DNA from: Paenibacillus sp. FSL K6-1330
GTDB lineage: Bacteria > Bacillota > Bacilli > Paenibacillales > Paenibacillaceae
Assembly: GCF_037976825.1 (NCBI RefSeq)
Contig: NZ_CP150269.1
Coordinates: forward strand, 2,059,501-2,123,500
Length of the DNA stretch: 64,000 bases
Direction: 5' to 3'
The notes under the pieces were generated by a model. The model was not told where the DNA came from. It saw only the letters and a program-made list of their open reading frames with translations, and ran no database searches. Position numbers and translations under genes: made by a program. Positions 1-64,000 of the stretch are shown here, piece by piece (position 1 is the stretch's first letter; each line of letters starts with the position of its first letter).

Positions 1-1013
1 GGGATGAAGAAGCGTTGACCAGGCTGTTGGCTGATCTGCAAATAAGCGGGGCCGATATGGCGTTATCAGGTTTTGACGAGGAAGAGATCAGTGACCTGGT
101 GGCTGAGTTCGGCATTGTACCAGATACGGAGATTGAGGATCCGGTTGTGGAGGATGACTTCGACGTTCAAGGGGCACTTGATGACATCCGGGAGCCGGAG
201 ACGCAACGGGGAGATATTTGGCAACTTGGTCCTCACCGATTGATGTGTGGTGATTCAACCAGCAATGAGGATGTAAGCTGCTTGATGGATGGTCAACTGG
301 CAGCACTGGTTGTGACAGACCCACCATATAACGTGGCCGTTGAAAGTGACTCTTCCCGTCTGGCCGCTGACGGCCGGGAGACAATAGTGAACGACAACAT
401 GCCCGCAGAGGAATTTGCGGGCTTTTTGCATTCCGTATTTGAGAGGTATGCCGAACATATGGGGCCGACGGCCGCGATATACGTCTTTCATCCATCTTCT
501 TACCAGCGACAGTTCGAGGAAGCCATGAACGCAGCAGGCATTGTCATCCGGAGTCAATGCGTATGGGTGAAGAACGCGGCTTCATTCGGCTGGTCGCAGT
601 ACCGCTGGCAGCATGAGCCGGTATTCTACGCTCATATAAAAGGAAAGGCCCCAGCTTGGTACGGCGACCGCCGACAGACCACGGTATGGCGCGCTGGTCT
701 CCCTTTGGAGGAACCTGAACCATCCACGGTCTGGGAAGTGTCCCGTGGTGATGTCGGCAAGTACGTTCATCCGACACAAAAGCCGCTGGAACTGCTGGCC
801 ATACCAATCAAGAACAGCAGTCGTCCAGGTAACACCGTGGTCGATCTCTTTGGAGGCAGCGGATCCACTTTGATGACCTGTGATCAACTTGATCGGCCCT
901 GCCGGACCATGGAGATTGATCCAAAATTCTGCGACGTCATCAAACGACGATACCAGGAGGCAACCGGCATTGAACCTGTTCTTATCCATCGTGTTGTTAC
1001 CACAACACAATAA
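1..1013 (+). CDS. Phage DNA adenine/cytosine-N4 methyltransferase, 5'-truncated by window edge
   Basis: The reading frame is open to the first base of the window, so the gene starts upstream. A TTG at 15 is only an internal codon. The visible part first shows an acidic segment, then the catalytic DPPY motif (about residue 103 counted from base 15), and near the C-terminus the FGGSGST S-adenosylmethionine motif. That order (DPPY before FxGxG) is the beta class of amino-methyltransferases. The N-terminal residues resemble the end of a ParB-like domain, which commonly precedes this methylase in Firmicutes phages; that part is inference. No restriction endonuclease partner lies next to it, so it probably modifies phage DNA as an orphan enzyme to escape host restriction. 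Confidence 0.88.
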   Translation, partial: DEEALTRLLADLQISGADMALSGFDEEEISDLVAEFGIVPDTEIEDPVVEDDFDVQGALDDIREPETQRGDIWQLGPHRLMCGDSTSNEDVSCLMDGQLAALVVTDPPYNVAVESDSSRLAADGRETIVNDNMPAEEFAGFLHSVFERYAEHMGPTAAIYVFHPSSYQRQFEEAMNAAGIVIRSQCVWVKNAASFGWSQYRWQHEPVFYAHIKGKAPAWYGDRRQTTVWRAGLPLEEPEPSTVWEVSRGDVGKYVHPTQKPLELLAIPIKNSSRPGNTVVDLFGGSGSTLMTCDQLDRPCRTMEIDPKFCDVIKRRYQEATGIEPVLIHRVVTTTQ

Positions 1014-1016
1014 AAA

Positions 1017-1038
1017 GGAGGACGCTGTAACGTCCTCC
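1017..1038 (+). terminator. Perfect 8-bp hairpin after methylase (weak terminator or processing hairpin)
   Basis: GGAGGACG at 1017-1024 pairs perfectly with CGTCCTCC at 1031-1038 around a 6-nt loop, starting 3 nt after the methylase stop. No T-run follows, so it may stabilise or pause the transcript rather than terminate it. Confidence 0.5.
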
Positions 1039-1063
1039 CCTTGATCCAGGGTATCCCCCGGCT

Positions 1064-1111
1064 GAGATAGCGGCCCGCCGCGCGCGGCATTTTGCAGACA
1101 TCCGCTATCTC
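1064..1111. repeat. Nested inverted repeat between methylase and next gene
   Basis: A 10-bp perfect inverted repeat (GAGATAGCGG at 1064-1073, CCGCTATCTC at 1102-1111) encloses a 12-nt GC palindrome at 1077-1088. The whole could fold as a long stem with an inner hairpin. It lies 37 nt upstream of the small gene at 1148. Its role is unknown: it could be an RNA structure or a DNA-protein site. Confidence 0.55.
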
Positions 1112-1147
1112 GCATTCCATCATAACGGAAAGCCGAGGGGAACGACA

Positions 1148-1363
1148 ATGGGAACACCTGAGAATAAAGAATTGCTTATGCAGCATGAGCTTCAAGTCAT
1201 GGAAGGTATCCTCGAGAGCAAGGAACAATACCGGAAGATCGTCAAGGCTGGAATAGCCAAGTGGGTGAAGGATTTTCAGGAAGGTCGGATTGAGATCAAG
1301 ACGGTGGATGATCTGAAAAAGCTCATTGAGATTGATATCGAGCTGCAGAAGGATGAATTATGA
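1148..1363 (+). CDS. Small phage protein of unknown function upstream of terminase
   Basis: This 71-residue, highly charged, largely helical protein starts at ATG 1148 behind the ribosome binding site GAGGGG. It has no signal peptide, membrane segment or cysteine motif. Its place between a DNA methylase and the terminase genes suggests an early-to-late junction gene, but I do not recognise the family. Its last 6 bases overlap the end of the convergent gene on the minus strand. It is supported by length, the start signal and a base composition like its neighbours; no function is proposed. Confidence 0.7.
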   Translation: MGTPENKELLMQHELQVMEGILESKEQYRKIVKAGIAKWVKDFQEGRIEIKTVDDLKKLIEIDIELQKDEL

Positions 1364-2041
1364 TGTTTTCCTTTCTTGTTCAATCTGTTCAACGATGAGA
1401 CAATGCCTTTTAATCTGACTTTCTTTAAGTGTGTCTAACAGCGTGAAAGATAAAGCGAAAATAAAAATTGAAAGACAAATGAATGATAAACTACCTATTG
1501 ACTCTAATCCAGTTTGTAATGTTTGTAATATTTTTTCGATATTTGCTGTCCAACCGAAATAATCTGCTTCTTTTAATGCTGTATTTCTTTCTTCAAATCC
1601 TAACAAGGCAATAGAGATCGTAACAGTTACGGTCACTAAAGTTACGGAAATAGTTACTACAAGTTTTATCAGCAATTCTATTGAATTATTTAGATATGAG
1701 TTTTTTGAATTTCTTTCCTTCAAGTGTAGCTTTGCGAGCATAAATTCAAATGGTTTTAGCTCTTTGTACAAAAAGTATAAATCCCTTGTTTTCGTATAAG
1801 TTGTGATAACACCATCTTCCGAGTCCCTAAATAAAAAAAATGAATCAATGGCATTAGAAGAAAATAAAAACTTGAAATAGTTAATTTCTCTAAATGGCTT
1901 GTTTAGCGTGACCGTGAGAAAAGAATAGTAAAGATAACATGAAAGTAGCAAGATAAACGCTATTGCTATCAATATTAGATAAATCAAAATAGTCCGACCT
2001 TTCCATGAGAATTGATAATAATATCGGAAAAACTGCATCAA
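1358..2041 (-). CDS. Membrane protein of unknown function, antisense inside the late region
   Basis: The 227-residue product has three likely membrane segments, near residues 19-41, 125-148 and 183-204, with a charged cytoplasmic C-terminus. The gene is much richer in A+T than the flanking phage genes and runs against them, between a small gene and the terminase. That is typical of a moron, a cargo gene acquired separately and expressed from the lysogen. The start is uncertain: two adjacent ATGs at 2036-2041 lack a clear ribosome binding site. A role in superinfection exclusion would fit a lysogen-expressed membrane protein, but this is conjecture. No known domain is recognised. Confidence 0.65.
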   Translation of the reverse strand: MMQFFRYYYQFSWKGRTILIYLILIAIAFILLLSCYLYYSFLTVTLNKPFREINYFKFLFSSNAIDSFFLFRDSEDGVITTYTKTRDLYFLYKELKPFEFMLAKLHLKERNSKNSYLNNSIELLIKLVVTISVTLVTVTVTISIALLGFEERNTALKEADYFGWTANIEKILQTLQTGLESIGSLSFICLSIFIFALSFTLLDTLKESQIKRHCLIVEQIEQERKTS

Positions 2042-2071
2042 AAGTTAATATGGGGGTGGTGATGGTGTAGC

Positions 2072-2953
2072 ATGGCTAGAGAAAGAAGTCCTAATCGGGA
2101 CAAGGCAAAGCAAATGTGGTTGGAGAGCGGTGGGACGATGAAGCTTAAGGACATCGCCGCCGCTCTTTCTATTGGGGAGACCCAGGTCCGAAAGTGGAAA
2201 TCTCAAGATAAGTGGGCTGCAGATTTGAATAGTAACGTTACCAATGAATCAAAAGGTAACGTTACTAAACGAGGCGCCCCCAAAGGGAACAAAAACGCAG
2301 TCGGTAACCGCGGGGGAGCTCCTGCAGGTAACAAACGAGCTGTTGGCAATAAGGGCGGTCCCGGTGGGCCACTAAAAAACAAGAAAGCCGTTACCACGGG
2401 CGAGTTTGAAACGATTTGGATGGATGCACTGGAAGAGGATGAGCAGGACCTTGTTGATCAAGTCGACACCGATCCGATTCAACAGGCTGATGAAACTATT
2501 AAATTGCTGTCTATTCGAGAGCGCCGCATGCTTCAACGGATCGGTAAGCTGATGAATGGTTTGACCGAGAAGCAACGAAGGGTCCTGAACGAGCTTAAAG
2601 GGATCAAGGATGTAATGACCGTACATGATGAGAAATCAGGTACCACAAAGACAATCCCTGTTACCCGGACCGAGATGGTTGAATCTCAAGTTGAAGAGAC
2701 GGAGTATCGAGCCATTGACGACATCCTGAAGATCGAAGATGCATTGACCCGAGTCCAGGCTCAAAAGCTCAAAGCGGCGGAATTGAAGAATCGCCTGATT
2801 GATGACGAGAAGCAGATTCGTACAGCTCTTCTGCAGATCGAATTGAACAAGCAACAAGGCGCTGCGGGTGCAACGCAAAGCTGGACCGACGCCCTAAAGG
2901 AAATTGCACAGCGTCGTAGAGCTAAGCAGGCGGAGGCGTTAGCAGATGAGTAA
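2072..2953 (+). CDS. Terminase small subunit (PBSX XtmA-like)
   Basis: This 293-residue protein should bind the packaging start site on phage DNA and hand it to the large subunit. Residues 22-47 form a helix-turn-helix (KLKDIAAALSIG followed by a QVRKWKSQ recognition helix). A basic Gly/Asn/Lys linker follows (about 68-110, GNKNAVGN-type repeats), and then a long helical C-terminal half suited to oligomerisation. This layout is typical of XtmA/YqaS-type small subunits. The start ATG lies 12 nt after a G-rich stretch (GGGGGTGGTG). The end overlaps the large-subunit gene by 8 bp, indicating translational coupling. Confidence 0.88.
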   Translation: MARERSPNRDKAKQMWLESGGTMKLKDIAAALSIGETQVRKWKSQDKWAADLNSNVTNESKGNVTKRGAPKGNKNAVGNRGGAPAGNKRAVGNKGGPGGPLKNKKAVTTGEFETIWMDALEEDEQDLVDQVDTDPIQQADETIKLLSIRERRMLQRIGKLMNGLTEKQRRVLNELKGIKDVMTVHDEKSGTTKTIPVTRTEMVESQVEETEYRAIDDILKIEDALTRVQAQKLKAAELKNRLIDDEKQIRTALLQIELNKQQGAAGATQSWTDALKEIAQRRRAKQAEALADE

Positions 2954-4364
2954 GCCGTATAACGTTGTCACTGATCTGCTCGATCTATATTGGGATGACC
3001 CGGTTGCTTTTGCTGAGGACATGATGGGCTTTGATCCGGACAATTGGCAACGTGATGTCATGATGGATGTGGCTCAATTCCCGAGGACCAGTGTCCGATC
3101 TGGTCAGGGTGTTGGGAAGACAGGTCTTGAGGCTGCATTGGTCATTTGGTTTCTGTGCTGCCGTCCTAATCCCAAAGTGGTATGTACGGCGCCAACCAAG
3201 CAGCAGCTGCATGACGTTCTTTGGGCAGAGGTATCCAAGTGGCTGGAGAACTCCATGGTCAAGAATCTCCTGAAGTGGACAAAGACCAAGGTCTATATGG
3301 TAGGCCATGAACAGCGGTGGTTTGCCACGGCCAGGACGGCCAACAAACCCGAGAACATGCAGGGTTTCCATGAGGATTACATGTTGTTTGTCGTCGATGA
3401 AGCTTCAGGCGTAGCGGACCCGATCATGGAAGCCATTCTGGGCACCTTGTCTGGCGCAGAAAACAAATTGTTGATGTGTGGAAACCCGACTCGTACGAGT
3501 GGGGTTTTTTATGATTCTCACAATCGGGACCGCAGCCGATTCCGTTCTCATAAGGTGGATAGCCGTAGCAGTAAGCGGGCCAGCAAAGAGAACATTCAGA
3601 TGCTGATCGACAAGTACGGTGCTGATAGTGATGTTGTCCGTGTCCGCGTATATGGAGAATTCCCAAAAGCGGAAGCAGATGCATTTATCCCTCTGGAGCT
3701 TGTCGAGCTGGCTACAGGAACAGTTGTCGAACCGATCGGTGACACTCTTCATCTGGGCGTTGACGTCGCACGCTTTGGTGACGATGAAACGATTATCGCA
3801 CCGAGAATCGGTATGAAAGTATTTGATCTCAAACGATACAACAAGCAGGACACTATGGTGACTGCGGGTCAGGTATTTAGTATTGGGAGGGACATGCTTA
3901 ACACCTTTCCACAACTGGAGTTTGTCGAGATCAAAGTCGATGATAGCGGGGTTGGTGGCGGCGTCACAGACAGGCTGAATGAGGTAATCGCAGAGGAAGG
4001 AATGTATGGTTGGCGGGTAATCCCAGTTAACAACGGGAGTAAACCCACTGACGATGAAGTCGAGCATTATGAGAATCGCGGGACAGAAGCTTGGGCTGTT
4101 GTTCGGGATGTTCTGCAAGAATGTTTTTCAAAACATATGCAGGGTGAACCTATCAGTGTTGAGCTGCCGAACGATGAACGGCTAATCACTCAGCTAACGC
4201 AGCGCAAATACAGGATGACCAGCAAAGGGAAGCTTGCTCTCGAACGCAAAGAAGACATGAAAAAGCGCGGGCTTGATTCTCCTGACCGTGCGGATGCTGT
4301 CGTCCTGTCATTCGTAACCGATAAAGCACTCCAGTACACGAATCAACGGCCTGCAGGCTGGTAG
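2946..4364 (+). CDS. Terminase large subunit (ATPase and nuclease)
   Basis: This is the packaging motor that drives DNA into the prohead and cuts it. The 472-residue protein has the ATPase domain first: Walker A SGQGVGKT at 52-59 and Walker B LFVVDEA at 147-153. The RNase H-like nuclease domain follows, with VDVARFGDDE at 272-281, VDDSG at 331-335 and DSPDRADA at 444-451 supplying the acidic metal ligands. All key residues are present and the length is normal. It is translationally coupled to the small subunit and followed by the portal gene, the classic packaging order. Confidence 0.95.
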   Translation: MSKPYNVVTDLLDLYWDDPVAFAEDMMGFDPDNWQRDVMMDVAQFPRTSVRSGQGVGKTGLEAALVIWFLCCRPNPKVVCTAPTKQQLHDVLWAEVSKWLENSMVKNLLKWTKTKVYMVGHEQRWFATARTANKPENMQGFHEDYMLFVVDEASGVADPIMEAILGTLSGAENKLLMCGNPTRTSGVFYDSHNRDRSRFRSHKVDSRSSKRASKENIQMLIDKYGADSDVVRVRVYGEFPKAEADAFIPLELVELATGTVVEPIGDTLHLGVDVARFGDDETIIAPRIGMKVFDLKRYNKQDTMVTAGQVFSIGRDMLNTFPQLEFVEIKVDDSGVGGGVTDRLNEVIAEEGMYGWRVIPVNNGSKPTDDEVEHYENRGTEAWAVVRDVLQECFSKHMQGEPISVELPNDERLITQLTQRKYRMTSKGKLALERKEDMKKRGLDSPDRADAVVLSFVTDKALQYTNQRPAGW

Positions 4365-4380
4365 AAGGAAGGTGAATAGA

Positions 4381-5880
4381 ATGACGATCATTTACAGCAA
4401 AAAGAGCTTTCCGCCGCCGCCATTTGATCTAGAAATCGGGATGATGCAGTATTACCGGCTTCTGTACGAGGGCGAACATGCAGAGATCTTCCCGAGGGCT
4501 CAGTTGGTAACGAAGGAGCACCGGTTGGTCCGGCGGCGTGTCGGTGTGCGGTCCTGGCGGCAGGTCGAGAAAGTGTTCAGTGCAGATCGCCAATACATTG
4601 TGGCCAACTTCAGCAGCCTTGTCGCTGAGGTGCCGGCGGATCTCCTGAACCGGTCGCTCGGGAACATTTCAGCCGATACGGAGGAAGGGCCGGAGCTGGA
4701 ATTCGTGTCCACTGTCGTATCAGCCAGTAAGCCGAATGAGAAGGTTTGGTCTGCTGTAGTACAGACTCAGGTTGACGGAATGGTCGCCTACCGGATCCGA
4801 AGGGATGGTTCCGGTGTAGTATGGTTCGAATGGATTCTAGGGGATCGTTACTTCCCTCATGACGATGATCGCGGTGTTGATATCGCTTGGATCGAAGAAT
4901 GGGGCGAAGATAGCCGGAAAGATCGTTTCCTGAGGGTTGAGCGGCAACGGATTGATGCAAATGGTCTGACCATTGAGCAACTGGTCTTTAAGATGGAGGG
5001 TGACAAGGTCACTGATCAGGTCGATATTAATGAGTACGCTGCTGAATATAAGTTGGACATTCCAGAGGATGCAGAGCTTCCGGGAGTAAACGAATTGCTA
5101 TGTGGTGCGATTACCAATGAGGACACATTGTTACATCCTCGTGGGCGGTCCGCACTCCGAAACATTGATGGCCTGCAGGAAGAAATCAACTGGACCATCA
5201 CCCGAGACAGCGTTGTTTTTGAGAAGCATGGGAAGCCGAAGCTGGCTATTCCGAAAGGTCTTTGGGATACCGTAGCCAACGACAACAACAAGCATTACGG
5301 AGGGCACTTCGTTCGTAACGCTGACCTTGAGGTGGTCAGCTACAATGAGAACAACGGAGCAGTGCCTATGTATATCACTTGGGATGCCAAGACACAGCAA
5401 AGCTTTGAACACGTTGCACGTTTGATCAAGTACATGCTGGCCATAAGTAAAACTTCACCCCAAGCAGCTGGCCTGGAAGATGGCAAAGGTGATTCTGGGG
5501 TTGCGCTACTCTACCTTTGGATTCAATCGGTCATTAAGGCCGAGGCGATTCAATCAAAGTTCGATGCAGCTATTAAAGCAGCCATAAGGAAGTGCATGAT
5601 CCTCGAAAATGCGATCGGGAATCAAAATCTTGAAGTTAACGATCCTGTGGTCGAGTGGGGGGAACTGCTGCCGAAGGCAGACAGCGAGAAGGATACAGAA
5701 GAAATCGAGAAGTATGCCGGCGGTGTGCAATCATTGGAGACGACGGTCCGTCGTATGCATCCGGATTGGTCAGAGGAGGCAATTATGGCTGAGATCCAGA
5801 AGATCCATGACGAGCAGACGGTTGACTCGATGAATCCAACCTATACGCAGCCGCCGCGGGTGAACTTGGGTGGTAGCTAA
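4381..5880 (+). CDS. Phage portal protein
   Basis: The portal ring forms the DNA entry vertex of the capsid and docks the terminase. The 499-residue protein has the length and the position (directly after the large terminase subunit) of SPP1 gp6-like portals. The N-terminal tyrosine-rich region, a central beta-rich wing and helical C-terminal stretch (about 330-440) fit that family. An in-frame GTG lies at 4372, but the Shine-Dalgarno GAAGGAAGG ends about 8 nt before ATG 4381, so that start is preferred. The stop overlaps the ATG of the minor capsid gene by one base. Confidence 0.88.
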   Translation: MTIIYSKKSFPPPPFDLEIGMMQYYRLLYEGEHAEIFPRAQLVTKEHRLVRRRVGVRSWRQVEKVFSADRQYIVANFSSLVAEVPADLLNRSLGNISADTEEGPELEFVSTVVSASKPNEKVWSAVVQTQVDGMVAYRIRRDGSGVVWFEWILGDRYFPHDDDRGVDIAWIEEWGEDSRKDRFLRVERQRIDANGLTIEQLVFKMEGDKVTDQVDINEYAAEYKLDIPEDAELPGVNELLCGAITNEDTLLHPRGRSALRNIDGLQEEINWTITRDSVVFEKHGKPKLAIPKGLWDTVANDNNKHYGGHFVRNADLEVVSYNENNGAVPMYITWDAKTQQSFEHVARLIKYMLAISKTSPQAAGLEDGKGDSGVALLYLWIQSVIKAEAIQSKFDAAIKAAIRKCMILENAIGNQNLEVNDPVVEWGELLPKADSEKDTEEIEKYAGGVQSLETTVRRMHPDWSEEAIMAEIQKIHDEQTVDSMNPTYTQPPRVNLGGS

Positions 5881-6929
5881 TGGCTGATGCTGATAAACTC
5901 ATTGCTCTTTATACACAGGCTGGGGAACGGCTGATCCAACTGATCCGGTCCTTAGAGCTTGGTAGCTACACGCAGCGGAGGAAACAGCGGCTGCTGGAGC
6001 AGATCGATGAGATCCTTTCCGAATTGACAGACGGATCTGCTCAAAGTATGTCTGAACTGTTGGCCGAGGCATATAAAGAGGGTTCCCGCGAAGCATCGAG
6101 CAGTATGATGACTCAGGGGATGGTGGAGAATCAAATCAATACCGTACTGGAACCCATCATTCATCAGCAAGCTGTTCAAGCGATCATGGACGATACCTTT
6201 TTCCGAATCCTTGAGGCGACTGATAACATGTCTCAGGATGCGAAGCATCGGGTGGAGGAGGTTGTCCGGGCGGCGACAGAGCGGATATTGGCCGAAGGGG
6301 TCAGCCGACGAGAAGCGACCAAAGAAGCCGTTGCAAAGATGACTGAGCAAGGTATAACAGGAATTGTAGCCAAGAACGACGCACGGATCCCAGCGGATAA
6401 GTACATGAACGGCGTTGTCCAATACAATCTCCGGAAGGCACACGTCACTGGGGCTGAGAACACGATCGTTCAGAACGGTCTTGACCTGGTCTATGTGAAC
6501 TACGTGGGGATAACCTGTGAATATTGTGCAAAATACCAGGGCCGCGTGTATAGCATCAGCGGCAATGATTCGCGGTACCCGAAACTGGAAATCCGCCCGC
6601 CATACCATGCCCATTGCGTCCATTCTATAAGTGCTTGGATTGAGGAATATCAAACTCCTGAGGAAATCGAGCACATGATAGTCGTATCAAACCGCCCATT
6701 CACGGATAATCGTACTGAGGCGAACATTCGACGGTACAACGAGATCCAACTGGACAAATCCCGAAAGAATGAGACACGCAAACAGTGGATGAGATACAAG
6801 GCTGTGCTGCCGAATGACACACCGAATTTACGGCAGTTCGCCAGTTTAAAAGCCCGGGGCACCAAAAAATACACCGAACTACAGGAATTATATCGTAAAG
6901 CAAATGCAGCGATTAAGGCGGAGGCTTAA
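5880..6929 (+). CDS. Phage minor capsid protein (minor capsid 2 / SPP1 gp7 class)
   Basis: This 349-residue protein probably joins the portal and travels with the DNA or seals the head. The N-terminal 200 residues are helical. A C-terminal domain (about 200-262) carries CEYCAKYQGR and, further on, PPYHAHCVHS, the Cys/His-rich signature of phage minor capsid proteins in the Mu gpF/SPP1 gp7 group. It directly follows the portal gene with a 1-nt overlap, which is the usual position. The cysteine/histidine cluster suggests a bound metal, an inference from spacing only. Confidence 0.82.
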   Translation: MADADKLIALYTQAGERLIQLIRSLELGSYTQRRKQRLLEQIDEILSELTDGSAQSMSELLAEAYKEGSREASSSMMTQGMVENQINTVLEPIIHQQAVQAIMDDTFFRILEATDNMSQDAKHRVEEVVRAATERILAEGVSRREATKEAVAKMTEQGITGIVAKNDARIPADKYMNGVVQYNLRKAHVTGAENTIVQNGLDLVYVNYVGITCEYCAKYQGRVYSISGNDSRYPKLEIRPPYHAHCVHSISAWIEEYQTPEEIEHMIVVSNRPFTDNRTEANIRRYNEIQLDKSRKNETRKQWMRYKAVLPNDTPNLRQFASLKARGTKKYTELQELYRKANAAIKAEA

Positions 6930-7082
6930 ATGAAAAAGAAGTTTATTATTGAAGTTGATATTGTCGACGGGTCTGTTGATTATAAGAACCCTGATGAACT
7001 CAACTATTTTGAGGTTCTTGGTGCAATTGAATTCGTGAAGTTGATGATTTCGAATAAGTTTGATAACGAAGTCGCTGAATAG
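6930..7082 (+). CDS. Small acidic phage protein, 50 residues, unknown
   Basis: ATG 6930 follows the minor capsid stop immediately (TAA then ATG), with GGAGG just upstream inside the preceding gene. The product is a 50-residue acidic protein with no cysteine, signal or membrane segment. It lies between the minor capsid and scaffold genes and uses similar codons. Tight coupling and a good ribosome binding site make it likely real. The function is not recognised. Confidence 0.6.
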   Translation: MKKKFIIEVDIVDGSVDYKNPDELNYFEVLGAIEFVKLMISNKFDNEVAE

Positions 7083-7169
7083 GCGGCTTTTCTTTTGTCC
7101 AAACCGTGGCATGACTTTAAACTGCTATGCGAGGAAGCCTACCCGGGCATAAAACAGGAGGATGAAAAG

Positions 7170-7889
7170 ATGTACGAATATATCGCAAGACGTTTTCCTT
7201 TGAAATTGAACCTGCAGCTCTTTGCTGCTGACGATGGTGCCAGCGGAGGGGCAGGCGGCGAAGGTGGCGGCGGAGATGGAGCAGGGGGAAGCGGCGGTGA
7301 TGGTGGTAGCGCCGGTAACGGCGAGAAGACGTTTACTCAAGCGGAACTCGATCAGCATGTACAGCAACGCGTTGCGCGTGCTGAGAAGGCTGCTCAGAAA
7401 GCTCTGGCTAAGCAACTGGGTTTTGACTCAGTGGAAGCCATGCAAGCCGCCGTTAAGCCGACGGAGAAGCAAGACAAAGAAGGGAAACTTGATCCTGCGG
7501 AAGTCGATCGTCTGGTCGATGAGAAAATCAAGGCGCGTGAAAAGGAGCAGAACGACAAGACCTTCAAACGTTTGCTAAATGCCGAGGTTAAGGTGATGGC
7601 GAATGAACTCGGGTTCGCCGATTGGGAGGACGCAGCTGCACTCGCAGACCTGTCCGCCGTAAAGGAGAACGACAAGGGTGAGCTGGAGGGCGTGAAAGAA
7701 GCACTCGAGGCATTAGCCAAGAAGAAACCGCATCTGTTGAAAGCCAAACAGGGCAGTGGCCGGATCGGTGCAAATGTACCGAACTCCCAAGAGCAAAAAC
7801 AGAAGAAGCATGAAGATATCGTTAATCTTGCAAAAAGCCGCGGAGTGATCGGTGGACAAACTGTGAATGACCCGTGGGCAAGAAAATAA
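7170..7889 (+). CDS. Capsid scaffolding protein
   Basis: The 239-residue protein is Glu/Lys/Ala rich and mostly helical after residue 50, with a Gly-rich linker at about 27-50, as expected for an internal scaffold that shapes the prohead and then leaves. Near the N-terminus it carries LKLNLQLFA, a motif often seen in Firmicutes phage scaffold or capsid proteins. ATG 7170 is chosen because AGGAGG ends 8 nt upstream; an upstream in-frame TTG at 7095 has no such site. No protease signature is seen here or nearby, so assembly is likely protease-free. It is followed by decoration and major capsid genes. Confidence 0.82.
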   Translation: MYEYIARRFPLKLNLQLFAADDGASGGAGGEGGGGDGAGGSGGDGGSAGNGEKTFTQAELDQHVQQRVARAEKAAQKALAKQLGFDSVEAMQAAVKPTEKQDKEGKLDPAEVDRLVDEKIKAREKEQNDKTFKRLLNAEVKVMANELGFADWEDAAALADLSAVKENDKGELEGVKEALEALAKKKPHLLKAKQGSGRIGANVPNSQEQKQKKHEDIVNLAKSRGVIGGQTVNDPWARK

Positions 7890-7904
7890 GGAGGGGACTA
7901 TTCA

Positions 7905-8282
7905 ATGAGATTGCAACCTAGACAACGTGTAATTGTTCAGGATGAATATGAAATCTTGGCATCGTTTGAAGTCGTCCGTGAGGTGACCAATGGTATCACC
8001 ATTGATTCGGCAGCCGTTACCGCGGATGCCAATGGCGACAAAATCATCAAGAAAGGCATGCCGATGGCGAAGGTGACGGCATCGGGCAAATTTGTACCCT
8101 ATGATCCGGCTGGAACCGATGGCAGCCAAAACCCGACCGTTATCCTGAAGCGCACGGTCAACGTCAAAGACGGTGACCATGTAGTCGGTGGCTATGAAGT
8201 TGGTAAGTTTATCACCGAGCGTATTCCGGTTACTGTCGACGACACGCTGCGCGAGAAAATGCCGCACATTGTTTTTGCCTAA
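7905..8282 (+). CDS. Capsid decoration/stabilisation protein (lambda gpD-like role)
   Basis: This 125-residue protein is small, beta-rich and without cysteines. It starts at ATG 7905 behind AAGGAGGGG. Its location between scaffold and major capsid genes matches lambda-type D proteins, which bind three-fold sites on the expanded shell. Valine- and glycine-rich segments and a PYDPAG loop fit a small beta-tulip fold. The assignment rests mainly on position and length; an alternative is another small head protein. A 37-nt gap with GAAAGGAAGG precedes the capsid gene. Confidence 0.65.
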   Translation: MRLQPRQRVIVQDEYEILASFEVVREVTNGITIDSAAVTADANGDKIIKKGMPMAKVTASGKFVPYDPAGTDGSQNPTVILKRTVNVKDGDHVVGGYEVGKFITERIPVTVDDTLREKMPHIVFA

Positions 8283-8319
8283 TTCCATTACTCTTATAGA
8301 TGAAAGGAAGGAAACTATA

Positions 8320-9456
8320 ATGACCAAACAGTACAACCTTCGTTTGAGACTGGATCTCCAAACCTTCGCGGATGATCCGATCGATTTAACACTGGAGGAA
8401 GCTCTGACTGGCGAGGATTTGTTGGTGTATTCCCGAAACCTCGAAGTATCTAATGAGTATCTTTATCCTCTGTTGTTCCCACCCCAGGAAACTGACGAAT
8501 TGACGGTCGATGTCATTAAGGACAGCGGGTCGAAGTTGCCTGTCATGGCGCAAATCGCTGAGCTGGGTACCGAGGTTGAGTACGGCTCCCGTGAGGGGCT
8601 GACTGGGAGCCGAGTAACTATCCCGAAGATCCAACGAGGCCGTTACATGGACGAGAAGTTGGTCCGTATGGCTCTTCAAGCATCGCAAAGCTATGGCTTG
8701 CGAGACGCAGAACGTAATAAGCTGCGGCAAGAGCAACTGAATGACGCGCAGTACGCCGTGGATGCAATCCAAGCGCGGAAGGAATGGATCGCTTTGACCA
8801 GCGTCTGGAGCGGCAGTGTCAATTACGTCGAAGGTAACGTTCGCGTCGAAGTTGATTACGGTTATACTCCTGCTCAAAAGCCTGTACTCACGGGCGCAGA
8901 CAAGTGGGATGATTTCGAAAATTCGAAACCTCTGGACGATATCCAAGAATGGATTGATGCATGGGCGGATTTGGGTATTTCCCTCAAACGGGCTATGACG
9001 AGCAAAAAGGTCATTACGCTGCTTCGACGTAACCTGTCGATTCGTCAACATTATCACGGCAATCCTAGTGGTAACGCACGGCCGCCTGAACTCACCCGAG
9101 CGCAACTGCAATCGGTGTTCGATGAGCTTGAGTTTCCGGCACTCGTCGCCTACGACACTCAGGCCCGAACGGAAGACCGTAAACTTACCAATGGAAAGCT
9201 TAGCTTCACAACCGTGCGGATGATGCCACAAAATCGTTTCGTGTTACTTCCTGACGGTCCGCTGGGTAATTACCTTTGGGCCAAGACGACGGAGGAAATG
9301 ATGTCCGAAATTGAATCCGTTCAAACCGGTGACATGGGCATCTATGTATTCCGTGATGTCACCAAGAATCCAATCCGCCTGCGTACAGCGGGGGTGGCTT
9401 TGTCCTTCCCGGCATTCGCCTGGGCGGATAGTGTAGTATCCGCAACGGTATATTAA
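8320..9456 (+). CDS. Major capsid protein (gpE-like)
   Basis: The 378-residue shell protein has the length, position and Val/Tyr-rich C-terminus of lambda gpE-type capsid proteins. ATG 8320 follows GGAAGGAAA; longer in-frame readings start inside the previous gene and are unlikely. The N-terminus carries LDLQTFADD, close to the LNLQLFA motif in the scaffold. A hairpin terminator follows the stop directly. No delta-domain protease gene is present. The pairing with the small decoration-like protein upstream repeats the lambda D-E order. Confidence 0.88.
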   Translation: MTKQYNLRLRLDLQTFADDPIDLTLEEALTGEDLLVYSRNLEVSNEYLYPLLFPPQETDELTVDVIKDSGSKLPVMAQIAELGTEVEYGSREGLTGSRVTIPKIQRGRYMDEKLVRMALQASQSYGLRDAERNKLRQEQLNDAQYAVDAIQARKEWIALTSVWSGSVNYVEGNVRVEVDYGYTPAQKPVLTGADKWDDFENSKPLDDIQEWIDAWADLGISLKRAMTSKKVITLLRRNLSIRQHYHGNPSGNARPPELTRAQLQSVFDELEFPALVAYDTQARTEDRKLTNGKLSFTTVRMMPQNRFVLLPDGPLGNYLWAKTTEEMMSEIESVQTGDMGIYVFRDVTKNPIRLRTAGVALSFPAFAWADSVVSATVY

Positions 9457-9480
9457 GGAGCCTTTTAGAGGGCTCCTTTT
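9457..9480 (+). terminator. Terminator or attenuator after major capsid gene
   Basis: GGAGCC (9457-9462) pairs with GGCTCC (9471-9476) and is followed by TTTT. It begins right at the capsid stop codon. Partial termination here would lower expression of the minor joining proteins relative to capsid. Confidence 0.75.
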
Positions 9481-9508
9481 CTTATTTCAAATGAAAAGGG
9501 TGATTGGA

Positions 9509-9871
9509 TTGGATATCAAACTGACAGGGGTCGTCAAATACGACGGCAAGTGGCGTCAACCCGGGGAAGTGTTACGAAAGGTGAATGACGAGGCAGCGAA
9601 GGAAGCCATTGCCGCCGAAGCTGCTGTAGAAATCGAAGCTCTACCAGATGAGCCCGATACGGAATTGCAAGAGCTCCGTGAGCGGGCGAAAGAGTTGGGG
9701 GTTCCAAATGCTGGCCGTCTCGGTGAAGCCAAGTTGAAGGAAGGCATCGCTGAGAAGGAGGCTGAAATTGAAGCTCTCCGGGAAAAAGCACTCGAACTCG
9801 AAATTGACGGAGCCTACGAAAAAGATGCAGCTACGCTTGTCAAAGAAATCGAAGCAGCCGAGAAGAAGTAG
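9509..9871 (+). CDS. Phage protein with two SAP/HeH-like helical repeats, unknown role
   Basis: The product is about 120 residues. TTG 9509 is preferred because AAAGGGTG precedes it at good distance; ATG 9491 in the same frame has no ribosome binding site and would add six residues. After a short beta start (DIKLTGVVKYDGKW) the protein turns into two similar helix-extended loop-helix units, ELRERAKELGVPNAG and ALREKALELEIDGAY. These resemble HeH/LEM or SAP-like modules found in small phage proteins. It sits between capsid and head-tail connector genes, so it may be a head or joining accessory. The function is not established. Confidence 0.65.
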   Translation: MDIKLTGVVKYDGKWRQPGEVLRKVNDEAAKEAIAAEAAVEIEALPDEPDTELQELRERAKELGVPNAGRLGEAKLKEGIAEKEAEIEALREKALELEIDGAYEKDAATLVKEIEAAEKK

Positions 9872-9880
9872 GTGATCGGT

Positions 9881-10270
9881 ATGGACCCTCAAGAAGTTGG
9901 AGCTTGGATCATGGCCAACATGCTGGATACCGACGCATGGGACCGGGCCACGGATCAAAAGCAAGCCGTTGCCGTCGTTCAAGCTGAACGTAATTTGGCT
10001 CGATGGTATCCCAAGATCAGTCCGATGGCCGTCTCGATCGTTGCGTTTCAAACGGTATGGGAGCTGCAGGGCGTCGACCCGGCACTTAAATATCAGAAAC
10101 ACAATGTTAAAACGGTATCGGATAACGGCGAATCGATCAGCTACAAGGAGGAGGAACGCCCTGACGTGGCCCCTGACGTCCGGGCCTTGCTTGGACCTAC
10201 CGCAGCAGAACTAGCCGAGAAGGAAGCCGCAGAAGTGGCGCAGCGGCAGTATGGCGGTGCATTGGTATGA
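9881..10270 (+). CDS. Head-tail connector (adaptor) protein
   Basis: This 129-residue protein follows the capsid module and precedes the head closure gene, the place of adaptor proteins that bind under the portal. The N-terminal two thirds are helical with many Ala/Gln/Trp residues, and the C-terminus is Ala/Glu rich. ATG 9881 is chosen behind AGGTGATCG; an in-frame GTG at 9872 is an alternative. The end overlaps the next gene by 4 bp. The family call rests on position and helical character. Confidence 0.65.
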   Translation: MDPQEVGAWIMANMLDTDAWDRATDQKQAVAVVQAERNLARWYPKISPMAVSIVAFQTVWELQGVDPALKYQKHNVKTVSDNGESISYKEEERPDVAPDVRALLGPTAAELAEKEAAEVAQRQYGGALV

Positions 10271-10587
10271 GTCTCTTTGGATACCCGGCGACGGTAACTC
10301 ATTGGCACGTAGGAGGCAAGGACGACTGGGGACGGCCGCAGCAGCCCATCAGCGATGTCAAAGCGGCAAAGGTGGTCGAGGAGCAACGTCTGATCCGGAA
10401 TGCCCGCGGCGAGGAGATTCAGATCGCATACGAGATTCATTTGGAAGGCCCCCAATCCGTAACCCTTGACGATTATTTCGAATACGAGAACAAGCTCGGC
10501 ATGAAGATCCGTTGCGATGTCGCTCATTTTGAAGTCAAAAAGTACCTTGGGACGGATGATGTAAAGAAGGTGATCGTCTATAGCTGA
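10267..10587 (+). CDS. Head closure / stopper-type protein
   Basis: The 106-residue beta-rich protein overlaps the connector gene by 4 bp (ATGA). Its composition (HWHVGGKDDWGRP, then alternating beta segments) fits small head-closure proteins of the SPP1 gp16 type, which plug the portal and receive the tail. The next gene is a gp10-like tail completion protein, as expected. A putative-minor-capsid assignment is the alternative. Confidence 0.65.
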   Translation: MSLFGYPATVTHWHVGGKDDWGRPQQPISDVKAAKVVEEQRLIRNARGEEIQIAYEIHLEGPQSVTLDDYFEYENKLGMKIRCDVAHFEVKKYLGTDDVKKVIVYS

Positions 10588-10627
10588 CCACCAATTATTT
10601 AGCTTTAGCCTCGAGGGGATTGACGCT

Positions 10628-11032
10628 ATGGTCGACCGATTAACGAGGATGGAGAACGACTTGGACCGGCGCCTGGAAGAAACACTTACTCGCTTGGCCT
10701 TAGATGTGATACATGATGCAAAACGTTTGGCCCCTAACCTTTCTGGCGATTTGGAGGACCAACTGATCATCGGCGAAGTCAAACGGACTATAGCTGGTAT
10801 GTACATTGATCTCGGGACGAGCCCGGCGGTTGATGATTACGCTGTGGTTCAACATGAAGGATTCCGAAAAACCAAAAGCGGTGCAATCGTGGAAATGACT
10901 CCAGGAGAGAAGACATTAAGCAAAGGGTCATACAAAGGATACATGCCAGGGAAAAAGTTTCTGGAAAACGCTCTGAAAATGAACGAAGATCTTATTTTGC
11001 AGGAATTAAAGAGCGTTCTGGAGGGAGGATAG
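10628..11032 (+). CDS. HK97 gp10-like tail completion protein
   Basis: The 134-residue protein has a helical N-terminus (about 1-45, with DAKRLAPNLSGDLEDQL) and a beta C-terminal half with VQHEGF and PGKKFLENAL. These short motifs, a proline/leucine segment preceding an HEG turn and a final PxxFL helix, are typical of the HK97 gp10/SPP1 gp17 neighbourhood. The ribosome binding site is GAGGGG, 11 nt before ATG 10628. It acts where the tail tube is closed and joined to the head. Confidence 0.78.
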   Translation: MVDRLTRMENDLDRRLEETLTRLALDVIHDAKRLAPNLSGDLEDQLIIGEVKRTIAGMYIDLGTSPAVDDYAVVQHEGFRKTKSGAIVEMTPGEKTLSKGSYKGYMPGKKFLENALKMNEDLILQELKSVLEGG

Positions 11033-11033
11033 C

Positions 11034-11441
11034 ATGCTTGCAAGCGACTTGATTGCATACCTGACGGATGCCGGATTCACCGTTTATCCGGATCCCAACT
11101 TCATCCCGGCTGAGCTGCCGGAATCGAAGCTTCCCTGCTTGTTTGTTTTCGGTACTGGCGGGTACGCAGCACATGCTTATGTGCCGACCGAGAGGCCCAC
11201 ATTTCAGGTGATCGTAAAAGGCAAATCATACAAGGCGATGCCGGGGAACATGGCGGGGGCCGAGGCTCTTGCCAAACGGCTGATCAAGCATTTGCATCGG
11301 CGGACCAATTACAATGCGGGTACCGTGCATGTTTTTTCAAGTACGGCCAACCAGTCCAGTCCTATACCTCTTGGGCTCGACGATAAGGATCGGCCTATGT
11401 ATTCAACCAATTTTGTATTTTACGTTAAGGAGGAAAATTAA
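11034..11441 (+). CDS. Tail terminator / minor capsid protein
   Basis: The 135-residue protein starts at ATG 11034 with GGAGGGAGG inside the end of the previous gene. It has an alpha/beta layout with an N-terminal helix (MLASDLIAYLTDAGF), a central strand pair and a C-terminal strand ending the gene, the usual build of tail terminators that stop tail-tube growth. It precedes the tail tube gene by 2 nt, the normal order. Confidence 0.72.
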   Translation: MLASDLIAYLTDAGFTVYPDPNFIPAELPESKLPCLFVFGTGGYAAHAYVPTERPTFQVIVKGKSYKAMPGNMAGAEALAKRLIKHLHRRTNYNAGTVHVFSSTANQSSPIPLGLDDKDRPMYSTNFVFYVKEEN

Positions 11442-11443
11442 CG

Positions 11444-11995
11444 ATGGCAGATGTGGATAAGATTTATGCAGGTCCCGGGATTTTTAAATGGGGCGTGGAT
11501 GATAAGGGTATGCTGTTGCCAGATGCCGTTATCATTGATCTGACCCAAGGAGGAATTCGTTTCTATACGGAAACCACCTACTTCGAACCGACGACCGACC
11601 AAACGGGTACAGCCCCGGTTAAGTCGTTTTCGACCGGCACGATTGGGCGGGTGGAGTTTGAAACTCCAGACACGGACTTTGATAAGGTCGTAAAATTTAA
11701 CGCTAATGCGATCAAGGTCACGGATGCGAATGATCCGGACAAGGTAAAATATCAGATCACCGGTCTGGCAGGAAAAGAGCTGCCACGTAAACGGGCCGTG
11801 ATTGAGCCACAGGGTATTACGGATCCGTCTCGGTTCATTTATATTGAGTCCTGTGGTATTAAGTTTGACGTTAACGCGCAGTTTATGTTGGATGATAACC
11901 AGAAATTCCCGATCAACGGTATGGCGTATCCTGATCTCAAAGCCACACCGAGGGGTCTGCTTTATACCTGGGGCGACATCACGGCAACGGCATAA
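11444..11995 (+). CDS. Major tail tube protein
   Basis: The 183-residue beta-rich protein should form the stacked hexamers of the non-contractile tail tube. It starts at ATG 11444 behind AAGGAGG. Length, Gly/Asp/Thr-rich composition, placement between tail terminator and the tail chaperone pair, and a terminator directly after it all match a highly expressed tail tube gene. No Ig-like C-terminal domain is present, so it is a compact version. Confidence 0.82.
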   Translation: MADVDKIYAGPGIFKWGVDDKGMLLPDAVIIDLTQGGIRFYTETTYFEPTTDQTGTAPVKSFSTGTIGRVEFETPDTDFDKVVKFNANAIKVTDANDPDKVKYQITGLAGKELPRKRAVIEPQGITDPSRFIYIESCGIKFDVNAQFMLDDNQKFPINGMAYPDLKATPRGLLYTWGDITATA

Positions 11996-12008
11996 TTCAT
12001 TCATACGC

Positions 12009-12037
12009 AAGGAGAGGGCAGAAGCCTTCTCCTTTTT
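12009..12037 (+). terminator. Terminator or attenuator after tail tube gene
   Basis: AAGGAGA at 12009-12015 pairs with TCTCCTT at 12028-12034; an inner GGC/GCC pair and a G-T pair extend the stem to 11 bp around an AGAA loop. T residues follow. It would make the abundant tube mRNA end here while letting a fraction through to the tail chaperones. Confidence 0.78.
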
Positions 12038-12066
12038 CTTATTTCCTACGAGAGGAATGATCAAGG

Positions 12067-12477
12067 ATGTTTAACCTGGGTAGCAAAAAGGATTATGTCA
12101 TGCTCGGCAGTAAGAGGGTTACGGTACCCAAACTGACCCGAAGCCGATTGAAGAAACTGACCGACCATATCGGGTCGATCGGTGATTATCTTATTAAGCT
12201 TTTCCTGACGCCTGAAAGCGACCGCGCGGTGTTCATTGTGGCCGCCGCTGACGTTTCGATAGATGAAATTTACGAACTGACTTCACTATTGAGTGACCTG
12301 CCCATGGATTACTTGGACGAGCATGCCGCATTCGGCGAATGTACCGAGTTTCTCCGACTCACTTGGGAGAAGAACGACATGAATGAAGCTCTAAAAAACT
12401 TGAACGGCCTGATTCCTCCAGTAGCACAGCAGTTCATTCAGAGCATCGTGAAACGGATGGATCGGGCCGACGTGTAG
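12067..12477 (+). CDS. Tail assembly chaperone, upstream frame (gpG-like)
   Basis: The 136-residue protein precedes the tape measure, the position of lambda gpG. These chaperones coat the tape measure while the tube grows. Residues run through helical segments (SRLKKLTDHIG, EIYELTSLLSDL) and end with a tail not needed by the frameshift product. At codons 110-111 the sequence contains the slippery heptamer A AAA AAC, so a fraction of ribosomes should shift into the downstream frame and make a longer gpGT-like protein. The ATG at 12067 follows GAGAGGAATG-type purines. Confidence 0.8.
   Translation: MFNLGSKKDYVMLGSKRVTVPKLTRSRLKKLTDHIGSIGDYLIKLFLTPESDRAVFIVAAADVSIDEIYELTSLLSDLPMDYLDEHAAFGECTEFLRLTWEKNDMNEALKNLNGLIPPVAQQFIQSIVKRMDRADV
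12393..12399 (+). promoter_or_regulatory. Programmed -1 ribosomal frameshift site, A AAA AAC
   Basis: In the upstream frame the codons read CTA AAA AAC TTG. The A AAA AAC heptamer is in the exact register for tandem -1 slippage. The -1 frame is open from 12387 (just after a TGA at 12384) to the stop at 12776, and the second frame lacks a convincing start of its own. Expected fusion: 111 residues in frame zero plus 125 in frame -1. Confidence 0.8.
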
Positions 12478-12776
12478 TCACCTATGATGATTTTGTCTTG
12501 CGCTGTTGTGCGGTACTGGGCAAGACCCAATACGAGATCGAGAACGAATATTATTTCGTGGACCTCCCACAGATGCTTATGCTGCATGATCAGGTAAGGG
12601 CAGAGCAGTTGCTGATGCAAATCGATATAGTGTCTTTTCCGCACCTCATGGACAAGGAGGCAAGGGAAAACATTATTAAGCGGATCAACAGCATGCTGCC
12701 GAAGCCGCCGGCAGAACCACCAAAGTCGGCAGAAGAACAATATCAAGCGCGGCTCGCGCGTATGAGGGGACGGTGA
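12399..12776 (+). CDS. Tail assembly chaperone, -1 frame extension (gpT-like)
   Basis: This frame lies -1 relative to the preceding gene and is read after slippage at 12393-12399, giving 125 extra residues and a fusion of about 236. The segment from 12474 onward (VVTYDDFVLRCCAVLGK) resembles the T domains of siphovirus tail chaperones, which recruit the tape measure. The only independent start would be a TTG at 12498 without a ribosome binding site, so separate translation is unlikely. The C-terminus is proline and charge rich (LPKPPAEPPKSAEEQ). It ends 4 nt before the tape measure start. Confidence 0.75.
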   Translation, partial: LERPDSSSSTAVHSEHRETDGSGRRVVTYDDFVLRCCAVLGKTQYEIENEYYFVDLPQMLMLHDQVRAEQLLMQIDIVSFPHLMDKEARENIIKRINSMLPKPPAEPPKSAEEQYQARLARMRGR

Positions 12777-12780
12777 GATT

Positions 12781-15700
12781 ATGGCTGTGGAGATTGGTGA
12801 ATTGCGTGCTCGGATGACTGCTGAAGCGCAAGGTCTTAAAGCGGAAATTAAAGCTGTTAAACAAGAAATTTCAGGGCTTGGTGATCAAGGGAAGAAAACG
12901 GCGAGTGATATCAAAAGCATGGACACAGCATTTGATAAGATCGGGGCTTCTAAAGATAAAATCGCCCAGCTCACATCTGTTCTGGATAACGTTAACGCCA
13001 AGATTGAGATCCAGCGAAAAAAGCTCAGTGAGTTGAAGCAATCTTATGAGAACGCATTTAATGACCAGAAGAAGAGTAAGCTGCAGGAACAAATCCTGAA
13101 TACTGAAGCTGCGTTAATGAGGCTGACACAAACGTCGGACCAGACTGCTCAAAAAATTTGGGAACTGGAGGATAAGGCGCAGAAAGCCGGTAGTGGTTTT
13201 AAAGCGCTGAACAATTCTTTAAAAGAGATCGGCTTGAGCTCGGGCCAGATCGACAAGATCAATAAATCAATTCAAAACGCGAATCCAGAACTGCTGGAGG
13301 AACAATTACGGCAGGTGCGAGAACAGCTTCGAATGATCGGTTTGGACGCTAAACATATTGATAAGATCGAGCAGGAGCTGAAGCAAGCGAATGCCGAGGT
13401 GCAAAACACCAAGAAGGGGATTGATGGTCTCGCTTCAGGGCTGACAGCTCTTGGTGCCGGTATGGCGACCAGGCAGCTCATTCAAACTTTTACTACACTG
13501 GCAAAGGAAGCAAGAGAGCTTGCAGATTCATATCAGGGGCTTACCGAGGTTTCCAAGGCATTACATGTCAACACGGAAAAAACAATCGGACTTGCTGAGG
13601 AACTATCGGATCGTTGGGGGCTCAGCAAGACGGCCATGAATGATACGGTAAAAACCTATCTCTCTGCCGGACTTACCTTGGAACAGACGAGGGAAATCAT
13701 GATTGCAACAGCAGATGCCGCAGTCTACAACCGAGAAGCACATCTGAGTTGGGAAGAGGCAATCAAACAAGTAGCGCGAGGAGTCAAGGGGGGCAACTCC
13801 AATCTGACAGATGCAGCCGGCATTACGACAAACCTATCCGTCATGTACAAACGGTATGCTAAGACGATTGGTACAACAGCGGCTAAACTGACTGAGGCCC
13901 AAAAGCTTCAGGCTGCGTATAACGGAATCATGGCAGAGTCTGCAATGTTTGCAGGGAATGCTGATTCTGCCATGACAGGATACACCGGCACGCAGGCAAC
14001 ATTTAACCAAACCATAGAAATGGCTCGAGTGGAATTAGGAGAAGCTTTCTTGCCTGTCTTGGGTGAGATCATGCAGCGAATTACACCGATGATCAAGGAC
14101 TTTGTCCTGTGGGCAGAAGCGAATAAAGAAGTTGTAGCTGGATTGGCCGCCGGGAGCATTGCCGTGCTTGGATTGATTACCGTCTTGGGTACCTTGGTTG
14201 TAAGCATTGTAGCTGTAACAGCAGCACTACGGGCTATGAATTTAGCCATGGGGCCAATTGGGTGGGCCATAACTGCATTGTCCTTGGTTGCTGCCGGAGT
14301 GGGGGCATACAAGCTTGCTGCAGATGCTGCATCCGAATCCGTTATGAAGTTTGCCGCTAATCAGGAACAGTTGAATCAAAAACTCTCCCAGTCACCAGCC
14401 AACCGGACGGCCGAGGATGTCAAAAAGCTTCAGGGCGATATTGAGACCTTGAACGAAATACTCGAAAGGCGTAAGGAATTAGAAGAGACGCTTGAAGGGA
14501 TGCGCAGCAAACATGGATCCTACATCGAGCATGGTACCGGTTTTGCACCTCTGGAAGTCAAGAAAACGGTGGATGAGTTCGAGAAGCTTAATAAGCAACT
14601 GAAAGAGATGGATTTCAGCAATGCAGAAGAGGCTGGTACTGCTCTTAAAAATATGAGAGAAGAGGTTGAAAAGTCGACGCCTGCATTGATTGATATGGCC
14701 AAAGCGGAGTTGCAAGACGTTGCTGCGAAGAATAGCAAGATTCTCGAAATGGAGAAAACGCTGAAACGCTACAAAGAGCTCAATTCCGTTCAAAAGCTGG
14801 ATGAGGCTCAGAAGCAAGAACTAGTTACGGTCACCAACACACTCGCGAAACAATATCCTGGCCTGCAGGCGCATATGGACAAGGAAGGGCGACTTCGGAT
14901 CGAAAACATTGGTTACGTTGAAGATCAGATCAGTGTTGAGAGGAACATGATCACGGCTTCGGTCGAGTCTGCTAAGGCTCAGATTACCAACCTTAAGGAA
15001 ACAACCAAAGCACAAAAAGCAGCTGTGGAAGCCCAAATCAAGAACTACCAAGCCTTGGCACGTGTGATGGCTTCGATTTCTGGCAAGGCGTTGGATATTG
15101 GAATGACCGAAGGTAAAGGATCTTTGGCGCGCGTTGGTGGAATGGTTGGCGGCATCGTTAGCGCTGGTGTTCAAGCTCAAGCTAATGCGGCTGCAGCCAA
15201 GATGGCAGAGGAGCAAAACAGATTCGCTGCGGCGGAACTGGAAGCGGATAGAGCCCTTGATAACCTCACAAGCGGCAATCTCGACGCTTTTGCATACAAA
15301 CCGCGTGATCTTGGTGGTGGGGCCGATGATGATGAGAAAAAGAAAAAGAAAAAGAAAAAAAAGAAAGAGAAAAAGGGCAAGTCTGCAGCTGAACTTGCCA
15401 AGGAACAACGCCAGGCTGCTTATGACGCTGACATGGCAACGGCCCGTTATAACGCGGAGTATTATGACCAGACACCTGAGCAACAATTGAAAGCTTTGAA
15501 GAAGATACAGGCTAATCACAAACAACACCTCAAAGAAACTATAGCGGATCAGCGGGAATTGAATCTGCAGATGAAGCGTCTGCAAGAGGATAGTGCCAAG
15601 TCGATTTACGAAGCGTCTGCTACTTGGATTGATCGCCAAGAACGGAAGATGGAAGAGTCGTATAAAAGTGAAACCCAAATAGCGCAGATGAAGGTGGAAA

Positions 15701-17244
15701 TGTGGACGAAAGTTCGCGATCGCTACAAAAAAGACAGCGAGTATTACAAGGATGCGGATGAGGAACTGATTCGAGCTCGCGAAGAACTGAATAAAGCTCA
15801 GTATGCTGCATCATCTGAATGGATCAGTAAAGAAGAACGCCGGATGCAGGACTCCTATAAGAGCGAAACCCAAATCGCCCAGATGAAAATAGACAGCTGG
15901 ACTCGAGTACGAGATCGATATCACAAAGATAGTGAAGAGTACAAGAAGGCTGATGAGGAGGTATACCGCGCTCGTAAGCAATTATTGAAATCCCAATTTG
16001 CTGATTCAGAGGAATGGATTGCAAAGGAAGAGCGCCGCATGGAGGAAGCCGACAAAACGGAAAATGAAATCACACAGATGAAGCTGACCGCATGGACACG
16101 GGTCCGGGATCGGTACCATAAAGATTCGGATGAATATAAGCGAGCGGATGAAGAAGTATACCGCGCCCGCAAGTCATTGATCCAGGATATGAAGAAAGAG
16201 ACTGGTGACTTCTTCAATGCTCAGAAAAAGAAACTGGATGAGTCCCTTAAGGCTGAACTAGACGGGATTGAAGCCCGGAAGAAGGCATATGTTGATGCGC
16301 AGAACGAGAAGATCAAAGCTATTGACGATCTGATCGCGAAAGAGCAGGAATTGAACGTTGATGAGGATTATGAAACCCAGCTCGCGAAAAAGCTTGCACG
16401 TCAGGAAGAATTGAGCACTGCCGTCTCTCCGGAAGGCAAAAAGGCACTGGCCGACATTACGGAGGAGATCGAGCGAATGCAGCTCGAGCGCAGCCGGGAA
16501 CTCCGCAAGCGCGATTTGGAAGACCAGAAGCAGAAACTGGTTGATGAAAAGGATGAAAAAGAGAAGGCGTATGCTGAAGAGAGACGGGATACCGAAGCCC
16601 GTTACAACGCCTTGAAGGATGCTTTTGAGAGCCACAAAGATGATATCCAGTTCATCGAGAATGCAATCAAGGATTTCAGGATCGGCGCCAATGAAACGGC
16701 CAATCAACAAATCTTAAGCGATCTGGATCAATTCGTTTCAGTGTATAATGCGAAATTGTCCAACATCGCTAAAGTGTCGGATCCTTCAGGTGGCGCTAAT
16801 TTGGACCTGCAGGAGTATAACGCGAACAAGGATGCTTGGGCTGCTGCTAAGGCACGGGGAGACACTGCTGAGATGGCAAGGCTCACAGCTCGAAATGAAG
16901 AATTGCGAAGACTGTACGGCGTTGAAAAGGATACTGGCAAGATGCAAGCCTTCAAAGACGGGGGAGTCGTCCAGGGAAGCCCTGGGGAAGCAGTACCGGT
17001 AATCGCCCACGCTGGCGAGATGTATTTGAACCCAGCACAGCAAAACACGCTTTGGAAGTTGGTCAGCGGGCAAGTGGCGGCGCCTACGGCAAGCAAAACG
17101 GATCCGGTGGTCATGCAGATGGTTAATCATATCGACATGTCAATCGAACATGTGGATGTTCAGGATCCAACGGATGCCGAGATCCTTTATTCCGAGCGTG
17201 AGCGGACTTTCCGGCGACTGGCGACAACAGGAGGTGGGAAGTAA
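12781..17244 (+). CDS. Tail tape measure protein
   Basis: This 1487-residue protein sets tail length and is ejected with the DNA. Long coiled coils occupy about 1-250. A hydrophobic, glycine/alanine-rich region follows at about 450-517 (GLAAGSIAVLGLITVLG onward), and mid-protein there is a lysine run of ten residues (about 853-865) in an acidic/basic stretch. Three near-identical 65-residue repeats lie at about 949-1142, and a C-terminal domain with KDGGVVQGSPGEAVPVIAHAGE completes it. With roughly 1.5 angstroms per residue, the family rule predicts a tail of about 220 nm. The ribosome binding site is AGGGGACGG before ATG 12781. No peptidase motif is seen inside it. Confidence 0.95.
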   Translation: MAVEIGELRARMTAEAQGLKAEIKAVKQEISGLGDQGKKTASDIKSMDTAFDKIGASKDKIAQLTSVLDNVNAKIEIQRKKLSELKQSYENAFNDQKKSKLQEQILNTEAALMRLTQTSDQTAQKIWELEDKAQKAGSGFKALNNSLKEIGLSSGQIDKINKSIQNANPELLEEQLRQVREQLRMIGLDAKHIDKIEQELKQANAEVQNTKKGIDGLASGLTALGAGMATRQLIQTFTTLAKEARELADSYQGLTEVSKALHVNTEKTIGLAEELSDRWGLSKTAMNDTVKTYLSAGLTLEQTREIMIATADAAVYNREAHLSWEEAIKQVARGVKGGNSNLTDAAGITTNLSVMYKRYAKTIGTTAAKLTEAQKLQAAYNGIMAESAMFAGNADSAMTGYTGTQATFNQTIEMARVELGEAFLPVLGEIMQRITPMIKDFVLWAEANKEVVAGLAAGSIAVLGLITVLGTLVVSIVAVTAALRAMNLAMGPIGWAITALSLVAAGVGAYKLAADAASESVMKFAANQEQLNQKLSQSPANRTAEDVKKLQGDIETLNEILERRKELEETLEGMRSKHGSYIEHGTGFAPLEVKKTVDEFEKLNKQLKEMDFSNAEEAGTALKNMREEVEKSTPALIDMAKAELQDVAAKNSKILEMEKTLKRYKELNSVQKLDEAQKQELVTVTNTLAKQYPGLQAHMDKEGRLRIENIGYVEDQISVERNMITASVESAKAQITNLKETTKAQKAAVEAQIKNYQALARVMASISGKALDIGMTEGKGSLARVGGMVGGIVSAGVQAQANAAAAKMAEEQNRFAAAELEADRALDNLTSGNLDAFAYKPRDLGGGADDDEKKKKKKKKKKEKKGKSAAELAKEQRQAAYDADMATARYNAEYYDQTPEQQLKALKKIQANHKQHLKETIADQRELNLQMKRLQEDSAKSIYEASATWIDRQERKMEESYKSETQIAQMKVEMWTKVRDRYKKDSEYYKDADEELIRAREELNKAQYAASSEWISKEERRMQDSYKSETQIAQMKIDSWTRVRDRYHKDSEEYKKADEEVYRARKQLLKSQFADSEEWIAKEERRMEEADKTENEITQMKLTAWTRVRDRYHKDSDEYKRADEEVYRARKSLIQDMKKETGDFFNAQKKKLDESLKAELDGIEARKKAYVDAQNEKIKAIDDLIAKEQELNVDEDYETQLAKKLARQEELSTAVSPEGKKALADITEEIERMQLERSRELRKRDLEDQKQKLVDEKDEKEKAYAEERRDTEARYNALKDAFESHKDDIQFIENAIKDFRIGANETANQQILSDLDQFVSVYNAKLSNIAKVSDPSGGANLDLQEYNANKDAWAAAKARGDTAEMARLTARNEELRRLYGVEKDTGKMQAFKDGGVVQGSPGEAVPVIAHAGEMYLNPAQQNTLWKLVSGQVAAPTASKTDPVVMQMVNHIDMSIEHVDVQDPTDAEILYSERERTFRRLATTGGGK
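15625..16206 (+). repeat. Three tandem 65-residue repeats within tape measure gene
   Basis: Units start at 15625, 15820 and 16015, 195 nt apart, each beginning with a Trp-Ile codon pair. Shared motifs per unit: W-I-x-[KR]-[EQ]-E-R, then ETQIAQMK (ENEITQMK in unit 3), then RDRY-[KH]-KDS, then ADEE. Units 2 and 3 share RVRDRYHKDS exactly. This is internal duplication in the rod part of the protein. Confidence 0.92.
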
Positions 17245-17781
17245 ATGGACGTGTCTGTAAATGGAGAATGGATTTCGGGAACAGGCGCAGTGCTGGTTTA
17301 CCGGAACATACCCGGTTTGCCAGAAGCGACGGAGAATACCGTGCAGATCGCCGAGCGGGACGGAGAAATTGATTTTGGAAGTACGTATGGAGCCCGGCCA
17401 GTTGGCCTGGGCTTTTTTATTACCAGCGATTATGACACAACTGTTTCCTTGCTTATGCGCCAATTTAACACCCGACGCGGCGTTCTGGATCTAGTGTTTT
17501 CAGACCGCCCTGGCAAACACTATTTTGCTCAGTACCGCAGTACGATGAGTTGGGACGAATCGACCGGAAACCGAGTGATCGATATACCGCTCAAGATGTA
17601 CGACCCATTTCCCGAGAGTGACGAGAAGATTACAGAATTGAATATCACACGGTCACCGCAAGTGGTATCCGTCCAATCTCTTGGTGATGAGCGGGCCAGT
17701 CCAGTTATCGTACTCACCAATGTCGGAACGACCACGCTGCAGAGCTTCAAAATTCGTAACGAATATCTCATGGAAGGATGA
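17245..17781 (+). CDS. Distal tail protein, N-terminal domain only (Dit-like)
   Basis: The 178-residue protein follows the tape measure and matches the N-terminal ring-forming domain of distal tail proteins: GDGEIDFGSTYGARP and the later DIPLKMYDPFPE are typical beta segments. Usual Dit proteins run to 230-270 residues with a C-terminal galectin-like domain. Here the gene stops after the first strands of that part (SPVIVLTNVG). A possible C-terminal partner is the gene at 21907. It starts at ATG 17245 behind GGAGGTGGG. It forms the hub at the tail tip to which fibres attach. Confidence 0.72.
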   Translation: MDVSVNGEWISGTGAVLVYRNIPGLPEATENTVQIAERDGEIDFGSTYGARPVGLGFFITSDYDTTVSLLMRQFNTRRGVLDLVFSDRPGKHYFAQYRSTMSWDESTGNRVIDIPLKMYDPFPESDEKITELNITRSPQVVSVQSLGDERASPVIVLTNVGTTTLQSFKIRNEYLMEG

Positions 17782-17788
17782 TTGATTG

Positions 17789-18226
17789 ATGAACATGTCC
17801 AATTATTTGGCCGCGGCATTGCTGAATCAGGTGTTCCGGAATGCAGCCTATACCCGGCCAACGAAGCTTTACTTGGCACTGTATATCAGTAACCCAACGG
17901 GGGCCGACACGGGGCAGGAGGTAACCGGCGGCGGGTATGTCCGTCAGGAAGTGACGTTTGGCGCACCAACCATCGAGAATTACACTATTTATCACCCGAC
18001 GACAGGGCAACAGGTCACAGTATCAAAACAAACGATTAAAAACAGTGCTGACGTTGTCATGCCGACGGCTACAGCGGACTGGGGGCAAGTATCGCATATA
18101 GGGATCCGGGACGCCGCCACCGGAGGGAATCTGCTGTACTTTGGCGCGCTAGAAACCCCGCGCAGTATCCTGTCCAATGACATCTTTAAAATGCTGACCG
18201 GGCAAATTGTATGCACACTGGCGTAA
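17789..18226 (+). CDS. Phage tail fibre-associated protein
   Basis: This 145-residue beta-rich protein begins MNMSNYLAAALLNQVF, with LYLALYISNPTGADTGQEV next, a segment seen in small phage tail proteins placed beside fibre genes. It lies between the distal tail hub gene and the large fibre gene, with GGAGG close behind its stop serving the next gene. TTG 17786, directly before the ATG, is an alternative start. It may act as fibre anchor or fibre-base subunit; the exact role is inferred from context only. Confidence 0.65.
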   Translation: MNMSNYLAAALLNQVFRNAAYTRPTKLYLALYISNPTGADTGQEVTGGGYVRQEVTFGAPTIENYTIYHPTTGQQVTVSKQTIKNSADVVMPTATADWGQVSHIGIRDAATGGNLLYFGALETPRSILSNDIFKMLTGQIVCTLA

Positions 18227-18238
18227 GGAGGATTTGAA

Positions 18239-20944
18239 ATGAAAACCATGTATCCGGCACAAGTAAATAGCCCGGGGACGGAGTTGGCCGCCGCGATCGA
18301 TGCGGCACAAGATACAATCCAGGTCGCAGATGGATCAGTTCTTCCGGATGGCCCAAACTTGCTCACGATCGGCACGGACGAAGCTGCCGAAACAATCCTG
18401 TATACCGATAAGACAGGAGATGAAATGACGGGGATCACGCGGGGATTTCAAGGCACCGCACAGAGCTGGGCAGTGGGAACAAAAGTCGCACGTTACTTTA
18501 CCGCCTATGACCACGATGCAGCTATCGGCAACATCAGCGAGCTTTCAACTGGACTGACTGCAGCCAGGGACCGCCTCGACACCGTACAGCGTCAGGGCGT
18601 CGTACTTAACGCCGGGATGCAGATCCTTAACGCACAACGGCGTGCGGCTTTTTCGTTGAGTGGGATTAAGGGGCGTACGTTGGTTAACTTGTTGGGGCGG
18701 GATGGCGGTTTTGAAGTCATAGGTAACTGGATGCAGAATGGGGCCTATATATCGTTAGACTCTGTTAATTACCTCTACGGATCAAAGTCCCTAAAGGTGG
18801 AATCGGCAGGTCATGAAGCATGGGGCGGGTCTACATGGATTCCTCTAACGCTAGATAAGTCTAAATATTACGTGGTACTGGTGGATGTAAAGAATATAAA
18901 CTCGTCCGGCGGATCTGCGATGGTATCCATCGGCGGAGTAACGAATAAGAACGGTAACCCGGTAAGTACAAAGGATAGATTTTCCCCGTCGTGTATTTTA
19001 ATTAGTCCTAATGACATGACTAACGCGACAACATCGTCCCTACATGCAATGGTTAGCGGTAGTTCCGGACAGTCTGCCTATTTCGATGGATACCGCATCT
19101 ATGAGATAACGGCGGCGGAATATACAGCACTTAGCGGAATGACCCCTGAGCAAATCGCCGCCAAATACCCATACGTCGATAGCGTTCAGCCTGTACGAAA
19201 TCCGTATGCGATTCGGTACGGGGAGAATCTGTTGCCGCCATTTTATGAAGCCAGCTTCAAGACTAAGGAGTCCGACATTATCGGGCCTTATACGTATGTA
19301 CAAACAGCTGAGTCTACGAATGCCTGGACACGTCTTCCAGTTACTGTACTCCCACAAACGGACTATACTCTCTCCTTTTCAACTTTAAATGGTAAGGGCA
19401 AGTTAGCCGTTTTTTCAGCTGACGAACAGACTATACTCCTTAATTACGGACAGGGAGCAAGAACGTTCAATAGCGGTAATGTAACACAACTAGTTATATA
19501 TGTTAGCGGTTTAGCTGATACCGTGGATACTATTATCAATCCGATGCTAAACGTAGGTCGTACAGCCAAATCATTCAAACCGCGCGAAGACTCCATGCTC
19601 GCGTTGCAAACGGACTTATACGCCGATCCGCTGACAGGGGCGAATGCTGACGAAGTGTTCGAGAAGGACGGGCAGTACTTCAAGCTAGCGAAGTGGAAGA
19701 AAGTTACACTGAATGGGTCATTGAACTGGACGCTTTTTGATGCGCAAACTGGATCAAAGCGTTTATTTTTAAGTATTTCTGGTGGTGTAACTTCAAGTAA
19801 TACTGTTGTTAAATTCGACGGTTCTGTTCTCAAGAATAACGTTGATACTTACTCAATACCCGACTCAGCCGCACTTAACAGTTCAGGTCTATTCTTGAAT
19901 GTCAAAAATTCAGACAGCGGATGGGGAGACAACTACACGCCGACAGCCGACGAGATTAAGGCGTATTTTATGGGTTGGCGAATGTATAACGATGATGCGG
20001 GGCAGGCCGGAGAGCCCTATAACGGGACAGGTACAAAAGTATGGAATAGCATCCCTGGTTGGGGAACACCGACATACTACACTGGAACTCTGCCCACGAC
20101 TCTGGCAGTAGATTGGACGCCTTACCAACTCGTATATCAACTCGCAACGCCAACGGTCGAGCCTATCGTTTCCGAAGGTATGCTGACGTTTAACGAGGGT
20201 GATAACCTGATCGAAGTTGGGACGGGGATTGTAGTTCGGGAGAGCGTGAAACCCGTAGCTGATCCATATAGCCAGCATCAAATTAATGCTGGGTGGGCTG
20301 GAGGAGAGTCTTCGCGACTGAAAAACAAGGTATCTCAGATTCTCAGCATATTTAGAAATGGAAGAGATGACTACAGTTGGTTGACCGACCCAATTGACGC
20401 ATACGGCAAGGTTCGTAAGATAATCAAGGATGCAAACTACGACCCATCTGCTGTGTATTCCGTCACATACCTGATGCTTGACAAGTTTCCGGTCATGCCT
20501 ATCACCGGATCATATGCAGCTAACGAAAAGGCCATGCTCCAAGAATTGACGGATGCCGTCCAGCAGAATGCGACTTCTGTATCCGTGCTGATGAATAAAA
20601 AGGTCGACAAAGACGCCCCCGCCGTTCAAATTACGCCGACATTACTCAATGGATGGGTTGAGTACCAAGACGGGTATCATCCGGTAAGGTATTACAAGGA
20701 TTCGTCAGGGGTTGTTCACTTAACCGGACTGGTCAAAAGTGGGGCTGTGTCATCCATCCTTTTCAAGTTGGCTAGTGGATTCCGACCAAATTCTTCGCTA
20801 ATGTTTGCTGCACATGCGAGCATAAATAGCACGGTTCGGATAGATGTGTATAAAAACGGAGAAATTTTCTTCAACTACGTGGGACAATGGGACGCTAATG
20901 CTTGGGTCAGCTTGGACGGGATAATGTTTCTCGCCGAGCAATAA
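18239..20944 (+). CDS. Tail fibre / receptor-binding protein
   Basis: The 901-residue protein has an N-terminal module (about 1-120) that likely attaches to the tail tip, with the ITRGFQGT repeat-like element. A long middle of beta-sandwich-like segments follows (about 140-270, starting GRTLVNLLGRDGGFE, then a second similar region at about 320-460 and a third at about 490-640). A C-terminal domain at about 800-901 (YQDGYHPVRYYKD and HLTGLVKSG) resembles receptor-binding heads of Firmicutes phages. ATG 18239 follows AAGGAGG. It should recognise cell-wall sugars. Similar lectin-like domains appear more than once, suggesting modular growth. Confidence 0.82.
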   Translation: MKTMYPAQVNSPGTELAAAIDAAQDTIQVADGSVLPDGPNLLTIGTDEAAETILYTDKTGDEMTGITRGFQGTAQSWAVGTKVARYFTAYDHDAAIGNISELSTGLTAARDRLDTVQRQGVVLNAGMQILNAQRRAAFSLSGIKGRTLVNLLGRDGGFEVIGNWMQNGAYISLDSVNYLYGSKSLKVESAGHEAWGGSTWIPLTLDKSKYYVVLVDVKNINSSGGSAMVSIGGVTNKNGNPVSTKDRFSPSCILISPNDMTNATTSSLHAMVSGSSGQSAYFDGYRIYEITAAEYTALSGMTPEQIAAKYPYVDSVQPVRNPYAIRYGENLLPPFYEASFKTKESDIIGPYTYVQTAESTNAWTRLPVTVLPQTDYTLSFSTLNGKGKLAVFSADEQTILLNYGQGARTFNSGNVTQLVIYVSGLADTVDTIINPMLNVGRTAKSFKPREDSMLALQTDLYADPLTGANADEVFEKDGQYFKLAKWKKVTLNGSLNWTLFDAQTGSKRLFLSISGGVTSSNTVVKFDGSVLKNNVDTYSIPDSAALNSSGLFLNVKNSDSGWGDNYTPTADEIKAYFMGWRMYNDDAGQAGEPYNGTGTKVWNSIPGWGTPTYYTGTLPTTLAVDWTPYQLVYQLATPTVEPIVSEGMLTFNEGDNLIEVGTGIVVRESVKPVADPYSQHQINAGWAGGESSRLKNKVSQILSIFRNGRDDYSWLTDPIDAYGKVRKIIKDANYDPSAVYSVTYLMLDKFPVMPITGSYAANEKAMLQELTDAVQQNATSVSVLMNKKVDKDAPAVQITPTLLNGWVEYQDGYHPVRYYKDSSGVVHLTGLVKSGAVSSILFKLASGFRPNSSLMFAAHASINSTVRIDVYKNGEIFFNYVGQWDANAWVSLDGIMFLAEQ

Positions 20945-20956
20945 AGGAGGTAGCAC

Positions 20957-21751
20957 ATGAAAGCAGTACCTAAAGTAAATATAGATGGCCTTTATTTAGA
21001 GGATACGATTGTGGACGATGCCTTTAACGGTGTCGTCCCTTTTTATGCGGACATCGAGCCGCAGCCGCCCGCCGATCCGGACGAAGTAGAGCAGGAGCCA
21101 GCACCAGAAGCCGAGCAGCCGGTTGAAACGCCGGAATCGGAGATCGCCGGATATATTGTATCTATCGCGGTTACTCCTGGCTTATATCGTCCACGTTTCG
21201 ATCTTGATGGCTGGGAAGCGTATCAAGACGCGGAAAGCGCCGCAAAAGACGTATTTCAAGCCGAATATGATAAGTGGGCCGCGTTGCCAGAAGAGGAACG
21301 AGGGGAGCCGCCAATCTATCAAGCACCAATACAGCCGACGTTATGGATCGAAGGGTTAACGCCCGAGGAAATCAAGGAGATCACGCGACCGCAGCCACAG
21401 GAGCCGACAGAGATTGAATTATTGACGGTTGTAGTAGAGGGAATCCAGCAACAAAACGCACAACTGCAGGAGGCAGTAGTTTCTTCCGGGGAAGAGTTAT
21501 CCGCGGTAAAAACAGCGAGCGCTGAACAAAAAATGACGTTAAGCGCCCTCGGCTCGGAGCAGGTCAAGCAAGACCTTTCGACGCTGGACCTCAAGCAACA
21601 GAACAATGTAATCGGTGCGGAGCTGGTCAGGAAGGATATTTCAATTCTTGATCTATACATGCAAGGCCAAGTGCTCGGCCAGATGCTGGCTGCACTGGAA
21701 TTGAAATTATTAGCCAATGGAACAGGAGGAGAATCGAATGTTCAACAGTGA
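20957..21751 (+). CDS. Phage tail accessory protein (XkdW-like position)
   Basis: The 264-residue protein is acidic, with a proline/glutamate linker at about 36-60, a Trp-containing middle (GWEAYQDAES, KWAALPEEER) and a C-terminal coiled coil (about 155-255). It lies just before an XkdX-like gene, as XkdW does in PBSX-type phages, so a role in fibre or baseplate assembly is likely but not shown by sequence. ATG 20957 follows AAAGGAGG. The end overlaps the next gene by 14 nt in another frame. Confidence 0.65.
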   Translation: MKAVPKVNIDGLYLEDTIVDDAFNGVVPFYADIEPQPPADPDEVEQEPAPEAEQPVETPESEIAGYIVSIAVTPGLYRPRFDLDGWEAYQDAESAAKDVFQAEYDKWAALPEEERGEPPIYQAPIQPTLWIEGLTPEEIKEITRPQPQEPTEIELLTVVVEGIQQQNAQLQEAVVSSGEELSAVKTASAEQKMTLSALGSEQVKQDLSTLDLKQQNNVIGAELVRKDISILDLYMQGQVLGQMLAALELKLLANGTGGESNVQQ

Positions 21752-21881
21752 TTTTGAAAGATTGTCCTATTACTACGAGAAGAAATGGGTGTCCGATGTT
21801 CAACTTCGGCTTTACGTTCAGTTCGGCGTCATCTCCGCCGCAGAGTTTAAGGTAATCACCGGAAAAGACTATAAGGGTTGA
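21738..21881 (+). CDS. XkdX family protein, 47 residues
   Basis: ATG 21738 follows AGGAGGAGAA and overlaps the preceding gene by 14 nt. The product has the typical XkdX layout: about 45 residues with an aromatic N-terminal half (YYYEKKWVS), then a C-terminal turn (ISAAEFKVITGKDY). XkdX proteins accompany tail fibre proteins in PBSX-like phages; their biochemical role is unknown. Length, motif and position agree. Confidence 0.8.
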   Translation: MFNSDFERLSYYYEKKWVSDVQLRLYVQFGVISAAEFKVITGKDYKG

Positions 21882-21906
21882 TTCTTGACCGGAGAGGAGG
21901 GGGCGT

Positions 21907-22425
21907 ATGTTCGGAGGACCATTCAACAGGCAGCCGTTTAATCGTCCCGTAACGATGTTCGTGTTTGGCCGGGCTGTCCTCATCGGGTGCGCAGGGATTA
22001 TGGCTTCTTCGGCGGTCGAGATGACCGGTCAAGCCAACATGAATGGAGAAGGCGGGATGACGGCCGACTTTATTCGTGAAATATCCTTTGCTGCTCAGAT
22101 GGATGCCGACAGCGGGATAAGCATCGGCTTCGTCCGGGAGCGGCTGCAGCGAGCCATCATGCATGGCATTTCATCCCTGCAGGGGAAGGCAAGCCGGTAC
22201 CATGTCGACGAGATCGAATTTACTGGGCCGTTCGTTCCCGGTGACATCATCGTGATTGACAGTGAGAAGTTCAAGATCACACGGAACGGGGAGAACGTCT
22301 CCCATTTGTACAAGGGAGATTTCTTCGACCTGAACCTCGGGAGAAATAATCTTACCTGGACAGACCCGGCCACCGGGCGGACGATACTCTTCCGAATTAC
22401 TCACCGCGATAAGTTTTTGTATTAG
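21907..22425 (+). CDS. Phage tail protein resembling distal tail C-terminal domain
   Basis: The 172-residue protein begins with MFGGPFNRQPFNR, an N-terminal signature seen in several phage tail-tip proteins. Its second half has FTGPFVPGDIIVID and GDFFDLNLGRNN, which match the galectin-like C-terminal domain of distal tail proteins (a gap, an ID strand, then an LxxGxN turn). The upstream Dit gene at 17245 lacks exactly this domain. The gene lies directly before the tail-associated protein. It starts at ATG 21907 behind GGAGAGGAGGGGG. Either a separate tip protein or the second half of a split Dit would explain it. Confidence 0.6.
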   Translation: MFGGPFNRQPFNRPVTMFVFGRAVLIGCAGIMASSAVEMTGQANMNGEGGMTADFIREISFAAQMDADSGISIGFVRERLQRAIMHGISSLQGKASRYHVDEIEFTGPFVPGDIIVIDSEKFKITRNGENVSHLYKGDFFDLNLGRNNLTWTDPATGRTILFRITHRDKFLY

Positions 22426-22437
22426 GGAGGCGATACA

Positions 22438-24633
22438 TTGCCTAATCCAACATTGCAGGTATTCGACAAGAATTTGAAGCGTACCGGCACGCTGATCGAT
22501 GCCTATAACATTGAACGACGAAGACGGCTCAATAGCGATTATGAGCTGTCTTTTTTAGTGCCTATGACCAGCGAGGACTATTTGGAAAAGATCCAGATCA
22601 AGGGCCACGTCCGGGATGAGCGCGGGCAATATTACGTGATCAATACCCGGCAGCGGCAGCGGGATAAGAAGAAGCTGACGGCACAAATCACCTGCACGCA
22701 TGTGATGTTCAAACTTAACGATTACAAGGTACCGTATGACGAGTACATCGATGAGGCTTACGGGACCCACATCTCGACGTTGATAAATAAAATCAGCGCA
22801 TGGACCGGCGGCCGCTTTACATTCCAGATTCACGACACTTTCGATATGTGGGATATTAAGGACTTCGGCCGGACGACTGCACTCGCTGCGCTGAATCAGG
22901 TAATAAACACATACAAAGCTGAGATCCGACCAGATAACTTTGTGATTCATATCCATAAGAAGATCGGTTCTCAGAATGATCGGTACGAATACCGGACGAA
23001 GAAGAACATCATTTCCGATTCGTTTAAGGACGACAGCACAAACCTTGTAACCCGAATGTATGCTCATATGAAAGACGGTCGGACGTGGGTTGGGATGTCT
23101 GCAGATAACCTGACAGCCGAAGAACGAAGCCTCCTCCAGTCGGTACCGGGGGCCATTCAGAACGGGAAGATCATGGTTAACTATCTGCTTTCCCCATATG
23201 TGAATTATTGGGGCAGTGATTCGGTACCGTACTTCGACGGCGAAAACATCCAGCAGAATATTGAAGATCCCGTGGAGCTATTAAAGTCCACACGGGAGGA
23301 GCTGCGGAAAAAGGAAATGCCGGAATTTGAAATCACGATAACAGCAGCGGACCTGCACAAGATCGATAGGGAGGAACACCCACCAGACCTGGGGGACGCT
23401 GCTTCAGCGTATGATCCGAAGATGGAAATGAACCGGATAGCGATGCGGATCGTGGAGCTGGTTGAGTACCCATATTCGAACGATCAGCACAGCAAAGTCA
23501 TGCTGGCCAACTTTGCCCTGAAGGATGACATCGACCTGATTGCAGACCTTGAACGTTCCCGGAAGGTGATGGATAACCTGCTTTCCGGCGGGAAGATCCG
23601 GACAGAGGTATTTGAAGCTGCAGCGAAACAAGCAATCACGGACATAAACAATTCCAAGACGGAATTGGTCTATCCACCGGAAGGCGGTATTCTGGCCAGG
23701 GAGAAAAATAACCTCAACAATCAAGTAAGGTTCACAGCTGCCGGCATAGGTATTTCAACGGATGGCTGGCAAACCATTAGATCGGCTATTACTGCCCGCG
23801 GAGTAGTAGCTGAAACGATTATCGGCCAGCTCGGGAGCTTCGTATCCATGCTGATCGGCAGCGGCAATAACATAACCCAGATCAACACGAACGGCATTGC
23901 TGCAGGTCATGCAAACTTCGGCAGCGCTCCATTTCGGGTGGACATGCAGGGCAATGTGGTAGCCAATCGGTTAACAGCGAACTCGGCCAATATCTACTCG
24001 TCGAACTTTATGAATGGGGCCATTGTGGGTTCGTCCATTAATGTAGGGAATGGAATGTTCACGGTTAGCTCAGGCGGGCACATGGTCGCACAAAGTGGGG
24101 AGTTTAGAGGAAGGATATCTGCTTCAACAATTGACGGTACTAACATCACCGGCGGGGACATCTTAGGTAGCCGAATCCGGACAGCTTCCTATGGAGAGCG
24201 CATTGAACTTGATCCAGACGGATTTGTTTTCTACGATGGTTATAATGCTAGACGTGTAACCCTCGGAACCAATCCTTCAGCGAATATTTCAGGGCATACT
24301 TATTATAATTCTTCTGGGCAGTCACAAGGGCTGATTTATGCAATTGATTATGAACTACACGTGATAGGTAATTATGGGCTACGCTTAGGATCCAGCAGCG
24401 GGATTACTAATTTACAAGGGAGCGTTCACTTTTCAAATGGCTCATCTGTAACAGGACTTAGTATTTTAAGCATAAGTGGTCTACAATCAGAGCTATTATC
24501 ATTACGATCACAAATAGACTCACTCAGAAATTCCTATAACAATCACAGGCATTCAGTCACACTTCCAACCCATAATCACGGACGAACGGAAAACCAAAAT
24601 TGGGGTGGGACCTTCCCAACCTCAACTCCGTAG
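22438..24633 (+). CDS. Tail-associated protein / tail spike (prophage endopeptidase-tail family)
   Basis: This 731-residue protein matches the tail-associated (Tal) family by its N-terminal hub domain (about 1-330; YNIERRRRLNSDYELSF, QITCTHVMFKLNDYK). A helical linker follows and then a beta-helix-like C-terminal half rich in Asn/Gly/Ser (about 430-650). It caps the tail tip and contacts the cell surface during infection. The start is TTG 22438, set by GGGAGGCG 8 nt upstream. The C-terminus ends in a histidine-containing stretch (HNHGRTENQN). No catalytic motif of a peptidase is certain. Confidence 0.82.
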   Translation: MPNPTLQVFDKNLKRTGTLIDAYNIERRRRLNSDYELSFLVPMTSEDYLEKIQIKGHVRDERGQYYVINTRQRQRDKKKLTAQITCTHVMFKLNDYKVPYDEYIDEAYGTHISTLINKISAWTGGRFTFQIHDTFDMWDIKDFGRTTALAALNQVINTYKAEIRPDNFVIHIHKKIGSQNDRYEYRTKKNIISDSFKDDSTNLVTRMYAHMKDGRTWVGMSADNLTAEERSLLQSVPGAIQNGKIMVNYLLSPYVNYWGSDSVPYFDGENIQQNIEDPVELLKSTREELRKKEMPEFEITITAADLHKIDREEHPPDLGDAASAYDPKMEMNRIAMRIVELVEYPYSNDQHSKVMLANFALKDDIDLIADLERSRKVMDNLLSGGKIRTEVFEAAAKQAITDINNSKTELVYPPEGGILAREKNNLNNQVRFTAAGIGISTDGWQTIRSAITARGVVAETIIGQLGSFVSMLIGSGNNITQINTNGIAAGHANFGSAPFRVDMQGNVVANRLTANSANIYSSNFMNGAIVGSSINVGNGMFTVSSGGHMVAQSGEFRGRISASTIDGTNITGGDILGSRIRTASYGERIELDPDGFVFYDGYNARRVTLGTNPSANISGHTYYNSSGQSQGLIYAIDYELHVIGNYGLRLGSSSGITNLQGSVHFSNGSSVTGLSILSISGLQSELLSLRSQIDSLRNSYNNHRHSVTLPTHNHGRTENQNWGGTFPTSTP

Positions 24634-24674
24634 GGTATCATAATGGCAAATCTACCAACGGAGGTATCCACAGA

Positions 24675-25211
24675 ATGAAGAAATGGGCATATTTATTAGG
24701 TGGCATTGTAATTGGGGCTCTAGTAGCTACATCCGGCAGTGCTGTTGCAGCTCAAGTTAAGAGTATGGTTGGACAGAAAGTAACTGGTGAATATAAGGTC
24801 ATCGTTAATGGTAAGGAGCTTCAGGACAAAGGTGCTGTTATTGGTGGAAGAACTAATGCGCCTGTTCGAGCCATTTCCGACTCTATAGGGGCTGAACTAA
24901 AAGTGGATAATAACACAAAGACGATCACAATTATGACGAATAATTCTTCGGATGTGTCTTCATCTTCTAAAGGAAACGAAGTAAACAACTTACAAGTGTC
25001 ACTACTACTGGAGCAAAAAAAATTCTTAGAGGAGGAAATAGAAAAGTTAGAACAGGTGAAAAAACATGACGAGGAACAGTACGCTCTTTTACAAGAAGGA
25101 TTACCTAAAGACTTACTAAAAGATTCACTTTTCAGCGTTAACAAGCAGATAACTGAAAAAAATCAGGAATTGAACAAGATTAACGCTGAACTTGAAGAGT
25201 TAAATAAATAA
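24675..25211 (+). CDS. Secreted protein with copper-amine-oxidase-like stalk domain and coiled coil
   Basis: The 178-residue product begins with a signal peptide (about 1-26, LLGGIVIGALVATSG). A stalk domain of the copper amine oxidase N-terminal type follows at about 42-92 (YKVIVNGKEL, NAPVRAISDSIGAEL), then a Ser-rich linker and a coiled coil at about 104-178. The stalk domain is common in Paenibacillus exported proteins and has no enzyme activity alone. ATG 24675 follows GGAGG. Its place between the tail tip and lysis genes suggests an accessory virion or surface protein. A terminator follows. Confidence 0.75.
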   Translation: MKKWAYLLGGIVIGALVATSGSAVAAQVKSMVGQKVTGEYKVIVNGKELQDKGAVIGGRTNAPVRAISDSIGAELKVDNNTKTITIMTNNSSDVSSSSKGNEVNNLQVSLLLEQKKFLEEEIEKLEQVKKHDEEQYALLQEGLPKDLLKDSLFSVNKQITEKNQELNKINAELEELNK

Positions 25212-25223
25212 TACACAATCAAT

Positions 25224-25256
25224 AAAGGGTCTCATCAAATCTGATGAGGCCCTTTT
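25224..25256. terminator. Strong terminator after stalk-domain gene
   Basis: AAAGGGTCTCATCA pairs with TGATGAGGCCCTTT around an AATC loop, with one T-G pair, followed by T residues. It lies between convergent genes and could work on both strands. Confidence 0.85.
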
Positions 25257-25305
25257 GTTGTGCAGATACAAATTAATAATCCACCTGTTTAGGCGGATTA
25301 TCAGA

Positions 25306-25575
25306 CTATACATTTTCTGTCGTACCGGCGTTTATACGAACAGCTTTGGTTTGGTCTTTCTTGATGTCCTGCACCACTTCAAGAATTAGACCCAGGGCAT
25401 AGATAATTGATCCTGTAACGATTCCACTAACCCACCAGATGGCAGATAGAATCCAAGCAGAGTCTTCTATTCCTAACAGGTACATCAATTCATTTTCTGT
25501 TCCAAGGAAGAAGAAACCCACGGCCGCAATCAGACCACCTAGTACAACTCCAAGGACCTTTAAAAAATCTGACAA
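25306..25575 (-). CDS. Small membrane protein, antisense, unknown
   Basis: The 89-residue protein has two hydrophobic segments, near 5-24 and 41-66, with a charged C-terminus. Longer in-frame readings to 25797 exist, but TTG 25575 is preferred because AGGGGG lies 7 nt upstream. It runs against the late genes and is richer in A+T, like a moron. A lysogen-expressed membrane protein is possible. No family is recognised. Confidence 0.6.
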   Translation of the reverse strand: MSDFLKVLGVVLGGLIAAVGFFFLGTENELMYLLGIEDSAWILSAIWWVSGIVTGSIIYALGLILEVVQDIKKDQTKAVRINAGTTENV

Positions 25576-25666
25576 AACAATTCCCCCTAAAGATAATTTA
25601 CAGGGGTAATGATAACAGAATGAGGAAGTATTTTCCATGATATTTAAAATGAACAGGTCGAATTTA

Positions 25667-25690
25667 GAGCCTAAATAGGCTCTTTTATTT
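25667..25690 (+). terminator. Hairpin with T-run before lysis genes
   Basis: GAGCCT (25667-25672) and AGGCTC (25677-25682) form a 6-bp stem with an AAAT loop, followed by TTTTATTTT. It would block read-through into the lysis genes from upstream. Confidence 0.6.
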
Positions 25691-25710
25691 TGCCTGAGAG
25701 GAGGTGTCAT

Positions 25711-25902
25711 ATGGCAAGGATGACGAAGGTAGAGCTGCTTATCGATCTGACAACTCCGGTAGAAGAAATTGCCGCAGTGATTAACATTATGCTTCAAGCA
25801 TATCCGGACCAGTGGCTCGAAATCTTACAAGCAGTTGATCATGATATCGGTGAGACACTCGCTAAATTACAGAAGTCCGACAAATCTGAGAATGAAGAAT
25901 AG
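25711..25902 (+). CDS. Small phage protein of unknown function, first of lysis region
   Basis: The 63-residue acidic protein starts at ATG 25711 behind GAGGAGGTG, a strong site. It has no hydrophobic segment. It is encoded just before two holin-like genes and probably is co-transcribed with them. No family is recognised. Confidence 0.6.
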   Translation: MARMTKVELLIDLTTPVEEIAAVINIMLQAYPDQWLEILQAVDHDIGETLAKLQKSDKSENEE

Positions 25903-25960
25903 TTATGTGCCTATGGGTGGTCCAGGGGCTATTTCTATTAGAGATACAGGGGGAAGGGCG

Positions 25961-26158
25961 ATGGAGAATGAAGTCGTTAAATACTTTATAACACAAGGAC
26001 CATTTGCCTTGTTATTTGTATGGCTGCTAATTTATGTGATGCGAGCCAACAAGGAACGAGAGGGTAGATTACAGGATTTGTTGGACAAGTTTAGTGATAA
26101 ATATGACGTGATTATCGGAGAACTTCGAGACATCAAAGATCGATTCCCAAGGCACTGA
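25961..26158 (+). CDS. BhlA/UviB-type holin-like protein
   Basis: The 65-residue protein has one N-terminal membrane segment (about 10-27, PFALLFVWLLIYVM) followed by a charged helical tail (NKEREGRLQDLLDKF), the exact build of BhlA/UviB holin-like proteins. ATG 25961 follows GGGGGAAGGG. It precedes a second holin and an amidase, which supports a role in lysis timing or bacteriocin-like release. Confidence 0.8.
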   Translation: MENEVVKYFITQGPFALLFVWLLIYVMRANKEREGRLQDLLDKFSDKYDVIIGELRDIKDRFPRH

Positions 26159-26188
26159 TAAATAAAAATTTGAGAGGTTGTGTGAAAT

Positions 26189-26455
26189 ATGGAATGGAAA
26201 ATGATTTTTGAACTTATTGATCCGCGGCTACTAATCGTTGTGGCTGCATGCTGGGTTATTGGCTGGGTTCTGAAGAGAACCCCTAAAGTTCCGGATTGGA
26301 GCATCGTATACATTGTGATAATCGTTGCTGTCTGGTTGACGATCGGTCTGCTTGGATGGTCGGTTGAAGCGATTATTCAGGGAATCCTTGCAGGGTCCTT
26401 TGCTGTATTTGGACACCAGGCAATCAAACAAACGAAAGAAGGGATTAAGTTATGA
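26189..26455 (+). CDS. Phage holin
   Basis: The 88-residue protein has three hydrophobic segments (about 13-28, 38-60 and 62-78) and a basic C-terminus (KQTKEGIKL), a common holin layout. It overlaps the amidase gene by 4 bp (ATGA), so the two are translated together. ATG 26189 follows GAGAGGTTG. Holins make the membrane permeable so the amidase reaches the wall. The exact holin family is not assigned. Confidence 0.8.
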   Translation: MEWKMIFELIDPRLLIVVAACWVIGWVLKRTPKVPDWSIVYIVIIVAVWLTIGLLGWSVEAIIQGILAGSFAVFGHQAIKQTKEGIKL

Positions 26456-27177
26456 GGAAGGTATGGATTGATGCTGGTCATGGCGGGAAGGACCCGGGAG
26501 CTGTTGGTAATGGCCTTAAGGAAAAGGATATTGTCTTAGCGGTATCCCTCGGAGTGAAGAAGAAGCTGGAAAGTGATTACGAGGGAGTACAGGTGGAACT
26601 CTCTCGATCAACGGATGTATTTCTTGAGCTCAAAGAGCGGACGGATGCGGCCAACAAAGCCGTGGCGGATCTGCTGGTTTCCATACACTGTAACGCAGGC
26701 GGTGGCGCTGGTGGGTTTGAATCCTTCAGGTATACCAATGCTTCAGCTGCCTCACGGTCCCTACAAAATGTGCTGCATTCCGAGATCATGATTGCACTTA
26801 AGCCGTATAATGTGAGAGATCGTGGACAGAAGGCTGCGAACCTGCACATGTGCCGTGAATCTAAGATGCCGGCAGTTTTGACCGAAAACCTGTTTATCGA
26901 TGTGGCGAATGATGCAGTGAAGCTTAAACGGCAGGATGTTATTGATGCATTGATTGCCGGTCATGTCGCGGGGATCGCGAAATATCTGGGACTCAAGAAA
27001 AAGGAGGGTAAACCTATGAGTAATCCAAACCGCGATATTAATGTGGCAAGCCCTTGGGCAGTATCTGCGTGGGAAGCAGCGACAAAGCTAGGATACTTTG
27101 ATGGAACACGCCCTGGTTCACCCATTACACGTGAAGAATTGGCTATTGTCATAATGCGAATGGAAAACAAGAAGTAA
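26452..27177 (+). CDS. N-acetylmuramoyl-L-alanine amidase (endolysin)
   Basis: This zinc-dependent amidase cleaves the bond between MurNAc and L-alanine. The 241-residue protein has an amidase_3 domain at 1-180: the zinc ligands are H10 (DAGHGGKDPG), E24 and H79 (SIHCNAGG), and E145 is the catalytic glutamate. A C-terminal segment at about 196-238 (AWEAATKLGYFDG, ITREELAIVI) resembles a single SLH-type repeat and may anchor the enzyme to the cell wall. No signal peptide is present, so export needs the holin. It is the last gene of the late operon before a terminator. Confidence 0.92.
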   Translation: MRKVWIDAGHGGKDPGAVGNGLKEKDIVLAVSLGVKKKLESDYEGVQVELSRSTDVFLELKERTDAANKAVADLLVSIHCNAGGGAGGFESFRYTNASAASRSLQNVLHSEIMIALKPYNVRDRGQKAANLHMCRESKMPAVLTENLFIDVANDAVKLKRQDVIDALIAGHVAGIAKYLGLKKKEGKPMSNPNRDINVASPWAVSAWEAATKLGYFDGTRPGSPITREELAIVIMRMENKK

Positions 27178-27217
27178 TTTACAAATTGTCCCAATTGGTT
27201 TATGATTAAATTACAAA

Positions 27218-27274
27218 ACCGATGGCATCGGTAAAAAGAACCTCGCTGGCTTAGGCTGGTGGGGTCTTTTTTTG
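27218..27274 (+). terminator. Double hairpin terminator after endolysin gene
   Basis: A small hairpin, ACCGAT-GGC-ATCGGT (27218-27232), is followed by a GC-rich stem: ACCTCGCTGGC (27240-27250) pairs with GCTGGTGGGGT (27255-27265), with G-T pairs, and then eight T. A close relative lies at 31862-31919. Confidence 0.85.
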
Positions 27275-27330
27275 TTTTTAGAAAAGTATGAACTCCTTGT
27301 TACATAAAAAGGAGCTCAATGAAGTGTCAT

Positions 27331-27359
27331 TTAATATTTAATGAAACCGATATTATAAT
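27331..27359 (+). promoter_or_regulatory. Probable promoter of secreted propeller gene
   Basis: TTAATA at 27331-27336 and a perfect TATAAT at 27354-27359 are separated by 17 nt, 31 nt upstream of the start. The weak -35 and strong -10 suggest low constitutive transcription independent of the late operon. Confidence 0.55.
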
Positions 27360-27390
27360 AGAATACTTATTTTGAAAGGAGATATTTTAA

Positions 27391-29091
27391 TTGAAATCAT
27401 TTATTAAAAAAGGATTTAATTTACTATTAGCTTCAGGGTTAATCGCATCAGTGTTACTGCAAGCAGAAGTTACAAACGCGTCATCAGTTCCATTTACTCA
27501 GGGGGCAGGATATCAGCAAGGAGCTTATGATACAGAAGCTATGCAACCAGTAGGTTATAATTGGGATCACAACTCACGATATGCTGGAGTTACAAAAAAT
27601 CCATTTGTTAAGTGGACATATCAAACTAAAGGAGTAAATCCATTACCTTTAGTAATTGATAGAGATGGAACAGTAATTACAACAAGTCGCAATGTTTCGG
27701 CTGATACCAGTGAAATATATGCTATAAATTCAGATGGGAGCTTGAAGTGGAAGACATTAATGGGTGGACAAAGTTTGTATACTTCACCAGTAATAAGTGC
27801 TGATAAAAATCTTATAATGCAGGATAATTATTCTCTCATAAACATTAATAGTGACAATGGAACAAAGATGTCATTTAGTGACAGTTTTATAAATAAGATA
27901 AATTATTTCTACGAACCAGTTATTGATAGAGAAGGAACAGTGTACACAGCTGGCGTTGGACCAACTAGTGCTTTGATTGCTTTCAAACCTGACGGAAAAG
28001 TAAAATGGTCAACGGGAAATTCTAGTTATTATAAAAGTGATATGGTTCTATCTAAAGAAGGAAAATTGTACTTCAAATATAGTGGGAAAGGTTACAATTT
28101 ATTAACCGCCTATAATTCAGTGAACGGCAACAAATTATGGGACTATGGTATAGAGGTCTATGGTAGTAATGGTATTGGAACTGTACCTGCTATTGGAAGC
28201 GATGGAACAATATACATTGTTGATGCATCGGGATATATACATGCAATAAATCCTGATGGTAGTGTTAAATGGAAAAAAGAATTACCAAATAGCTTAAATA
28301 AAAATGTTGCTGACCCTATAGTCGGAAGAAACGGTTCAATTTATGTGCCTCACCCTGATAAAAACCTATACGCTTATGATTCTTTCGGAAATCCAAAGTG
28401 GGTTTTTAAAACCACTAGTAAAGTATCCACTCCTCTAATTGATAAAAATAATAATATATATTTTGTTGAGGGCAAGAATGTAAAAGCAATAAACTCGGAT
28501 GGTCAAGAGATATGGTCATACACATTGGATTGGTATGATAATGCTCATGGATATAGTGTAGCAATAGCCTCAGATGGAACAATCTATGTTGAAGATAATC
28601 AAGGGAAATTATATGCAATTGGTGGTGATGTTGAAGTAAGTACTCCAACCAACCCAGAAGAGGGACAACACGGATTACGCGCTGAGTATTTCAACAATGA
28701 TGACTTAACAGATAAAAAGGTAGATCGAATAGATTCCAATATAGATTTTGATTGGGACTTAGGTTCTCCAGATCCATTAATCGATCCAGAAACGTTTTCA
28801 GTACGATGGACAGGAAAGATTCAATCAGAACGTACAGGTACTCATAACTTTCATATTTATTCAGATGATGGAGCCAGATTGTGGATCAACAATAAGTTGA
28901 TAATTGATCATTGGGTTCCCCAAGGTGATGGAGAGTTAACAGGCCAAATTTGGTTAGAGGCCGGTGAAAAATACGACTTTAAAATGGAGTATTTTAACGG
29001 AGCGACTTATGGGCGTGCTCAGCTTTCATGGTCCGATAGTGATTTTTTGTTTAAGGAAGTAATATCATCTAAAGCTTTCTATTTGAATTAA
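27391..29091 (+). CDS. Secreted PQQ-like beta-propeller protein with PA14 domain
   Basis: The 566-residue protein has a signal peptide (about 1-31, ending VTNASS). About 380 residues of PQQ-type propeller repeats follow, each with a DG-x-W turn such as AINSDGSLKWK, AFKPDGKVKWS and AINPDGSVKWK. A PA14 domain lies at about 430-560 (GLRAEYFNNDDLTD, SVRWTGKI, YSDDGARLWINN). PA14 domains bind sugars or other surface partners. Start TTG 27391 is set by AAAGGAGATA. No catalytic residues of a dehydrogenase are evident, so it likely binds rather than oxidises. It is AT-rich cargo with its own promoter, probably expressed by the lysogen. Confidence 0.88.
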   Translation: MKSFIKKGFNLLLASGLIASVLLQAEVTNASSVPFTQGAGYQQGAYDTEAMQPVGYNWDHNSRYAGVTKNPFVKWTYQTKGVNPLPLVIDRDGTVITTSRNVSADTSEIYAINSDGSLKWKTLMGGQSLYTSPVISADKNLIMQDNYSLININSDNGTKMSFSDSFINKINYFYEPVIDREGTVYTAGVGPTSALIAFKPDGKVKWSTGNSSYYKSDMVLSKEGKLYFKYSGKGYNLLTAYNSVNGNKLWDYGIEVYGSNGIGTVPAIGSDGTIYIVDASGYIHAINPDGSVKWKKELPNSLNKNVADPIVGRNGSIYVPHPDKNLYAYDSFGNPKWVFKTTSKVSTPLIDKNNNIYFVEGKNVKAINSDGQEIWSYTLDWYDNAHGYSVAIASDGTIYVEDNQGKLYAIGGDVEVSTPTNPEEGQHGLRAEYFNNDDLTDKKVDRIDSNIDFDWDLGSPDPLIDPETFSVRWTGKIQSERTGTHNFHIYSDDGARLWINNKLIIDHWVPQGDGELTGQIWLEAGEKYDFKMEYFNGATYGRAQLSWSDSDFLFKEVISSKAFYLN

Positions 29092-29103
29092 TTTAAGGTA
29101 TGC

Positions 29104-29146
29104 AAAAACCCTGTCCGCTTAAATACTGGCAGGGTTTTCTTTATTT
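29104..29146. terminator. Bidirectional terminator between convergent genes
   Basis: AAAACCCTG (29105-29113) pairs with CAGGGTTTT (29130-29138), with A/T-rich flanks on both sides. The hairpin overlaps the 3' end of the minus-strand gene at 29119. Confidence 0.85.
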
Positions 29147-29328
29147 TTATTACGATTCTTAATCCAATCGAATAGTGCCCGTGATTGTTCCAGTGTGTAA
29201 AAATTCTTGAAGAACTCTATACTGATTGCCATGTCGGACATATCCAAATATTCTTGTAGTAGGTCCTCTGTAACATAAAAACAAAATTCTCCATGCGCGT
29301 TAAACGTGGTGAACTGAATCTCTTCCAT
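29119..29328 (-). CDS. Small AT-rich gene of unknown function
   Basis: The 69-residue protein starts at ATG 29326-29328 behind AAGGAAGGA on the minus strand. It is acidic and aromatic-rich, with no signal peptide or membrane segment. It points away from the helicase operon and ends in a terminator. Possibly it is a regulatory or partner gene of the cargo block; the sequence itself shows no domain. Confidence 0.6.
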   Translation of the reverse strand: MEEIQFTTFNAHGEFCFYVTEDLLQEYLDMSDMAISIEFFKNFYTLEQSRALFDWIKNRNKNKENPASI

Positions 29329-29571
29329 CTTCTTGATCCTTCCTTGGCATGTTTACACGTATCTTACCTTATAGTTGCTTATATCCAACTCAAGAAAATT
29401 CCGCATAATTGGACCAAAACAAATATGTAACAACGTGACAACGTAACTACCTCATTATAAAAATCCCAAAAATGTATTCTGCACGATTGTTCAGGAGGGC
29501 CCTTGTAATGTTGGTGGTGACTTTTCCCTTAAATGATAATAATCCCCGTAAGAGGAAGGTATTTAGACCTA

Positions 29572-29605
29572 TTTGTCGAATTATAATACTAAAATATACG
29601 ACAAA
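29572..29605. promoter_or_regulatory. Inverted repeat around -10 of helicase operon (putative operator)
   Basis: TTTGTCG (29572-29578) and CGACAAA (29599-29605) are perfect inverted copies 20 nt apart. A TATAAT at 29582-29587 lies between them, and AGGGAG then leads to ATG 29617. A repressor bound here would silence the operon. The 240 bases from 29329 to 29571 hold no convincing gene, only AT-rich spacer and a weak open frame without ribosome binding site. Confidence 0.6.
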
Positions 29606-29616
29606 GGGAGTAAACA

Positions 29617-31488
29617 ATGAATTTAAATTACTTTATCGAGTCGATGCCCAATATTGATTCTAATCAAAGTTTACGAGAACCACAGGTTGATGCTTATCGT
29701 GCTGTGTATAAACATTTTGTAAACGATAAAAAGAAAGAGCACTCAATTATTGTTCTTCCAACAGGAGTTGGAAAGACAGGATTAATGGGGATTCTTCCAT
29801 TTGGCATTTCATTTGGGCGCGTTTTAATTGTGACTCCTCAACTTGTTATAAAAGATGCAGTTTTAGACTCCCTCGACCCTGAACATCCTAGGAATTTTTG
29901 GCTTGCAAGAAATATCTTTGAGAAGTATGAAGATTTGCCTTCTGTAATTGAATATGATCGTAAGACAAGCGATTGGGAGTTACAAGAAGCCAACATAGTT
30001 ATACTTAATATTCAAAAGTTACAAGAGAGATTGGATAGCTCACTTATAAATAGAGTTCCTTCTAATTTTTTTGATGTAATAATTATTGACGAAGCTCATC
30101 ATTCCACTGCTCCAACGTGGGAAACTTCAATGGAATTCTTTTCAGATGCTAAAGTCATTAAGTTAACAGGTACCCCATTTAGGACAGATGGTGAAAAAAT
30201 AGAGGGTGAATTTGTTTACAAATATCCACTAAGTAAAGCAATGGCAAAAGGGTTTGTGAAGAGTTTAGAGAGAATTCACTATATACCCGATCAAATTTTC
30301 CTAACACTCAATAAAAAGGATGATACTGTTTATTCCCTTGAACAAATTCGAGATATGAATTTAAAGGATGAGGATTGGGTGACAAAATCTATCGCCTATT
30401 CAAAGGAGTGTAGTATCAAGGTTGTAGAGGAGAGTATTAAGATTCTCGAAGAAAAAAGAAAAACTGGTATACCGCATAAGATAATTGCCGTTGCTTGCAG
30501 TATTTGGCATGCCGAGCAAATACAAGAGCTATATGAGCAGCAGGGTTTAGACGTTTCCCTAGTACATAGTAAGTTAAAAAAAGATGAATTAGCAGTAAGA
30601 TTAAAATCAATCGAAAATCATAAGGTTCAGGTTGTAATTCATGTAGCAAAACTCGGAGAAGGTTATGACCATAAATACTTATCGATAGCGGCTATATTTA
30701 GACCATTTAGATCACAACTTCCATACGAACAATTTGTTGGAAGGGTGCTAAGATCAATTGATGCTGAAGAAGTTGTTTCTCCCGAAGATAATATTGCTTG
30801 TGTGGTACATCATAAAGAATTGGGATTAGATAAGTTGTGGGAGTTCTACAAAAATGAAAAAAAGAAAAGTGACGTCATTAAGTACCTAGATCGCAGTGAA
30901 GAATCTTTTGAACGTTTAACCAAAGCTAGGGTTGAAAAGCAAACTGGAGACGTGATTGAAGATGGAATAGGAATTACTGAGAAGGATATTTTTATTGGAA
31001 CAGAACTACTAGAAGAACGAGAGAGACGTATTAATGAAGAACATCAAAAGTTAAATCAATTAAAAGAGTTACTACCTAACTTACCGGATGAAACTCTAAG
31101 ACAAATGATCCGCCGAGAAGAGGAAGGAGAACCAAGTGCTAAGATTCTTCGACCAGATAAATTCTTGTACCGGAAGAAAAGAGATTTGGATGACAGGATA
31201 AAAAAAGAAATGGTCCCTGAAATAATTTTGCAATATAATATCTCTAATGAAGGAAATGAACTGAGCAACTCGAAATTATTCACAGGGAAATATAGTTGGC
31301 TCCTCAAAAGAGTGCAAAGTAATACTGGTTTAATAGCTGCATACATTGAGAAGAGAGTAAATGATCTTGTAGGAAATCATGACCGAAATACTTGGAAACC
31401 AGAGGAGTACGACGCTGCAAAACAACATGCAGAAGATGTGTTTATTCTTATACAGAAGATACTGGATTCCGAATTGAAAAAGGAGTAG
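29617..31488 (+). CDS. SF2 DEAD/DEAH-box helicase, prophage cargo
   Basis: The 623-residue protein is a superfamily 2 ATPase of the type III restriction/DEAD group. A Q-like motif LREPQVDAY (19-27) comes first, then Walker A LPTGVGKT (47-54), DEAH (158-161), motif III TGTPFRTD (184-191), motif V (342-351) and motif VI QFVGRVLR (372-379). The last 240 residues (about 390-623) carry no recognised nuclease or methylase motif and are highly charged and helical. It has no adjacent restriction partner but is followed 5 nt later by a small acidic gene. AT-rich, unlike the structural genes, so likely acquired. A role in phage defence or superinfection exclusion is inference. Confidence 0.85.
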   Translation: MNLNYFIESMPNIDSNQSLREPQVDAYRAVYKHFVNDKKKEHSIIVLPTGVGKTGLMGILPFGISFGRVLIVTPQLVIKDAVLDSLDPEHPRNFWLARNIFEKYEDLPSVIEYDRKTSDWELQEANIVILNIQKLQERLDSSLINRVPSNFFDVIIIDEAHHSTAPTWETSMEFFSDAKVIKLTGTPFRTDGEKIEGEFVYKYPLSKAMAKGFVKSLERIHYIPDQIFLTLNKKDDTVYSLEQIRDMNLKDEDWVTKSIAYSKECSIKVVEESIKILEEKRKTGIPHKIIAVACSIWHAEQIQELYEQQGLDVSLVHSKLKKDELAVRLKSIENHKVQVVIHVAKLGEGYDHKYLSIAAIFRPFRSQLPYEQFVGRVLRSIDAEEVVSPEDNIACVVHHKELGLDKLWEFYKNEKKKSDVIKYLDRSEESFERLTKARVEKQTGDVIEDGIGITEKDIFIGTELLEERERRINEEHQKLNQLKELLPNLPDETLRQMIRREEEGEPSAKILRPDKFLYRKKRDLDDRIKKEMVPEIILQYNISNEGNELSNSKLFTGKYSWLLKRVQSNTGLIAAYIEKRVNDLVGNHDRNTWKPEEYDAAKQHAEDVFILIQKILDSELKKE

Positions 31489-31493
31489 TGAAT

Positions 31494-31817
31494 ATGAAGA
31501 GTGGAATACACTCACTGTACAATTTAGAAGAGGGGCATATAATAATGCCCTCAGAATTGATCGCTAATGCTAAACTTCCTAACTATGAGTATGTTAAGTT
31601 TCACAAGGGACTGGAAGGTTTAACTGTTGAGTGTTGCTGCTTACTAGATGATGACACCAAGGTATTGTTTAACTATTATTTCGATGAAAATGATAGGTTG
31701 CTACGTTTAATAGCTGATGATCATGAATACCAAGAAGTATTATTTGATCGATACAGTGAAGCTAAAAAGCTTAGAAGTAAGTTGTATGCTGATAAAGGTA
31801 TCTTGACGAGTAAATAA
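31494..31817 (+). CDS. Small acidic protein, operon partner of helicase
   Basis: The 107-residue acidic protein starts at ATG 31494 behind AAAGGAG, which lies within the end of the helicase gene. The short distance (5 nt) means both are translated from one mRNA. It has two cysteines in a Cys-Cys-Cys run (VECCCLL at about 42-48) and otherwise alternating beta and charged segments, with no recognised domain. It may modulate or target the helicase. Confidence 0.72.
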   Translation: MKSGIHSLYNLEEGHIIMPSELIANAKLPNYEYVKFHKGLEGLTVECCCLLDDDTKVLFNYYFDENDRLLRLIADDHEYQEVLFDRYSEAKKLRSKLYADKGILTSK

Positions 31818-31861
31818 GCATAATGTACAAATTATATTCAGCGGAAACACCGTGGTGTAAT

Positions 31862-31919
31862 CCGATGGTATCGGTAGAAATAACTCTGCAGCTTAATTGC
31901 ATGCAGGGTTATTTTTTTA
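31862..31919 (+). terminator. Double hairpin terminator after cargo operon, related to 27218-27274
   Basis: CCGAT-GGT-ATCGG (31862-31874) is followed after a short spacer by TAACTCTGCA (31881-31890) pairing with TGCAGGGTTA (31902-31911), then a T-run. The first hairpin and its spacer copy those at 27218. The same site can serve the minus-strand ligase gene that ends at 31927. Confidence 0.82.
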
Positions 31920-31926
31920 TTTCATA

Positions 31927-32775
31927 TCATCCTATGAGCTCAGTTAATACCGGCGTCCGCAACATCCCCGATTTGAACCAGTTTCTAAATTTCACCCGCC
32001 CCCTGATCGTTGGACTCAAATAAACAAATTTCTTATCCTCGCCTGTTACAAGTGATCGACTCATTGAATAGAACTCTTTCCTGGTTGCCTTTGTTACGTA
32101 TTCCACAATTCCAGCAGGCCGGAGTTCGCCTGACTCATTCTGAACCGCGGCAAGTAATCCGAATTCGTCTTTCCTGTACCCGGTTATAATCACGTCAGTA
32201 TACGACCAATTGATAACCTTCTGCCAGGCTGGTGATCGACTGCTTACATATAGACTATTCTTTCGCTTGCCGACCATCCCTTCAAGTTTTCGATTCACCA
32301 TCTGATTAAACAACGCCTCGCCCGCGCCTTCCACGAAGGGGATGACGCCAAATTGCTGATTTGGCATTTTTATGCCGGCAAGGATCTCTTTGCGCTGTAG
32401 CAGTGGCATCTTCCGAAGGTCTTGCCCTTTGTATTGCAATATGTCGAACACAACAAACGTAACTGGAGAAGCTATGGTCAGTTGCTTGATGCGCTGGTCC
32501 TTACTTGCTTTAAACCGGATCATGACTTCCTCAAAGTCCACGCCGTCGGGACCGGCACACGCTACTTCTCCATCCAGAAGGATGTCATCATCAAACGGAA
32601 CCAACAATTCGGGGTATTGTTGGGTACATTCCGTTTCGTGACGAGTATAGAGCCGTATCCGGCCGGACTGTTGGGAGAACAAGAGCCTGTGCCCGTCTAT
32701 TTTAGGCTCGAATATATAGTTTGAATGACTGAATGGGTTTTTAGCTGTTGCGAGTAACATCGGATCAATAAACAT
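31927..32775 (-). CDS. ATP-dependent DNA ligase (SPbeta LigB/YoqV type)
   Basis: The 282-residue protein seals nicks with ATP. The adenylation lysine is K25 in EPKIDGHR; other ligase motifs include LLDGEV (about 84-90), FVVFDIL (about 106-112), EGMVGKR (about 162-168) and WQKVINW (about 181-187). It lacks the DNA-binding N-terminal domain of large ligases, which is normal for phage-type LigB such as SPbeta YoqV. It is transcribed away from the LexA-box promoter region, with GTGAGGTG before its ATG. The GC content is close to the phage average, unlike the adjacent cargo. Confidence 0.88.
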   Translation of the reverse strand: MFIDPMLLATAKNPFSHSNYIFEPKIDGHRLLFSQQSGRIRLYTRHETECTQQYPELLVPFDDDILLDGEVACAGPDGVDFEEVMIRFKASKDQRIKQLTIASPVTFVVFDILQYKGQDLRKMPLLQRKEILAGIKMPNQQFGVIPFVEGAGEALFNQMVNRKLEGMVGKRKNSLYVSSRSPAWQKVINWSYTDVIITGYRKDEFGLLAAVQNESGELRPAGIVEYVTKATRKEFYSMSRSLVTGEDKKFVYLSPTIRGRVKFRNWFKSGMLRTPVLTELIG

Positions 32776-32859
32776 AAAAACACCTCACTGTAATTATAAC
32801 GTTCAAGGTTATACTGATCAGGCGGTAAGTTATGTCATTACATAAGGGTTAAATTTACA

Positions 32860-32889
32860 TTGATAAAAGAACGATTGTTCGCATATAAT
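32860..32889 (+). promoter_or_regulatory. SigmaA promoter with LexA box
   Basis: TTGATA (32860-32865) and TATAAT (32884-32889) are 18 nt apart. The spacer contains AGAACGATTGTTCG (32868-32881), which keeps GAAC-N4-GTTC, the core of the Gram-positive SOS box. A weaker AAAC-AAAT-GTTC copy follows at 32893-32904. LexA bound here would block RNA polymerase, so the following genes should be SOS-induced. Confidence 0.78.
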
Positions 32890-32923
32890 ACAAACAAATG
32901 TTCCCTTTTCGAGGTGATGAAGT

Positions 32924-33307
32924 GTGTCGCGTATTGGGCTGAAGCCAGATGAATCAAAATTAGTGAAGGATTTTATCTTGTTACCTCTCTTGCTTGATGT
33001 CGTGGAGAATGATCGGGATATCCTGTCCGCTGGAGCATTAAAGATGCCCGCGATAACCAACGCCATCATCGATCGATTGCAGAAGGCAGCTTTAGCCGAT
33101 TTGGCTCAGGTACGAAAAAACATGCGCGAACACGGCTTGAAAGTTTATGAAGATCGGAGAACCAGGCTTGGCGTCGAGGTTGAATTTATCTGTAGAGGGT
33201 ACCATCACAAGCTGTCCATGCTTTGGGGGCTGATCGAGGCAGAGATTGAACAGAGGTCGTTCACGTATCTGGGGCTAAAAATTGAAGAAAAGGGGGCATT
33301 GAAATGA
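32924..33307 (+). CDS. Unknown protein, first gene of SOS-type operon
   Basis: The 127-residue protein starts at GTG 32924 behind GAGGTGATG. It is helical with a basic C-terminus and no cysteine cluster, membrane segment or signal peptide. The gene overlaps the YolD gene by 4 bp (ATGA), so both are translated together. Similar small genes precede YolD in related genomes by position only; the function is not recognised. Regulation by the LexA box upstream suggests a DNA-damage role. Confidence 0.72.
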   Translation: MSRIGLKPDESKLVKDFILLPLLLDVVENDRDILSAGALKMPAITNAIIDRLQKAALADLAQVRKNMREHGLKVYEDRRTRLGVEVEFICRGYHHKLSMLWGLIEAEIEQRSFTYLGLKIEEKGALK

Positions 33308-33642
33308 CAACAAGAAAAAAGCTGGAGGGTAACGGACTTTGGGAGTCCAGTCGTATGATGCTTCCGGAACATAAAGAAATAATCATACGCCGGCAGCTGG
33401 AAGAGGGTAGGAAGGATCGGCCAACGCTGGATCCGCAGGAGATGGAGTTGATTGAACAAGCGCTGGCCAAGTCATTTCATGAGCACCGCGCTGTTACAAT
33501 AAGGTTGTTTGATGAGTATTTAGATACTGAGTTAACGGGTATTGTCGTATTGATCCACACGTTTAGACGAGAGATCAAATTGTCTATGTCTGAAGGTGAG
33601 TGGCATTGGATTAAGATCGATGAAATTGTTTCGGCTAATTGA
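33304..33642 (+). CDS. YolD-like family protein
   Basis: The 112-residue protein matches YolD: N-terminal LWESSRMMLPEHKE, then basic linker, then C-terminal IKLSMSEGEWHWIKIDEI, the family signature. YolD-like genes often accompany UV-repair Y-family polymerases in Bacillus phages; no such polymerase is next to it here, but a DNA ligase is. It is translationally coupled to the preceding gene and shares the LexA-box promoter. Confidence 0.88.
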   Translation: MTTRKKLEGNGLWESSRMMLPEHKEIIIRRQLEEGRKDRPTLDPQEMELIEQALAKSFHEHRAVTIRLFDEYLDTELTGIVVLIHTFRREIKLSMSEGEWHWIKIDEIVSAN

Positions 33643-33733
33643 CGACCTTTTGTTCATTAAACGGTATTAGAATCAGCACAGTAGGTAATGATATTTATAA
33701 AGGGACAGAATAAATAATGGAAGGGAACTTACA

Positions 33734-34144
33734 ATGAACAGAACTTTAAAAACAATGTTAATGATGTTTGTTGTGCTGCTCTTTATCGGTACGTCTAGCT
33801 TTGCGATAGCCGAATCACTAAAGCCTTCTGCTGCTGATTACTACACTAATTTGGATAAGAAAATTTATAGTGACTTTAATAATGCGGATGTTAATGTAAA
33901 GGAATACGTTCAAATTAAAGATCTTGAAAGTGTTGCTGGTAAGCTGGATTTAACCGAGAAAGGTCGATATCAAAGAACATTCAGAGAATTTGCTCGAAAA
34001 AATTCCAAAAAGAGTGATCAATATGTATATGTCTTCATTAGTATGAAGGATGAGGGGTCATCTAAACATTCTAAGTACACAATAATTGATTCAGAAACCA
34101 ACAAAGTTCTTGTTGAAGGTAATGGCTGGTCTGCAGCTAAATGA
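33734..34144 (+). CDS. Small secreted protein, unknown
   Basis: The 136-residue product has a signal peptide (about 1-26, TSSFAIAES). The mature part is basic, mixed alpha/beta, without cysteines, and ends in VLVEGNGWSAAK. ATG 33734 follows GGAAGGGAA. It is transcribed towards the convergent secreted gene at 34192, with a terminator between. No domain is recognised; it could be a lysogen-expressed surface factor. Confidence 0.7.
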   Translation: MNRTLKTMLMMFVVLLFIGTSSFAIAESLKPSAADYYTNLDKKIYSDFNNADVNVKEYVQIKDLESVAGKLDLTEKGRYQRTFREFARKNSKKSDQYVYVFISMKDEGSSKHSKYTIIDSETNKVLVEGNGWSAAK

Positions 34145-34152
34145 AATGAAAA

Positions 34153-34183
34153 AGCATTTGCAAAGAGCAAATACTTTTTTTAT
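34153..34183. terminator. Bidirectional terminator
   Basis: AGCATTTGC (34153-34161) pairs with GCAAATACT (34167-34175) around an AAAGA loop, with one mismatch, and T-runs or A-runs on both sides. Confidence 0.8.
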
Positions 34184-34191
34184 TTCTTATA

Positions 34192-34584
34192 TTATTGTCG
34201 AGTTCTTCCATTCTCAAATGTGTAGATAGAATTTCCATCATGTACCCTGTGTAGGGATGTACATTTATATGTTGCTGTTGGGTCAAAAAGGAAATCGCCG
34301 GTTGTAATGTATGCAGAATTAGCGTTGTAGTAACTATCCTGGACAAAGTTAACTAGTGAGTCGTTTTTTGACAAACTGACGCCAATATAAACCTGGTCGT
34401 AAAAACGTGTCTCTGGAGTAGTTAAAGCAGTTGCACCATGAGCATAAATATATTGTTGTCCTTGGATGGTAACGATACCGAAACCACAACTCGATCCAGT
34501 GGTACTGATTGGTCCTGTCGCGGCACTAGCAGGAGTAGCAAGAGCAAAGAAAACAGCGAAAAGGGAAATAAACAGCTTTTTCAT
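34192..34584 (-). CDS. Small secreted protein, unknown
   Basis: The 130-residue product has a signal peptide (about 1-21, LATPASA) and a mature part with two cysteines (about 33 and 107) that may form a disulfide, rich in Tyr/Thr/Ser beta segments. ATG 34584 follows GGAGGCG on the minus strand. A perfect AT palindrome (34605-34622) lies just upstream. The family is not recognised. Confidence 0.7.
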   Translation of the reverse strand: MKKLFISLFAVFFALATPASAATGPISTTGSSCGFGIVTIQGQQYIYAHGATALTTPETRFYDQVYIGVSLSKNDSLVNFVQDSYYNANSAYITTGDFLFDPTATYKCTSLHRVHDGNSIYTFENGRTRQ

Positions 34585-34604
34585 GAAATCGCCTCCTATT
34601 TAAT

Positions 34605-34622
34605 AAAATATTGGAATATTTT
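34605..34622. promoter_or_regulatory. Perfect 8-2-8 palindrome upstream of secreted gene
   Basis: AAAATATT-GG-AATATTTT is a perfect inverted repeat 21 nt upstream of the minus-strand start at 34584. It overlaps the region where its ribosome binding site and promoter should lie, so it may be an operator. Confidence 0.45.
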
Positions 34623-34797
34623 CATAATATCACCTATTAATATATAATTCTACCAAGAAAAATAGGAGATGCTGTCGAATTCAAAAAAAATAAAATAGTG
34701 CAGATGTCTAGTGTGAATAAGAAGGCACTTTTCGTAGAAAGAATCTGTTATTAAAAGAGTGCAGTATCCTACAGAATACGGATGTCGTTCTAATCCA

Positions 34798-34875
34798 GAG
34801 ATCAAATTGGCAACAGGTGTAGGTGAATGGCATTGGATTAGGATAGACGACATAATTTCTGTTACATTAATGTAA
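34798..34875 (+). pseudogene. Remnant of a second YolD-like gene
   Basis: Read in frame from 34798 to the stop at 34875, the sequence gives EIKLATGVGEWHWIRIDD, close to the C-terminal signature of the intact YolD at 33304 (EIKLSMSEGEWHWIKIDE). Upstream the frame is broken by a TAG at 34735 and no start lies nearby. Only about 25 residues remain. Confidence 0.75.
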
Positions 34876-35100
34876 CTGATGAAGTGTTGCTATGAAAGAG
34901 TGCTTCATATATGCTTAATGATGAATATGATTGAGCCATAACTCAGATAAAAAAAATCACATAAAAAATCACAAACTCGGCGAATAGCCGTGAATGAGAA
35001 CGTTGCTTATACAAGTTTATAGATCAAAAAAATCAAAAAAACTAGGTGAATGAACATTGATGAATCTCAGCAAAACTACAAACAAGATGTTCTATATATA
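34876..35100. other. AT-rich spacer between prophage remnants and chromosome
   Basis: No gene is seen. The stretch holds several A-rich direct repeats (AAAAAATCAC and similar) and a few weak inverted repeats. The prophage boundary must lie here or just to the left, but no attachment core could be assigned. Confidence 0.5.
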
Positions 35101-35114
35101 AGGGTGAGACGGAT

Positions 35115-36260
35115 ATGAGATTAGTATATTTGGATCATGCCGCATCAACCCCGGTTCATCCGGAGGTTGCTGAGCGGATGATGAATGTGATGACAAGCCA
35201 ATACGGCAATGCTTCAAGCGTTCATGCTTTTGGACGGGAAGCGAAGAAGATCGTCAACGGGGCGCGTGATCGAATTGCGTCCCTTTTGGGATGCCAATCG
35301 GACGAGCTGGTGCTCACCGGAGGCGGCACCGAAAGCGATAATTTGGCTATACTGGGATTGCTGGAGTCGCTTGGCGTGAATGGCAAGCATGTGATTACGT
35401 CAGCAGTTGAACACCATGCGGTGCTTCATACATGCCATGAGCTGGAACGGCGGGGCTGTGAGGTTACCTATGTCCCCGTCGATTCTACTGGGCGTGTCTC
35501 TGTGGAGGACATTGCGGGTGCGATTCAGGATAACACGGTGCTGGTCACCATCATGTATGGCAATAATGAAGTAGGCACCGTTCAGCCGATCAGCGAAATC
35601 GGCGAGCTCTGCCGCAGCCGGGGCATCGTGTTTCATACCGATGCTGTTCAGGCATTGGGATCGGAGGCGATCAACTGCCGCGAGCTGCCGGTGGACATGT
35701 GGAGTTTTTCCGCCCACAAAATCAACGGACCCCAAGGCGTCGGAGCATTGGTTGTCCGCAGAGGACTCAGCGTATCTCCACGTCTGTTCGGAGGGCTGCA
35801 GGAGAAGAAACGCCGTGCCGGAACAGAGAATATGGCCGGCATCGCCGGTTTTGCGGCAGCAGTGGAATGGACCGTTAAGAATATGGAGACGCGTATCCAG
35901 CATTATCGCGAGCTGAGATCGACGCTGCTTGAAGGGTTTCGTCAGGAGATTGGCGAGGATGCTTTTGTAATCAACGGAAATTCGGAACATTACCTACCTC
36001 ACATCCTAAATATCAGCTTTCCCGGTGCCAATACGGAGACGATGCTGATGAACCTCGATATGGAAGGAATTGCGGCGGCAAGCGGCTCGGCTTGTACGTC
36101 GGGATCTCTGGAAATATCCCATGTACTCCAAGCAATGAAACTTTCTGATCCTGTTTTGCGCTCCGCGATTCGTTTTAGTTTCGGTTTGGGTAATACTACT
36201 CAAGAAATGGAGCACACTGCCCAAAAAATTGGAACCATCCTTAATCGGTTACGTAAATAG
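35115..36260 (+). CDS. Cysteine desulfurase (IscS/NifS family)
   Basis: This pyridoxal phosphate enzyme removes sulfur from cysteine for thio-tRNA and Fe-S synthesis. The 381-residue protein has the N-terminal YLDHAASTPVHP motif, the PLP lysine K202 in SAHKINGPQG, and the catalytic cysteine C327 in SGSACTSGS. All are intact and the length is normal for the YrvO/IscS group. In Bacillus the partner gene mnmA follows; here the next gene is a PRC-barrel protein. ATG 35115 follows AAGGGTGAGA. Confidence 0.93.
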   Translation: MRLVYLDHAASTPVHPEVAERMMNVMTSQYGNASSVHAFGREAKKIVNGARDRIASLLGCQSDELVLTGGGTESDNLAILGLLESLGVNGKHVITSAVEHHAVLHTCHELERRGCEVTYVPVDSTGRVSVEDIAGAIQDNTVLVTIMYGNNEVGTVQPISEIGELCRSRGIVFHTDAVQALGSEAINCRELPVDMWSFSAHKINGPQGVGALVVRRGLSVSPRLFGGLQEKKRRAGTENMAGIAGFAAAVEWTVKNMETRIQHYRELRSTLLEGFRQEIGEDAFVINGNSEHYLPHILNISFPGANTETMLMNLDMEGIAAASGSACTSGSLEISHVLQAMKLSDPVLRSAIRFSFGLGNTTQEMEHTAQKIGTILNRLRK

Positions 36261-36401
36261 ATGTTAAGGGATTTCTCCTTCTAGAGAATAGGGGGTATGC
36301 GTTCGTCCATTTCATCCTTGGAAATTATCCGTTTTGGCTCACGAAATGTTGACCGGCGGCTGATTTCAAACCATGAAGGATGAGGAGGTGTCCACTGCAG
36401 T

Positions 36402-36923
36402 ATGAAACTTCAAGAAATGATTGGACTGGCTGTATTCGACGTGGAGAACGGTAAGGAAATCGGCAAAATCCACGATTTTATACTAGATGAGAACTGGTTG
36501 ATTACCGGGTTGGAGCTGGAAGGCAAGGCTTTGTTTTCCTCGCATGTGAAAAGCGTCTCATGGGAAGATATCGTAGCATACGGGGAAGATGCCGTCATGA
36601 TCCGGAGCCAAGAGGCTGTCCGCAAGGTGGGCGCCAATGATATACCGCTTACGTTCCTTTTGGGCAAGCGCAAACTGAAAGAGATGCAGGTCTTGACAGA
36701 GGATGGTATCCTGCTCGGACGTATATCGGATGTTTATTTTGAGCAGGAACAGGGCAATACAATACTAGGGTTGGAAATATCCGATGGATTTGTCTCGGAT
36801 TTGATCGAAGGTCGCAAATGGCTGCCTTGCACAGCGGAAATGGCTATCGGCGAAAGTGCCGTTATGGTACCCCCGATGAGCGAACAGCGTCTGGAAAAAG
36901 CCATTAATTCTGTGAACGGATAG
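36402..36923 (+). CDS. PRC-barrel domain protein
   Basis: The 173-residue protein contains two PRC-barrel-like modules (about 1-75 and 88-165), visible as repeated GKIHDFILDE and GRISDVYFEQ beta-turn segments. PRC-barrels bind RNA, proteins or photosynthetic complexes; in Firmicutes such proteins are often linked to RNA metabolism or sporulation, without a fixed function. ATG 36402 follows AGGAGGTG. It forms a probable operon with the zinc-ribbon gene 11 nt downstream. Confidence 0.85.
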   Translation: MKLQEMIGLAVFDVENGKEIGKIHDFILDENWLITGLELEGKALFSSHVKSVSWEDIVAYGEDAVMIRSQEAVRKVGANDIPLTFLLGKRKLKEMQVLTEDGILLGRISDVYFEQEQGNTILGLEISDGFVSDLIEGRKWLPCTAEMAIGESAVMVPPMSEQRLEKAINSVNG

Positions 36924-36934
36924 GGTGAGGTAGG

Positions 36935-37144
36935 ATGAAATGTCCAAACTGTAGTTCCAAAGATATCGGGAAAATCGGCTCCCACCAGTTTTATTGCTGG
37001 GGTTGCTTTATCGAATTGACAGTCAACGGAGAGAAAATGTCCGTATACCAGGTAGAAGAGGATGGTACGCTCAGCTCTCTGGATGATTTGTTCTTCGGTG
37101 ATGAAATGCAGCCGGATTTCCCTCCTATGCACGCGTCTTCCTAA
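36935..37144 (+). CDS. Small zinc-ribbon protein
   Basis: The 69-residue protein starts with CPNC (residues 3-6) and has YCWGC (20-24), a four-cysteine zinc ribbon, followed by an acidic tail. ATG 36935 follows GTGAGG. The partner or target is unknown, and the gene is followed by a terminator. Confidence 0.8.
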   Translation: MKCPNCSSKDIGKIGSHQFYCWGCFIELTVNGEKMSVYQVEEDGTLSSLDDLFFGDEMQPDFPPMHASS

Positions 37145-37169
37145 GAACGCGTACATATAGTTAGATAAC

Positions 37170-37216
37170 GACTCCTTGCTAAAGGTCTATATGGCTGAGC
37201 AGCAGGGAGTCTTTTT
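37170..37216 (+). terminator. Rho-independent terminator
   Basis: GACTCCTTGCT (37170-37180) pairs with AGCAGGGAGTC (37201-37211) over a 20-nt loop, with a T-G pair, and is followed by TTTTT. Confidence 0.85.
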
Positions 37217-37301
37217 CATGTTGGCCTGCGGAAATGTTAGTTTATTTCTGGAAGCTTGTACATATACTACAGGGTAGCTTTCGAAAAAGGAGGGTGCCTG
37301 T

Positions 37302-38369
37302 GTGGAACAGCTGACCGAGAACAAATGGTTTCGATTGTTGGTATGGTTAATGCTTGGACTCATCTCTCTTTACTTTGTCTGGCTGCTGCGTCCGCTGTTT
37401 CTGGATGTCTATCGATTTCTCAAGGCTGTCCTGGCGCCATTTCTGGTTGCCATGATCATATCTTATGTGCTCAATCCGGTAGTATGCATGCTCTCCGACC
37501 GTAAAGTTCCGCGTAGCATGGCGGTGCTGCTCATCTACGCTGTCTTTCTGACGTCACTTACCGTCATTCTGATCAATATGATTCCGATGCTGATCCGGCA
37601 GCTGGAGGAGCTCAACGAGCATTTGCCTGAATTATCGATGAACGCCCAGAGCCTGATGACCAATCTGGACAGCAGGCTGCTGCCCCCGGGAGTAAGGACA
37701 GGCGTCAACAGCTGGTTCTTGCAGATGGAATCAAGGCTGGCCGGGGGAATTTCGGATTTCATGGACAATATCGGCAACACCATCAACATCCTGTTTAATG
37801 TGTTAATTGTTCCGTTCCTGATCTTCTACATATTAAAAGATTTTGAGGTGTTCCAGCGAACCGCCGTATCCTATCTGCCGCGGAGCCGCCGTAAGTCGAT
37901 TGTCACGCTGCTGAAAGAGATCGACACGGCCCTCGGGAATTACGTCCGCGGACAATTCCTGGTATGCTTAATTATCGGCGTACTAGCCTATGTAGGGTAC
38001 ATGATCGTGGGTATGCCTTACGCGCTGCTATTGGCAAGCATCGTGGCGGTGTTTAACATCATTCCCTATTTGGGCCCCTTTCTCGGCGCGGCTCCAGCGC
38101 TTGTGATGGCATCTACGATTTCCTGGAAGATGGTGCTGCTGGTGGCGGTGGTTAATATGGTCTGTCAAACGCTGGAGAGCAATGTCATCTCGCCGCAAGT
38201 GGTAGGCAAAAAGTTGCATATGCATCCGCTCCTGATCATATTTGCACTACTTGTCGGTGGACAGGTGGCAGGAACCGTAGGCTTAATTTTGGCTGTTCCT
38301 GTCTTTGCCGTCATCAAAGTGCTGCTGCAGCATTTTTTCGCCTATTATGTCAGAAGGAAATCCGGCTGA
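37302..38369 (+). CDS. AI-2E family transporter (YtvI/PerM-like permease)
   Basis: The 355-residue membrane protein has an N-terminal hydrophobic segment pair (about 11-27, 37-56), another at about 65-85, then a long soluble loop, and five more membrane segments from about 150 to 345. The GPFLGAAPAL and NIIPYLGP stretch in the C-terminal half is typical. The start is GTG 37302, with AAAGGAGGGTG upstream. The family exports or moves small compounds such as autoinducer or ions; the substrate cannot be assigned. It lies upstream of alaS without being co-regulated. Confidence 0.85.
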   Translation: MEQLTENKWFRLLVWLMLGLISLYFVWLLRPLFLDVYRFLKAVLAPFLVAMIISYVLNPVVCMLSDRKVPRSMAVLLIYAVFLTSLTVILINMIPMLIRQLEELNEHLPELSMNAQSLMTNLDSRLLPPGVRTGVNSWFLQMESRLAGGISDFMDNIGNTINILFNVLIVPFLIFYILKDFEVFQRTAVSYLPRSRRKSIVTLLKEIDTALGNYVRGQFLVCLIIGVLAYVGYMIVGMPYALLLASIVAVFNIIPYLGPFLGAAPALVMASTISWKMVLLVAVVNMVCQTLESNVISPQVVGKKLHMHPLLIIFALLVGGQVAGTVGLILAVPVFAVIKVLLQHFFAYYVRRKSG

Positions 38370-38400
38370 AGGCTCCAGTCTCAGCTGCAATGCTCATACA

Positions 38401-38429
38401 TTGACAGATAGTTTCACCCTATATATACT
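38401..38429 (+). promoter_or_regulatory. SigmaA promoter of alaS T-box leader
   Basis: TTGACA at 38401-38406 is a perfect -35 box and TATACT at 38424-38429 is the -10, with a 17-nt spacer. Transcription should start near 38436. Confidence 0.85.
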
Positions 38430-38435
38430 TGAAAT

Positions 38436-38736
38436 GGTAAACCTATAACCGTACAAATCGATGAGAAAATCCAGTAGGCTTTGTGTACCTTGCCCAGAGA
38501 ACAGGTTCCTGCCCGGACAATTTCCGGCTGGCTGCGAGAACCTGGAAGCGAACCTAAGCCGAATGCTAATTTTTGAGTGTGATTCAAATTCACCGGGTAG
38601 CTCCCGTTATCCAGCTGTTACGAGGCGATCGTTACATATGTTGTTCCAGGAGATTTCTGCTGGAGGACGAATGGACGATAACCAGGGTGGTACCGCGAGA
38701 ACATCGTCCCTGAATTCAATTCAGGGGCGTTTTTTG
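38436..38736 (+). promoter_or_regulatory. T-box riboswitch, alanine
   Basis: The leader has stem I with AGTA at about 38473 and GAAT-GCT-A at 38561-38568, which makes GCT (38565-38567) the probable alanine specifier codon. The T-box sequence AGGGTGGTACCGCG lies at 38684-38697. A competing terminator (CGTCCCTGAAT pairing with ATTCAGGGGCG, then six T) is at 38705-38736. Uncharged alanine tRNA would stabilise the antiterminator and switch alaS on. Confidence 0.92.
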
Positions 38737-38788
38737 TGTTCGAATACAAGTGATTCGGACCTATATTACGACTGGAGGAAGTGTAGAG

Positions 38789-41416
38789 ATGAAAGCTAGT
38801 GAAATCCGTTCCAAATGGCTAGAGTTTTTTGCAGAGAAAGGCCACAATATTGAGCCAAGTGCATCGCTTGTTCCGCACAATGACCCGTCCCTGCTTTGGA
38901 TTAATGCAGGCATGGCTCCGCTCAAGCCTTATTTTGACGGGCGTGTGAAGCCGGAAAATCCGAGAATTGCGAACTCGCAGAAATGTATTCGGACTAATGA
39001 TATTGAGAATGTCGGCAAAACCCGTCGTCACCATACGTTCTTCGAAATGTTGGGCAACTTCTCCATAGGGGACTACTTTAAAGAAGAAGTTATCACCTGG
39101 GCCTGGGAGTTCCTGACGGACAAGAAATGGATCGGCTTCGATCCGGAGAAGCTGTCTGTTACCGTGTATCCGGAAGACGAGGAAGCCTTCAAGCTTTGGA
39201 ACGAAAAAATCGGTCTCCCGAAGGAGCGCATCATTAAGCTGCAGGAAAACTTCTGGGATATCGGGGAAGGACCTTGCGGACCTTGTACCGAGATTTTCTA
39301 TGATCGTGGTGAAGGATACGATACGGATGCTCCGGAATCCGAAATGTTCCCAGGTGGTGAGAATGAACGCTGGCTGGAGGTATGGAACCTCGTATTCTCC
39401 CAGTTTAACCACAACAAGGACGGCAGCTATACACCGCTTCCGAACAAGAACATTGATACGGGTGCGGGACTCGAGCGCTTTGCTTCCATCCTGCAAGATG
39501 TGGCATCCAACTTCGATACCGACCTATTCCAGCCGATCATCCAGAAGACGGCAGAGCTTGCCGGCGTTAAATACAATGAAAAGACGGAATACGATATCGC
39601 GTTGAAAGTCATTGCCGATCATATCCGGACAGTTGCTTTCGCAGTAGGCGATGGCGTGCTGCCGTCCAACGAAGGCCGCGGTTATGTCATCCGTCGATTG
39701 CTCCGCCGTGCGGTTCGTTATGGAAAGGTGCTCGGGCTGGACAAACCATTCATGTATACTTTGACCGGAACCGTAGGCGATATTATGGGAGTATACTACC
39801 CAGAGGTCGTTGAGAAGCGCGCCTTTATTGAGAAGGTCATTGCAACGGAAGAAGAACAGTTCCACAAAACGCTCTCTGACGGCTTGAACATCTTGGCAGA
39901 CGTGAGCGCAGAAGCGAAGAAGCAGGGCAAATCGGTAATCAGCGGCAGCGACGCGTTCAAATTGTACGATACGTATGGCTTCCCGTTTGATTTAACGGAG
40001 GATTATGCGTCCGAGCACGGATTGACCGTGGACCGTGAAGGCTTTGATGCCGCGATGAAGGAACAGCGTGATCGTGCTCGTGCGGCCCGTCATGAAACGG
40101 AAAGCATGAAGGTCCAAGGCGGCGTTCTTTCCGATTATACGGTTAAAAGTGAATTTGTTGGATATAATGACACCGTCAGCGAGGCTAAAGTGCTCGCCAT
40201 TGTTTCCGGTGACAGTTTTGCAGACAGCGTCAGTGAAGGCGAGACCTGTCAGGTCATTTTGGACGTTACCCCGTTCTATGCCGAAAGCGGCGGCCAGGTC
40301 AGCGATCAGGGCATTTTGGAAGGCGCATCTGTACGTGCCCGAGTGGAAGGTCTCTTCAAGGCTCCGCATGGACAGCACGTGCATTTCGTAACCGTGGAGC
40401 TCGGCGAGCTTAAGGTGGGCGATACGGTCAAGGCGCAGGTGGATTCCGCTATGCGCAATGATATCGTTAAGAACCATACAGCCACACACCTTTTGCATAA
40501 AGCATTGAAGGAAGTTCTGGGCGATCATGTCAATCAGGCAGGTTCGCTTGTTGAACCGCAGCGTCTGCGCTTCGACTTCTCCCATTTCGGCAGCATTACG
40601 CAGGAGGAGCTGGCCGATATTGAGCGCCGCGTGAATGAACAGGTGTGGAAGAGCATTCCGGTCGTTATCGAGCGCAAGGCCATTGATGAAGCGAAGGCGA
40701 TGGGTGCCATGGCATTGTTCGGAGAGAAATATGGAGATATCGTCCGTGTCGTCCAGGTCGGAGATTACAGCATCGAGCTGTGCGGCGGATGCCATGTAGG
40801 CAACACCTCCCAGATCGGAATCTTCAAGCTGCTTGGCGAGAGTGGCATCGGCTCCGGCGTTCGCCGCATTGAAGCCGTAACGGGCCGCTACGCTTATGAG
40901 CATCTGGAGGGGCAAATGGACCTGCTCAAGCAAGCCGCCGGCTTGTTGAAGAGCAATCTTGCGGACGTGCCGAAGCGGATCGAGGGCCTGAACCAACAGG
41001 TGAAGGATCTTGCCCGGGAGAACGAGTCCCTGCAAGGCAAGCTTGGAGCCATTGAGGCCAGCCATTTGACCGATAAAGTGAAGCAGGTAGGGAACACGTC
41101 GCTGCTTGCAGCTGAAGTACAGGCTGGCAGTATGGATGGACTCCGTGGCATTGCAGACGAATTGAAGGGCAAACTTCCGGAGACGATCCTCGTGCTCGGC
41201 TCCAAAGCGGGCGACAAGGTGAATTTCGTCGTAGCCGTTCCGCAGGACCTGGTGAAGCAAGGCTACCATGCTGGCAAGCTCGTTAAAGAAGTGGCTTCGA
41301 TCTGCGGCGGAGGCGGCGGGGGCCGTCCGGATATGGCACAAGCGGGGGGCAAGGATGCTTCCAAACTCGCCCAGGCGCTGCAGCACGCTGAGGATCTCAT
41401 AGCCCGGGGCGTGTAA
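38789..41416 (+). CDS. alaS: Alanyl-tRNA synthetase
   Basis: The 875-residue enzyme charges alanine tRNA. It has the class II catalytic domain at about 1-450, an editing domain with HTATHLLH (about 563-570) and CGGCH (about 665-669), and a C-terminal coiled coil and C-Ala domain with [10 protein letters not shown] (about 838-847). All key residues are present. ATG 38789 is chosen behind GGAGGAAGTG; a longer in-frame reading begins inside the T-box terminator. Confidence 0.97.
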
Positions 41417-41428
41417 CAGATTTGTCCA

Positions 41429-41493
41429 GATTGTGTACAGCAAGCAATAGTAAGCAGGATCCAACATTTTGCTGTACACAATCCCGAATTTTT
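41429..41493 (+). terminator. Terminator with 15-bp perfect stem after alaS
   Basis: GATTGTGTACAGCAA (41429-41443) is the exact inverse of TTGCTGTACACAATC (41469-41483), with a 25-nt loop, followed by a T-run near 41489. The loop is unusually long for a terminator. Confidence 0.85.
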
Positions 41494-41633
41494 TGGAACA
41501 CTTTCTAAATATTTCGCTTTCGATTTCCGTAGAGACTTAGGATTATGTTATGATATAACTAGATCAAGCTGGTAAATATTTATTCGACGAAGCATGGTAA
41601 ACATGTTCTTTGAAGAAGCGAGGTGTGTCACAC

Positions 41634-41894
41634 ATGGACTCCATGGATAAGACAGTCAAGTTCAATGTAAAAGGTGATGAAAAGGAGGCTTCCGCCCAGG
41701 ACATTCTACTTTCGGTATACGATTCGCTGGTAGAGAAGGAGTACAATCCGATTAACCAAATCGTAGGGTATCTTTTGTCCGGGGATCCAGCTTATATACC
41801 TCGGCACAATAATGCCAGAAGTTTGATCCGGAAAAAAGAGCGAGATGAATTGATTGAAGAACTGGTCCGGTTCTATTTAGCCAGTCACCGTTAG
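41634..41894 (+). CDS. IreB family regulatory phosphoprotein
   Basis: The 86-residue protein matches IreB (formerly UPF0297): the N-terminus has a threonine target ([10 protein letters not shown]), then an all-helical body with [19 protein letters not shown]. In Enterococcus the homologue is phosphorylated by the kinase IreK and influences cephalosporin resistance. ATG 41634 follows GAGGTGTG; an upstream TTG at 41610 is not favoured. It is the first gene of a compact operon with ruvX and the DUF1292 genes. Confidence 0.93.
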
Positions 41895-41906
41895 GAGCAC
41901 ACAGGG

Positions 41907-42320
41907 ATGAAGAAGATCATGGGATTAGATTACGGGGACCGCAGAATCGGTGTTGCCATAAGCGACGTGTTCGGATGGACGGCCCAAGGGGTTGAAGTTA
42001 TCGAGCGCCGCCGTGATGAAGGCGAACTGGACAGAATTGCCACACTCGTCAAAGACAACGAGGTCGGTGAGATTGTGGTCGGCTTGCCTAAAAATATGAA
42101 CGGCACGATTGGTCCGCGGGGCGAAATCTGCATGGAATTCGCAAGTACATTGCGAGAATCCCTATCCTTACCCGTTCACCTTTGGGATGAACGGCTATCA
42201 ACAGTATCCGCTGAAAGGACATTGCTTGAAGCCGATGTCAGCCGAAAGAAGCGAAAACAGGTTGTAGATAAAATGGCGGCAAGCTTGATTTTGCAAAACT
42301 ACTTGGATTCTAAAAGGTAA
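41907..42320 (+). CDS. ruvX: Holliday junction resolvase-like YqgF/RuvX
   Basis: The 137-residue protein has the RNase H-like fold motif LDYGDRRIGVAISD at the N-terminus and the family signature VVGLPKNMNG, with a conserved acidic residue in WDERLST. It acts in 5' pre-16S rRNA processing, and resolvase activity has been proposed. ATG 41907 lies 12 nt after the ireB stop with GGAGCACAC upstream. Confidence 0.94.
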   Translation: MKKIMGLDYGDRRIGVAISDVFGWTAQGVEVIERRRDEGELDRIATLVKDNEVGEIVVGLPKNMNGTIGPRGEICMEFASTLRESLSLPVHLWDERLSTVSAERTLLEADVSRKKRKQVVDKMAASLILQNYLDSKR

Positions 42321-42337
42321 AGGTGAGGGTGATTACA

Positions 42338-42640
42338 ATGGCTAATGAGCATATTGGTATGGAAGAAGAACCGGAAATTATTTATATTCCCGACGATGAA
42401 GGCAACGAGGAAGAATTCGAAGTCATCATGAAATTCGAAGTGGATGGCTCGGATGCTAAATATATGATGGTCGTACCAAGGGAGTCTGCCGACGAAGAGA
42501 CAGACGAGGTCTACGCCTTCCGTTATGAGGAAGACGGAGAAGACTTGAAATTGTTTATGATTGAAGATGACGAAGAATGGGCCATTGTTGAAGAAACCTT
42601 CAATACGCTCGTGGAAGAGCTGGACGGGAGAGACGAATGA
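42338..42640 (+). CDS. DUF1292 domain protein (first copy)
   Basis: The 100-residue, strongly acidic protein belongs to DUF1292. Core elements are EEPEIIYIPDDEG, a strand with FEVDGSDAKYMMVV and ending DDEEWAIVEE. ATG 42338 follows GGTGAGGGTG. It overlaps the second DUF1292 gene by 4 bp and is in the typical ireB-ruvX-DUF1292 operon. The function is unknown. Confidence 0.9.
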   Translation: MANEHIGMEEEPEIIYIPDDEGNEEEFEVIMKFEVDGSDAKYMMVVPRESADEETDEVYAFRYEEDGEDLKLFMIEDDEEWAIVEETFNTLVEELDGRDE

Positions 42641-42951
42641 TGTCTGATTTTTCGGTTGAGAATATCGTATGGACCCAAGTACTTAAGGAAGCATTCGGTG
42701 AGAGTGTAGAGCTTGAGGACGAAAAAGGCCATATCGAGGTTTATGATATTGCCGCCGAATTTGAAGTGGATGGTCAAGGGTATGCCATTCTGGTTCAGCC
42801 GGATCGAACCGATGAGGAGTACGAGGTGCTTCGTATCGTCAAGGGTGAGGACGGCGGATTGCAGCTGGCAACCATTGATGACGACGAGGAATGGGAGAAT
42901 GTGTCGGAGCTCTATGATGAGCTGACGTTTCCCGAAGGTGACGAGGATTAA
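42637..42951 (+). CDS. DUF1292 domain protein (second copy)
   Basis: The 104-residue acidic protein shares with the first copy the strand FEVDGQGYAILVQP and the C-terminal DDDEEWENVSE. It overlaps the first gene by 4 bp (ATGA). Two neighbouring DUF1292 genes suggest a tandem duplication; the paralogues have clearly diverged. A hairpin terminator follows. Confidence 0.87.
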   Translation: MMSDFSVENIVWTQVLKEAFGESVELEDEKGHIEVYDIAAEFEVDGQGYAILVQPDRTDEEYEVLRIVKGEDGGLQLATIDDDEEWENVSELYDELTFPEGDED

Positions 42952-42999
42952 GTTCCCTCCTACAGGAGCACATGCTTAATTTTCAAATGAAAGTTCAGG

Positions 43000-43025
43000 A
43001 AGGGGCGGAGCTGTCCGCCCCTTTT
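43000..43025 (+). terminator. Terminator after DUF1292 pair
   Basis: AAGGGGCGGA (43000-43009) pairs perfectly with TCCGCCCCTT (43014-43023) around GCTG, with further T residues. It partly separates mltG from the operon above. Confidence 0.85.
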
Positions 43026-43045
43026 GGTGTGAAGGGATGAGTAGA

Positions 43046-44089
43046 TTGAAGAAACTGGCAATAGCAGTATTGGTCCTGATCCTAGTTGCGGGTGGGGCCG
43101 TATTCTACGTATGGAATGGTTTACAGCCCGTTCACAGCTCGGAAACTCCTGTCGAATTCACCGTGGAGTCCGGCATGAGCACGTCCTCTATCGCCGATCT
43201 GCTGGAGGAAAAGGGATTGATCAAGAACGCCCTTATACTTAAAGGCTATTTAAAGCTTAGCGGGGAAGGAAGCCGTCTGATGGCAGGAACCTATGAGGCA
43301 ACTCCAGGCACTCCGTTCAAGGAACTATTATCGAAGATGAACAAAGGCGAAGTGAAGCCCGAGGAGATGGTTCGTTTCACGATCCCTGAGGGATATACGA
43401 TCCTTCAGATGGCGGAGACGATCGCTCACGAGAGCGGAATCGATGAGCAGGAATTTCTGAAGGTTGTGGATCAGACTGCCGGCTGGGATGTTCCGATTGC
43501 AGAAGAAATTCCCCAAGAAGCAGACCTCAGGCATCACCTCGAGGGATACCTGTTCCCTGCGACCTATGAGTTACCGAAAAAGGATATCACGGCAACAGGC
43601 ATTGTAGAAACCATGCTGAAAGAAACGGAGAAACGTTTGGCTGAAATTCCGGGTTGGGAGAATCAGTTAAAGGCTCGCGGCGTGACATTCCATGAACTCA
43701 TGACCATCGCTTCACTAGTTGAGCGGGAAGTGGTTGCAGATCAGGAGCGTGCCCTGGTGGCCGGCGTTATTTATAATCGATTGGAAGAGGATATGAGGCT
43801 GGAAATCGATGCCACCGTTCAATATCTGTTAGATAAACCGAAGGAACGACTGCTTTATGCCGATCTGGAGGTTGAGAGCCCGTATAACACTTATCGTCAA
43901 AAGGGTTTGCCGCCTGGGCCCATCTCAAGCCCGAGCCTGAAATCTATTCAGGCTGCCCTGAATCCGGAGAAATCCGAATATTTGTTCTATGTGACAAAGA
44001 AAGACGGTACACAAGAGCATTTGTTTGCCAAAACGTATAAAGAGCATTTGAAGAATATCGAGACCAGCAAGAAGATGGCACAACAATAA
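43046..44089 (+). CDS. mltG: Endolytic murein transglycosylase MltG
   Basis: The membrane-anchored enzyme cuts nascent glycan strands and sets their length. It has an N-terminal membrane segment (about 4-22), a LysM-like domain (about 40-110) and a catalytic YceG domain (about 150-340) with the glutamate in IASLVEREV. The product is about 347 residues. TTG 43046 has GAAGGG 9 nt upstream; ATG 43037 in the same frame is an alternative start with poorer spacing. It is homologous to B. subtilis YrrL and followed by the U32 pair, as in Bacillus. Confidence 0.92.
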   Translation: MKKLAIAVLVLILVAGGAVFYVWNGLQPVHSSETPVEFTVESGMSTSSIADLLEEKGLIKNALILKGYLKLSGEGSRLMAGTYEATPGTPFKELLSKMNKGEVKPEEMVRFTIPEGYTILQMAETIAHESGIDEQEFLKVVDQTAGWDVPIAEEIPQEADLRHHLEGYLFPATYELPKKDITATGIVETMLKETEKRLAEIPGWENQLKARGVTFHELMTIASLVEREVVADQERALVAGVIYNRLEEDMRLEIDATVQYLLDKPKERLLYADLEVESPYNTYRQKGLPPGPISSPSLKSIQAALNPEKSEYLFYVTKKDGTQEHLFAKTYKEHLKNIETSKKMAQQ

Positions 44090-44205
44090 TAATAATATTA
44101 CGTGTTTAGCATTTCCCCCTGATACGCTGCTGACAAGGAACAGATCCTAGTTTCGTACTCAGAAGAGTCTTGTTGAACACCCTCTAAGTAGGGAGGAATT
44201 TTTAA

Positions 44206-45138
44206 ATGAGTATCAAATCTGAATTATTGGCGGCAGCCGGGTCCGTGGCTGATGCCGCTGCTTATCTGGAAGCGGGAGCCGATGCACTGCTCGTCGGCGA
44301 AGATCGATTCGGCATGAGATTGCCCGGCAGTCTGACATTGGACGAAATAACTCAAGTCGTACAGCTTGCTCATGAGCGAGGAAGTAAAGTATACGTAAGC
44401 TTGAACAATTTGATGACGAATGATTTGCTGCCGGAGCTTCCAGCCTATGTTAAGGCACTGGGAGAGATCGAAGTAGACGCGGTGGAATTTAATGATCCAT
44501 CGGTGCTCACTACCGTAAAAGAGTTGGCTCCACAGGTAAAACTTCATTGGAATGCAGAAATGACCGCCACCAACTACTCAACGGCCAATTATTGGGGAAG
44601 CAAAGGCGCATCCCGGGTTATTCTTGCGCGTGAATTAAATATGGATGAGGTAACCGACATGAAGCCTCAGCTTCAGCTGGAAGCACAGGTTCAGGTTCAT
44701 GGCATGACAAACATCTATCATTCCAAGAGACGCCTGGTCAACAGCTATATGCAGCAGCAGGGCAGGCCCGTGAATGAGGGCAGCCTTGGCAAGGAGCGCG
44801 GTTTGTTTCTCATTGAAGCTGAGCGTCAAGAAGAGAAGTATCCGATCTATGAGGATATCAACGGAACCCATATTATGAGTTCGGAGGATATTTGCATTCT
44901 GGAGGATCTGCATCTCTTAATGGCAGCAGGCATTGACAGCTTTAAGGTAGAGACGCTGCTGAAGCCGCGGCATTACAATGAGCTGGTCATTCGAACTTAT
45001 CGCCAAGCGATTGATCGATATGCTGCAGATGCTTCAACTTATGCATTTCAGGAAGAGTGGATGGACGGAATCCGCGCTATTCAGGATCCGGAACGTGAAT
45101 TGTCATTTGGATTTTTCTATAAGGAACAAGTTTATTAA
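44206..45138 (+). CDS. U32 family protein, TrhP1-like (tRNA hydroxylation)
   Basis: The 310-residue protein belongs to the peptidase U32 family and matches the position and length of B. subtilis TrhP1/YrrN, required with TrhP2 for 5-hydroxyuridine at tRNA wobble positions. It is a short TIM-barrel-like version with DALLVGEDRFGMR at about 26-38, and it lacks the four-cysteine cluster found in its neighbour. ATG 44206 follows GGGAGGAATT. The methyltransferase gene yrrM, which lies between mltG and this gene in Bacillus, is absent here. Confidence 0.82.
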   Translation: MSIKSELLAAAGSVADAAAYLEAGADALLVGEDRFGMRLPGSLTLDEITQVVQLAHERGSKVYVSLNNLMTNDLLPELPAYVKALGEIEVDAVEFNDPSVLTTVKELAPQVKLHWNAEMTATNYSTANYWGSKGASRVILARELNMDEVTDMKPQLQLEAQVQVHGMTNIYHSKRRLVNSYMQQQGRPVNEGSLGKERGLFLIEAERQEEKYPIYEDINGTHIMSSEDICILEDLHLLMAAGIDSFKVETLLKPRHYNELVIRTYRQAIDRYAADASTYAFQEEWMDGIRAIQDPERELSFGFFYKEQVY

Positions 45139-45150
45139 GGAGTGGACAGC

Positions 45151-46497
45151 ATGGAAGCAATGGCACAGCCAAAGTATAAGGGCAGACGCTATCGCCTGGA
45201 CAAGCCGGAATTGCTCGCCCCGGCTGGTAATTTGGAAAAATTGAAATTTGCGGTGCATTATGGCGCCGATGCGGTATATATTGGGGGTCAGAAATACGGC
45301 CTTCGTTCCAATGCGGACAACTTCAGCTTTGAAGAAATGAAAGAGGGCGTGGAGTTCGCCAAGAAATACGGCGCTAAAGTATTTGTAGCAACCAACATAT
45401 ATGCGCATAATGAGGACATTGAGGGAATTGAAACCTACCTGCGAAGTTTGGAGGAAGCCGGCATTGCGGCAATCATCGCTGCAGATCCGGCTATTATTGA
45501 GGTGGCCAAACGTGCTGCACCCAAGCTCGAAGTTCATCTGAGCACACAGCAATCCACATTGAATTGGCAGGCCGTGAAGTTCTGGAAGGACGAAGGATTG
45601 CCGCGGGTTGTACTGGGACGCGAGGCGAGCCTGGAGGAGATCGCAGCGATTAAAGAACATGTCGACATTGAGATCGAGGCCTTTATCCATGGCGCGATGT
45701 GCTCCTCGTTCTCCGGTCGCTGCGTGTTATCCAATCATTTTACGGATCGTGATTCCAATCGGGGCGGATGCTGCCAATCCTGCCGCTGGAAATACGATTT
45801 GTTTGTGGATGGAAGAGAAGATCAAGGCCAGTGGGTATCGGAAGAGCAGCAGTTGATAGAACAGCCGGCCCCTGCTCCGTCCCCATTCAAACCGGGCGTT
45901 ACGCAGATCCCGCTGTTCCAGCCGGAAGACAACCAGTTTACGATGGGGTCGAAGGATCTCTGTATGCTCGAGCATATTCCGGATCTGATTGAGGTGGGAA
46001 TCGACAGCTTCAAGATTGAAGGACGGATGAAATCGATCCATTACGTAGCGACTGTGGTCAATGTTTATAGACAGGCGATTGATTCCTATATGGCTGACCC
46101 TGAGCATTATGTATTGAAGCCGGAATGGATCGAGGAAATTAATAAAGCGGCCAATCGACCGCTGAATACCGGATTTTTCTATGATACACCGGATCATGAG
46201 GATCATATCTATGAACCGGAAGAGAAGGCGGTTCCTTATGACTTCGCCGGCTTGGTGATGGAGTATGATGAGAAATCGGGAACGGCCGTCATTCAGCAGC
46301 GAAACCACTTTAAGCCTGGGGATGAAATCGAGTTTTTTGGACCGGAAGGAACCTTCTTTAAGCAGTCAGTTGGTCCTATTAGGGATGAGAATGGCAATGA
46401 ACTTGATGCAGCTCGCCATCCTTTGCAGCTTATTCGCATGAAGGTGGACCAGCCGGTGCGTCATTTTGATATGATGAGAAAACGCAAAGGAAAATAA
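45151..46497 (+). CDS. U32 family protein, TrhP2-like (tRNA hydroxylation)
   Basis: The 448-residue protein has the full U32 catalytic domain (ELLAPAGNLEKLKF near the start) and a C-terminal beta domain (about 355-445). Cysteines 184, 191, 207/208 and 211 fit the cluster reported to hold an iron-sulfur centre in related tRNA/rRNA hydroxylases. It pairs with the preceding gene 12 nt upstream and resembles B. subtilis TrhP2/YrrO. ATG 45151 follows AAGGAGTGG. Prephenate-dependent wobble uridine hydroxylation is the known role of the family pair; peptidase activity is unlikely. Confidence 0.87.
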   Translation: MEAMAQPKYKGRRYRLDKPELLAPAGNLEKLKFAVHYGADAVYIGGQKYGLRSNADNFSFEEMKEGVEFAKKYGAKVFVATNIYAHNEDIEGIETYLRSLEEAGIAAIIAADPAIIEVAKRAAPKLEVHLSTQQSTLNWQAVKFWKDEGLPRVVLGREASLEEIAAIKEHVDIEIEAFIHGAMCSSFSGRCVLSNHFTDRDSNRGGCCQSCRWKYDLFVDGREDQGQWVSEEQQLIEQPAPAPSPFKPGVTQIPLFQPEDNQFTMGSKDLCMLEHIPDLIEVGIDSFKIEGRMKSIHYVATVVNVYRQAIDSYMADPEHYVLKPEWIEEINKAANRPLNTGFFYDTPDHEDHIYEPEEKAVPYDFAGLVMEYDEKSGTAVIQQRNHFKPGDEIEFFGPEGTFFKQSVGPIRDENGNELDAARHPLQLIRMKVDQPVRHFDMMRKRKGK

Positions 46498-46527
46498 AAA
46501 TATAGTCACTTAGAACTACACAATTGA

Positions 46528-46565
46528 GAATCCGGGTCTGTGGATGGACCTTGGATTCTTTTTAT
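46528..46565 (+). terminator. Terminator after U32 pair
   Basis: GAATCCGGGTC (46528-46538) pairs with GGACCTTGGATTC (46546-46558), with small internal mismatches, and TTTTT follows. Confidence 0.85.
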
Positions 46566-46710
46566 TTGTAAAAAAATTAGGGATTAAGAATTATTTTTTT
46601 GCGAAAACCCAAAGGAAAACACCTCCAATTGTCGAAATAAAGAGTAACGAATACGTTTCAAGGGATTGGACCGACGTATTAATAATATGATTGTGGTAGG
46701 TGAACAGCTA

Positions 46711-48885
46711 ATGTCAGAAGTTGAGCAGCATGATAAGAAGCCGAAAAAGAACAAGAAGCCCGGAGGAATTAAAGAGAAAAAGGAAAAACCTTCGGCATCA
46801 ACAGGGATACATACTGCCAAGTCGTTCTTTTCAACCGTGGGAACGGCTATAAGCCGGATGCCGATGAACCCGGCGAAATCCGTCGGAATTCGGTTGTTCC
46901 TGATCTTTTTGTCAGCTATTGTATTTTTTGTTATCGTCTTGGGGTATCTGTCGTACGATAAGGCGAAGAGCACGATTGAGAAGAATGCTGCGAACGGCAA
47001 TCAGCAGACGATCATTCAAACCTCTGAGAAAATCGACATCATTCTGGAGAAGTATGAGAATGCCGGTAGATCAATCTTCTATGACATTGAATTGCAGAAG
47101 TTATTGTCTGAATACACGGATAAAAAGTTAAGCGATTACGATTCGTTTACGGTGGAGCGCAGCATTCGCGATAAACTATCCAATCAGATTACATCGGATT
47201 CGTCGATCAGAGCCATTTATCTGATTCCTACCAAGGGAGAGAAGATCATATCGGCAGGTCAAACCTCGGAATCTTCGAAAACCGTCCTTGAGCAAAGCTG
47301 GTATGCCGAACTGAAGGAAGGCAACAAGAAGATAATATGGCTGCCAACGATGCAGAACAGCGGAGCTCCATATTTCACGATTGCCCGTTCTTTGGGGTCT
47401 ATGAATGATCTGAATTCAACGTATGTCGTTATGTTTGAACTTAACGCCTCGGTACTGGATACGCAGCTGAAGGGAATCAACCTGGGCGAGAACGGCCAAC
47501 TGCAATTGATCAGTCCGGAAGGCATCGTTGTCTCTTCCAGCGAGTCATCTATTGTGGGTTCGGAAACCGCCTGGACGTTTGCGAAGGAGTTTCCGGAGGA
47601 CTCCAGAACGGATAACGTAAGAACCAAGGATGAGAACGGAAGTCAGGTTCTGGCGGTGTACAATACGCTCAGCACGAACGATTGGAAACTCGTAGGTTCT
47701 GTCCAAACCAGCGAGCTCACGAAGGATGCGTCAAGCATCCTGGTCATCACGCTTATCGTGGCTGCCATCGACGTTATTTTTGCCATTCTGATCGGGATTT
47801 GGATGGTAAGAATGATTGCCCGTCCATTAGGCAAGCTTAACCTGTTGATGAAGGAAGGCGCCAAAGGCAATTTGAATGTTCGTACAGATCATAAGAGCCA
47901 AGACGAAATCGGTCAGCTCTCCGCAAGCTTTAACGATATGATGGAGCAGATTACCGGACTCGTTCAGCAAACGAGCAATACCGCTCAGGAAGTGCTTAGA
48001 ACGGCTACCGAGTTAAGCGATGCCTCGAAGAAGACGGCTATTTCCGCCAAAGAAATTGCCGTAGCTACCGAGGAAATTGCCAACGGTGCCAGCAGTCTGG
48101 CGGTTGAAGCCGAACGCGGCAGCGATCTGACCAACAACATCTCGAAGCAGATGCAAATTGTCGTTTCCGCCAACGAAGAGATGGGCAAATCGGCCCGTCA
48201 CGTGGAAAGCGCGAGTGAGCTTGGAACGAAGCATTTGAGTGACTTGCTGGATAAGACCCATCAGACCGAAGATATGACCCGCTCGATGATGCATAAGGTC
48301 GATGGCTTGAAGGAGACGACTTCATCGGTTGTCAAAGTGCTTGACGTCCTTCAGAACATTACGAAGCAAACGAACATCCTCTCATTGAATGCAACCATCG
48401 AAGCGGCCCGTGCTGGGGCGGCTGGTAAAGGCTTTATGGTCGTGGCCGATGAAATTCGCCAGTTGGCAGACCAATCCAGGCAGTCCATCGATATGGTCAG
48501 CCAGATTACAGATCGCATCATGACCGAGATGAATGAAACCGTGCAGGTATTGCTGGACGCGAATCCACTCTTCAAGGGTCAGATGGATGCTGTTAAGGAA
48601 ACGAACGATATCTTCGTATCCGTTCAGCAGCAGATGGTCGACTTTATTGAGTCTTTGGATTCGGTAACGCATTCGATTGATGAACTGAATGAATCTCAGA
48701 ATGTACTTTCGGAAGCGATGAGTAATGTGAGTGCGGTAGCCGAAGAATCCTCTGCAACTTCGGAAGAAGTGGCTTCTCTCTCCACAGAGCAGCAGAGCGT
48801 CAGCAGTCAGCTGGTAAATCTATCATCGCAGCTGGAGAATGTATCGAATGAGCTGAAAGAGACTTTGTCTCGTTTTAGACTGTAA
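46711..48885 (+). CDS. Methyl-accepting chemotaxis protein
   Basis: The 724-residue receptor has a basic Lys/Pro-rich cytoplasmic N-terminus (1-58), membrane segment 1 at about 61-80, a periplasm-facing Cache-type sensor (about 85-335), membrane segment 2 at about 342-366, a HAMP domain and a long coiled-coil signalling domain. The signalling core contains [19 protein letters not shown] and is intact. ATG 46711 behind TAGGTG is chosen over TTG 46666. The basic N-terminal extension is unusual. The ligand is not deducible from sequence. It is a single-gene unit between terminators. Confidence 0.93.
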
Positions 48886-48902
48886 GATTGAATATATAAT
48901 TC

Positions 48903-48945
48903 AAAGGCTGTTCCATCAGTTTAAGCTGATGGGGCAGCCTTTTTT
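48903..48945 (+). terminator. Terminator after chemoreceptor
   Basis: AAAGGCTG with a long stem to CAGCCTTT (48934-48941) includes an inner CATCAG/CTGATG pair, and six T residues follow. Confidence 0.88.
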
Positions 48946-49011
48946 CAGATTACAGAATTTATAAGTTTTCAGTGGAGCGAAAGCCATTCTGTATTTGCAT
49001 TTATAGGTTTT

Positions 49012-49141
49012 GGGGCTCCCCGCAAAGTATTTGGAATAAGGAACGAAGCATAGACTCCACTTTGTGGGGGATTGTCTTGGGCTCCCCGCAAAGTATTGGA
49101 ATAAGCATCGAAGCATAGGCTCCACTTTGTGGGGCTTTTTT
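49012..49141 (+). repeat. Two tandem intergenic hairpin repeats
   Basis: Two related units of about 57 bp (49012-49070 and 49079-49134) each begin with CTCCCCGCAAAGTATT and end with CTCCACTTTGTGGGG. In each, CCCCGCAAAGT pairs with ACTTTGTGGGG (one G-T pair) and leaves a loop of about 30 nt. A third, degraded relative starts near 48971. The last copy runs into a T-run and may act as terminator. Confidence 0.85.
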
Positions 49142-49297
49142 TCGATATCGGATAAAAATAACTTTCAGAGGAGATGGGATTTTGGAAAAAATGCTAAGAT
49201 TTCTGGAGAGCTCATTTTTGTAGAGAAGTGAACATGATTGAGTCAGGCTCCATATGGAAATAATGATGAGACATAGACCATATTGGAGGAGCAAGAC

Positions 49298-51088
49298 ATG
49301 AGGCTAATCCGAAATAAGCGAATTGCATACGGATGGCTGATACTGACGCTATTGATCGCCGTTTTGACGCTGCGTCTTGCATGGGTACAGCTTGTGATGA
49401 AGCATCAGCGGGTTCCCGGCAGCCGACATACGATGGTAGAGGCATCGCTCATACAGAGGGAGCGAGGCATTGTGCTGGATTCCGGTCGCGGACATTTTAC
49501 GGATCGGAACGGAAAACCGCTCACGGGCAATCTCATCTGGGCAGCCGTGTTGTTTCCTGCAGGCGAGAAGGAACTGAAGAGCTCCCATAATCAGTTAGTG
49601 AAGCTGGCACGTATACTGGGAACAAATAAGGATCATTTGATACAGACCTGGGGCAAGCTAAAGGAGCCTGAATTGTGGCATGGAGATAATTCGCTCATTC
49701 CTCGATCCTTAACCAAAGATCAGATTGTGCAGATTCAAGAGCTTGATCTTCCCAAACTTAAGGTTCTTCCTTATGAGCAGCGGTACGGCAATCGCCAATC
49801 GGGAATGCAGTGGCTTGGTTTTGTGTCAGGTCAGCGTAAGGAAAGCCTGTTCTTTGACGATGATCCGGAGGTTACCGGAACTAGTGGATTAGAGAAAACG
49901 ATGGATTCGTTGATACGTGGGGAAGGGCCGACCATCGTCTATTTTCCGGTTAACAGCACCAATGAGGTCATTCAGGATATTAAGCCGATGGTGAAGGCGC
50001 CTGATAATCGGTACTATCCGTTAAGGGTATCCACCACGATTGATATTGATATCCAACGAGGGATTGAGGCCATAACGGAGAAAGCGGGCATGAAAGAAGG
50101 GGCGGTTGTTGTGCTGGACGCTCGAAACGCGGATATCGTGGCTATGGTCTCCAGGCCATTCTATAATCCGGAGCAGATTCACCCGAAGGATGGCCAGTGG
50201 GAGAATCGCGGATTGAAAGCAGCCACGCCAGGTTCCATCTTCAAGCTAGTCACGGCCGCGGCCATACTTGAGAATGGTTTAAGCTCTGAAAGCGAACATT
50301 TCCATTGTGATGGCGAATACGGTAAGTTCGGAATGTCCTGCTGGAAAAAGGGAGGGCATGGAACGATTGATCTTCGCGAAGGCTTCGCGGAGTCATGCAA
50401 CGTCGTATTTGCTACTCTAGCGGAGAGACTGTCAGCTCAGCAAATGGCGGAGGCGGCCTCCGCGCTGGGCTTCGGGCAAACGGTAGGCTGGAAATCCCGG
50501 CAGTTTTTAGGGCTTCGTTCCTTTGCGCCATTGGATCATGAAGAGAAGGGCACGGTTTTTTCCAACTCTGTGGACACCTCTGATGCAGGTGTTAGGGTCC
50601 AGACAGGCATAGGCCAAAGGGACGCTGCCGTATCCCCGCTGCAAGCAGCCAATGCGATGGTCACGCTTCTTCATGGCGGGGTGAAGACCAAGCCCCGTAT
50701 TTTGCAGCAGATCCGGTATGCTAACGGCCAGCTGCTCCAGGATACGGATCCACTAAAGGAGCGGATATCTGGAAGGAGTATTTCCCGGGAAACCTCTTCC
50801 ATCCTACTCGAGTGGATGGAGGATGTCGTCGAAGAGGGAACAGGCAGCTCATTAAAAAATCGCAAATGGACTCTTGCCGGTAAATCCGGAACGGCGCAGG
50901 TAACCATAAAAGGCCGTGCCCGAAACAACCAGTGGTTTGTCGGGTACGGCCCAGTGGAGAAGCCACGTTATGCCGTGGCTGTATTGGTTGAGAATCGAAG
51001 CCCGATCAGCAGCAATCAGGCAACCGACATATTTGGTCAGGTTTCCGATTTCTTGGCTTCGGTTGAATCGGCCTCCGGCTCTGCATAA
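49298..51088 (+). CDS. Class B penicillin-binding protein (PBP2/PbpA-like transpeptidase)
   Basis: The 596-residue protein has an N-terminal membrane anchor (about 9-26), a dimerisation domain (about 50-215) and a transpeptidase domain. The active site is S313-x-x-K316 (PGSIFK), SxN is S366-C367-N368 and KSGT is at 529-532. It should cross-link peptidoglycan in elongation or sporulation. ATG 49298 follows GGAGGA. Its 3' end overlaps the convergent permease gene by 52 nt. No PASTA domain is visible. Confidence 0.92.
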   Translation: MRLIRNKRIAYGWLILTLLIAVLTLRLAWVQLVMKHQRVPGSRHTMVEASLIQRERGIVLDSGRGHFTDRNGKPLTGNLIWAAVLFPAGEKELKSSHNQLVKLARILGTNKDHLIQTWGKLKEPELWHGDNSLIPRSLTKDQIVQIQELDLPKLKVLPYEQRYGNRQSGMQWLGFVSGQRKESLFFDDDPEVTGTSGLEKTMDSLIRGEGPTIVYFPVNSTNEVIQDIKPMVKAPDNRYYPLRVSTTIDIDIQRGIEAITEKAGMKEGAVVVLDARNADIVAMVSRPFYNPEQIHPKDGQWENRGLKAATPGSIFKLVTAAAILENGLSSESEHFHCDGEYGKFGMSCWKKGGHGTIDLREGFAESCNVVFATLAERLSAQQMAEAASALGFGQTVGWKSRQFLGLRSFAPLDHEEKGTVFSNSVDTSDAGVRVQTGIGQRDAAVSPLQAANAMVTLLHGGVKTKPRILQQIRYANGQLLQDTDPLKERISGRSISRETSSILLEWMEDVVEEGTGSSLKNRKWTLAGKSGTAQVTIKGRARNNQWFVGYGPVEKPRYAVAVLVENRSPISSNQATDIFGQVSDFLASVESASGSA

Positions 51089-52200
51089 GAGCGGGACATG
51101 TCCCAAGGGGAAACCTCGAATTCTTCGCTCGGCAGCCGGATCCACTGCTTCAGATATCCCTGGGTAAGCAGTTCCTTGATGAGAATCAGAAGGATAGGAG
51201 CCAGAATCAAACCGGCAACTCCAAAAATGGACAGCGAGATCATCATAAAGGACAACATCAGAAATGCTGAGGATACGCCGATCGAGTTTCCTGTAATTTT
51301 TGGTTCAAGCAGCTGTCTGGAAATGACAACTACGGCAAGCAGTACGATCAAGCCAATGGCAAGCCCAGTGTTGCCGACGATGAACAAATAGGTAATCCAC
51401 GGAATAAGAATAACGGGAACACCGAGCAGCGGCAGTACATCGAACACAGCGCAGATGAGCGCAACGGACAGGGAATTTCCCGTACCTAAGATCAGAAGTC
51501 CTATGTATACAATGACAAAGGTAATGCTGACCAGCTTCATCTGAGCTTTTAAATACGAGCCAATCGCCTTGAATACATTTTCTTTGAGGAAAAGAAAAGC
51601 CATCTTGAGGGTCTTCGGCGTCTTGTCTTTGGCGATTCTCCGCCAGCTGCCGATCTCAATGCTCAGGAAGAAAGCAAGGATGATCGCAACCCCGAAATTC
51701 GCGATGAACGAGGAGAACGACCCCATAAACCCAATGACATAATGGAAGAACGATTCGGCAGCACCCTGGGCAAAAGTGGTGATGTCCTGGAAATAACCGT
51801 TCAGACGGTCTGTCAGATCGGGTGGCAGCGCGTCGAGCTTGGTTTGGAGGAAATTCAGGCTCTCTGAAAAATGTCTCTGGATCGTTTTGGTGTAACCTGG
51901 CAAATTATCCTGCAAGTTCATGAACTGCGATACGATTAGCGCTCCAGCTCCGAACAGGATGCCTAGGATGACCAGCAGGAAGAGCAGAACGGATATCGCG
52001 GCGGCAAATGGTTTTGGCAGTCCCCTGCGGTGCAAGAATTTGGAGAAAGGCTCGATAATCAGGAAAACGAGGAAAGATAAAAACACCGGAGCCGCAATTT
52101 GGTACAGCTTGCTGAATATGAACATGATCAGGTAAACCGTAAGCACGATTAAACCTATATCGAAGGCGGTTCTCCAATATTTTTTATACAAGGGAAGCAT
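51037..52200 (-). CDS. AI-2E family transporter, second paralogue
   Basis: The 387-residue membrane protein has about eight hydrophobic segments and the AI-2E family core (DVLPLLGVPVILIPW, about 255-270). The N-terminal region shows two close segments (about 14-55), and the C-terminal tail is hydrophilic (SEEFEVSPWDMSRSY). It resembles the family member at 37302 but is clearly a different paralogue. It converges with the PBP gene, sharing 52 nt at the 3' ends. Substrate unknown. Confidence 0.87.
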   Translation of the reverse strand: MLPLYKKYWRTAFDIGLIVLTVYLIMFIFSKLYQIAAPVFLSFLVFLIIEPFSKFLHRRGLPKPFAAAISVLLFLLVILGILFGAGALIVSQFMNLQDNLPGYTKTIQRHFSESLNFLQTKLDALPPDLTDRLNGYFQDITTFAQGAAESFFHYVIGFMGSFSSFIANFGVAIILAFFLSIEIGSWRRIAKDKTPKTLKMAFLFLKENVFKAIGSYLKAQMKLVSITFVIVYIGLLILGTGNSLSVALICAVFDVLPLLGVPVILIPWITYLFIVGNTGLAIGLIVLLAVVVISRQLLEPKITGNSIGVSSAFLMLSFMMISLSIFGVAGLILAPILLILIKELLTQGYLKQWIRLPSEEFEVSPWDMSRSYAEPEADSTEAKKSET

Positions 52201-52342
52201 AGTGGGATATCGGCTCCTTTATACTATATTAATTGATATCATTGTACACGATTTATGAAAAAAAAGCCTATTTCTTTAAGTGCTATGCTAAAATAATAAT
52301 AGTGGCTTCTTTAGAAAAAGAAATAAAAAGCGGGGAGTTAGC

Positions 52343-53725
52343 ATGCAAACATTACTGCTATGGTTGTTTTACCTTTCATCTTTTTATGCATTTATTCCCG
52401 GCATCTTGACCCGGATATTTGGATTCCGAGTATTTCGCAGGGGAACAGGCTCGAACGACTTCGCCTTAACCTTTGATGATGGTCCTGATCCCGTCTATAC
52501 ACCAAGACTGCTGGATCTCTTGAAGCAGCATAATATGAAGGCGACGTTTTTCCTGGTGGGTTCTCATGCCGAGAAGCATCCAGAAGTTGTAAAACGCATT
52601 CATAGTGAAGGTCATCTGATCGGGATTCATAACTATGTTCACAAGAGCAATTGGTTCATGCGGCCGGTCACCGTCCGTAATCAGGTCAAGCGCACGGATG
52701 ATATTATTTATTCCATCACCGGTGAGCGCTCGAGTTATTACAGACCGCCGTGGGGAATCGTGAATTTATTCGATTTTGCCAAGAATACCGGCTGCCGCAT
52801 TATCCTATGGTCGTCGATGTTTAATGATTGGCGGAGCAAGATTGGCGCTGACAAGCTGACTCAGCGAATGCTTGCCAAGCTTAACGGTGGCGAGGTTATG
52901 CTCCTTCATGACTGCGGCACGACTGTGGGGGCGAACCCCGATGCACCGGAGCAAATGCTGATCGCATTGGAACGTGTTCTGAAAGTCGCAGAGCAGAAGG
53001 GAATGAGCAGCGTCCGAATCGACGACATGATAGCGAAGGAAAGCAAAGTGAAAGCGAAGAAGCTGTCTCCTCTCAAGCGTATGATCGTCTCGTTGTGGCT
53101 TCTCTGGGAAAAAGGATTTCATGCGGTGTTTGCGCTCGAAACGGTTACTCCGGCAGATCCGATGCTGCATTTCCGGAAGCGTGCTTTTACCGGTAAGACG
53201 GTCGTGATGGAAGATGGCAGCCGACTTGAAAAGGGAGACCGGGTGCTAGAACTTCATTTTGATAACAAAAAATTGTTTGAGATCGGCAGCCGCTCCCGTT
53301 CGGAAGTACAGCTCGCCATCAAAATGATTCGTGCCGTGCAAAAAGACCTGCCTTCTCTGGCTAATATGGTGCTGGAACGGCCTGAGTACAAGGATATCAA
53401 GGGTTTGTATGCTGTTACCATGATTTCACGGGGACCGGAGCAATTCGGATTTCATGTCATGGATTTACCGCGGGGACTGTTTGCAAGCTCGTCCAGACTG
53501 TATCTGAAACTGCTGCTTAGCGTCATTCATCCGAAAGGGCAGGCCCGTCTTAAAGAGGGCAGTCAGATCATGGAGCCGAGAATGCTCATGATGCCGGTGG
53601 ATGTACTGATTGGCCGTTATGCTGAGAAGAAGAATCAGGCCCAGCCTCCATCCGAGGAGCAGCAGGAAATACAACAAGAACATGTGGGTGACATGGCCGT
53701 TGCCAGTGCATCGCAGGGTATGTAA
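52343..53725 (+). CDS. Polysaccharide deacetylase (NodB domain) with C-terminal extension
   Basis: The 460-residue protein has an N-terminal membrane segment (about 1-20), then a NodB deacetylase domain at about 40-230: TFDDGPD supplies the aspartates, NYVHKSN has the histidines, RPPWG and LLHDCG complete the site. The last 200 residues (about 270-440) form an extra mixed alpha/beta domain without a known name, as in the YkoP group of Bacillus. The substrate is presumably N-acetylated cell-wall or teichoic glycan. ATG 52343 follows GGGGAG. Confidence 0.87.
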   Translation: MQTLLLWLFYLSSFYAFIPGILTRIFGFRVFRRGTGSNDFALTFDDGPDPVYTPRLLDLLKQHNMKATFFLVGSHAEKHPEVVKRIHSEGHLIGIHNYVHKSNWFMRPVTVRNQVKRTDDIIYSITGERSSYYRPPWGIVNLFDFAKNTGCRIILWSSMFNDWRSKIGADKLTQRMLAKLNGGEVMLLHDCGTTVGANPDAPEQMLIALERVLKVAEQKGMSSVRIDDMIAKESKVKAKKLSPLKRMIVSLWLLWEKGFHAVFALETVTPADPMLHFRKRAFTGKTVVMEDGSRLEKGDRVLELHFDNKKLFEIGSRSRSEVQLAIKMIRAVQKDLPSLANMVLERPEYKDIKGLYAVTMISRGPEQFGFHVMDLPRGLFASSSRLYLKLLLSVIHPKGQARLKEGSQIMEPRMLMMPVDVLIGRYAEKKNQAQPPSEEQQEIQQEHVGDMAVASASQGM

Positions 53726-53791
53726 TTCATCGAACCGATTGTTTACTGTCATTATGTATGGATCATCTCTCAGATGGAATTTGGATATAAA

Positions 53792-53842
53792 AAAGGGGTT
53801 ATCGCTGCAGGCTTACCAATGCCTGCGAGGGATAACCCCTTT
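53792..53842. terminator. Bidirectional terminator
   Basis: AAAGGGGTTATC pairs with GATAACCCCTTT, and an inner GCAGGC/GCCTGC pair extends the stem. It lies between convergent genes and has A/T tracts on both sides. Confidence 0.9.
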
Positions 53843-53853
53843 CTTTGTTTGAA

Positions 53854-55542
53854 TTAGATTTTCAATACGCCGCCTGAGCTGGCGTTCGTAACAAGCTTCG
53901 AGTAACGAGCGAGATAACCAGTCTTCACTTTCGGTTCGAAGTCAACCCATTTGCTGCGGCGTACAGCCATTTCCTCATCGGAAACGCCCAGCAATTGAAT
54001 CGTCCGGTTATTCAGGTCAAGCTCGATGATATCTCCGTCTTCAACGAAAGCGATAGGTCCGCCTTCTGCCGCTTCCGGCGAGATATGTCCGATACTGATA
54101 CCGCGGGATGCGCCGGAGAAGCGTCCGTCTGTGATCAGACCGACTTTGGCCCCAAGCCCCATACCTGCGATCTGTGAAGTCGGCGCCAGCATTTCTGGCA
54201 TACCAGGTCCGCCCTTCGGCCCTTCATAACGAATGACAACCACATGGCCTTCTTTAACCTTGCCGTTGGCAATGCCGCTAAGCGCTTCATCTTGCGAGTT
54301 AAAGCAGATGGCAGGTCCTTTATGGTATCCTCCAACCGATGGATCAACGGCACCGACTTTGATGATCGAACCTTCAGGAGCCAGATTACCATACAGTACG
54401 GCGAGACCACCGCGCTCGGAATATGGGGAATCGATCGGATGGATAACGTTCTGATCCTGAATTTCGCAGCCCTCTACGTTCTCGGCTAGCGTCTTGCCTG
54501 TTACGGTGATGCGATCCCCGTGCAATGCGCCAGGCTTCTTAAGAAGCTCGTGCAGAACCGCGCTTACGCCGCCTGCCAAATGCACATCCTCGATAAAGTA
54601 ATCCGAAGCTGGAGCCAGCTTGGAGATGTGAGGAACGCGGTCAGCAACTTCGTTGATTCGCTCCAGCGGGTAATCGAGACCGGCTTCTTGAGCGAGAGCC
54701 AATGTATGAAGCACCGTGTTGGTGGAGCCGCCCATGGCCATATCGAGTGCAAACGCGTTGTCGATGGCTTCTACGGTTACGATATCACGCGGCTTGAGGT
54801 CCATTTTTACGAGCTCCATCAATTGTTTGGCTGATTGTTTAACGAATTCTTTACGCTCTTCGGCAATGGCAAGAATGGTGCCGTTGCCTGGCAGAGCCAG
54901 ACCCAGCGCTTCGGCGAGACAGTTCATGGAATTGGCGGTGAACATGCCGGAACAGGATCCGCAGGTTGGACAACCGAATTGTTCCAATTCGAGGAGCTCA
55001 TCATCATTGATTTTGCCAACCTGGTGAGCGCCGACGCCTTCAAATACGGAGGTCAGTGACAATTTACGGCCTTTGCTGTCCACGCCGGCTTTCATCGGTC
55101 CGCCGCTGACAAACACCGTTGGGATGTTGACTCGCAGGGCACCCATCAGCATGCCTGGCGTGATTTTGTCACAGTTCGGAATACATACCATACCATCGAA
55201 CCAGTGAGCGGATACGACAGTTTCCAGGGAGTCGGCTATGATCTCGCGGCTTGGCAGCGAGTAGCGCATGCCGATATGTCCCATGGCAATTCCGTCATCC
55301 ACGCCGATGGTGTTAAATTCGAACGGAACGCCGCCGGCTTCACGGATCGCTTCCTTCACGATTTTACCGAATTCCTGAAGATGCACATGACCCGGAACGA
55401 TGTCGATGTAAGAGTTACATACGGCGATGAACGGTTTGCCGAAATCTTCTTCCTTAACGCCTGCTGCACGCAGAAGGCTGCGGTGCGGCGCGCGGTCGAA
55501 GCCTTTTTTGATCATGTCTGAACGCATTTTTTTGGTTGTCAT
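53854..55542 (-). CDS. ilvD: Dihydroxy-acid dehydratase
   Basis: This Fe-S enzyme makes the keto acids of valine, isoleucine and leucine. The 562-residue protein has the conserved cysteines in CNSYIDI (about 50), PNCDKIT (about 122) and [12 protein letters not shown] (about 190-201), which bind the cluster. Length and motifs are normal. GGGGGGAAA lies before the ATG on the minus strand. No T-box or leader peptide is obvious upstream. It stands alone, without other ilv genes. Confidence 0.96.
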
Positions 55543-55723
55543 GATGTCGATTTCCCCCCAGATCTATTATAAAATTGTTACGCTTTAGCGCGGTCTTCCG
55601 GCAAAGCAGCCGGGTACCTGTAAACAGCGAATAGGTTTTAAATGAGTCTATCACAAAAAGGTAGGTTTTTCTACATGATATTAATTAGGAAGCGATGGAA
55701 AGAGGCCTGTTGTGATGGCATGC

Positions 55724-55757
55724 AAAGAGCCTGTTCCCATAGGGTGGGCACAGGCTC
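55724..55757 (-). terminator. Hairpin after KGG-repeat gene
   Basis: GAGCCTGT (55727-55734) pairs with ACAGGCTC (55750-55757), with a short T tract on the minus-strand side. It would end the KGG-repeat transcript. Confidence 0.7.
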
Positions 55758-55774
55758 CTATTTGAGTGATGGTA

Positions 55775-56020
55775 CTATTTCTTGCCGCCTTTGCGGCCAA
55801 TTTCCTGATAGAATTCACGATTATGATTCCGCGAGGTGGCTTCGCCGCCCTTTTGACCGATTTCCTGGTAAAACTCGCGGCTATGGTTCTTGGACGTCGC
55901 TTTGCCGCCTTTTTTGCCGATTTCCTGGTAGAATTCGCGGCTATGCTTTTTAGCGGTCGCTTCGCCGCCAAGACGTCCTGCTTCTTCGCGGGTCATCTTT
56001 CGATTGCTGCTTGTTGCCAT
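55775..56020 (-). CDS. KGG-repeat (Em-like/GsiB) stress protein
   Basis: The 81-residue hydrophilic protein consists of an N-terminal lead (REEAGRLGG) and three repeats of 20 residues with REFYQEIGKKGG-type ends. It belongs to the KGG-motif group including B. subtilis GsiB, which are induced by starvation and other stress and resemble plant Em proteins. ATG 56020 behind AAAGGAGTG is chosen; a GTG three bases upstream is also possible. Small, lysine/glutamate rich and probably disordered. Confidence 0.88.
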   Translation of the reverse strand: MATSSNRKMTREEAGRLGGEATAKKHSREFYQEIGKKGGKATSKNHSREFYQEIGQKGGEATSRNHNREFYQEIGRKGGKK

Positions 56021-56229
56021 CACAAATCACTCCTTTACCGTCGTATTTGCTATGCGTATATGTTACTTACCACGGCTCATTTGTCATGAATCAAAACATT
56101 CGACTAAAGATTGGAAAATCCCCATTTCGGATCGATTTCTGAGTCCCAGCGTTAATTCCGTTTAAATCAGAGTTTATTTCATGGTTTAATAAGAGTATGA
56201 TCAAGAATAGGATAGGGAGGTTTTTTACA

Positions 56230-56997
56230 TTGCCGTTTGTTCAAGTGAAGGGACGAACCGTTCCCTGCAAAGGGATTTTGTTTGATAAAGACGGAACGCT
56301 GCTCCATTTTATGGCGCTGTGGGGAGGGTGGACCGATTATGTGCTCAAGTTCATGGAGGAACGGCTGGAATTAATGGGAGCCGGCTTCACGCTGCCGAAA
56401 GAGCAGGTGCTGGGCACAAAGCATGATGCAAGCGGGCGCGTGTCGGGTTACGATCTTCAGGGTCCGCTCGCCATGGGCACCGTGGAGGAGACAAACGGGC
56501 TATTGGCTTGGCAGCTGTACGCTGCAGGAATGCCCTGGAACGAAGCGATTATGCAGGTCCATCAAATTACGAAAAACGCCATGTATGAAGTTCGTCAGCA
56601 GAAGCCGGCATTCCCGATGCCGGGGCTGGAGAATTTTCTGAAGAAGTGCAGCTTGGCTTCCGTGAAGATGGCCTTGGTTACTTCGGATGAAACCTCAAAT
56701 GCCAAGGAACAGCTGGAGTGGATGGGGCTTCACGCTTCCTTTACGGCCATTTTGGGAAGAGATCAGGTTCGAAACGGCAAGCCGCACCCTGAAATGACGG
56801 AGACCGCATGCCGCCTGCTTGGGATTATGCCCGAGGAAGCGGTGGTGATCGGTGACAGCAATGCGGATATGCAAATGGCGAAGCAAGCAGGCGCCGCTCT
56901 GGCTGTGGGTTTATTGACAGATGAGGGGGAGCCTGTACATCTGACAGATGCCGATGTTATCATATCCGATTATAATGAATTAGACGTGCACAGGTAG
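56230..56997 (+). CDS. HAD-superfamily hydrolase (phosphatase)
   Basis: The 255-residue protein has the HAD motif LFDKDGTLL with the catalytic aspartate near residue 18, a helical cap (about 30-110), a K near GKPHPE and the C-terminal IGDSNADMQMA motif. These match phosphoglycolate-phosphatase-like enzymes; the substrate is not identified. TTG 56230 is chosen because AGGGAGG lies 9 nt upstream; ATG 56197 would add 11 residues without a good ribosome binding site. Confidence 0.85.
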   Translation: MPFVQVKGRTVPCKGILFDKDGTLLHFMALWGGWTDYVLKFMEERLELMGAGFTLPKEQVLGTKHDASGRVSGYDLQGPLAMGTVEETNGLLAWQLYAAGMPWNEAIMQVHQITKNAMYEVRQQKPAFPMPGLENFLKKCSLASVKMALVTSDETSNAKEQLEWMGLHASFTAILGRDQVRNGKPHPEMTETACRLLGIMPEEAVVIGDSNADMQMAKQAGAALAVGLLTDEGEPVHLTDADVIISDYNELDVHR

Positions 56998-57034
56998 ACG
57001 TGTTATTTTAAGGGCTGTACGGAGGTGTAAAAGA

Positions 57035-57787
57035 GTGGAGAACAGGGAAAAGATCGAGCAGTTGGCAACATGGATCGAAGCGAGCGACTACATTGTTTTT
57101 TTCGGGGGAGCCGGTACCTCCACGGAGAGCGGGATTCCTGACTTCCGTTCGGCAGCCGGACTATACCAGAGCGAGCACCAATCTCCGTATCCGCCGGAGG
57201 TCATGCTCAGCCACACTTTTTTTATGAAGCATCCGGAAGTGTTTTACGACTTTTACCGGAGCAAGATGCTTCACCCGCATGCGCAGCCGAACGGCTGTCA
57301 CCGGCTATTGTCGAGACTGGAGCATGACGGTAAGCTGAAGGCGGTGGTCACGCAAAATATCGACGGTTTACATCAGACCGCTGGATGTTCTGAGGTGTTG
57401 GAGCTTCATGGCTCTGTGCACCGCAATTATTGCATGGATTGCTCCCGGTTCTACAGCCTGCAGGATATTCTGGACATCAAGGAAATTGTCCCGCGCTGCA
57501 AGGATTGCGGAGGACTGGTGCGTCCGGATGTCGTGCTGTATGAAGAGGAATTGGACCAAAACATCATCATGCGCTCGATCCAGGAAATATCGACGGCGGA
57601 TTTGTTGATTATAGGCGGGACTTCCCTGACAGTACATCCCGCTGCGAGTTTGATATCCTATTTTCATGGGAGCAAGGTGGCTTTGCTGAATGCAGACCCA
57701 ACCCCTTACGATCACCGGGCAGGCCTCTTGATTGCGGATCGGATCGGTCAGGTCATGACGCAGGTGGATAAGCTGATCAGCACGTAA
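57035..57787 (+). CDS. NAD-dependent protein deacylase, sirtuin (SIR2)
   Basis: The 250-residue protein has the sirtuin NAD pocket GAGTSTESGIPDFRS (about 22-36), the catalytic histidine in LELHGSVH (about 128), a zinc ribbon with CMDC and CKDC, and VVTQNIDGLH. All are intact. The start is GTG 57035 behind GGAGGTG. It removes acyl groups from protein lysines using NAD. It lies 37 nt after the HAD gene, so they may be co-transcribed. Confidence 0.94.
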   Translation: MENREKIEQLATWIEASDYIVFFGGAGTSTESGIPDFRSAAGLYQSEHQSPYPPEVMLSHTFFMKHPEVFYDFYRSKMLHPHAQPNGCHRLLSRLEHDGKLKAVVTQNIDGLHQTAGCSEVLELHGSVHRNYCMDCSRFYSLQDILDIKEIVPRCKDCGGLVRPDVVLYEEELDQNIIMRSIQEISTADLLIIGGTSLTVHPAASLISYFHGSKVALLNADPTPYDHRAGLLIADRIGQVMTQVDKLIST

Positions 57788-57822
57788 CGGCGACAGAGGC
57801 GGCGTGCTGCTGCACCTATAAC

Positions 57823-57865
57823 TGTAATCGTTTTCTTGTCAAAGGACGACCAAACACGATAAGAT
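57823..57865 (+). promoter_or_regulatory. Promoter with cre-like site before aldo/keto reductase
   Basis: TTGTCA (57836-57841) and TAAGAT (57860-57865) are 18 nt apart. TGTAATCGTTTTCT (57823-57836) resembles a catabolite-control cre box and touches the -35. Glucose-dependent control is plausible but untested. Confidence 0.5.
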
Positions 57866-57910
57866 GGAATTTAGCAATGGACCTATCACTTAGAGAGGCA
57901 GGGATTGTAA

Positions 57911-58927
57911 GTGACCTATGTGGCTAGCGAAGACCGCTATGAAGGAATGAAGTATAACCGCGTGGGGCGATCTGGATTGAAACTTCCGGCGATCTCCCTT
58001 GGATTATGGCATAATTTCGGTGGTGTCGACACGTATGAAAACGGGCGTAATATGATTACGCGCTCCTTCGATCTGGGCATAACCCACTTCGATCTGGCGA
58101 ACAATTACGGACCGCCTGCAGGCTCTGCCGAAGAGACGTTCGGTAAAGTTCTCTCAAGAGATCTTAAGGCTTACCGTGATGAAATCGTCATTTCGTCCAA
58201 AGCGGGCTACTATATGTGGCCTGGACCTTATGGTGACTTTGGATCGCGTAAATATCTGGTAGCAAGTCTCGATCAGAGCTTGAAACGAATGGGTCTGGAC
58301 TATGTCGATATTTTCTATCATCATCGGATGGATCCAAAAACGCCGCTTGAGGAAACCATGGTAGCGCTAGATCATCTTGTTCGTTCAGGCAAGGCGCTTT
58401 ATGTTGGAGTCTCCAATTATTCGCCAGAGAAGACGCGGGAAGCGATATCGATTCTGAAAAGCCTGGGAACTCCGCTGCTCATCCATCAGCCAAGCTACTC
58501 CATGCTGGACCGTTGGGTGGAGAATGGACTGCTCGATGTCCTGGAAGAGAACGGGGTCGGAAGCATCGCCTTCACTCCGCTTGCTCAAGGACTATTGACC
58601 AACAAATATTTGAACGGCGTGCCTGGCGATTCACGCGCCGCAAGCGCATCCGTATTCTTGAACGAGAGCAATATCACGCCTGAAGCGCTGCGCAAGATCA
58701 GAGCTTTGAACCAAATCGCTCAAGCGCGGAATCAGAGTCTCGCCCAATTTGCTCTCGCCTGGGTCCTCCGCGGCGGCCGGGTGACATCTGCCCTGATCGG
58801 GGCAAGCAAGGTGAGCCAGATCGAAGACAATGTAGCTGCCTTGAACAACCTGGAGTTCTCGAAGGAAGAGCTGGATCGCATTGAAGCGATTCTGAAAACG
58901 GAAAACACCTCTTCCGCAGAAGGATGA
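57911..58927 (+). CDS. Aldo/keto reductase (YghZ/glyceraldehyde 3-phosphate reductase-like)
   Basis: The 338-residue TIM-barrel oxidoreductase resembles E. coli YghZ/Gpr. It has the catalytic Tyr in LANNYGPP (about 72) and Lys in ISSKAGYY, the NADP-binding C-terminal segment ALIGASKVSQIEDNV and a GLWHNFGG start. It reduces small aldehydes with NADPH, possibly L-glyceraldehyde 3-phosphate; substrate is inferred by family. GTG 57911 is the start, with GAGAGGCAGGG upstream. It is a single transcription unit with its own promoter and terminator. Confidence 0.9.
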   Translation: MTYVASEDRYEGMKYNRVGRSGLKLPAISLGLWHNFGGVDTYENGRNMITRSFDLGITHFDLANNYGPPAGSAEETFGKVLSRDLKAYRDEIVISSKAGYYMWPGPYGDFGSRKYLVASLDQSLKRMGLDYVDIFYHHRMDPKTPLEETMVALDHLVRSGKALYVGVSNYSPEKTREAISILKSLGTPLLIHQPSYSMLDRWVENGLLDVLEENGVGSIAFTPLAQGLLTNKYLNGVPGDSRAASASVFLNESNITPEALRKIRALNQIAQARNQSLAQFALAWVLRGGRVTSALIGASKVSQIEDNVAALNNLEFSKEELDRIEAILKTENTSSAEG

Positions 58928-58984
58928 TCATTTGCCACTAATGATTGCATGCCGAACATAACATAGATTCCAACATACATGAAT

Positions 58985-59029
58985 GGAGCGCCTCAGGATG
59001 ATTACGGACCTGACAGGCGCTCCTTTTTT
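58985..59029 (+). terminator. Terminator after aldo/keto reductase
   Basis: GGAGCGCCT (58985-58993) pairs perfectly with AGGCGCTCC (59015-59023), followed by six T. Confidence 0.88.
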
Positions 59030-59064
59030 CATTGAGACATATCGGACTGACGATATCATTAAAG

Positions 59065-59928
59065 TTAAGTTAATGCGGATGATGAGAGGATATCCTTGCG
59101 GTACCGCGTTGGGGATCGGCCGACAAGACGCTTGAACTGACGCGAGAAATAGAGTGGATCGGTGAGTCCAACGGATGCGGAAACCTGCTCGATGGACAAA
59201 TCGGGGCGTTCGCGCAGCAGCCGCTTGGATTGGTCGATTCTTAATTTAAGCAGATACGTAATCGGAGTCATGCCCGTTTCCTGCTTGAAGATGCGCGACA
59301 GGTATGCGCGGTTGTAACCTAGGCTAGCGCACATTTGTTCAATCGAGACGGGATGTGCGTACTGAGAAGCCATGTAATTGATCATCTGCTTCACCGTGCG
59401 CTGAACCTGCGGTTCTGCCAGCGTTAAACGGGACGGCCGGTCACTCCGATTCATGATCTCAGCCCAGATTAAATGCAAATAACCGATGGCGGCGATATGG
59501 GAGCTTTCTTCCCTGGATTGAAAATGGCTTTGAATAAGGGACACATAGCCGGGAATCGGGTTGTTCTCCATGAGATGGAGGACAGGCTTTTCGGGTGTGA
59601 GTCCCGAACGGGATACGCCTTCGCCGGCTTGCTCTCCATCAAAGGCAACCCACCGATAACGCCAGGGCTGGCTCGCATCGGATACATAACTGACAATCTG
59701 ACCGGGATGGATAAGGAAACAGTCACCGGGGCCGAGCTGATACCTGTCGGTTTCGGTTCGAAATACACCATGTCCCGACTCGATGATATGCAATAAGTAA
59801 TGATCGTATATTTTCGGCCCCAATGCATGCTCCGGCCGGGTCTGGCTCTCACCGGCGAATCGGACGTGGAGCGAACCGCTGCCTTGCTGGGCAGGATTGG
59901 AAGCAACAGAATAGGTTGGTTTCATCAT
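59065..59928 (-). CDS. AraC-family transcriptional regulator
   Basis: The 287-residue protein has an N-terminal cupin-like sensor (about 1-150) with HYLLHIIESGHGV, and a C-terminal AraC DNA-binding domain with two helix-turn-helix motifs (about 185-280): SIEQMCASLGYNRAYLSRIF and SIEQVSASVGLTDPLYFSRQF. It is divergent from the galactose operon with a 180-bp intergenic region, so it is likely its sugar-responsive activator; the effector is not shown. A pair of ATGs at 59923-59928 are both possible starts behind AAAGGAAAA. Confidence 0.92.
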   Translation of the reverse strand: MMKPTYSVASNPAQQGSGSLHVRFAGESQTRPEHALGPKIYDHYLLHIIESGHGVFRTETDRYQLGPGDCFLIHPGQIVSYVSDASQPWRYRWVAFDGEQAGEGVSRSGLTPEKPVLHLMENNPIPGYVSLIQSHFQSREESSHIAAIGYLHLIWAEIMNRSDRPSRLTLAEPQVQRTVKQMINYMASQYAHPVSIEQMCASLGYNRAYLSRIFKQETGMTPITYLLKLRIDQSKRLLRERPDLSIEQVSASVGLTDPLYFSRQFKRLVGRSPTRYRKDILSSSALT

Positions 59929-60111
59929 TCATTTTCCTTTACAATAAGTTTGGGAAAAAGAGGAACTACGGGGACATCGTTGATTTTATGAATTCATTGT
60001 ACCTCCAGAAGTCACATAAATCCATATGTAACGCACAAGATTTCATTATCGGTTAACGAGATTTCCATTATACTGAAGACAGTAAAACTACCATATGTAC
60101 AGGATGGAGTG

Positions 60112-61296
60112 ATGGCAGTGACGACGCAACAGCTTATGGAAAGATTTATGGACAAGCACGGTGAGAACCAGCATAAGGTTCGCATATTTAACGCACCCGG
60201 TCGCGTGAACCTGATCGGGGAGCATTTGGATTATAACGGAGGTTATGTGCTTCCGGCCGCCTTGGAGTTTGGCACCACCTTGATTATAAGGCCGCGCGAC
60301 GATAACAAGGTAAGCTTTTCATCCACGAATATCCCCTATGAACTAACGATCAGCCTGGATGATGATTATGGCCACAAAAGCGATCAATGGACGGATTATC
60401 CGGTCGGCGTCATAACGGAGCTAAATAAAATCGGCTGCAATCTTAGCAGCGGTTATGACCTGCTCTACCATGGAGATATCCCGAACGGCGCAGGCCTCTC
60501 GTCCTCGGCGTCCATCGAAGTGGTCACGGCTTACGCCTTCTTGAAGATGGAAGGCAAGGAGACGGATACGGTGGAGATTGCGAAGCTTTCGCAGCGGGTG
60601 GAGAACCTGTTCGTTGGCGTCAACTCCGGCATTATGGATCAATTCGCCGTAGCCAACGGCAAGCAGGATCATGCCATTCTGTTAATGTGCGATACGCTGG
60701 AGTATGAGCTGGTACCTTTCCGGACCGGAGCATACAAAATCGTGATATCGAATACCAACAAACGGCGCGGACTCGTCGATTCCAAATACAATGAACGCCG
60801 CAGCGAGTGCGACCGCGCTTTGGAAATTTTGCAGAAGGAGCTGCCGGCGTTATCGTATCTCGCTCAACTGAATCCGGATCAATTCGCAACCTTGCAGGAC
60901 AGCATCCGAGATGAAACCGTCCGAAGACGTGCCCAGCATGTTGTTGAGGAAAACCAGCGTGTGCATGATTCCGTGAAGGCTTTGAAGAACGGTGATCTGG
61001 AAGCATTCGGACAATATATGAACCAGTCCCACGACTCTTTGCGTTATCTGTACGAAGTAACGGGCGATGAGTTGGATGCGCTGGTGGAAGAAGCTCAGCG
61101 GATTCCAGGCACGCTGGGTTCCAGAATGACGGGAGCCGGTTTTGGAGGCTGTACGGTATCTCTCGTGCACGAGGATGCGGTGGAGCGTTTCATCACGGAA
61201 GTGGGGCAGCAGTACGAAGCCAGAATTGGACTGAAGCCGGATTTCTACGTATGCGGTGTAGGTCAAGGCGTGCATGAAGTGAAGGAGGGCGAATAA
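60112..61296 (+). CDS. galK: Galactokinase
   Basis: The enzyme phosphorylates galactose with ATP. The protein (about 394 residues) has the galactokinase signature GRVNLIGEHLDYNGG near residue 28, the GHMP motif GAGLSSSAS (about 124-132), the aspartate in VNSGIMDQF and the C-terminal GAGFGGC. The start could be GTG 60109, ATG 60112 or GTG 60118; ATG 60112 fits AGGA at 60101. It is first in the operon with galE and galT and is likely controlled by the divergent AraC-family gene. Confidence 0.96.
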   Translation: MAVTTQQLMERFMDKHGENQHKVRIFNAPGRVNLIGEHLDYNGGYVLPAALEFGTTLIIRPRDDNKVSFSSTNIPYELTISLDDDYGHKSDQWTDYPVGVITELNKIGCNLSSGYDLLYHGDIPNGAGLSSSASIEVVTAYAFLKMEGKETDTVEIAKLSQRVENLFVGVNSGIMDQFAVANGKQDHAILLMCDTLEYELVPFRTGAYKIVISNTNKRRGLVDSKYNERRSECDRALEILQKELPALSYLAQLNPDQFATLQDSIRDETVRRRAQHVVEENQRVHDSVKALKNGDLEAFGQYMNQSHDSLRYLYEVTGDELDALVEEAQRIPGTLGSRMTGAGFGGCTVSLVHEDAVERFITEVGQQYEARIGLKPDFYVCGVGQGVHEVKEGE

Positions 61297-61297
61297 T

Positions 61298-62287
61298 ATG
61301 GCTATTTTAGTAACTGGCGGTGCGGGTTATATCGGTTCTCACACCGTAGCGGAGCTCTTGGAGCAGGGGGAAGAGGTTGTTGTGATCGACAGTCTGGAGA
61401 CGGGGCATCGCGAAGCGCTGCTCGGCGGAAAGCTGTATGTTGGCGATTTGCGTGACAAGGCGCTGCTGAAACAGCTGTTTTCGGAAAACGACATTGATGC
61501 CGTTATCCATTTTGCTGCGAATTCTCTGGTTGGCGAGAGCATGAAAGATCCGGTGAAATATTACGATAACAACGTATACGGCACGCTGTGCCTGCTGGAA
61601 GCCATGAATGAAGCGGGTGTGCGGAAGATCGTCTTCTCGTCAACGGCAGCAACCTACGGCGAGCCTGCGAAGGTGCCGATCGAGGAAACGGACCGGACGC
61701 AGCCGACGAACGTGTACGGGGAAACCAAGCTGATGATGGAACGGATGATGTCCTGGTTTGATACCGTGCTTGGCGTGAAGTATGTGTCCCTTCGTTACTT
61801 TAACGCAGCCGGCTCGCATGCCAGCGGTAAGATCGGTGAGGATCACCGGCCTGAAAGCCATCTGATTCCGCTTGTCCTGCAAACGGCTTTGAAGCAGCGC
61901 GCAAGCATCTCGGTGTTTGGCGATGATTATGCAACGCCTGACGGCACATGTGTCCGTGACTACATTCATGTCAGCGATCTTGCGAACGCGCATCTGCGCG
62001 CGGTTGAGTACCTTCGCCGCGGAGAGTCCAGCAATGTGTTTAACCTCGGCAACGGACTTGGGTTTTCGGTTAAGGAGGTTATCGAGACCTCGAAGCAGGT
62101 GACGGGTGCCGACATTCCGGTTGTCATGGAAGCTCGCCGTGCCGGTGACCCTGCGGTATTGGTGGCGTCATCGGACAAAGCGCGAACGGTTCTCGGATGG
62201 GCACCATCCCGAACGACGCTTGAGGAGATTATCGAGAGCGCATGGAAATGGCACAGCAGCCGTCCGGACGGTTACGGTGACAATTAA
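61298..62287 (+). CDS. galE: UDP-glucose 4-epimerase
   Basis: The 329-residue enzyme interconverts UDP-galactose and UDP-glucose. It has the NAD-binding GGAGYIGSHT (about 7-16), catalytic Ser in FSSTAAT (about 116-122) and YGETK (about 142-146). Domain order and length are typical. ATG 61298 lies 1 nt after the galK stop, with GGAGGG in the end of galK. It is the middle gene of the Leloir operon. Confidence 0.97.
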   Translation: MAILVTGGAGYIGSHTVAELLEQGEEVVVIDSLETGHREALLGGKLYVGDLRDKALLKQLFSENDIDAVIHFAANSLVGESMKDPVKYYDNNVYGTLCLLEAMNEAGVRKIVFSSTAATYGEPAKVPIEETDRTQPTNVYGETKLMMERMMSWFDTVLGVKYVSLRYFNAAGSHASGKIGEDHRPESHLIPLVLQTALKQRASISVFGDDYATPDGTCVRDYIHVSDLANAHLRAVEYLRRGESSNVFNLGNGLGFSVKEVIETSKQVTGADIPVVMEARRAGDPAVLVASSDKARTVLGWAPSRTTLEEIIESAWKWHSSRPDGYGDN

Positions 62288-62306
62288 TCCAAGGGGGACG
62301 ATGACC

Positions 62307-63896
62307 ATGAATGCAGCAACATCAGGAACTCCCGAATCCAAGCGGGTTCTTCATGCGATTGAAATGCTGGTGCGTTTTGCACTTCATAAAGGCCTGATTC
62401 AGGCAGACGATGCCGATTACAGCCGCAATCTGCTGCTGGAGGATTTTGGATTCAGCGAACCGTACGGCGACGAAGTGAACGACCCGATACCGGATGGGCC
62501 TCAGACTATGCTCGACATCATGATCGATTACGGCGCGGCACATGGTATGATCCCCGAGAATACCGATACGTACCGGGATCTGCTGGACGCCAAAATCATG
62601 GGCCGGCTCATGGCAAGACCTTCGGAAGTAACAGCGCAGTTCCGGGCGGTCCAGCAGGAGCAGGGGATTATTGCGGCAACCCGGCAATTTTACAATCTGT
62701 GCATCGACTCGAACTACATTCGCATGGACCGCGTAGCCAAGAACGAATACTGGCGGCATACCAGCGCGTATGGCGATATTGAGATTACTATCAATCTCTC
62801 CAAGCCGGAGAAGAGTCCGAAGGAAATCGCCATGGCTAAACTGCTGCCTCCGCCGGTCTATCCGAAATGCCAGCTCTGCCGGGAGAATGTCGGTTATGCA
62901 GGCAGGGTCAATCACCCTGCGCGGCAAAACCTGCGCATTATTCCGCTGGAGCTAAACGGAGAACCATGGTTTTTCCAATACTCGCCGTATGTTTACTATA
63001 ACGAGCACTGTATTGTATTCCATCACGACCATGTGCCGATGAAGCTGACTAAAGCGACGCTTGCCCGCCTCTTGAGCTTCGTCGATGCCTACCCGCATTA
63101 TTTTCTCGGATCGAATGCGGATCTCCCGATTGTCGGGGGCTCGATTCTCACGCATGATCATTTTCAAGGGGGACGCCATACTTTCCCGATTCAGAAAGCA
63201 CCGAAGGTGGCCGGATTTACGCATGGGGATTATCCGGGCGTATCCGTGGCCATTGTGAAGTGGCCGATGTCGGTTATCAGGCTATCCTCAAAGGAACGGG
63301 AATCGCTCCTTGAATGCGCGAACAGCATATACGAGGCATGGAAAATTTACAGTGATCCTTCAGCAGATATTGAAGCGTTCAGCCAAGTGGACGGAGAGCG
63401 GGTCCGCCATAATACGGTTACTCCGATTGCCCGCCGAAATGACGAGGGCATCTATGAGATGGACCTGGTTCTGAGGAACAATCGCACGAATGAGCAATAT
63501 CCGGAAGGGATCTTCCATCCTCACCGGGAGATGTTCCACATCAAGAAGGAAAACATCGGCTTGATTGAAGTGATGGGCCTGGCGATCCTGCCGGGCCGAC
63601 TCAAGGAAGAGCTCGATCTAATCGCCGATATCCTGGCGGGGAACGAGGAGCTTTACGCCGACAGCAAGGCCACCGACCATCCACTTGCCATCCATGGAGA
63701 TTGGATCGAGGAGCTGCGAGGACGGGGAGCAGCCTCGCCGGATAAGGCCGAGGCAATCGAGCTGATTCGCCGGGAGGTCGGCCACAAATTTACGACGATT
63801 TTGGAGCATGCCGGGGTGTACAAACAGACGGCAGAAGGACAACAGGCATTTCAGCGATTCCTGAGCCATATGGGATACGTCTCAGATAGCAAATAG
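62307..63896 (+). CDS. galT: UDP-glucose--hexose-1-phosphate uridylyltransferase (class II)
   Basis: The enzyme exchanges glucose-1-phosphate and galactose-1-phosphate on the UDP carrier. The 529-residue protein is the long Firmicutes class II form, with CQLCRENVGYAGR at about 190-202, VFHHDHVPM and HDHFQGGRH in the central catalytic region. ATG 62307 behind AAGGGGG is chosen over ATG 62301 by spacing. It is the last gene of galK-galE-galT, and no galM is present. Confidence 0.95.
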   Translation: MNAATSGTPESKRVLHAIEMLVRFALHKGLIQADDADYSRNLLLEDFGFSEPYGDEVNDPIPDGPQTMLDIMIDYGAAHGMIPENTDTYRDLLDAKIMGRLMARPSEVTAQFRAVQQEQGIIAATRQFYNLCIDSNYIRMDRVAKNEYWRHTSAYGDIEITINLSKPEKSPKEIAMAKLLPPPVYPKCQLCRENVGYAGRVNHPARQNLRIIPLELNGEPWFFQYSPYVYYNEHCIVFHHDHVPMKLTKATLARLLSFVDAYPHYFLGSNADLPIVGGSILTHDHFQGGRHTFPIQKAPKVAGFTHGDYPGVSVAIVKWPMSVIRLSSKERESLLECANSIYEAWKIYSDPSADIEAFSQVDGERVRHNTVTPIARRNDEGIYEMDLVLRNNRTNEQYPEGIFHPHREMFHIKKENIGLIEVMGLAILPGRLKEELDLIADILAGNEELYADSKATDHPLAIHGDWIEELRGRGAASPDKAEAIELIRREVGHKFTTILEHAGVYKQTAEGQQAFQRFLSHMGYVSDSK

Positions 63897-63952
63897 ATAT
63901 TCATTGATGGATATATGATGGATTGAAGTTAACGATAACGATGATCATCATT

Positions 63953-63995
63953 CAAACAGCCGATCTTTCTGGAGATAATACGGCTGTTTGTTTTG
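63953..63995 (+). terminator. Terminator after galT
   Basis: CAAACAGCCG (63953-63962) pairs perfectly with CGGCTGTTTG (63981-63990), with TTTT following. Confidence 0.88.
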
Positions 63996-64000
63996 CATTA

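Follow-up and report, generated by a model that had tools for sequence, protein, structure and literature searches.

A helicase gene and its small partner gene, inherited together on mobile elements: a candidate anti-phage module in a Paenibacillus prophage

Several described systems resemble, in one respect or another, the gene pair analysed here. Hachiman (HamAB) likewise consists of two genes, a helicase and a smaller partner, and surveys DNA, its HamA component being a DUF1837 nuclease (available part of PMC12278908). A helicase accompanied by a DUF2290 protein forms another such system, again of two genes with a protein of unknown function beside the helicase; it lies in the psu-int slot of P4-like satellites, inhibits T7 and is also found in hotspots within prophages of other species (Rousset et al. 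2022, PMC9122126, available part). The same part of that paper presents as antiviral hotspots both the psu-int slot, which differing cassettes occupy in P4-like elements (the slot of P4 holding the toxin-antitoxin-like gop-beta), and the regulator-peptidase-integrase slot of Bacillales prophages; 18 P4-hotspot systems and the P4 genes were cloned, and seven protected. Type I and type III restriction enzymes have a methylase or specificity partner and a nuclease domain. RadD/YejH and XPB share the ATPase-core fold with the helicase studied here, the matches covering the core only.

The pair lies in a window of 64,000 nucleotides (the whole stretch of DNA analysed; Paenibacillus sp. FSL K6-1330, contig NZ_CP150269.1, positions 2,059,501 to 2,123,500), the relevant features of which are collected in Table 1.

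Table 1. Features of the window at and around the gene pair
Feature	Position in window	Strand	Remarks
Prophage holin and endolysin	26189-27177	+	Upstream of the cargo block
7-bp inverted repeat TTTGTCG/CGACAAA	29572-29578, 29599-29605		Flanks TATAAT at 29582-29587; not above chance
SF2 helicase, 623 aa	29617-31488	+	ORF; RadD/XPB-like core ~11-413, mostly helical C-terminal region ~464-620
Partner, 107 aa	31494-31817	+	ORF, exactly 5 nt after the helicase stop codon
Intrinsic terminator closing the operon	31872-31930	+	Stem about 31876-31918, then a T run
Right attachment region	35081-35102		22-nt overlap of both flanks on the empty site; shared 11-mer at 35087

A two-gene operon in the cargo block of a prophage

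The window carries prophage terminase, portal, head and tail genes followed by holin and endolysin genes. The integrase lies upstream of it (L182 15990-17210), and the left attachment counterpart overlaps the end of another ORF (L182 15412-15879). In a genome of the same species (G070), where a helicase search at E 1e-60 gave nothing, the host sequences from either side of the prophage directly adjoin each other and overlap by 22 nt; for this reason the prophage was placed at approximately 2037865 to 2094597 of the genome, a length of about 56.7 kb. The longest exact end-to-end repeat, 17 bp (window position 34951), was considered as the attachment site and rejected since it is absent from the empty site, the 22-nt flank overlap being taken instead. 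With structural genes, an integrase and an empty site in G070, the pair is prophage cargo, and it sits about 3.3 kb from the right end, with the lysis genes on one side and the right attachment site on the other. At 27-32 kb the GC content is 0.35-0.36, lower than the 0.39-0.47 of 24-27 kb and the 0.47-0.52 of 35-37 kb, which bears out the original prediction of an AT-rich cargo block behind the lysis genes. The same block contains, between the endolysin gene and the pair, a gene for a 566-aa protein of PHROG 29633, a family of unknown function (27391-29091, AT-rich). On the strand opposite to the pair, a 282-aa protein (31927-32775) matches the later part of phrog_114, a phage ATP-dependent DNA ligase family; a relative of this protein is encoded behind the pair at locus L030.

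The predicted full set of SF2 motifs was found in the helicase: the residues PTGVGKTG, DEAH, TGTP, GEGYDH and QFVGRVLR, which we take to be motifs I, II, III, V and VI, respectively, are for the most part fixed or almost fixed across an alignment of 82 sequences, that of the window among them. The protein matches the Pfam families ResIII, SWI2_SNF2 and Helicase_C, the ResIII score (86.4 bits, cut-off 22.5) placing it in the ResIII/XPB-RadD group of SF2. Its PADLOC matches are partial, to restriction-enzyme, PbeA and DinG models, and reach 54.9 bits at best. The C-terminal region is predicted to be helical; it gave no Pfam family above the cut-off, and no nuclease family was found there in Pfam.

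The small acidic gene proposed to follow the helicase was found where expected, and encodes a protein of pI 5.3 and net charge -5. A ribosome-site-like AAGGAG for it (31480-31485) falls within the final helicase codons. The predicted secondary structure comprises two helices, five strands and one helix. No Pfam family was matched, and PHROG 12848 takes the protein in (E 9.5e-22; residues 2-97 on profile positions 3-98 of 100), a phage protein family with no function annotated in the library. The claim that neither the helicase C-terminus nor the partner has a recognisable family therefore holds for both with respect to Pfam and falls for the partner with respect to PHROG. When 62 partners were compared with PADLOC, only scattered matches were obtained, with one or two members each and E 2.4e-4 or weaker. 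Four residues are near-invariant in these 62 sequences (L22, Y61, L69 and R86), which, as far as sequence can tell, include no acidic or histidine set fit for a nuclease. Partner length ranges from about 101 to 148 aa, and the pI is below 6 in 46 of 64 pairs and above 7 in seven. Among solved structures the partner model comes closest to Ugi, a DNA mimic, though the likeness is weak (E 0.07, TM 0.35). Judged by these comparisons, the partners constitute one conserved family that has no Pfam or PADLOC model of its own.

The strong terminator proposed to close the operon was confirmed (-20.9 kcal/mol, z -7.0, with none of 200 shuffles as good), though a consensus terminator scan did not list it. 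Upstream of the helicase, the proposed -10 element within an operator-like inverted repeat did not stand up. The repeat exists, but shuffling the upstream region 1000 times yields one equally long in 138 cases; no repeat recurred among 40 of the 64 upstream regions of pairs, none of 6 bp or more was seen upstream of the close relatives L014-L018, and a promoter scan listed nothing upstream of the helicase. The operator and promoter reading was therefore dropped.

Helicase and partner as a co-inherited unit

Relatives were collected from genome contigs (79 loci, from the best 80 of 522 matches), from viral contigs (one search, best 80 of 550) and from single genomes, yielding 88 full-length helicase ORFs, 71 of them unique. 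In 64 of these 71 a partner gene immediately follows that of the helicase, at spacings of -97 to +55 nt measured from mechanically assigned ORF starts (the -97 of the window itself arises from an upstream TTG); the genes overlap by 4 nt in 11 of the 64 pairs. Two of the seven remaining relatives stop at a contig end, and the other five, the most divergent helicases (L056, L058, L063, L115 and L116), have no partner behind them recognisable by the partner profile. The small ORFs behind L115 and L116 did not connect with the partner family in a profile comparison (hhalign probability 1.8, E 0.028). Among 81 other helicase-like ORFs of the same loci, a partner was nearby in just two cases, both apparently pieces of broken family members.

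Because some of the ORFs that went into the wide partner profile (A3) had been picked for their adjacency, a narrow profile (A2) was applied as well; this had been built before the wide survey from protein-search matches plus one ORF behind the L002 helicase. It recovered 56 of the 64 adjacent partners. The eight missed were that of L055 and seven partners of a 141-aa type, of which four come from named Enterobacterales. A profile of twelve 141-aa-type partners, two of which A2 alone also finds, could be aligned with A2 across 99 columns (hhalign probability 81, E 1.2e-5). When 398 genomes were sampled evenly from the phylum, all six carriers besides the window's own genome had an A2 partner (E 4.2e-6 or better); the six are not all independent, since at least two resemble loci collected earlier (L194 resembles L049 and L193 resembles L042).

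The distance matrices of helicase and partner correlate (r 0.88, against a maximum of 0.13 in 1000 permutations), as is partly expected from shared descent alone. Binding of the partner to the C-terminal region of the helicase was also considered, and the co-evolution sought there was not found: the partial correlation with the partner was 0.56 for the helicase core and 0.31 for the C-terminal region, so that binding to the latter is unsupported here.

Distribution and genomic settings

The pair occurs sporadically. The helicase was found in seven of 100 genomes of the genus (E 1e-60 or better), each with a partner-profile match adjoining (a single-sequence search had detected the partner in just three of the 100), and, at 1e-80, in seven of the 398 phylum genomes, the window's own included. 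Altogether, pairs come from Bacillota and Pseudomonadota, from Leptospira plasmids and from one Tenericutes contig. In E. coli, 168 of 5426 complete genomes match, all on chromosomes (128 with one variant at 99% or more, 39 with a second, and one, NZ_LR883050, with a third), yet the searched profile libraries model the partner only as an unannotated PHROG. In 50,697 phage records there was no helicase match at E 1e-30 with either of two queries and no partner match at 1e-5; the window helicase weakly matches 494 phage records, none of which covers 80% of the query.

The original prediction suggested a search for the pair in other prophages, and it was found there as well as in satellites and on plasmids. 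In the L105 prophage the gene order is repressor, helicase, partner, metalloprotease, integrase. An integrase is next to the pair in the L095 and L109 prophages, and a repressor-like gene lies upstream of it in L103. Members of the L105 peptidase cluster also follow the helicase in L023/L098, L106, L115 and L116; beyond the peptidase come clustered integrases in L023/L098, L106 and L115, and in L116 an ORF that equals these in size. The partner was not recognised in L115 and L116. In L099 the pair follows holin and endolysin genes, as in the window. In the P4-like satellites of E. coli it lies between a tyrosine integrase (at tRNA-Sec) and psu in all six loci opened. A satellite pair is also present in Intestinirhabdus alba (L038). 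Plasmid-borne pairs, their partners confirmed by the narrow profile, were found in Priestia, Peribacillus, Lysinibacillus and Leptospira, and, confirmed in the same way, on a Pseudomonas plasmid, where Tn7-like transposition genes lie alongside. Helicase and partner are shown to form a tight, co-inherited operon in prophages, in P4-like satellites, on plasmids and beside Tn7-like genes.

Recombinase HMMs placed a recombinase within -6/+5 kb of the pair in 16 of the 64 loci, some of these being short invertase-like ORFs; this count was used instead of one by regular expression (6/64), an undercount, and the search space is reduced where loci end early at contig ends. Ten long neighbours from eight loci were compared with PADLOC: five, from the three loci L034, L043 and L024, matched and five did not, a raw tally, the neighbours in the other five loci having no PADLOC match at 1e-30. 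A broader flank tally took in 143 of 145 chosen neighbour ORFs from 38 loci (one very long and one antisense ORF were left out). PDC-S05 and PDC-S23 (three members each), Drt2 and REase_I (two each) appear among the 25 PADLOC families listed of 147, and integrase is the commonest PHROG annotation (six members) among the 25 families listed of 127. No enrichment is claimed from these defence-type matches, a raw tally with no background rate.

Other genes were seen beside individual pairs. On a Leptospira plasmid an annotated caspase family gene (L185 7152-7889) shares the strand of the pair and precedes it by ~90 nt, and its product could be an added effector. A gene for a phrog_4225 endonuclease, a possible accessory effector, is directly upstream of the pair in a prophage (L023 8829-9941). 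Several serine-recombinase-like ORFs of ~200 aa surround the pair on a viral contig (L104 9230-16907), and on a Lysinibacillus plasmid it lies among genes annotated, by annotation only, as conferring antibiotic resistance (L184 2958-15174).

Possible function and comparison with described systems

The places of the pair in P4-like satellites and between repressor and integrase in prophages match the two slots described as hotspots by Rousset et al. (2022). The recurrence of the pair in distant bacteria at sites where anti-phage weapons are kept points to a probably undescribed anti-phage system. The restriction genes next to the pair, of type III at L034 and L043 and type I R-like at L024, count in the same direction. 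Hotspot position is suggestive and no proof, since just seven of the cloned P4-hotspot systems were protective. The original prediction was staked on helicase and partner staying together and on their not having a housekeeping role in most relatives; co-occurrence in 64 of 71 relatives and the sporadic distribution both went its way. It offered defence or exclusion as candidate functions: the former stands as a candidate, on the same two results and the two kinds of hotspot, and the latter gained no specific support.

We put the probability that the pair is a mobile two-gene anti-phage module, a translocase with a non-catalytic partner, at roughly 0.6; a defence role as such appears likely. 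Helicase and partner would form a complex in the lysogen, the helicase would load onto invading or replicating phage DNA, and its ATP-driven translocation would block or dismantle phage replication. The partner would play a structural or regulatory part, gating the helicase or bringing it to its target, and would not be an effector nuclease. We infer this nuclease-less translocase mechanism tentatively. Counting against the module are the five divergent helicases whose partner is not recognised, the phage records with no match at the thresholds used, the presence of recombinases near just 16 of the 64 loci and the absence of a PADLOC model for the pair. It is unlikely, going further, that the pair represents a widespread system lacking any nuclease or toxin domain, in which a dsDNA translocase, gated by a small, possibly DNA-mimicking partner of unrecognised fold, would stop phages purely by motor action on replication intermediates.

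Four other explanations were weighed. An addiction module, in which an unrestrained helicase would be toxic, the partner would be its antidote and the element would be stabilised, with defence perhaps a side effect through abortive infection, would agree with the tight coupling (the 4-nt overlaps), the acidity of most partners, carriage on plasmids, the weak likeness of the partner model to Ugi, and the presence of toxin-antitoxin-like gop-beta in the P4 slot (PMC9122126, available part). The partner is not uniformly acidic, as the seven with a pI above 7 attest, and it is downstream in the 64 counted pairs, a count that covered the downstream side only. Antitoxin genes usually precede toxin genes. 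The addiction reading is considered rather improbable. The pair might instead serve the replication, recombination or lysogeny of the element itself: prophages and satellites carry it, the helicase finds its best PHROG match in phrog_16 (E 3.4e-50), a family of phage DNA helicases, and in L093 it precedes apparent packaging genes, judged by ORF sizes only. A replication or maintenance function would sit poorly with the changing accessory positions of the pair, its presence on plasmids and beside Tn7-like genes, the phage records that lack a match at E 1e-30, and the variety of cassettes that P4-like elements carry in its slot (PMC9122126, available part), and is likewise regarded as rather improbable.

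That the helicase is the degenerate remnant of a restriction-modification subunit, of type I or III, is very improbable. The ResIII and SWI2_SNF2 matches favour such an origin, and restriction genes do adjoin three loci (type III at L034 and L043, a type I R-like gene at L024), but the type III genes at L034 and L043 include restriction subunits of their own, no methylase or nuclease was seen among the eight window neighbours scanned, and a dedicated partner is conserved instead. Capture by the prophage of a host RadD-like DNA-repair helicase has as little to commend it: the score against the RadD equivalog NF053632 was 56.6 bits, against a curated cut-off of 720, and the distribution is sporadic and the context that of mobile elements.

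The pair compares with the described systems as follows. RadD/YejH and XPB differ from the pair, which has a conserved partner gene, is mobile and sporadic, and falls far under the RadD cut-off. Restriction enzymes of types I and III differ in that no methylase was found among the eight neighbours and no nuclease family in the C-terminal region. The partner is not DUF2290, since a Pfam search with 62 partners, at E up to 0.01, did not bring up PF10053; a search for the DUF2290 locus gave 0 of 296 genomes of the order and 0 of 3 others, the 14 control genomes likewise giving no match. An inactive system from O157:H7 FRIK944 is among those cloned (PMC9122126, available part). FRIK944 was absent from all 40 matches to the second E. 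coli variant and, for the first variant, from the matches listed (60 of 129, in two lists). The pair and its partner family are unnamed in Pfam, NCBIfam and PADLOC, which gave scattered weak matches only; no publication naming the pair was found among titles and abstract openings, and the supplementary tables of Rousset et al. (2022) may list the E. coli cassette. No match of the DUF1837/HamA type was obtained for the 62 partners in Pfam or PADLOC, and no Hachiman model is among the PADLOC matches of the helicase. The HamA of Hachiman is a nuclease (PMC12278908, available part), whereas the partner lacks nuclease-like invariant residues and, by sequence, no nuclease is recognised in either protein of the pair. 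Defence systems of two genes, one of them for a helicase, are a kind already known; neither this partner family nor its pairing with this helicase was found named. The pair is a clean two-gene cassette open to direct test and, if the anti-phage reading is true, would show whether the action of a helicase with no attached nuclease, unlike that of Hachiman, can be an immune effector.
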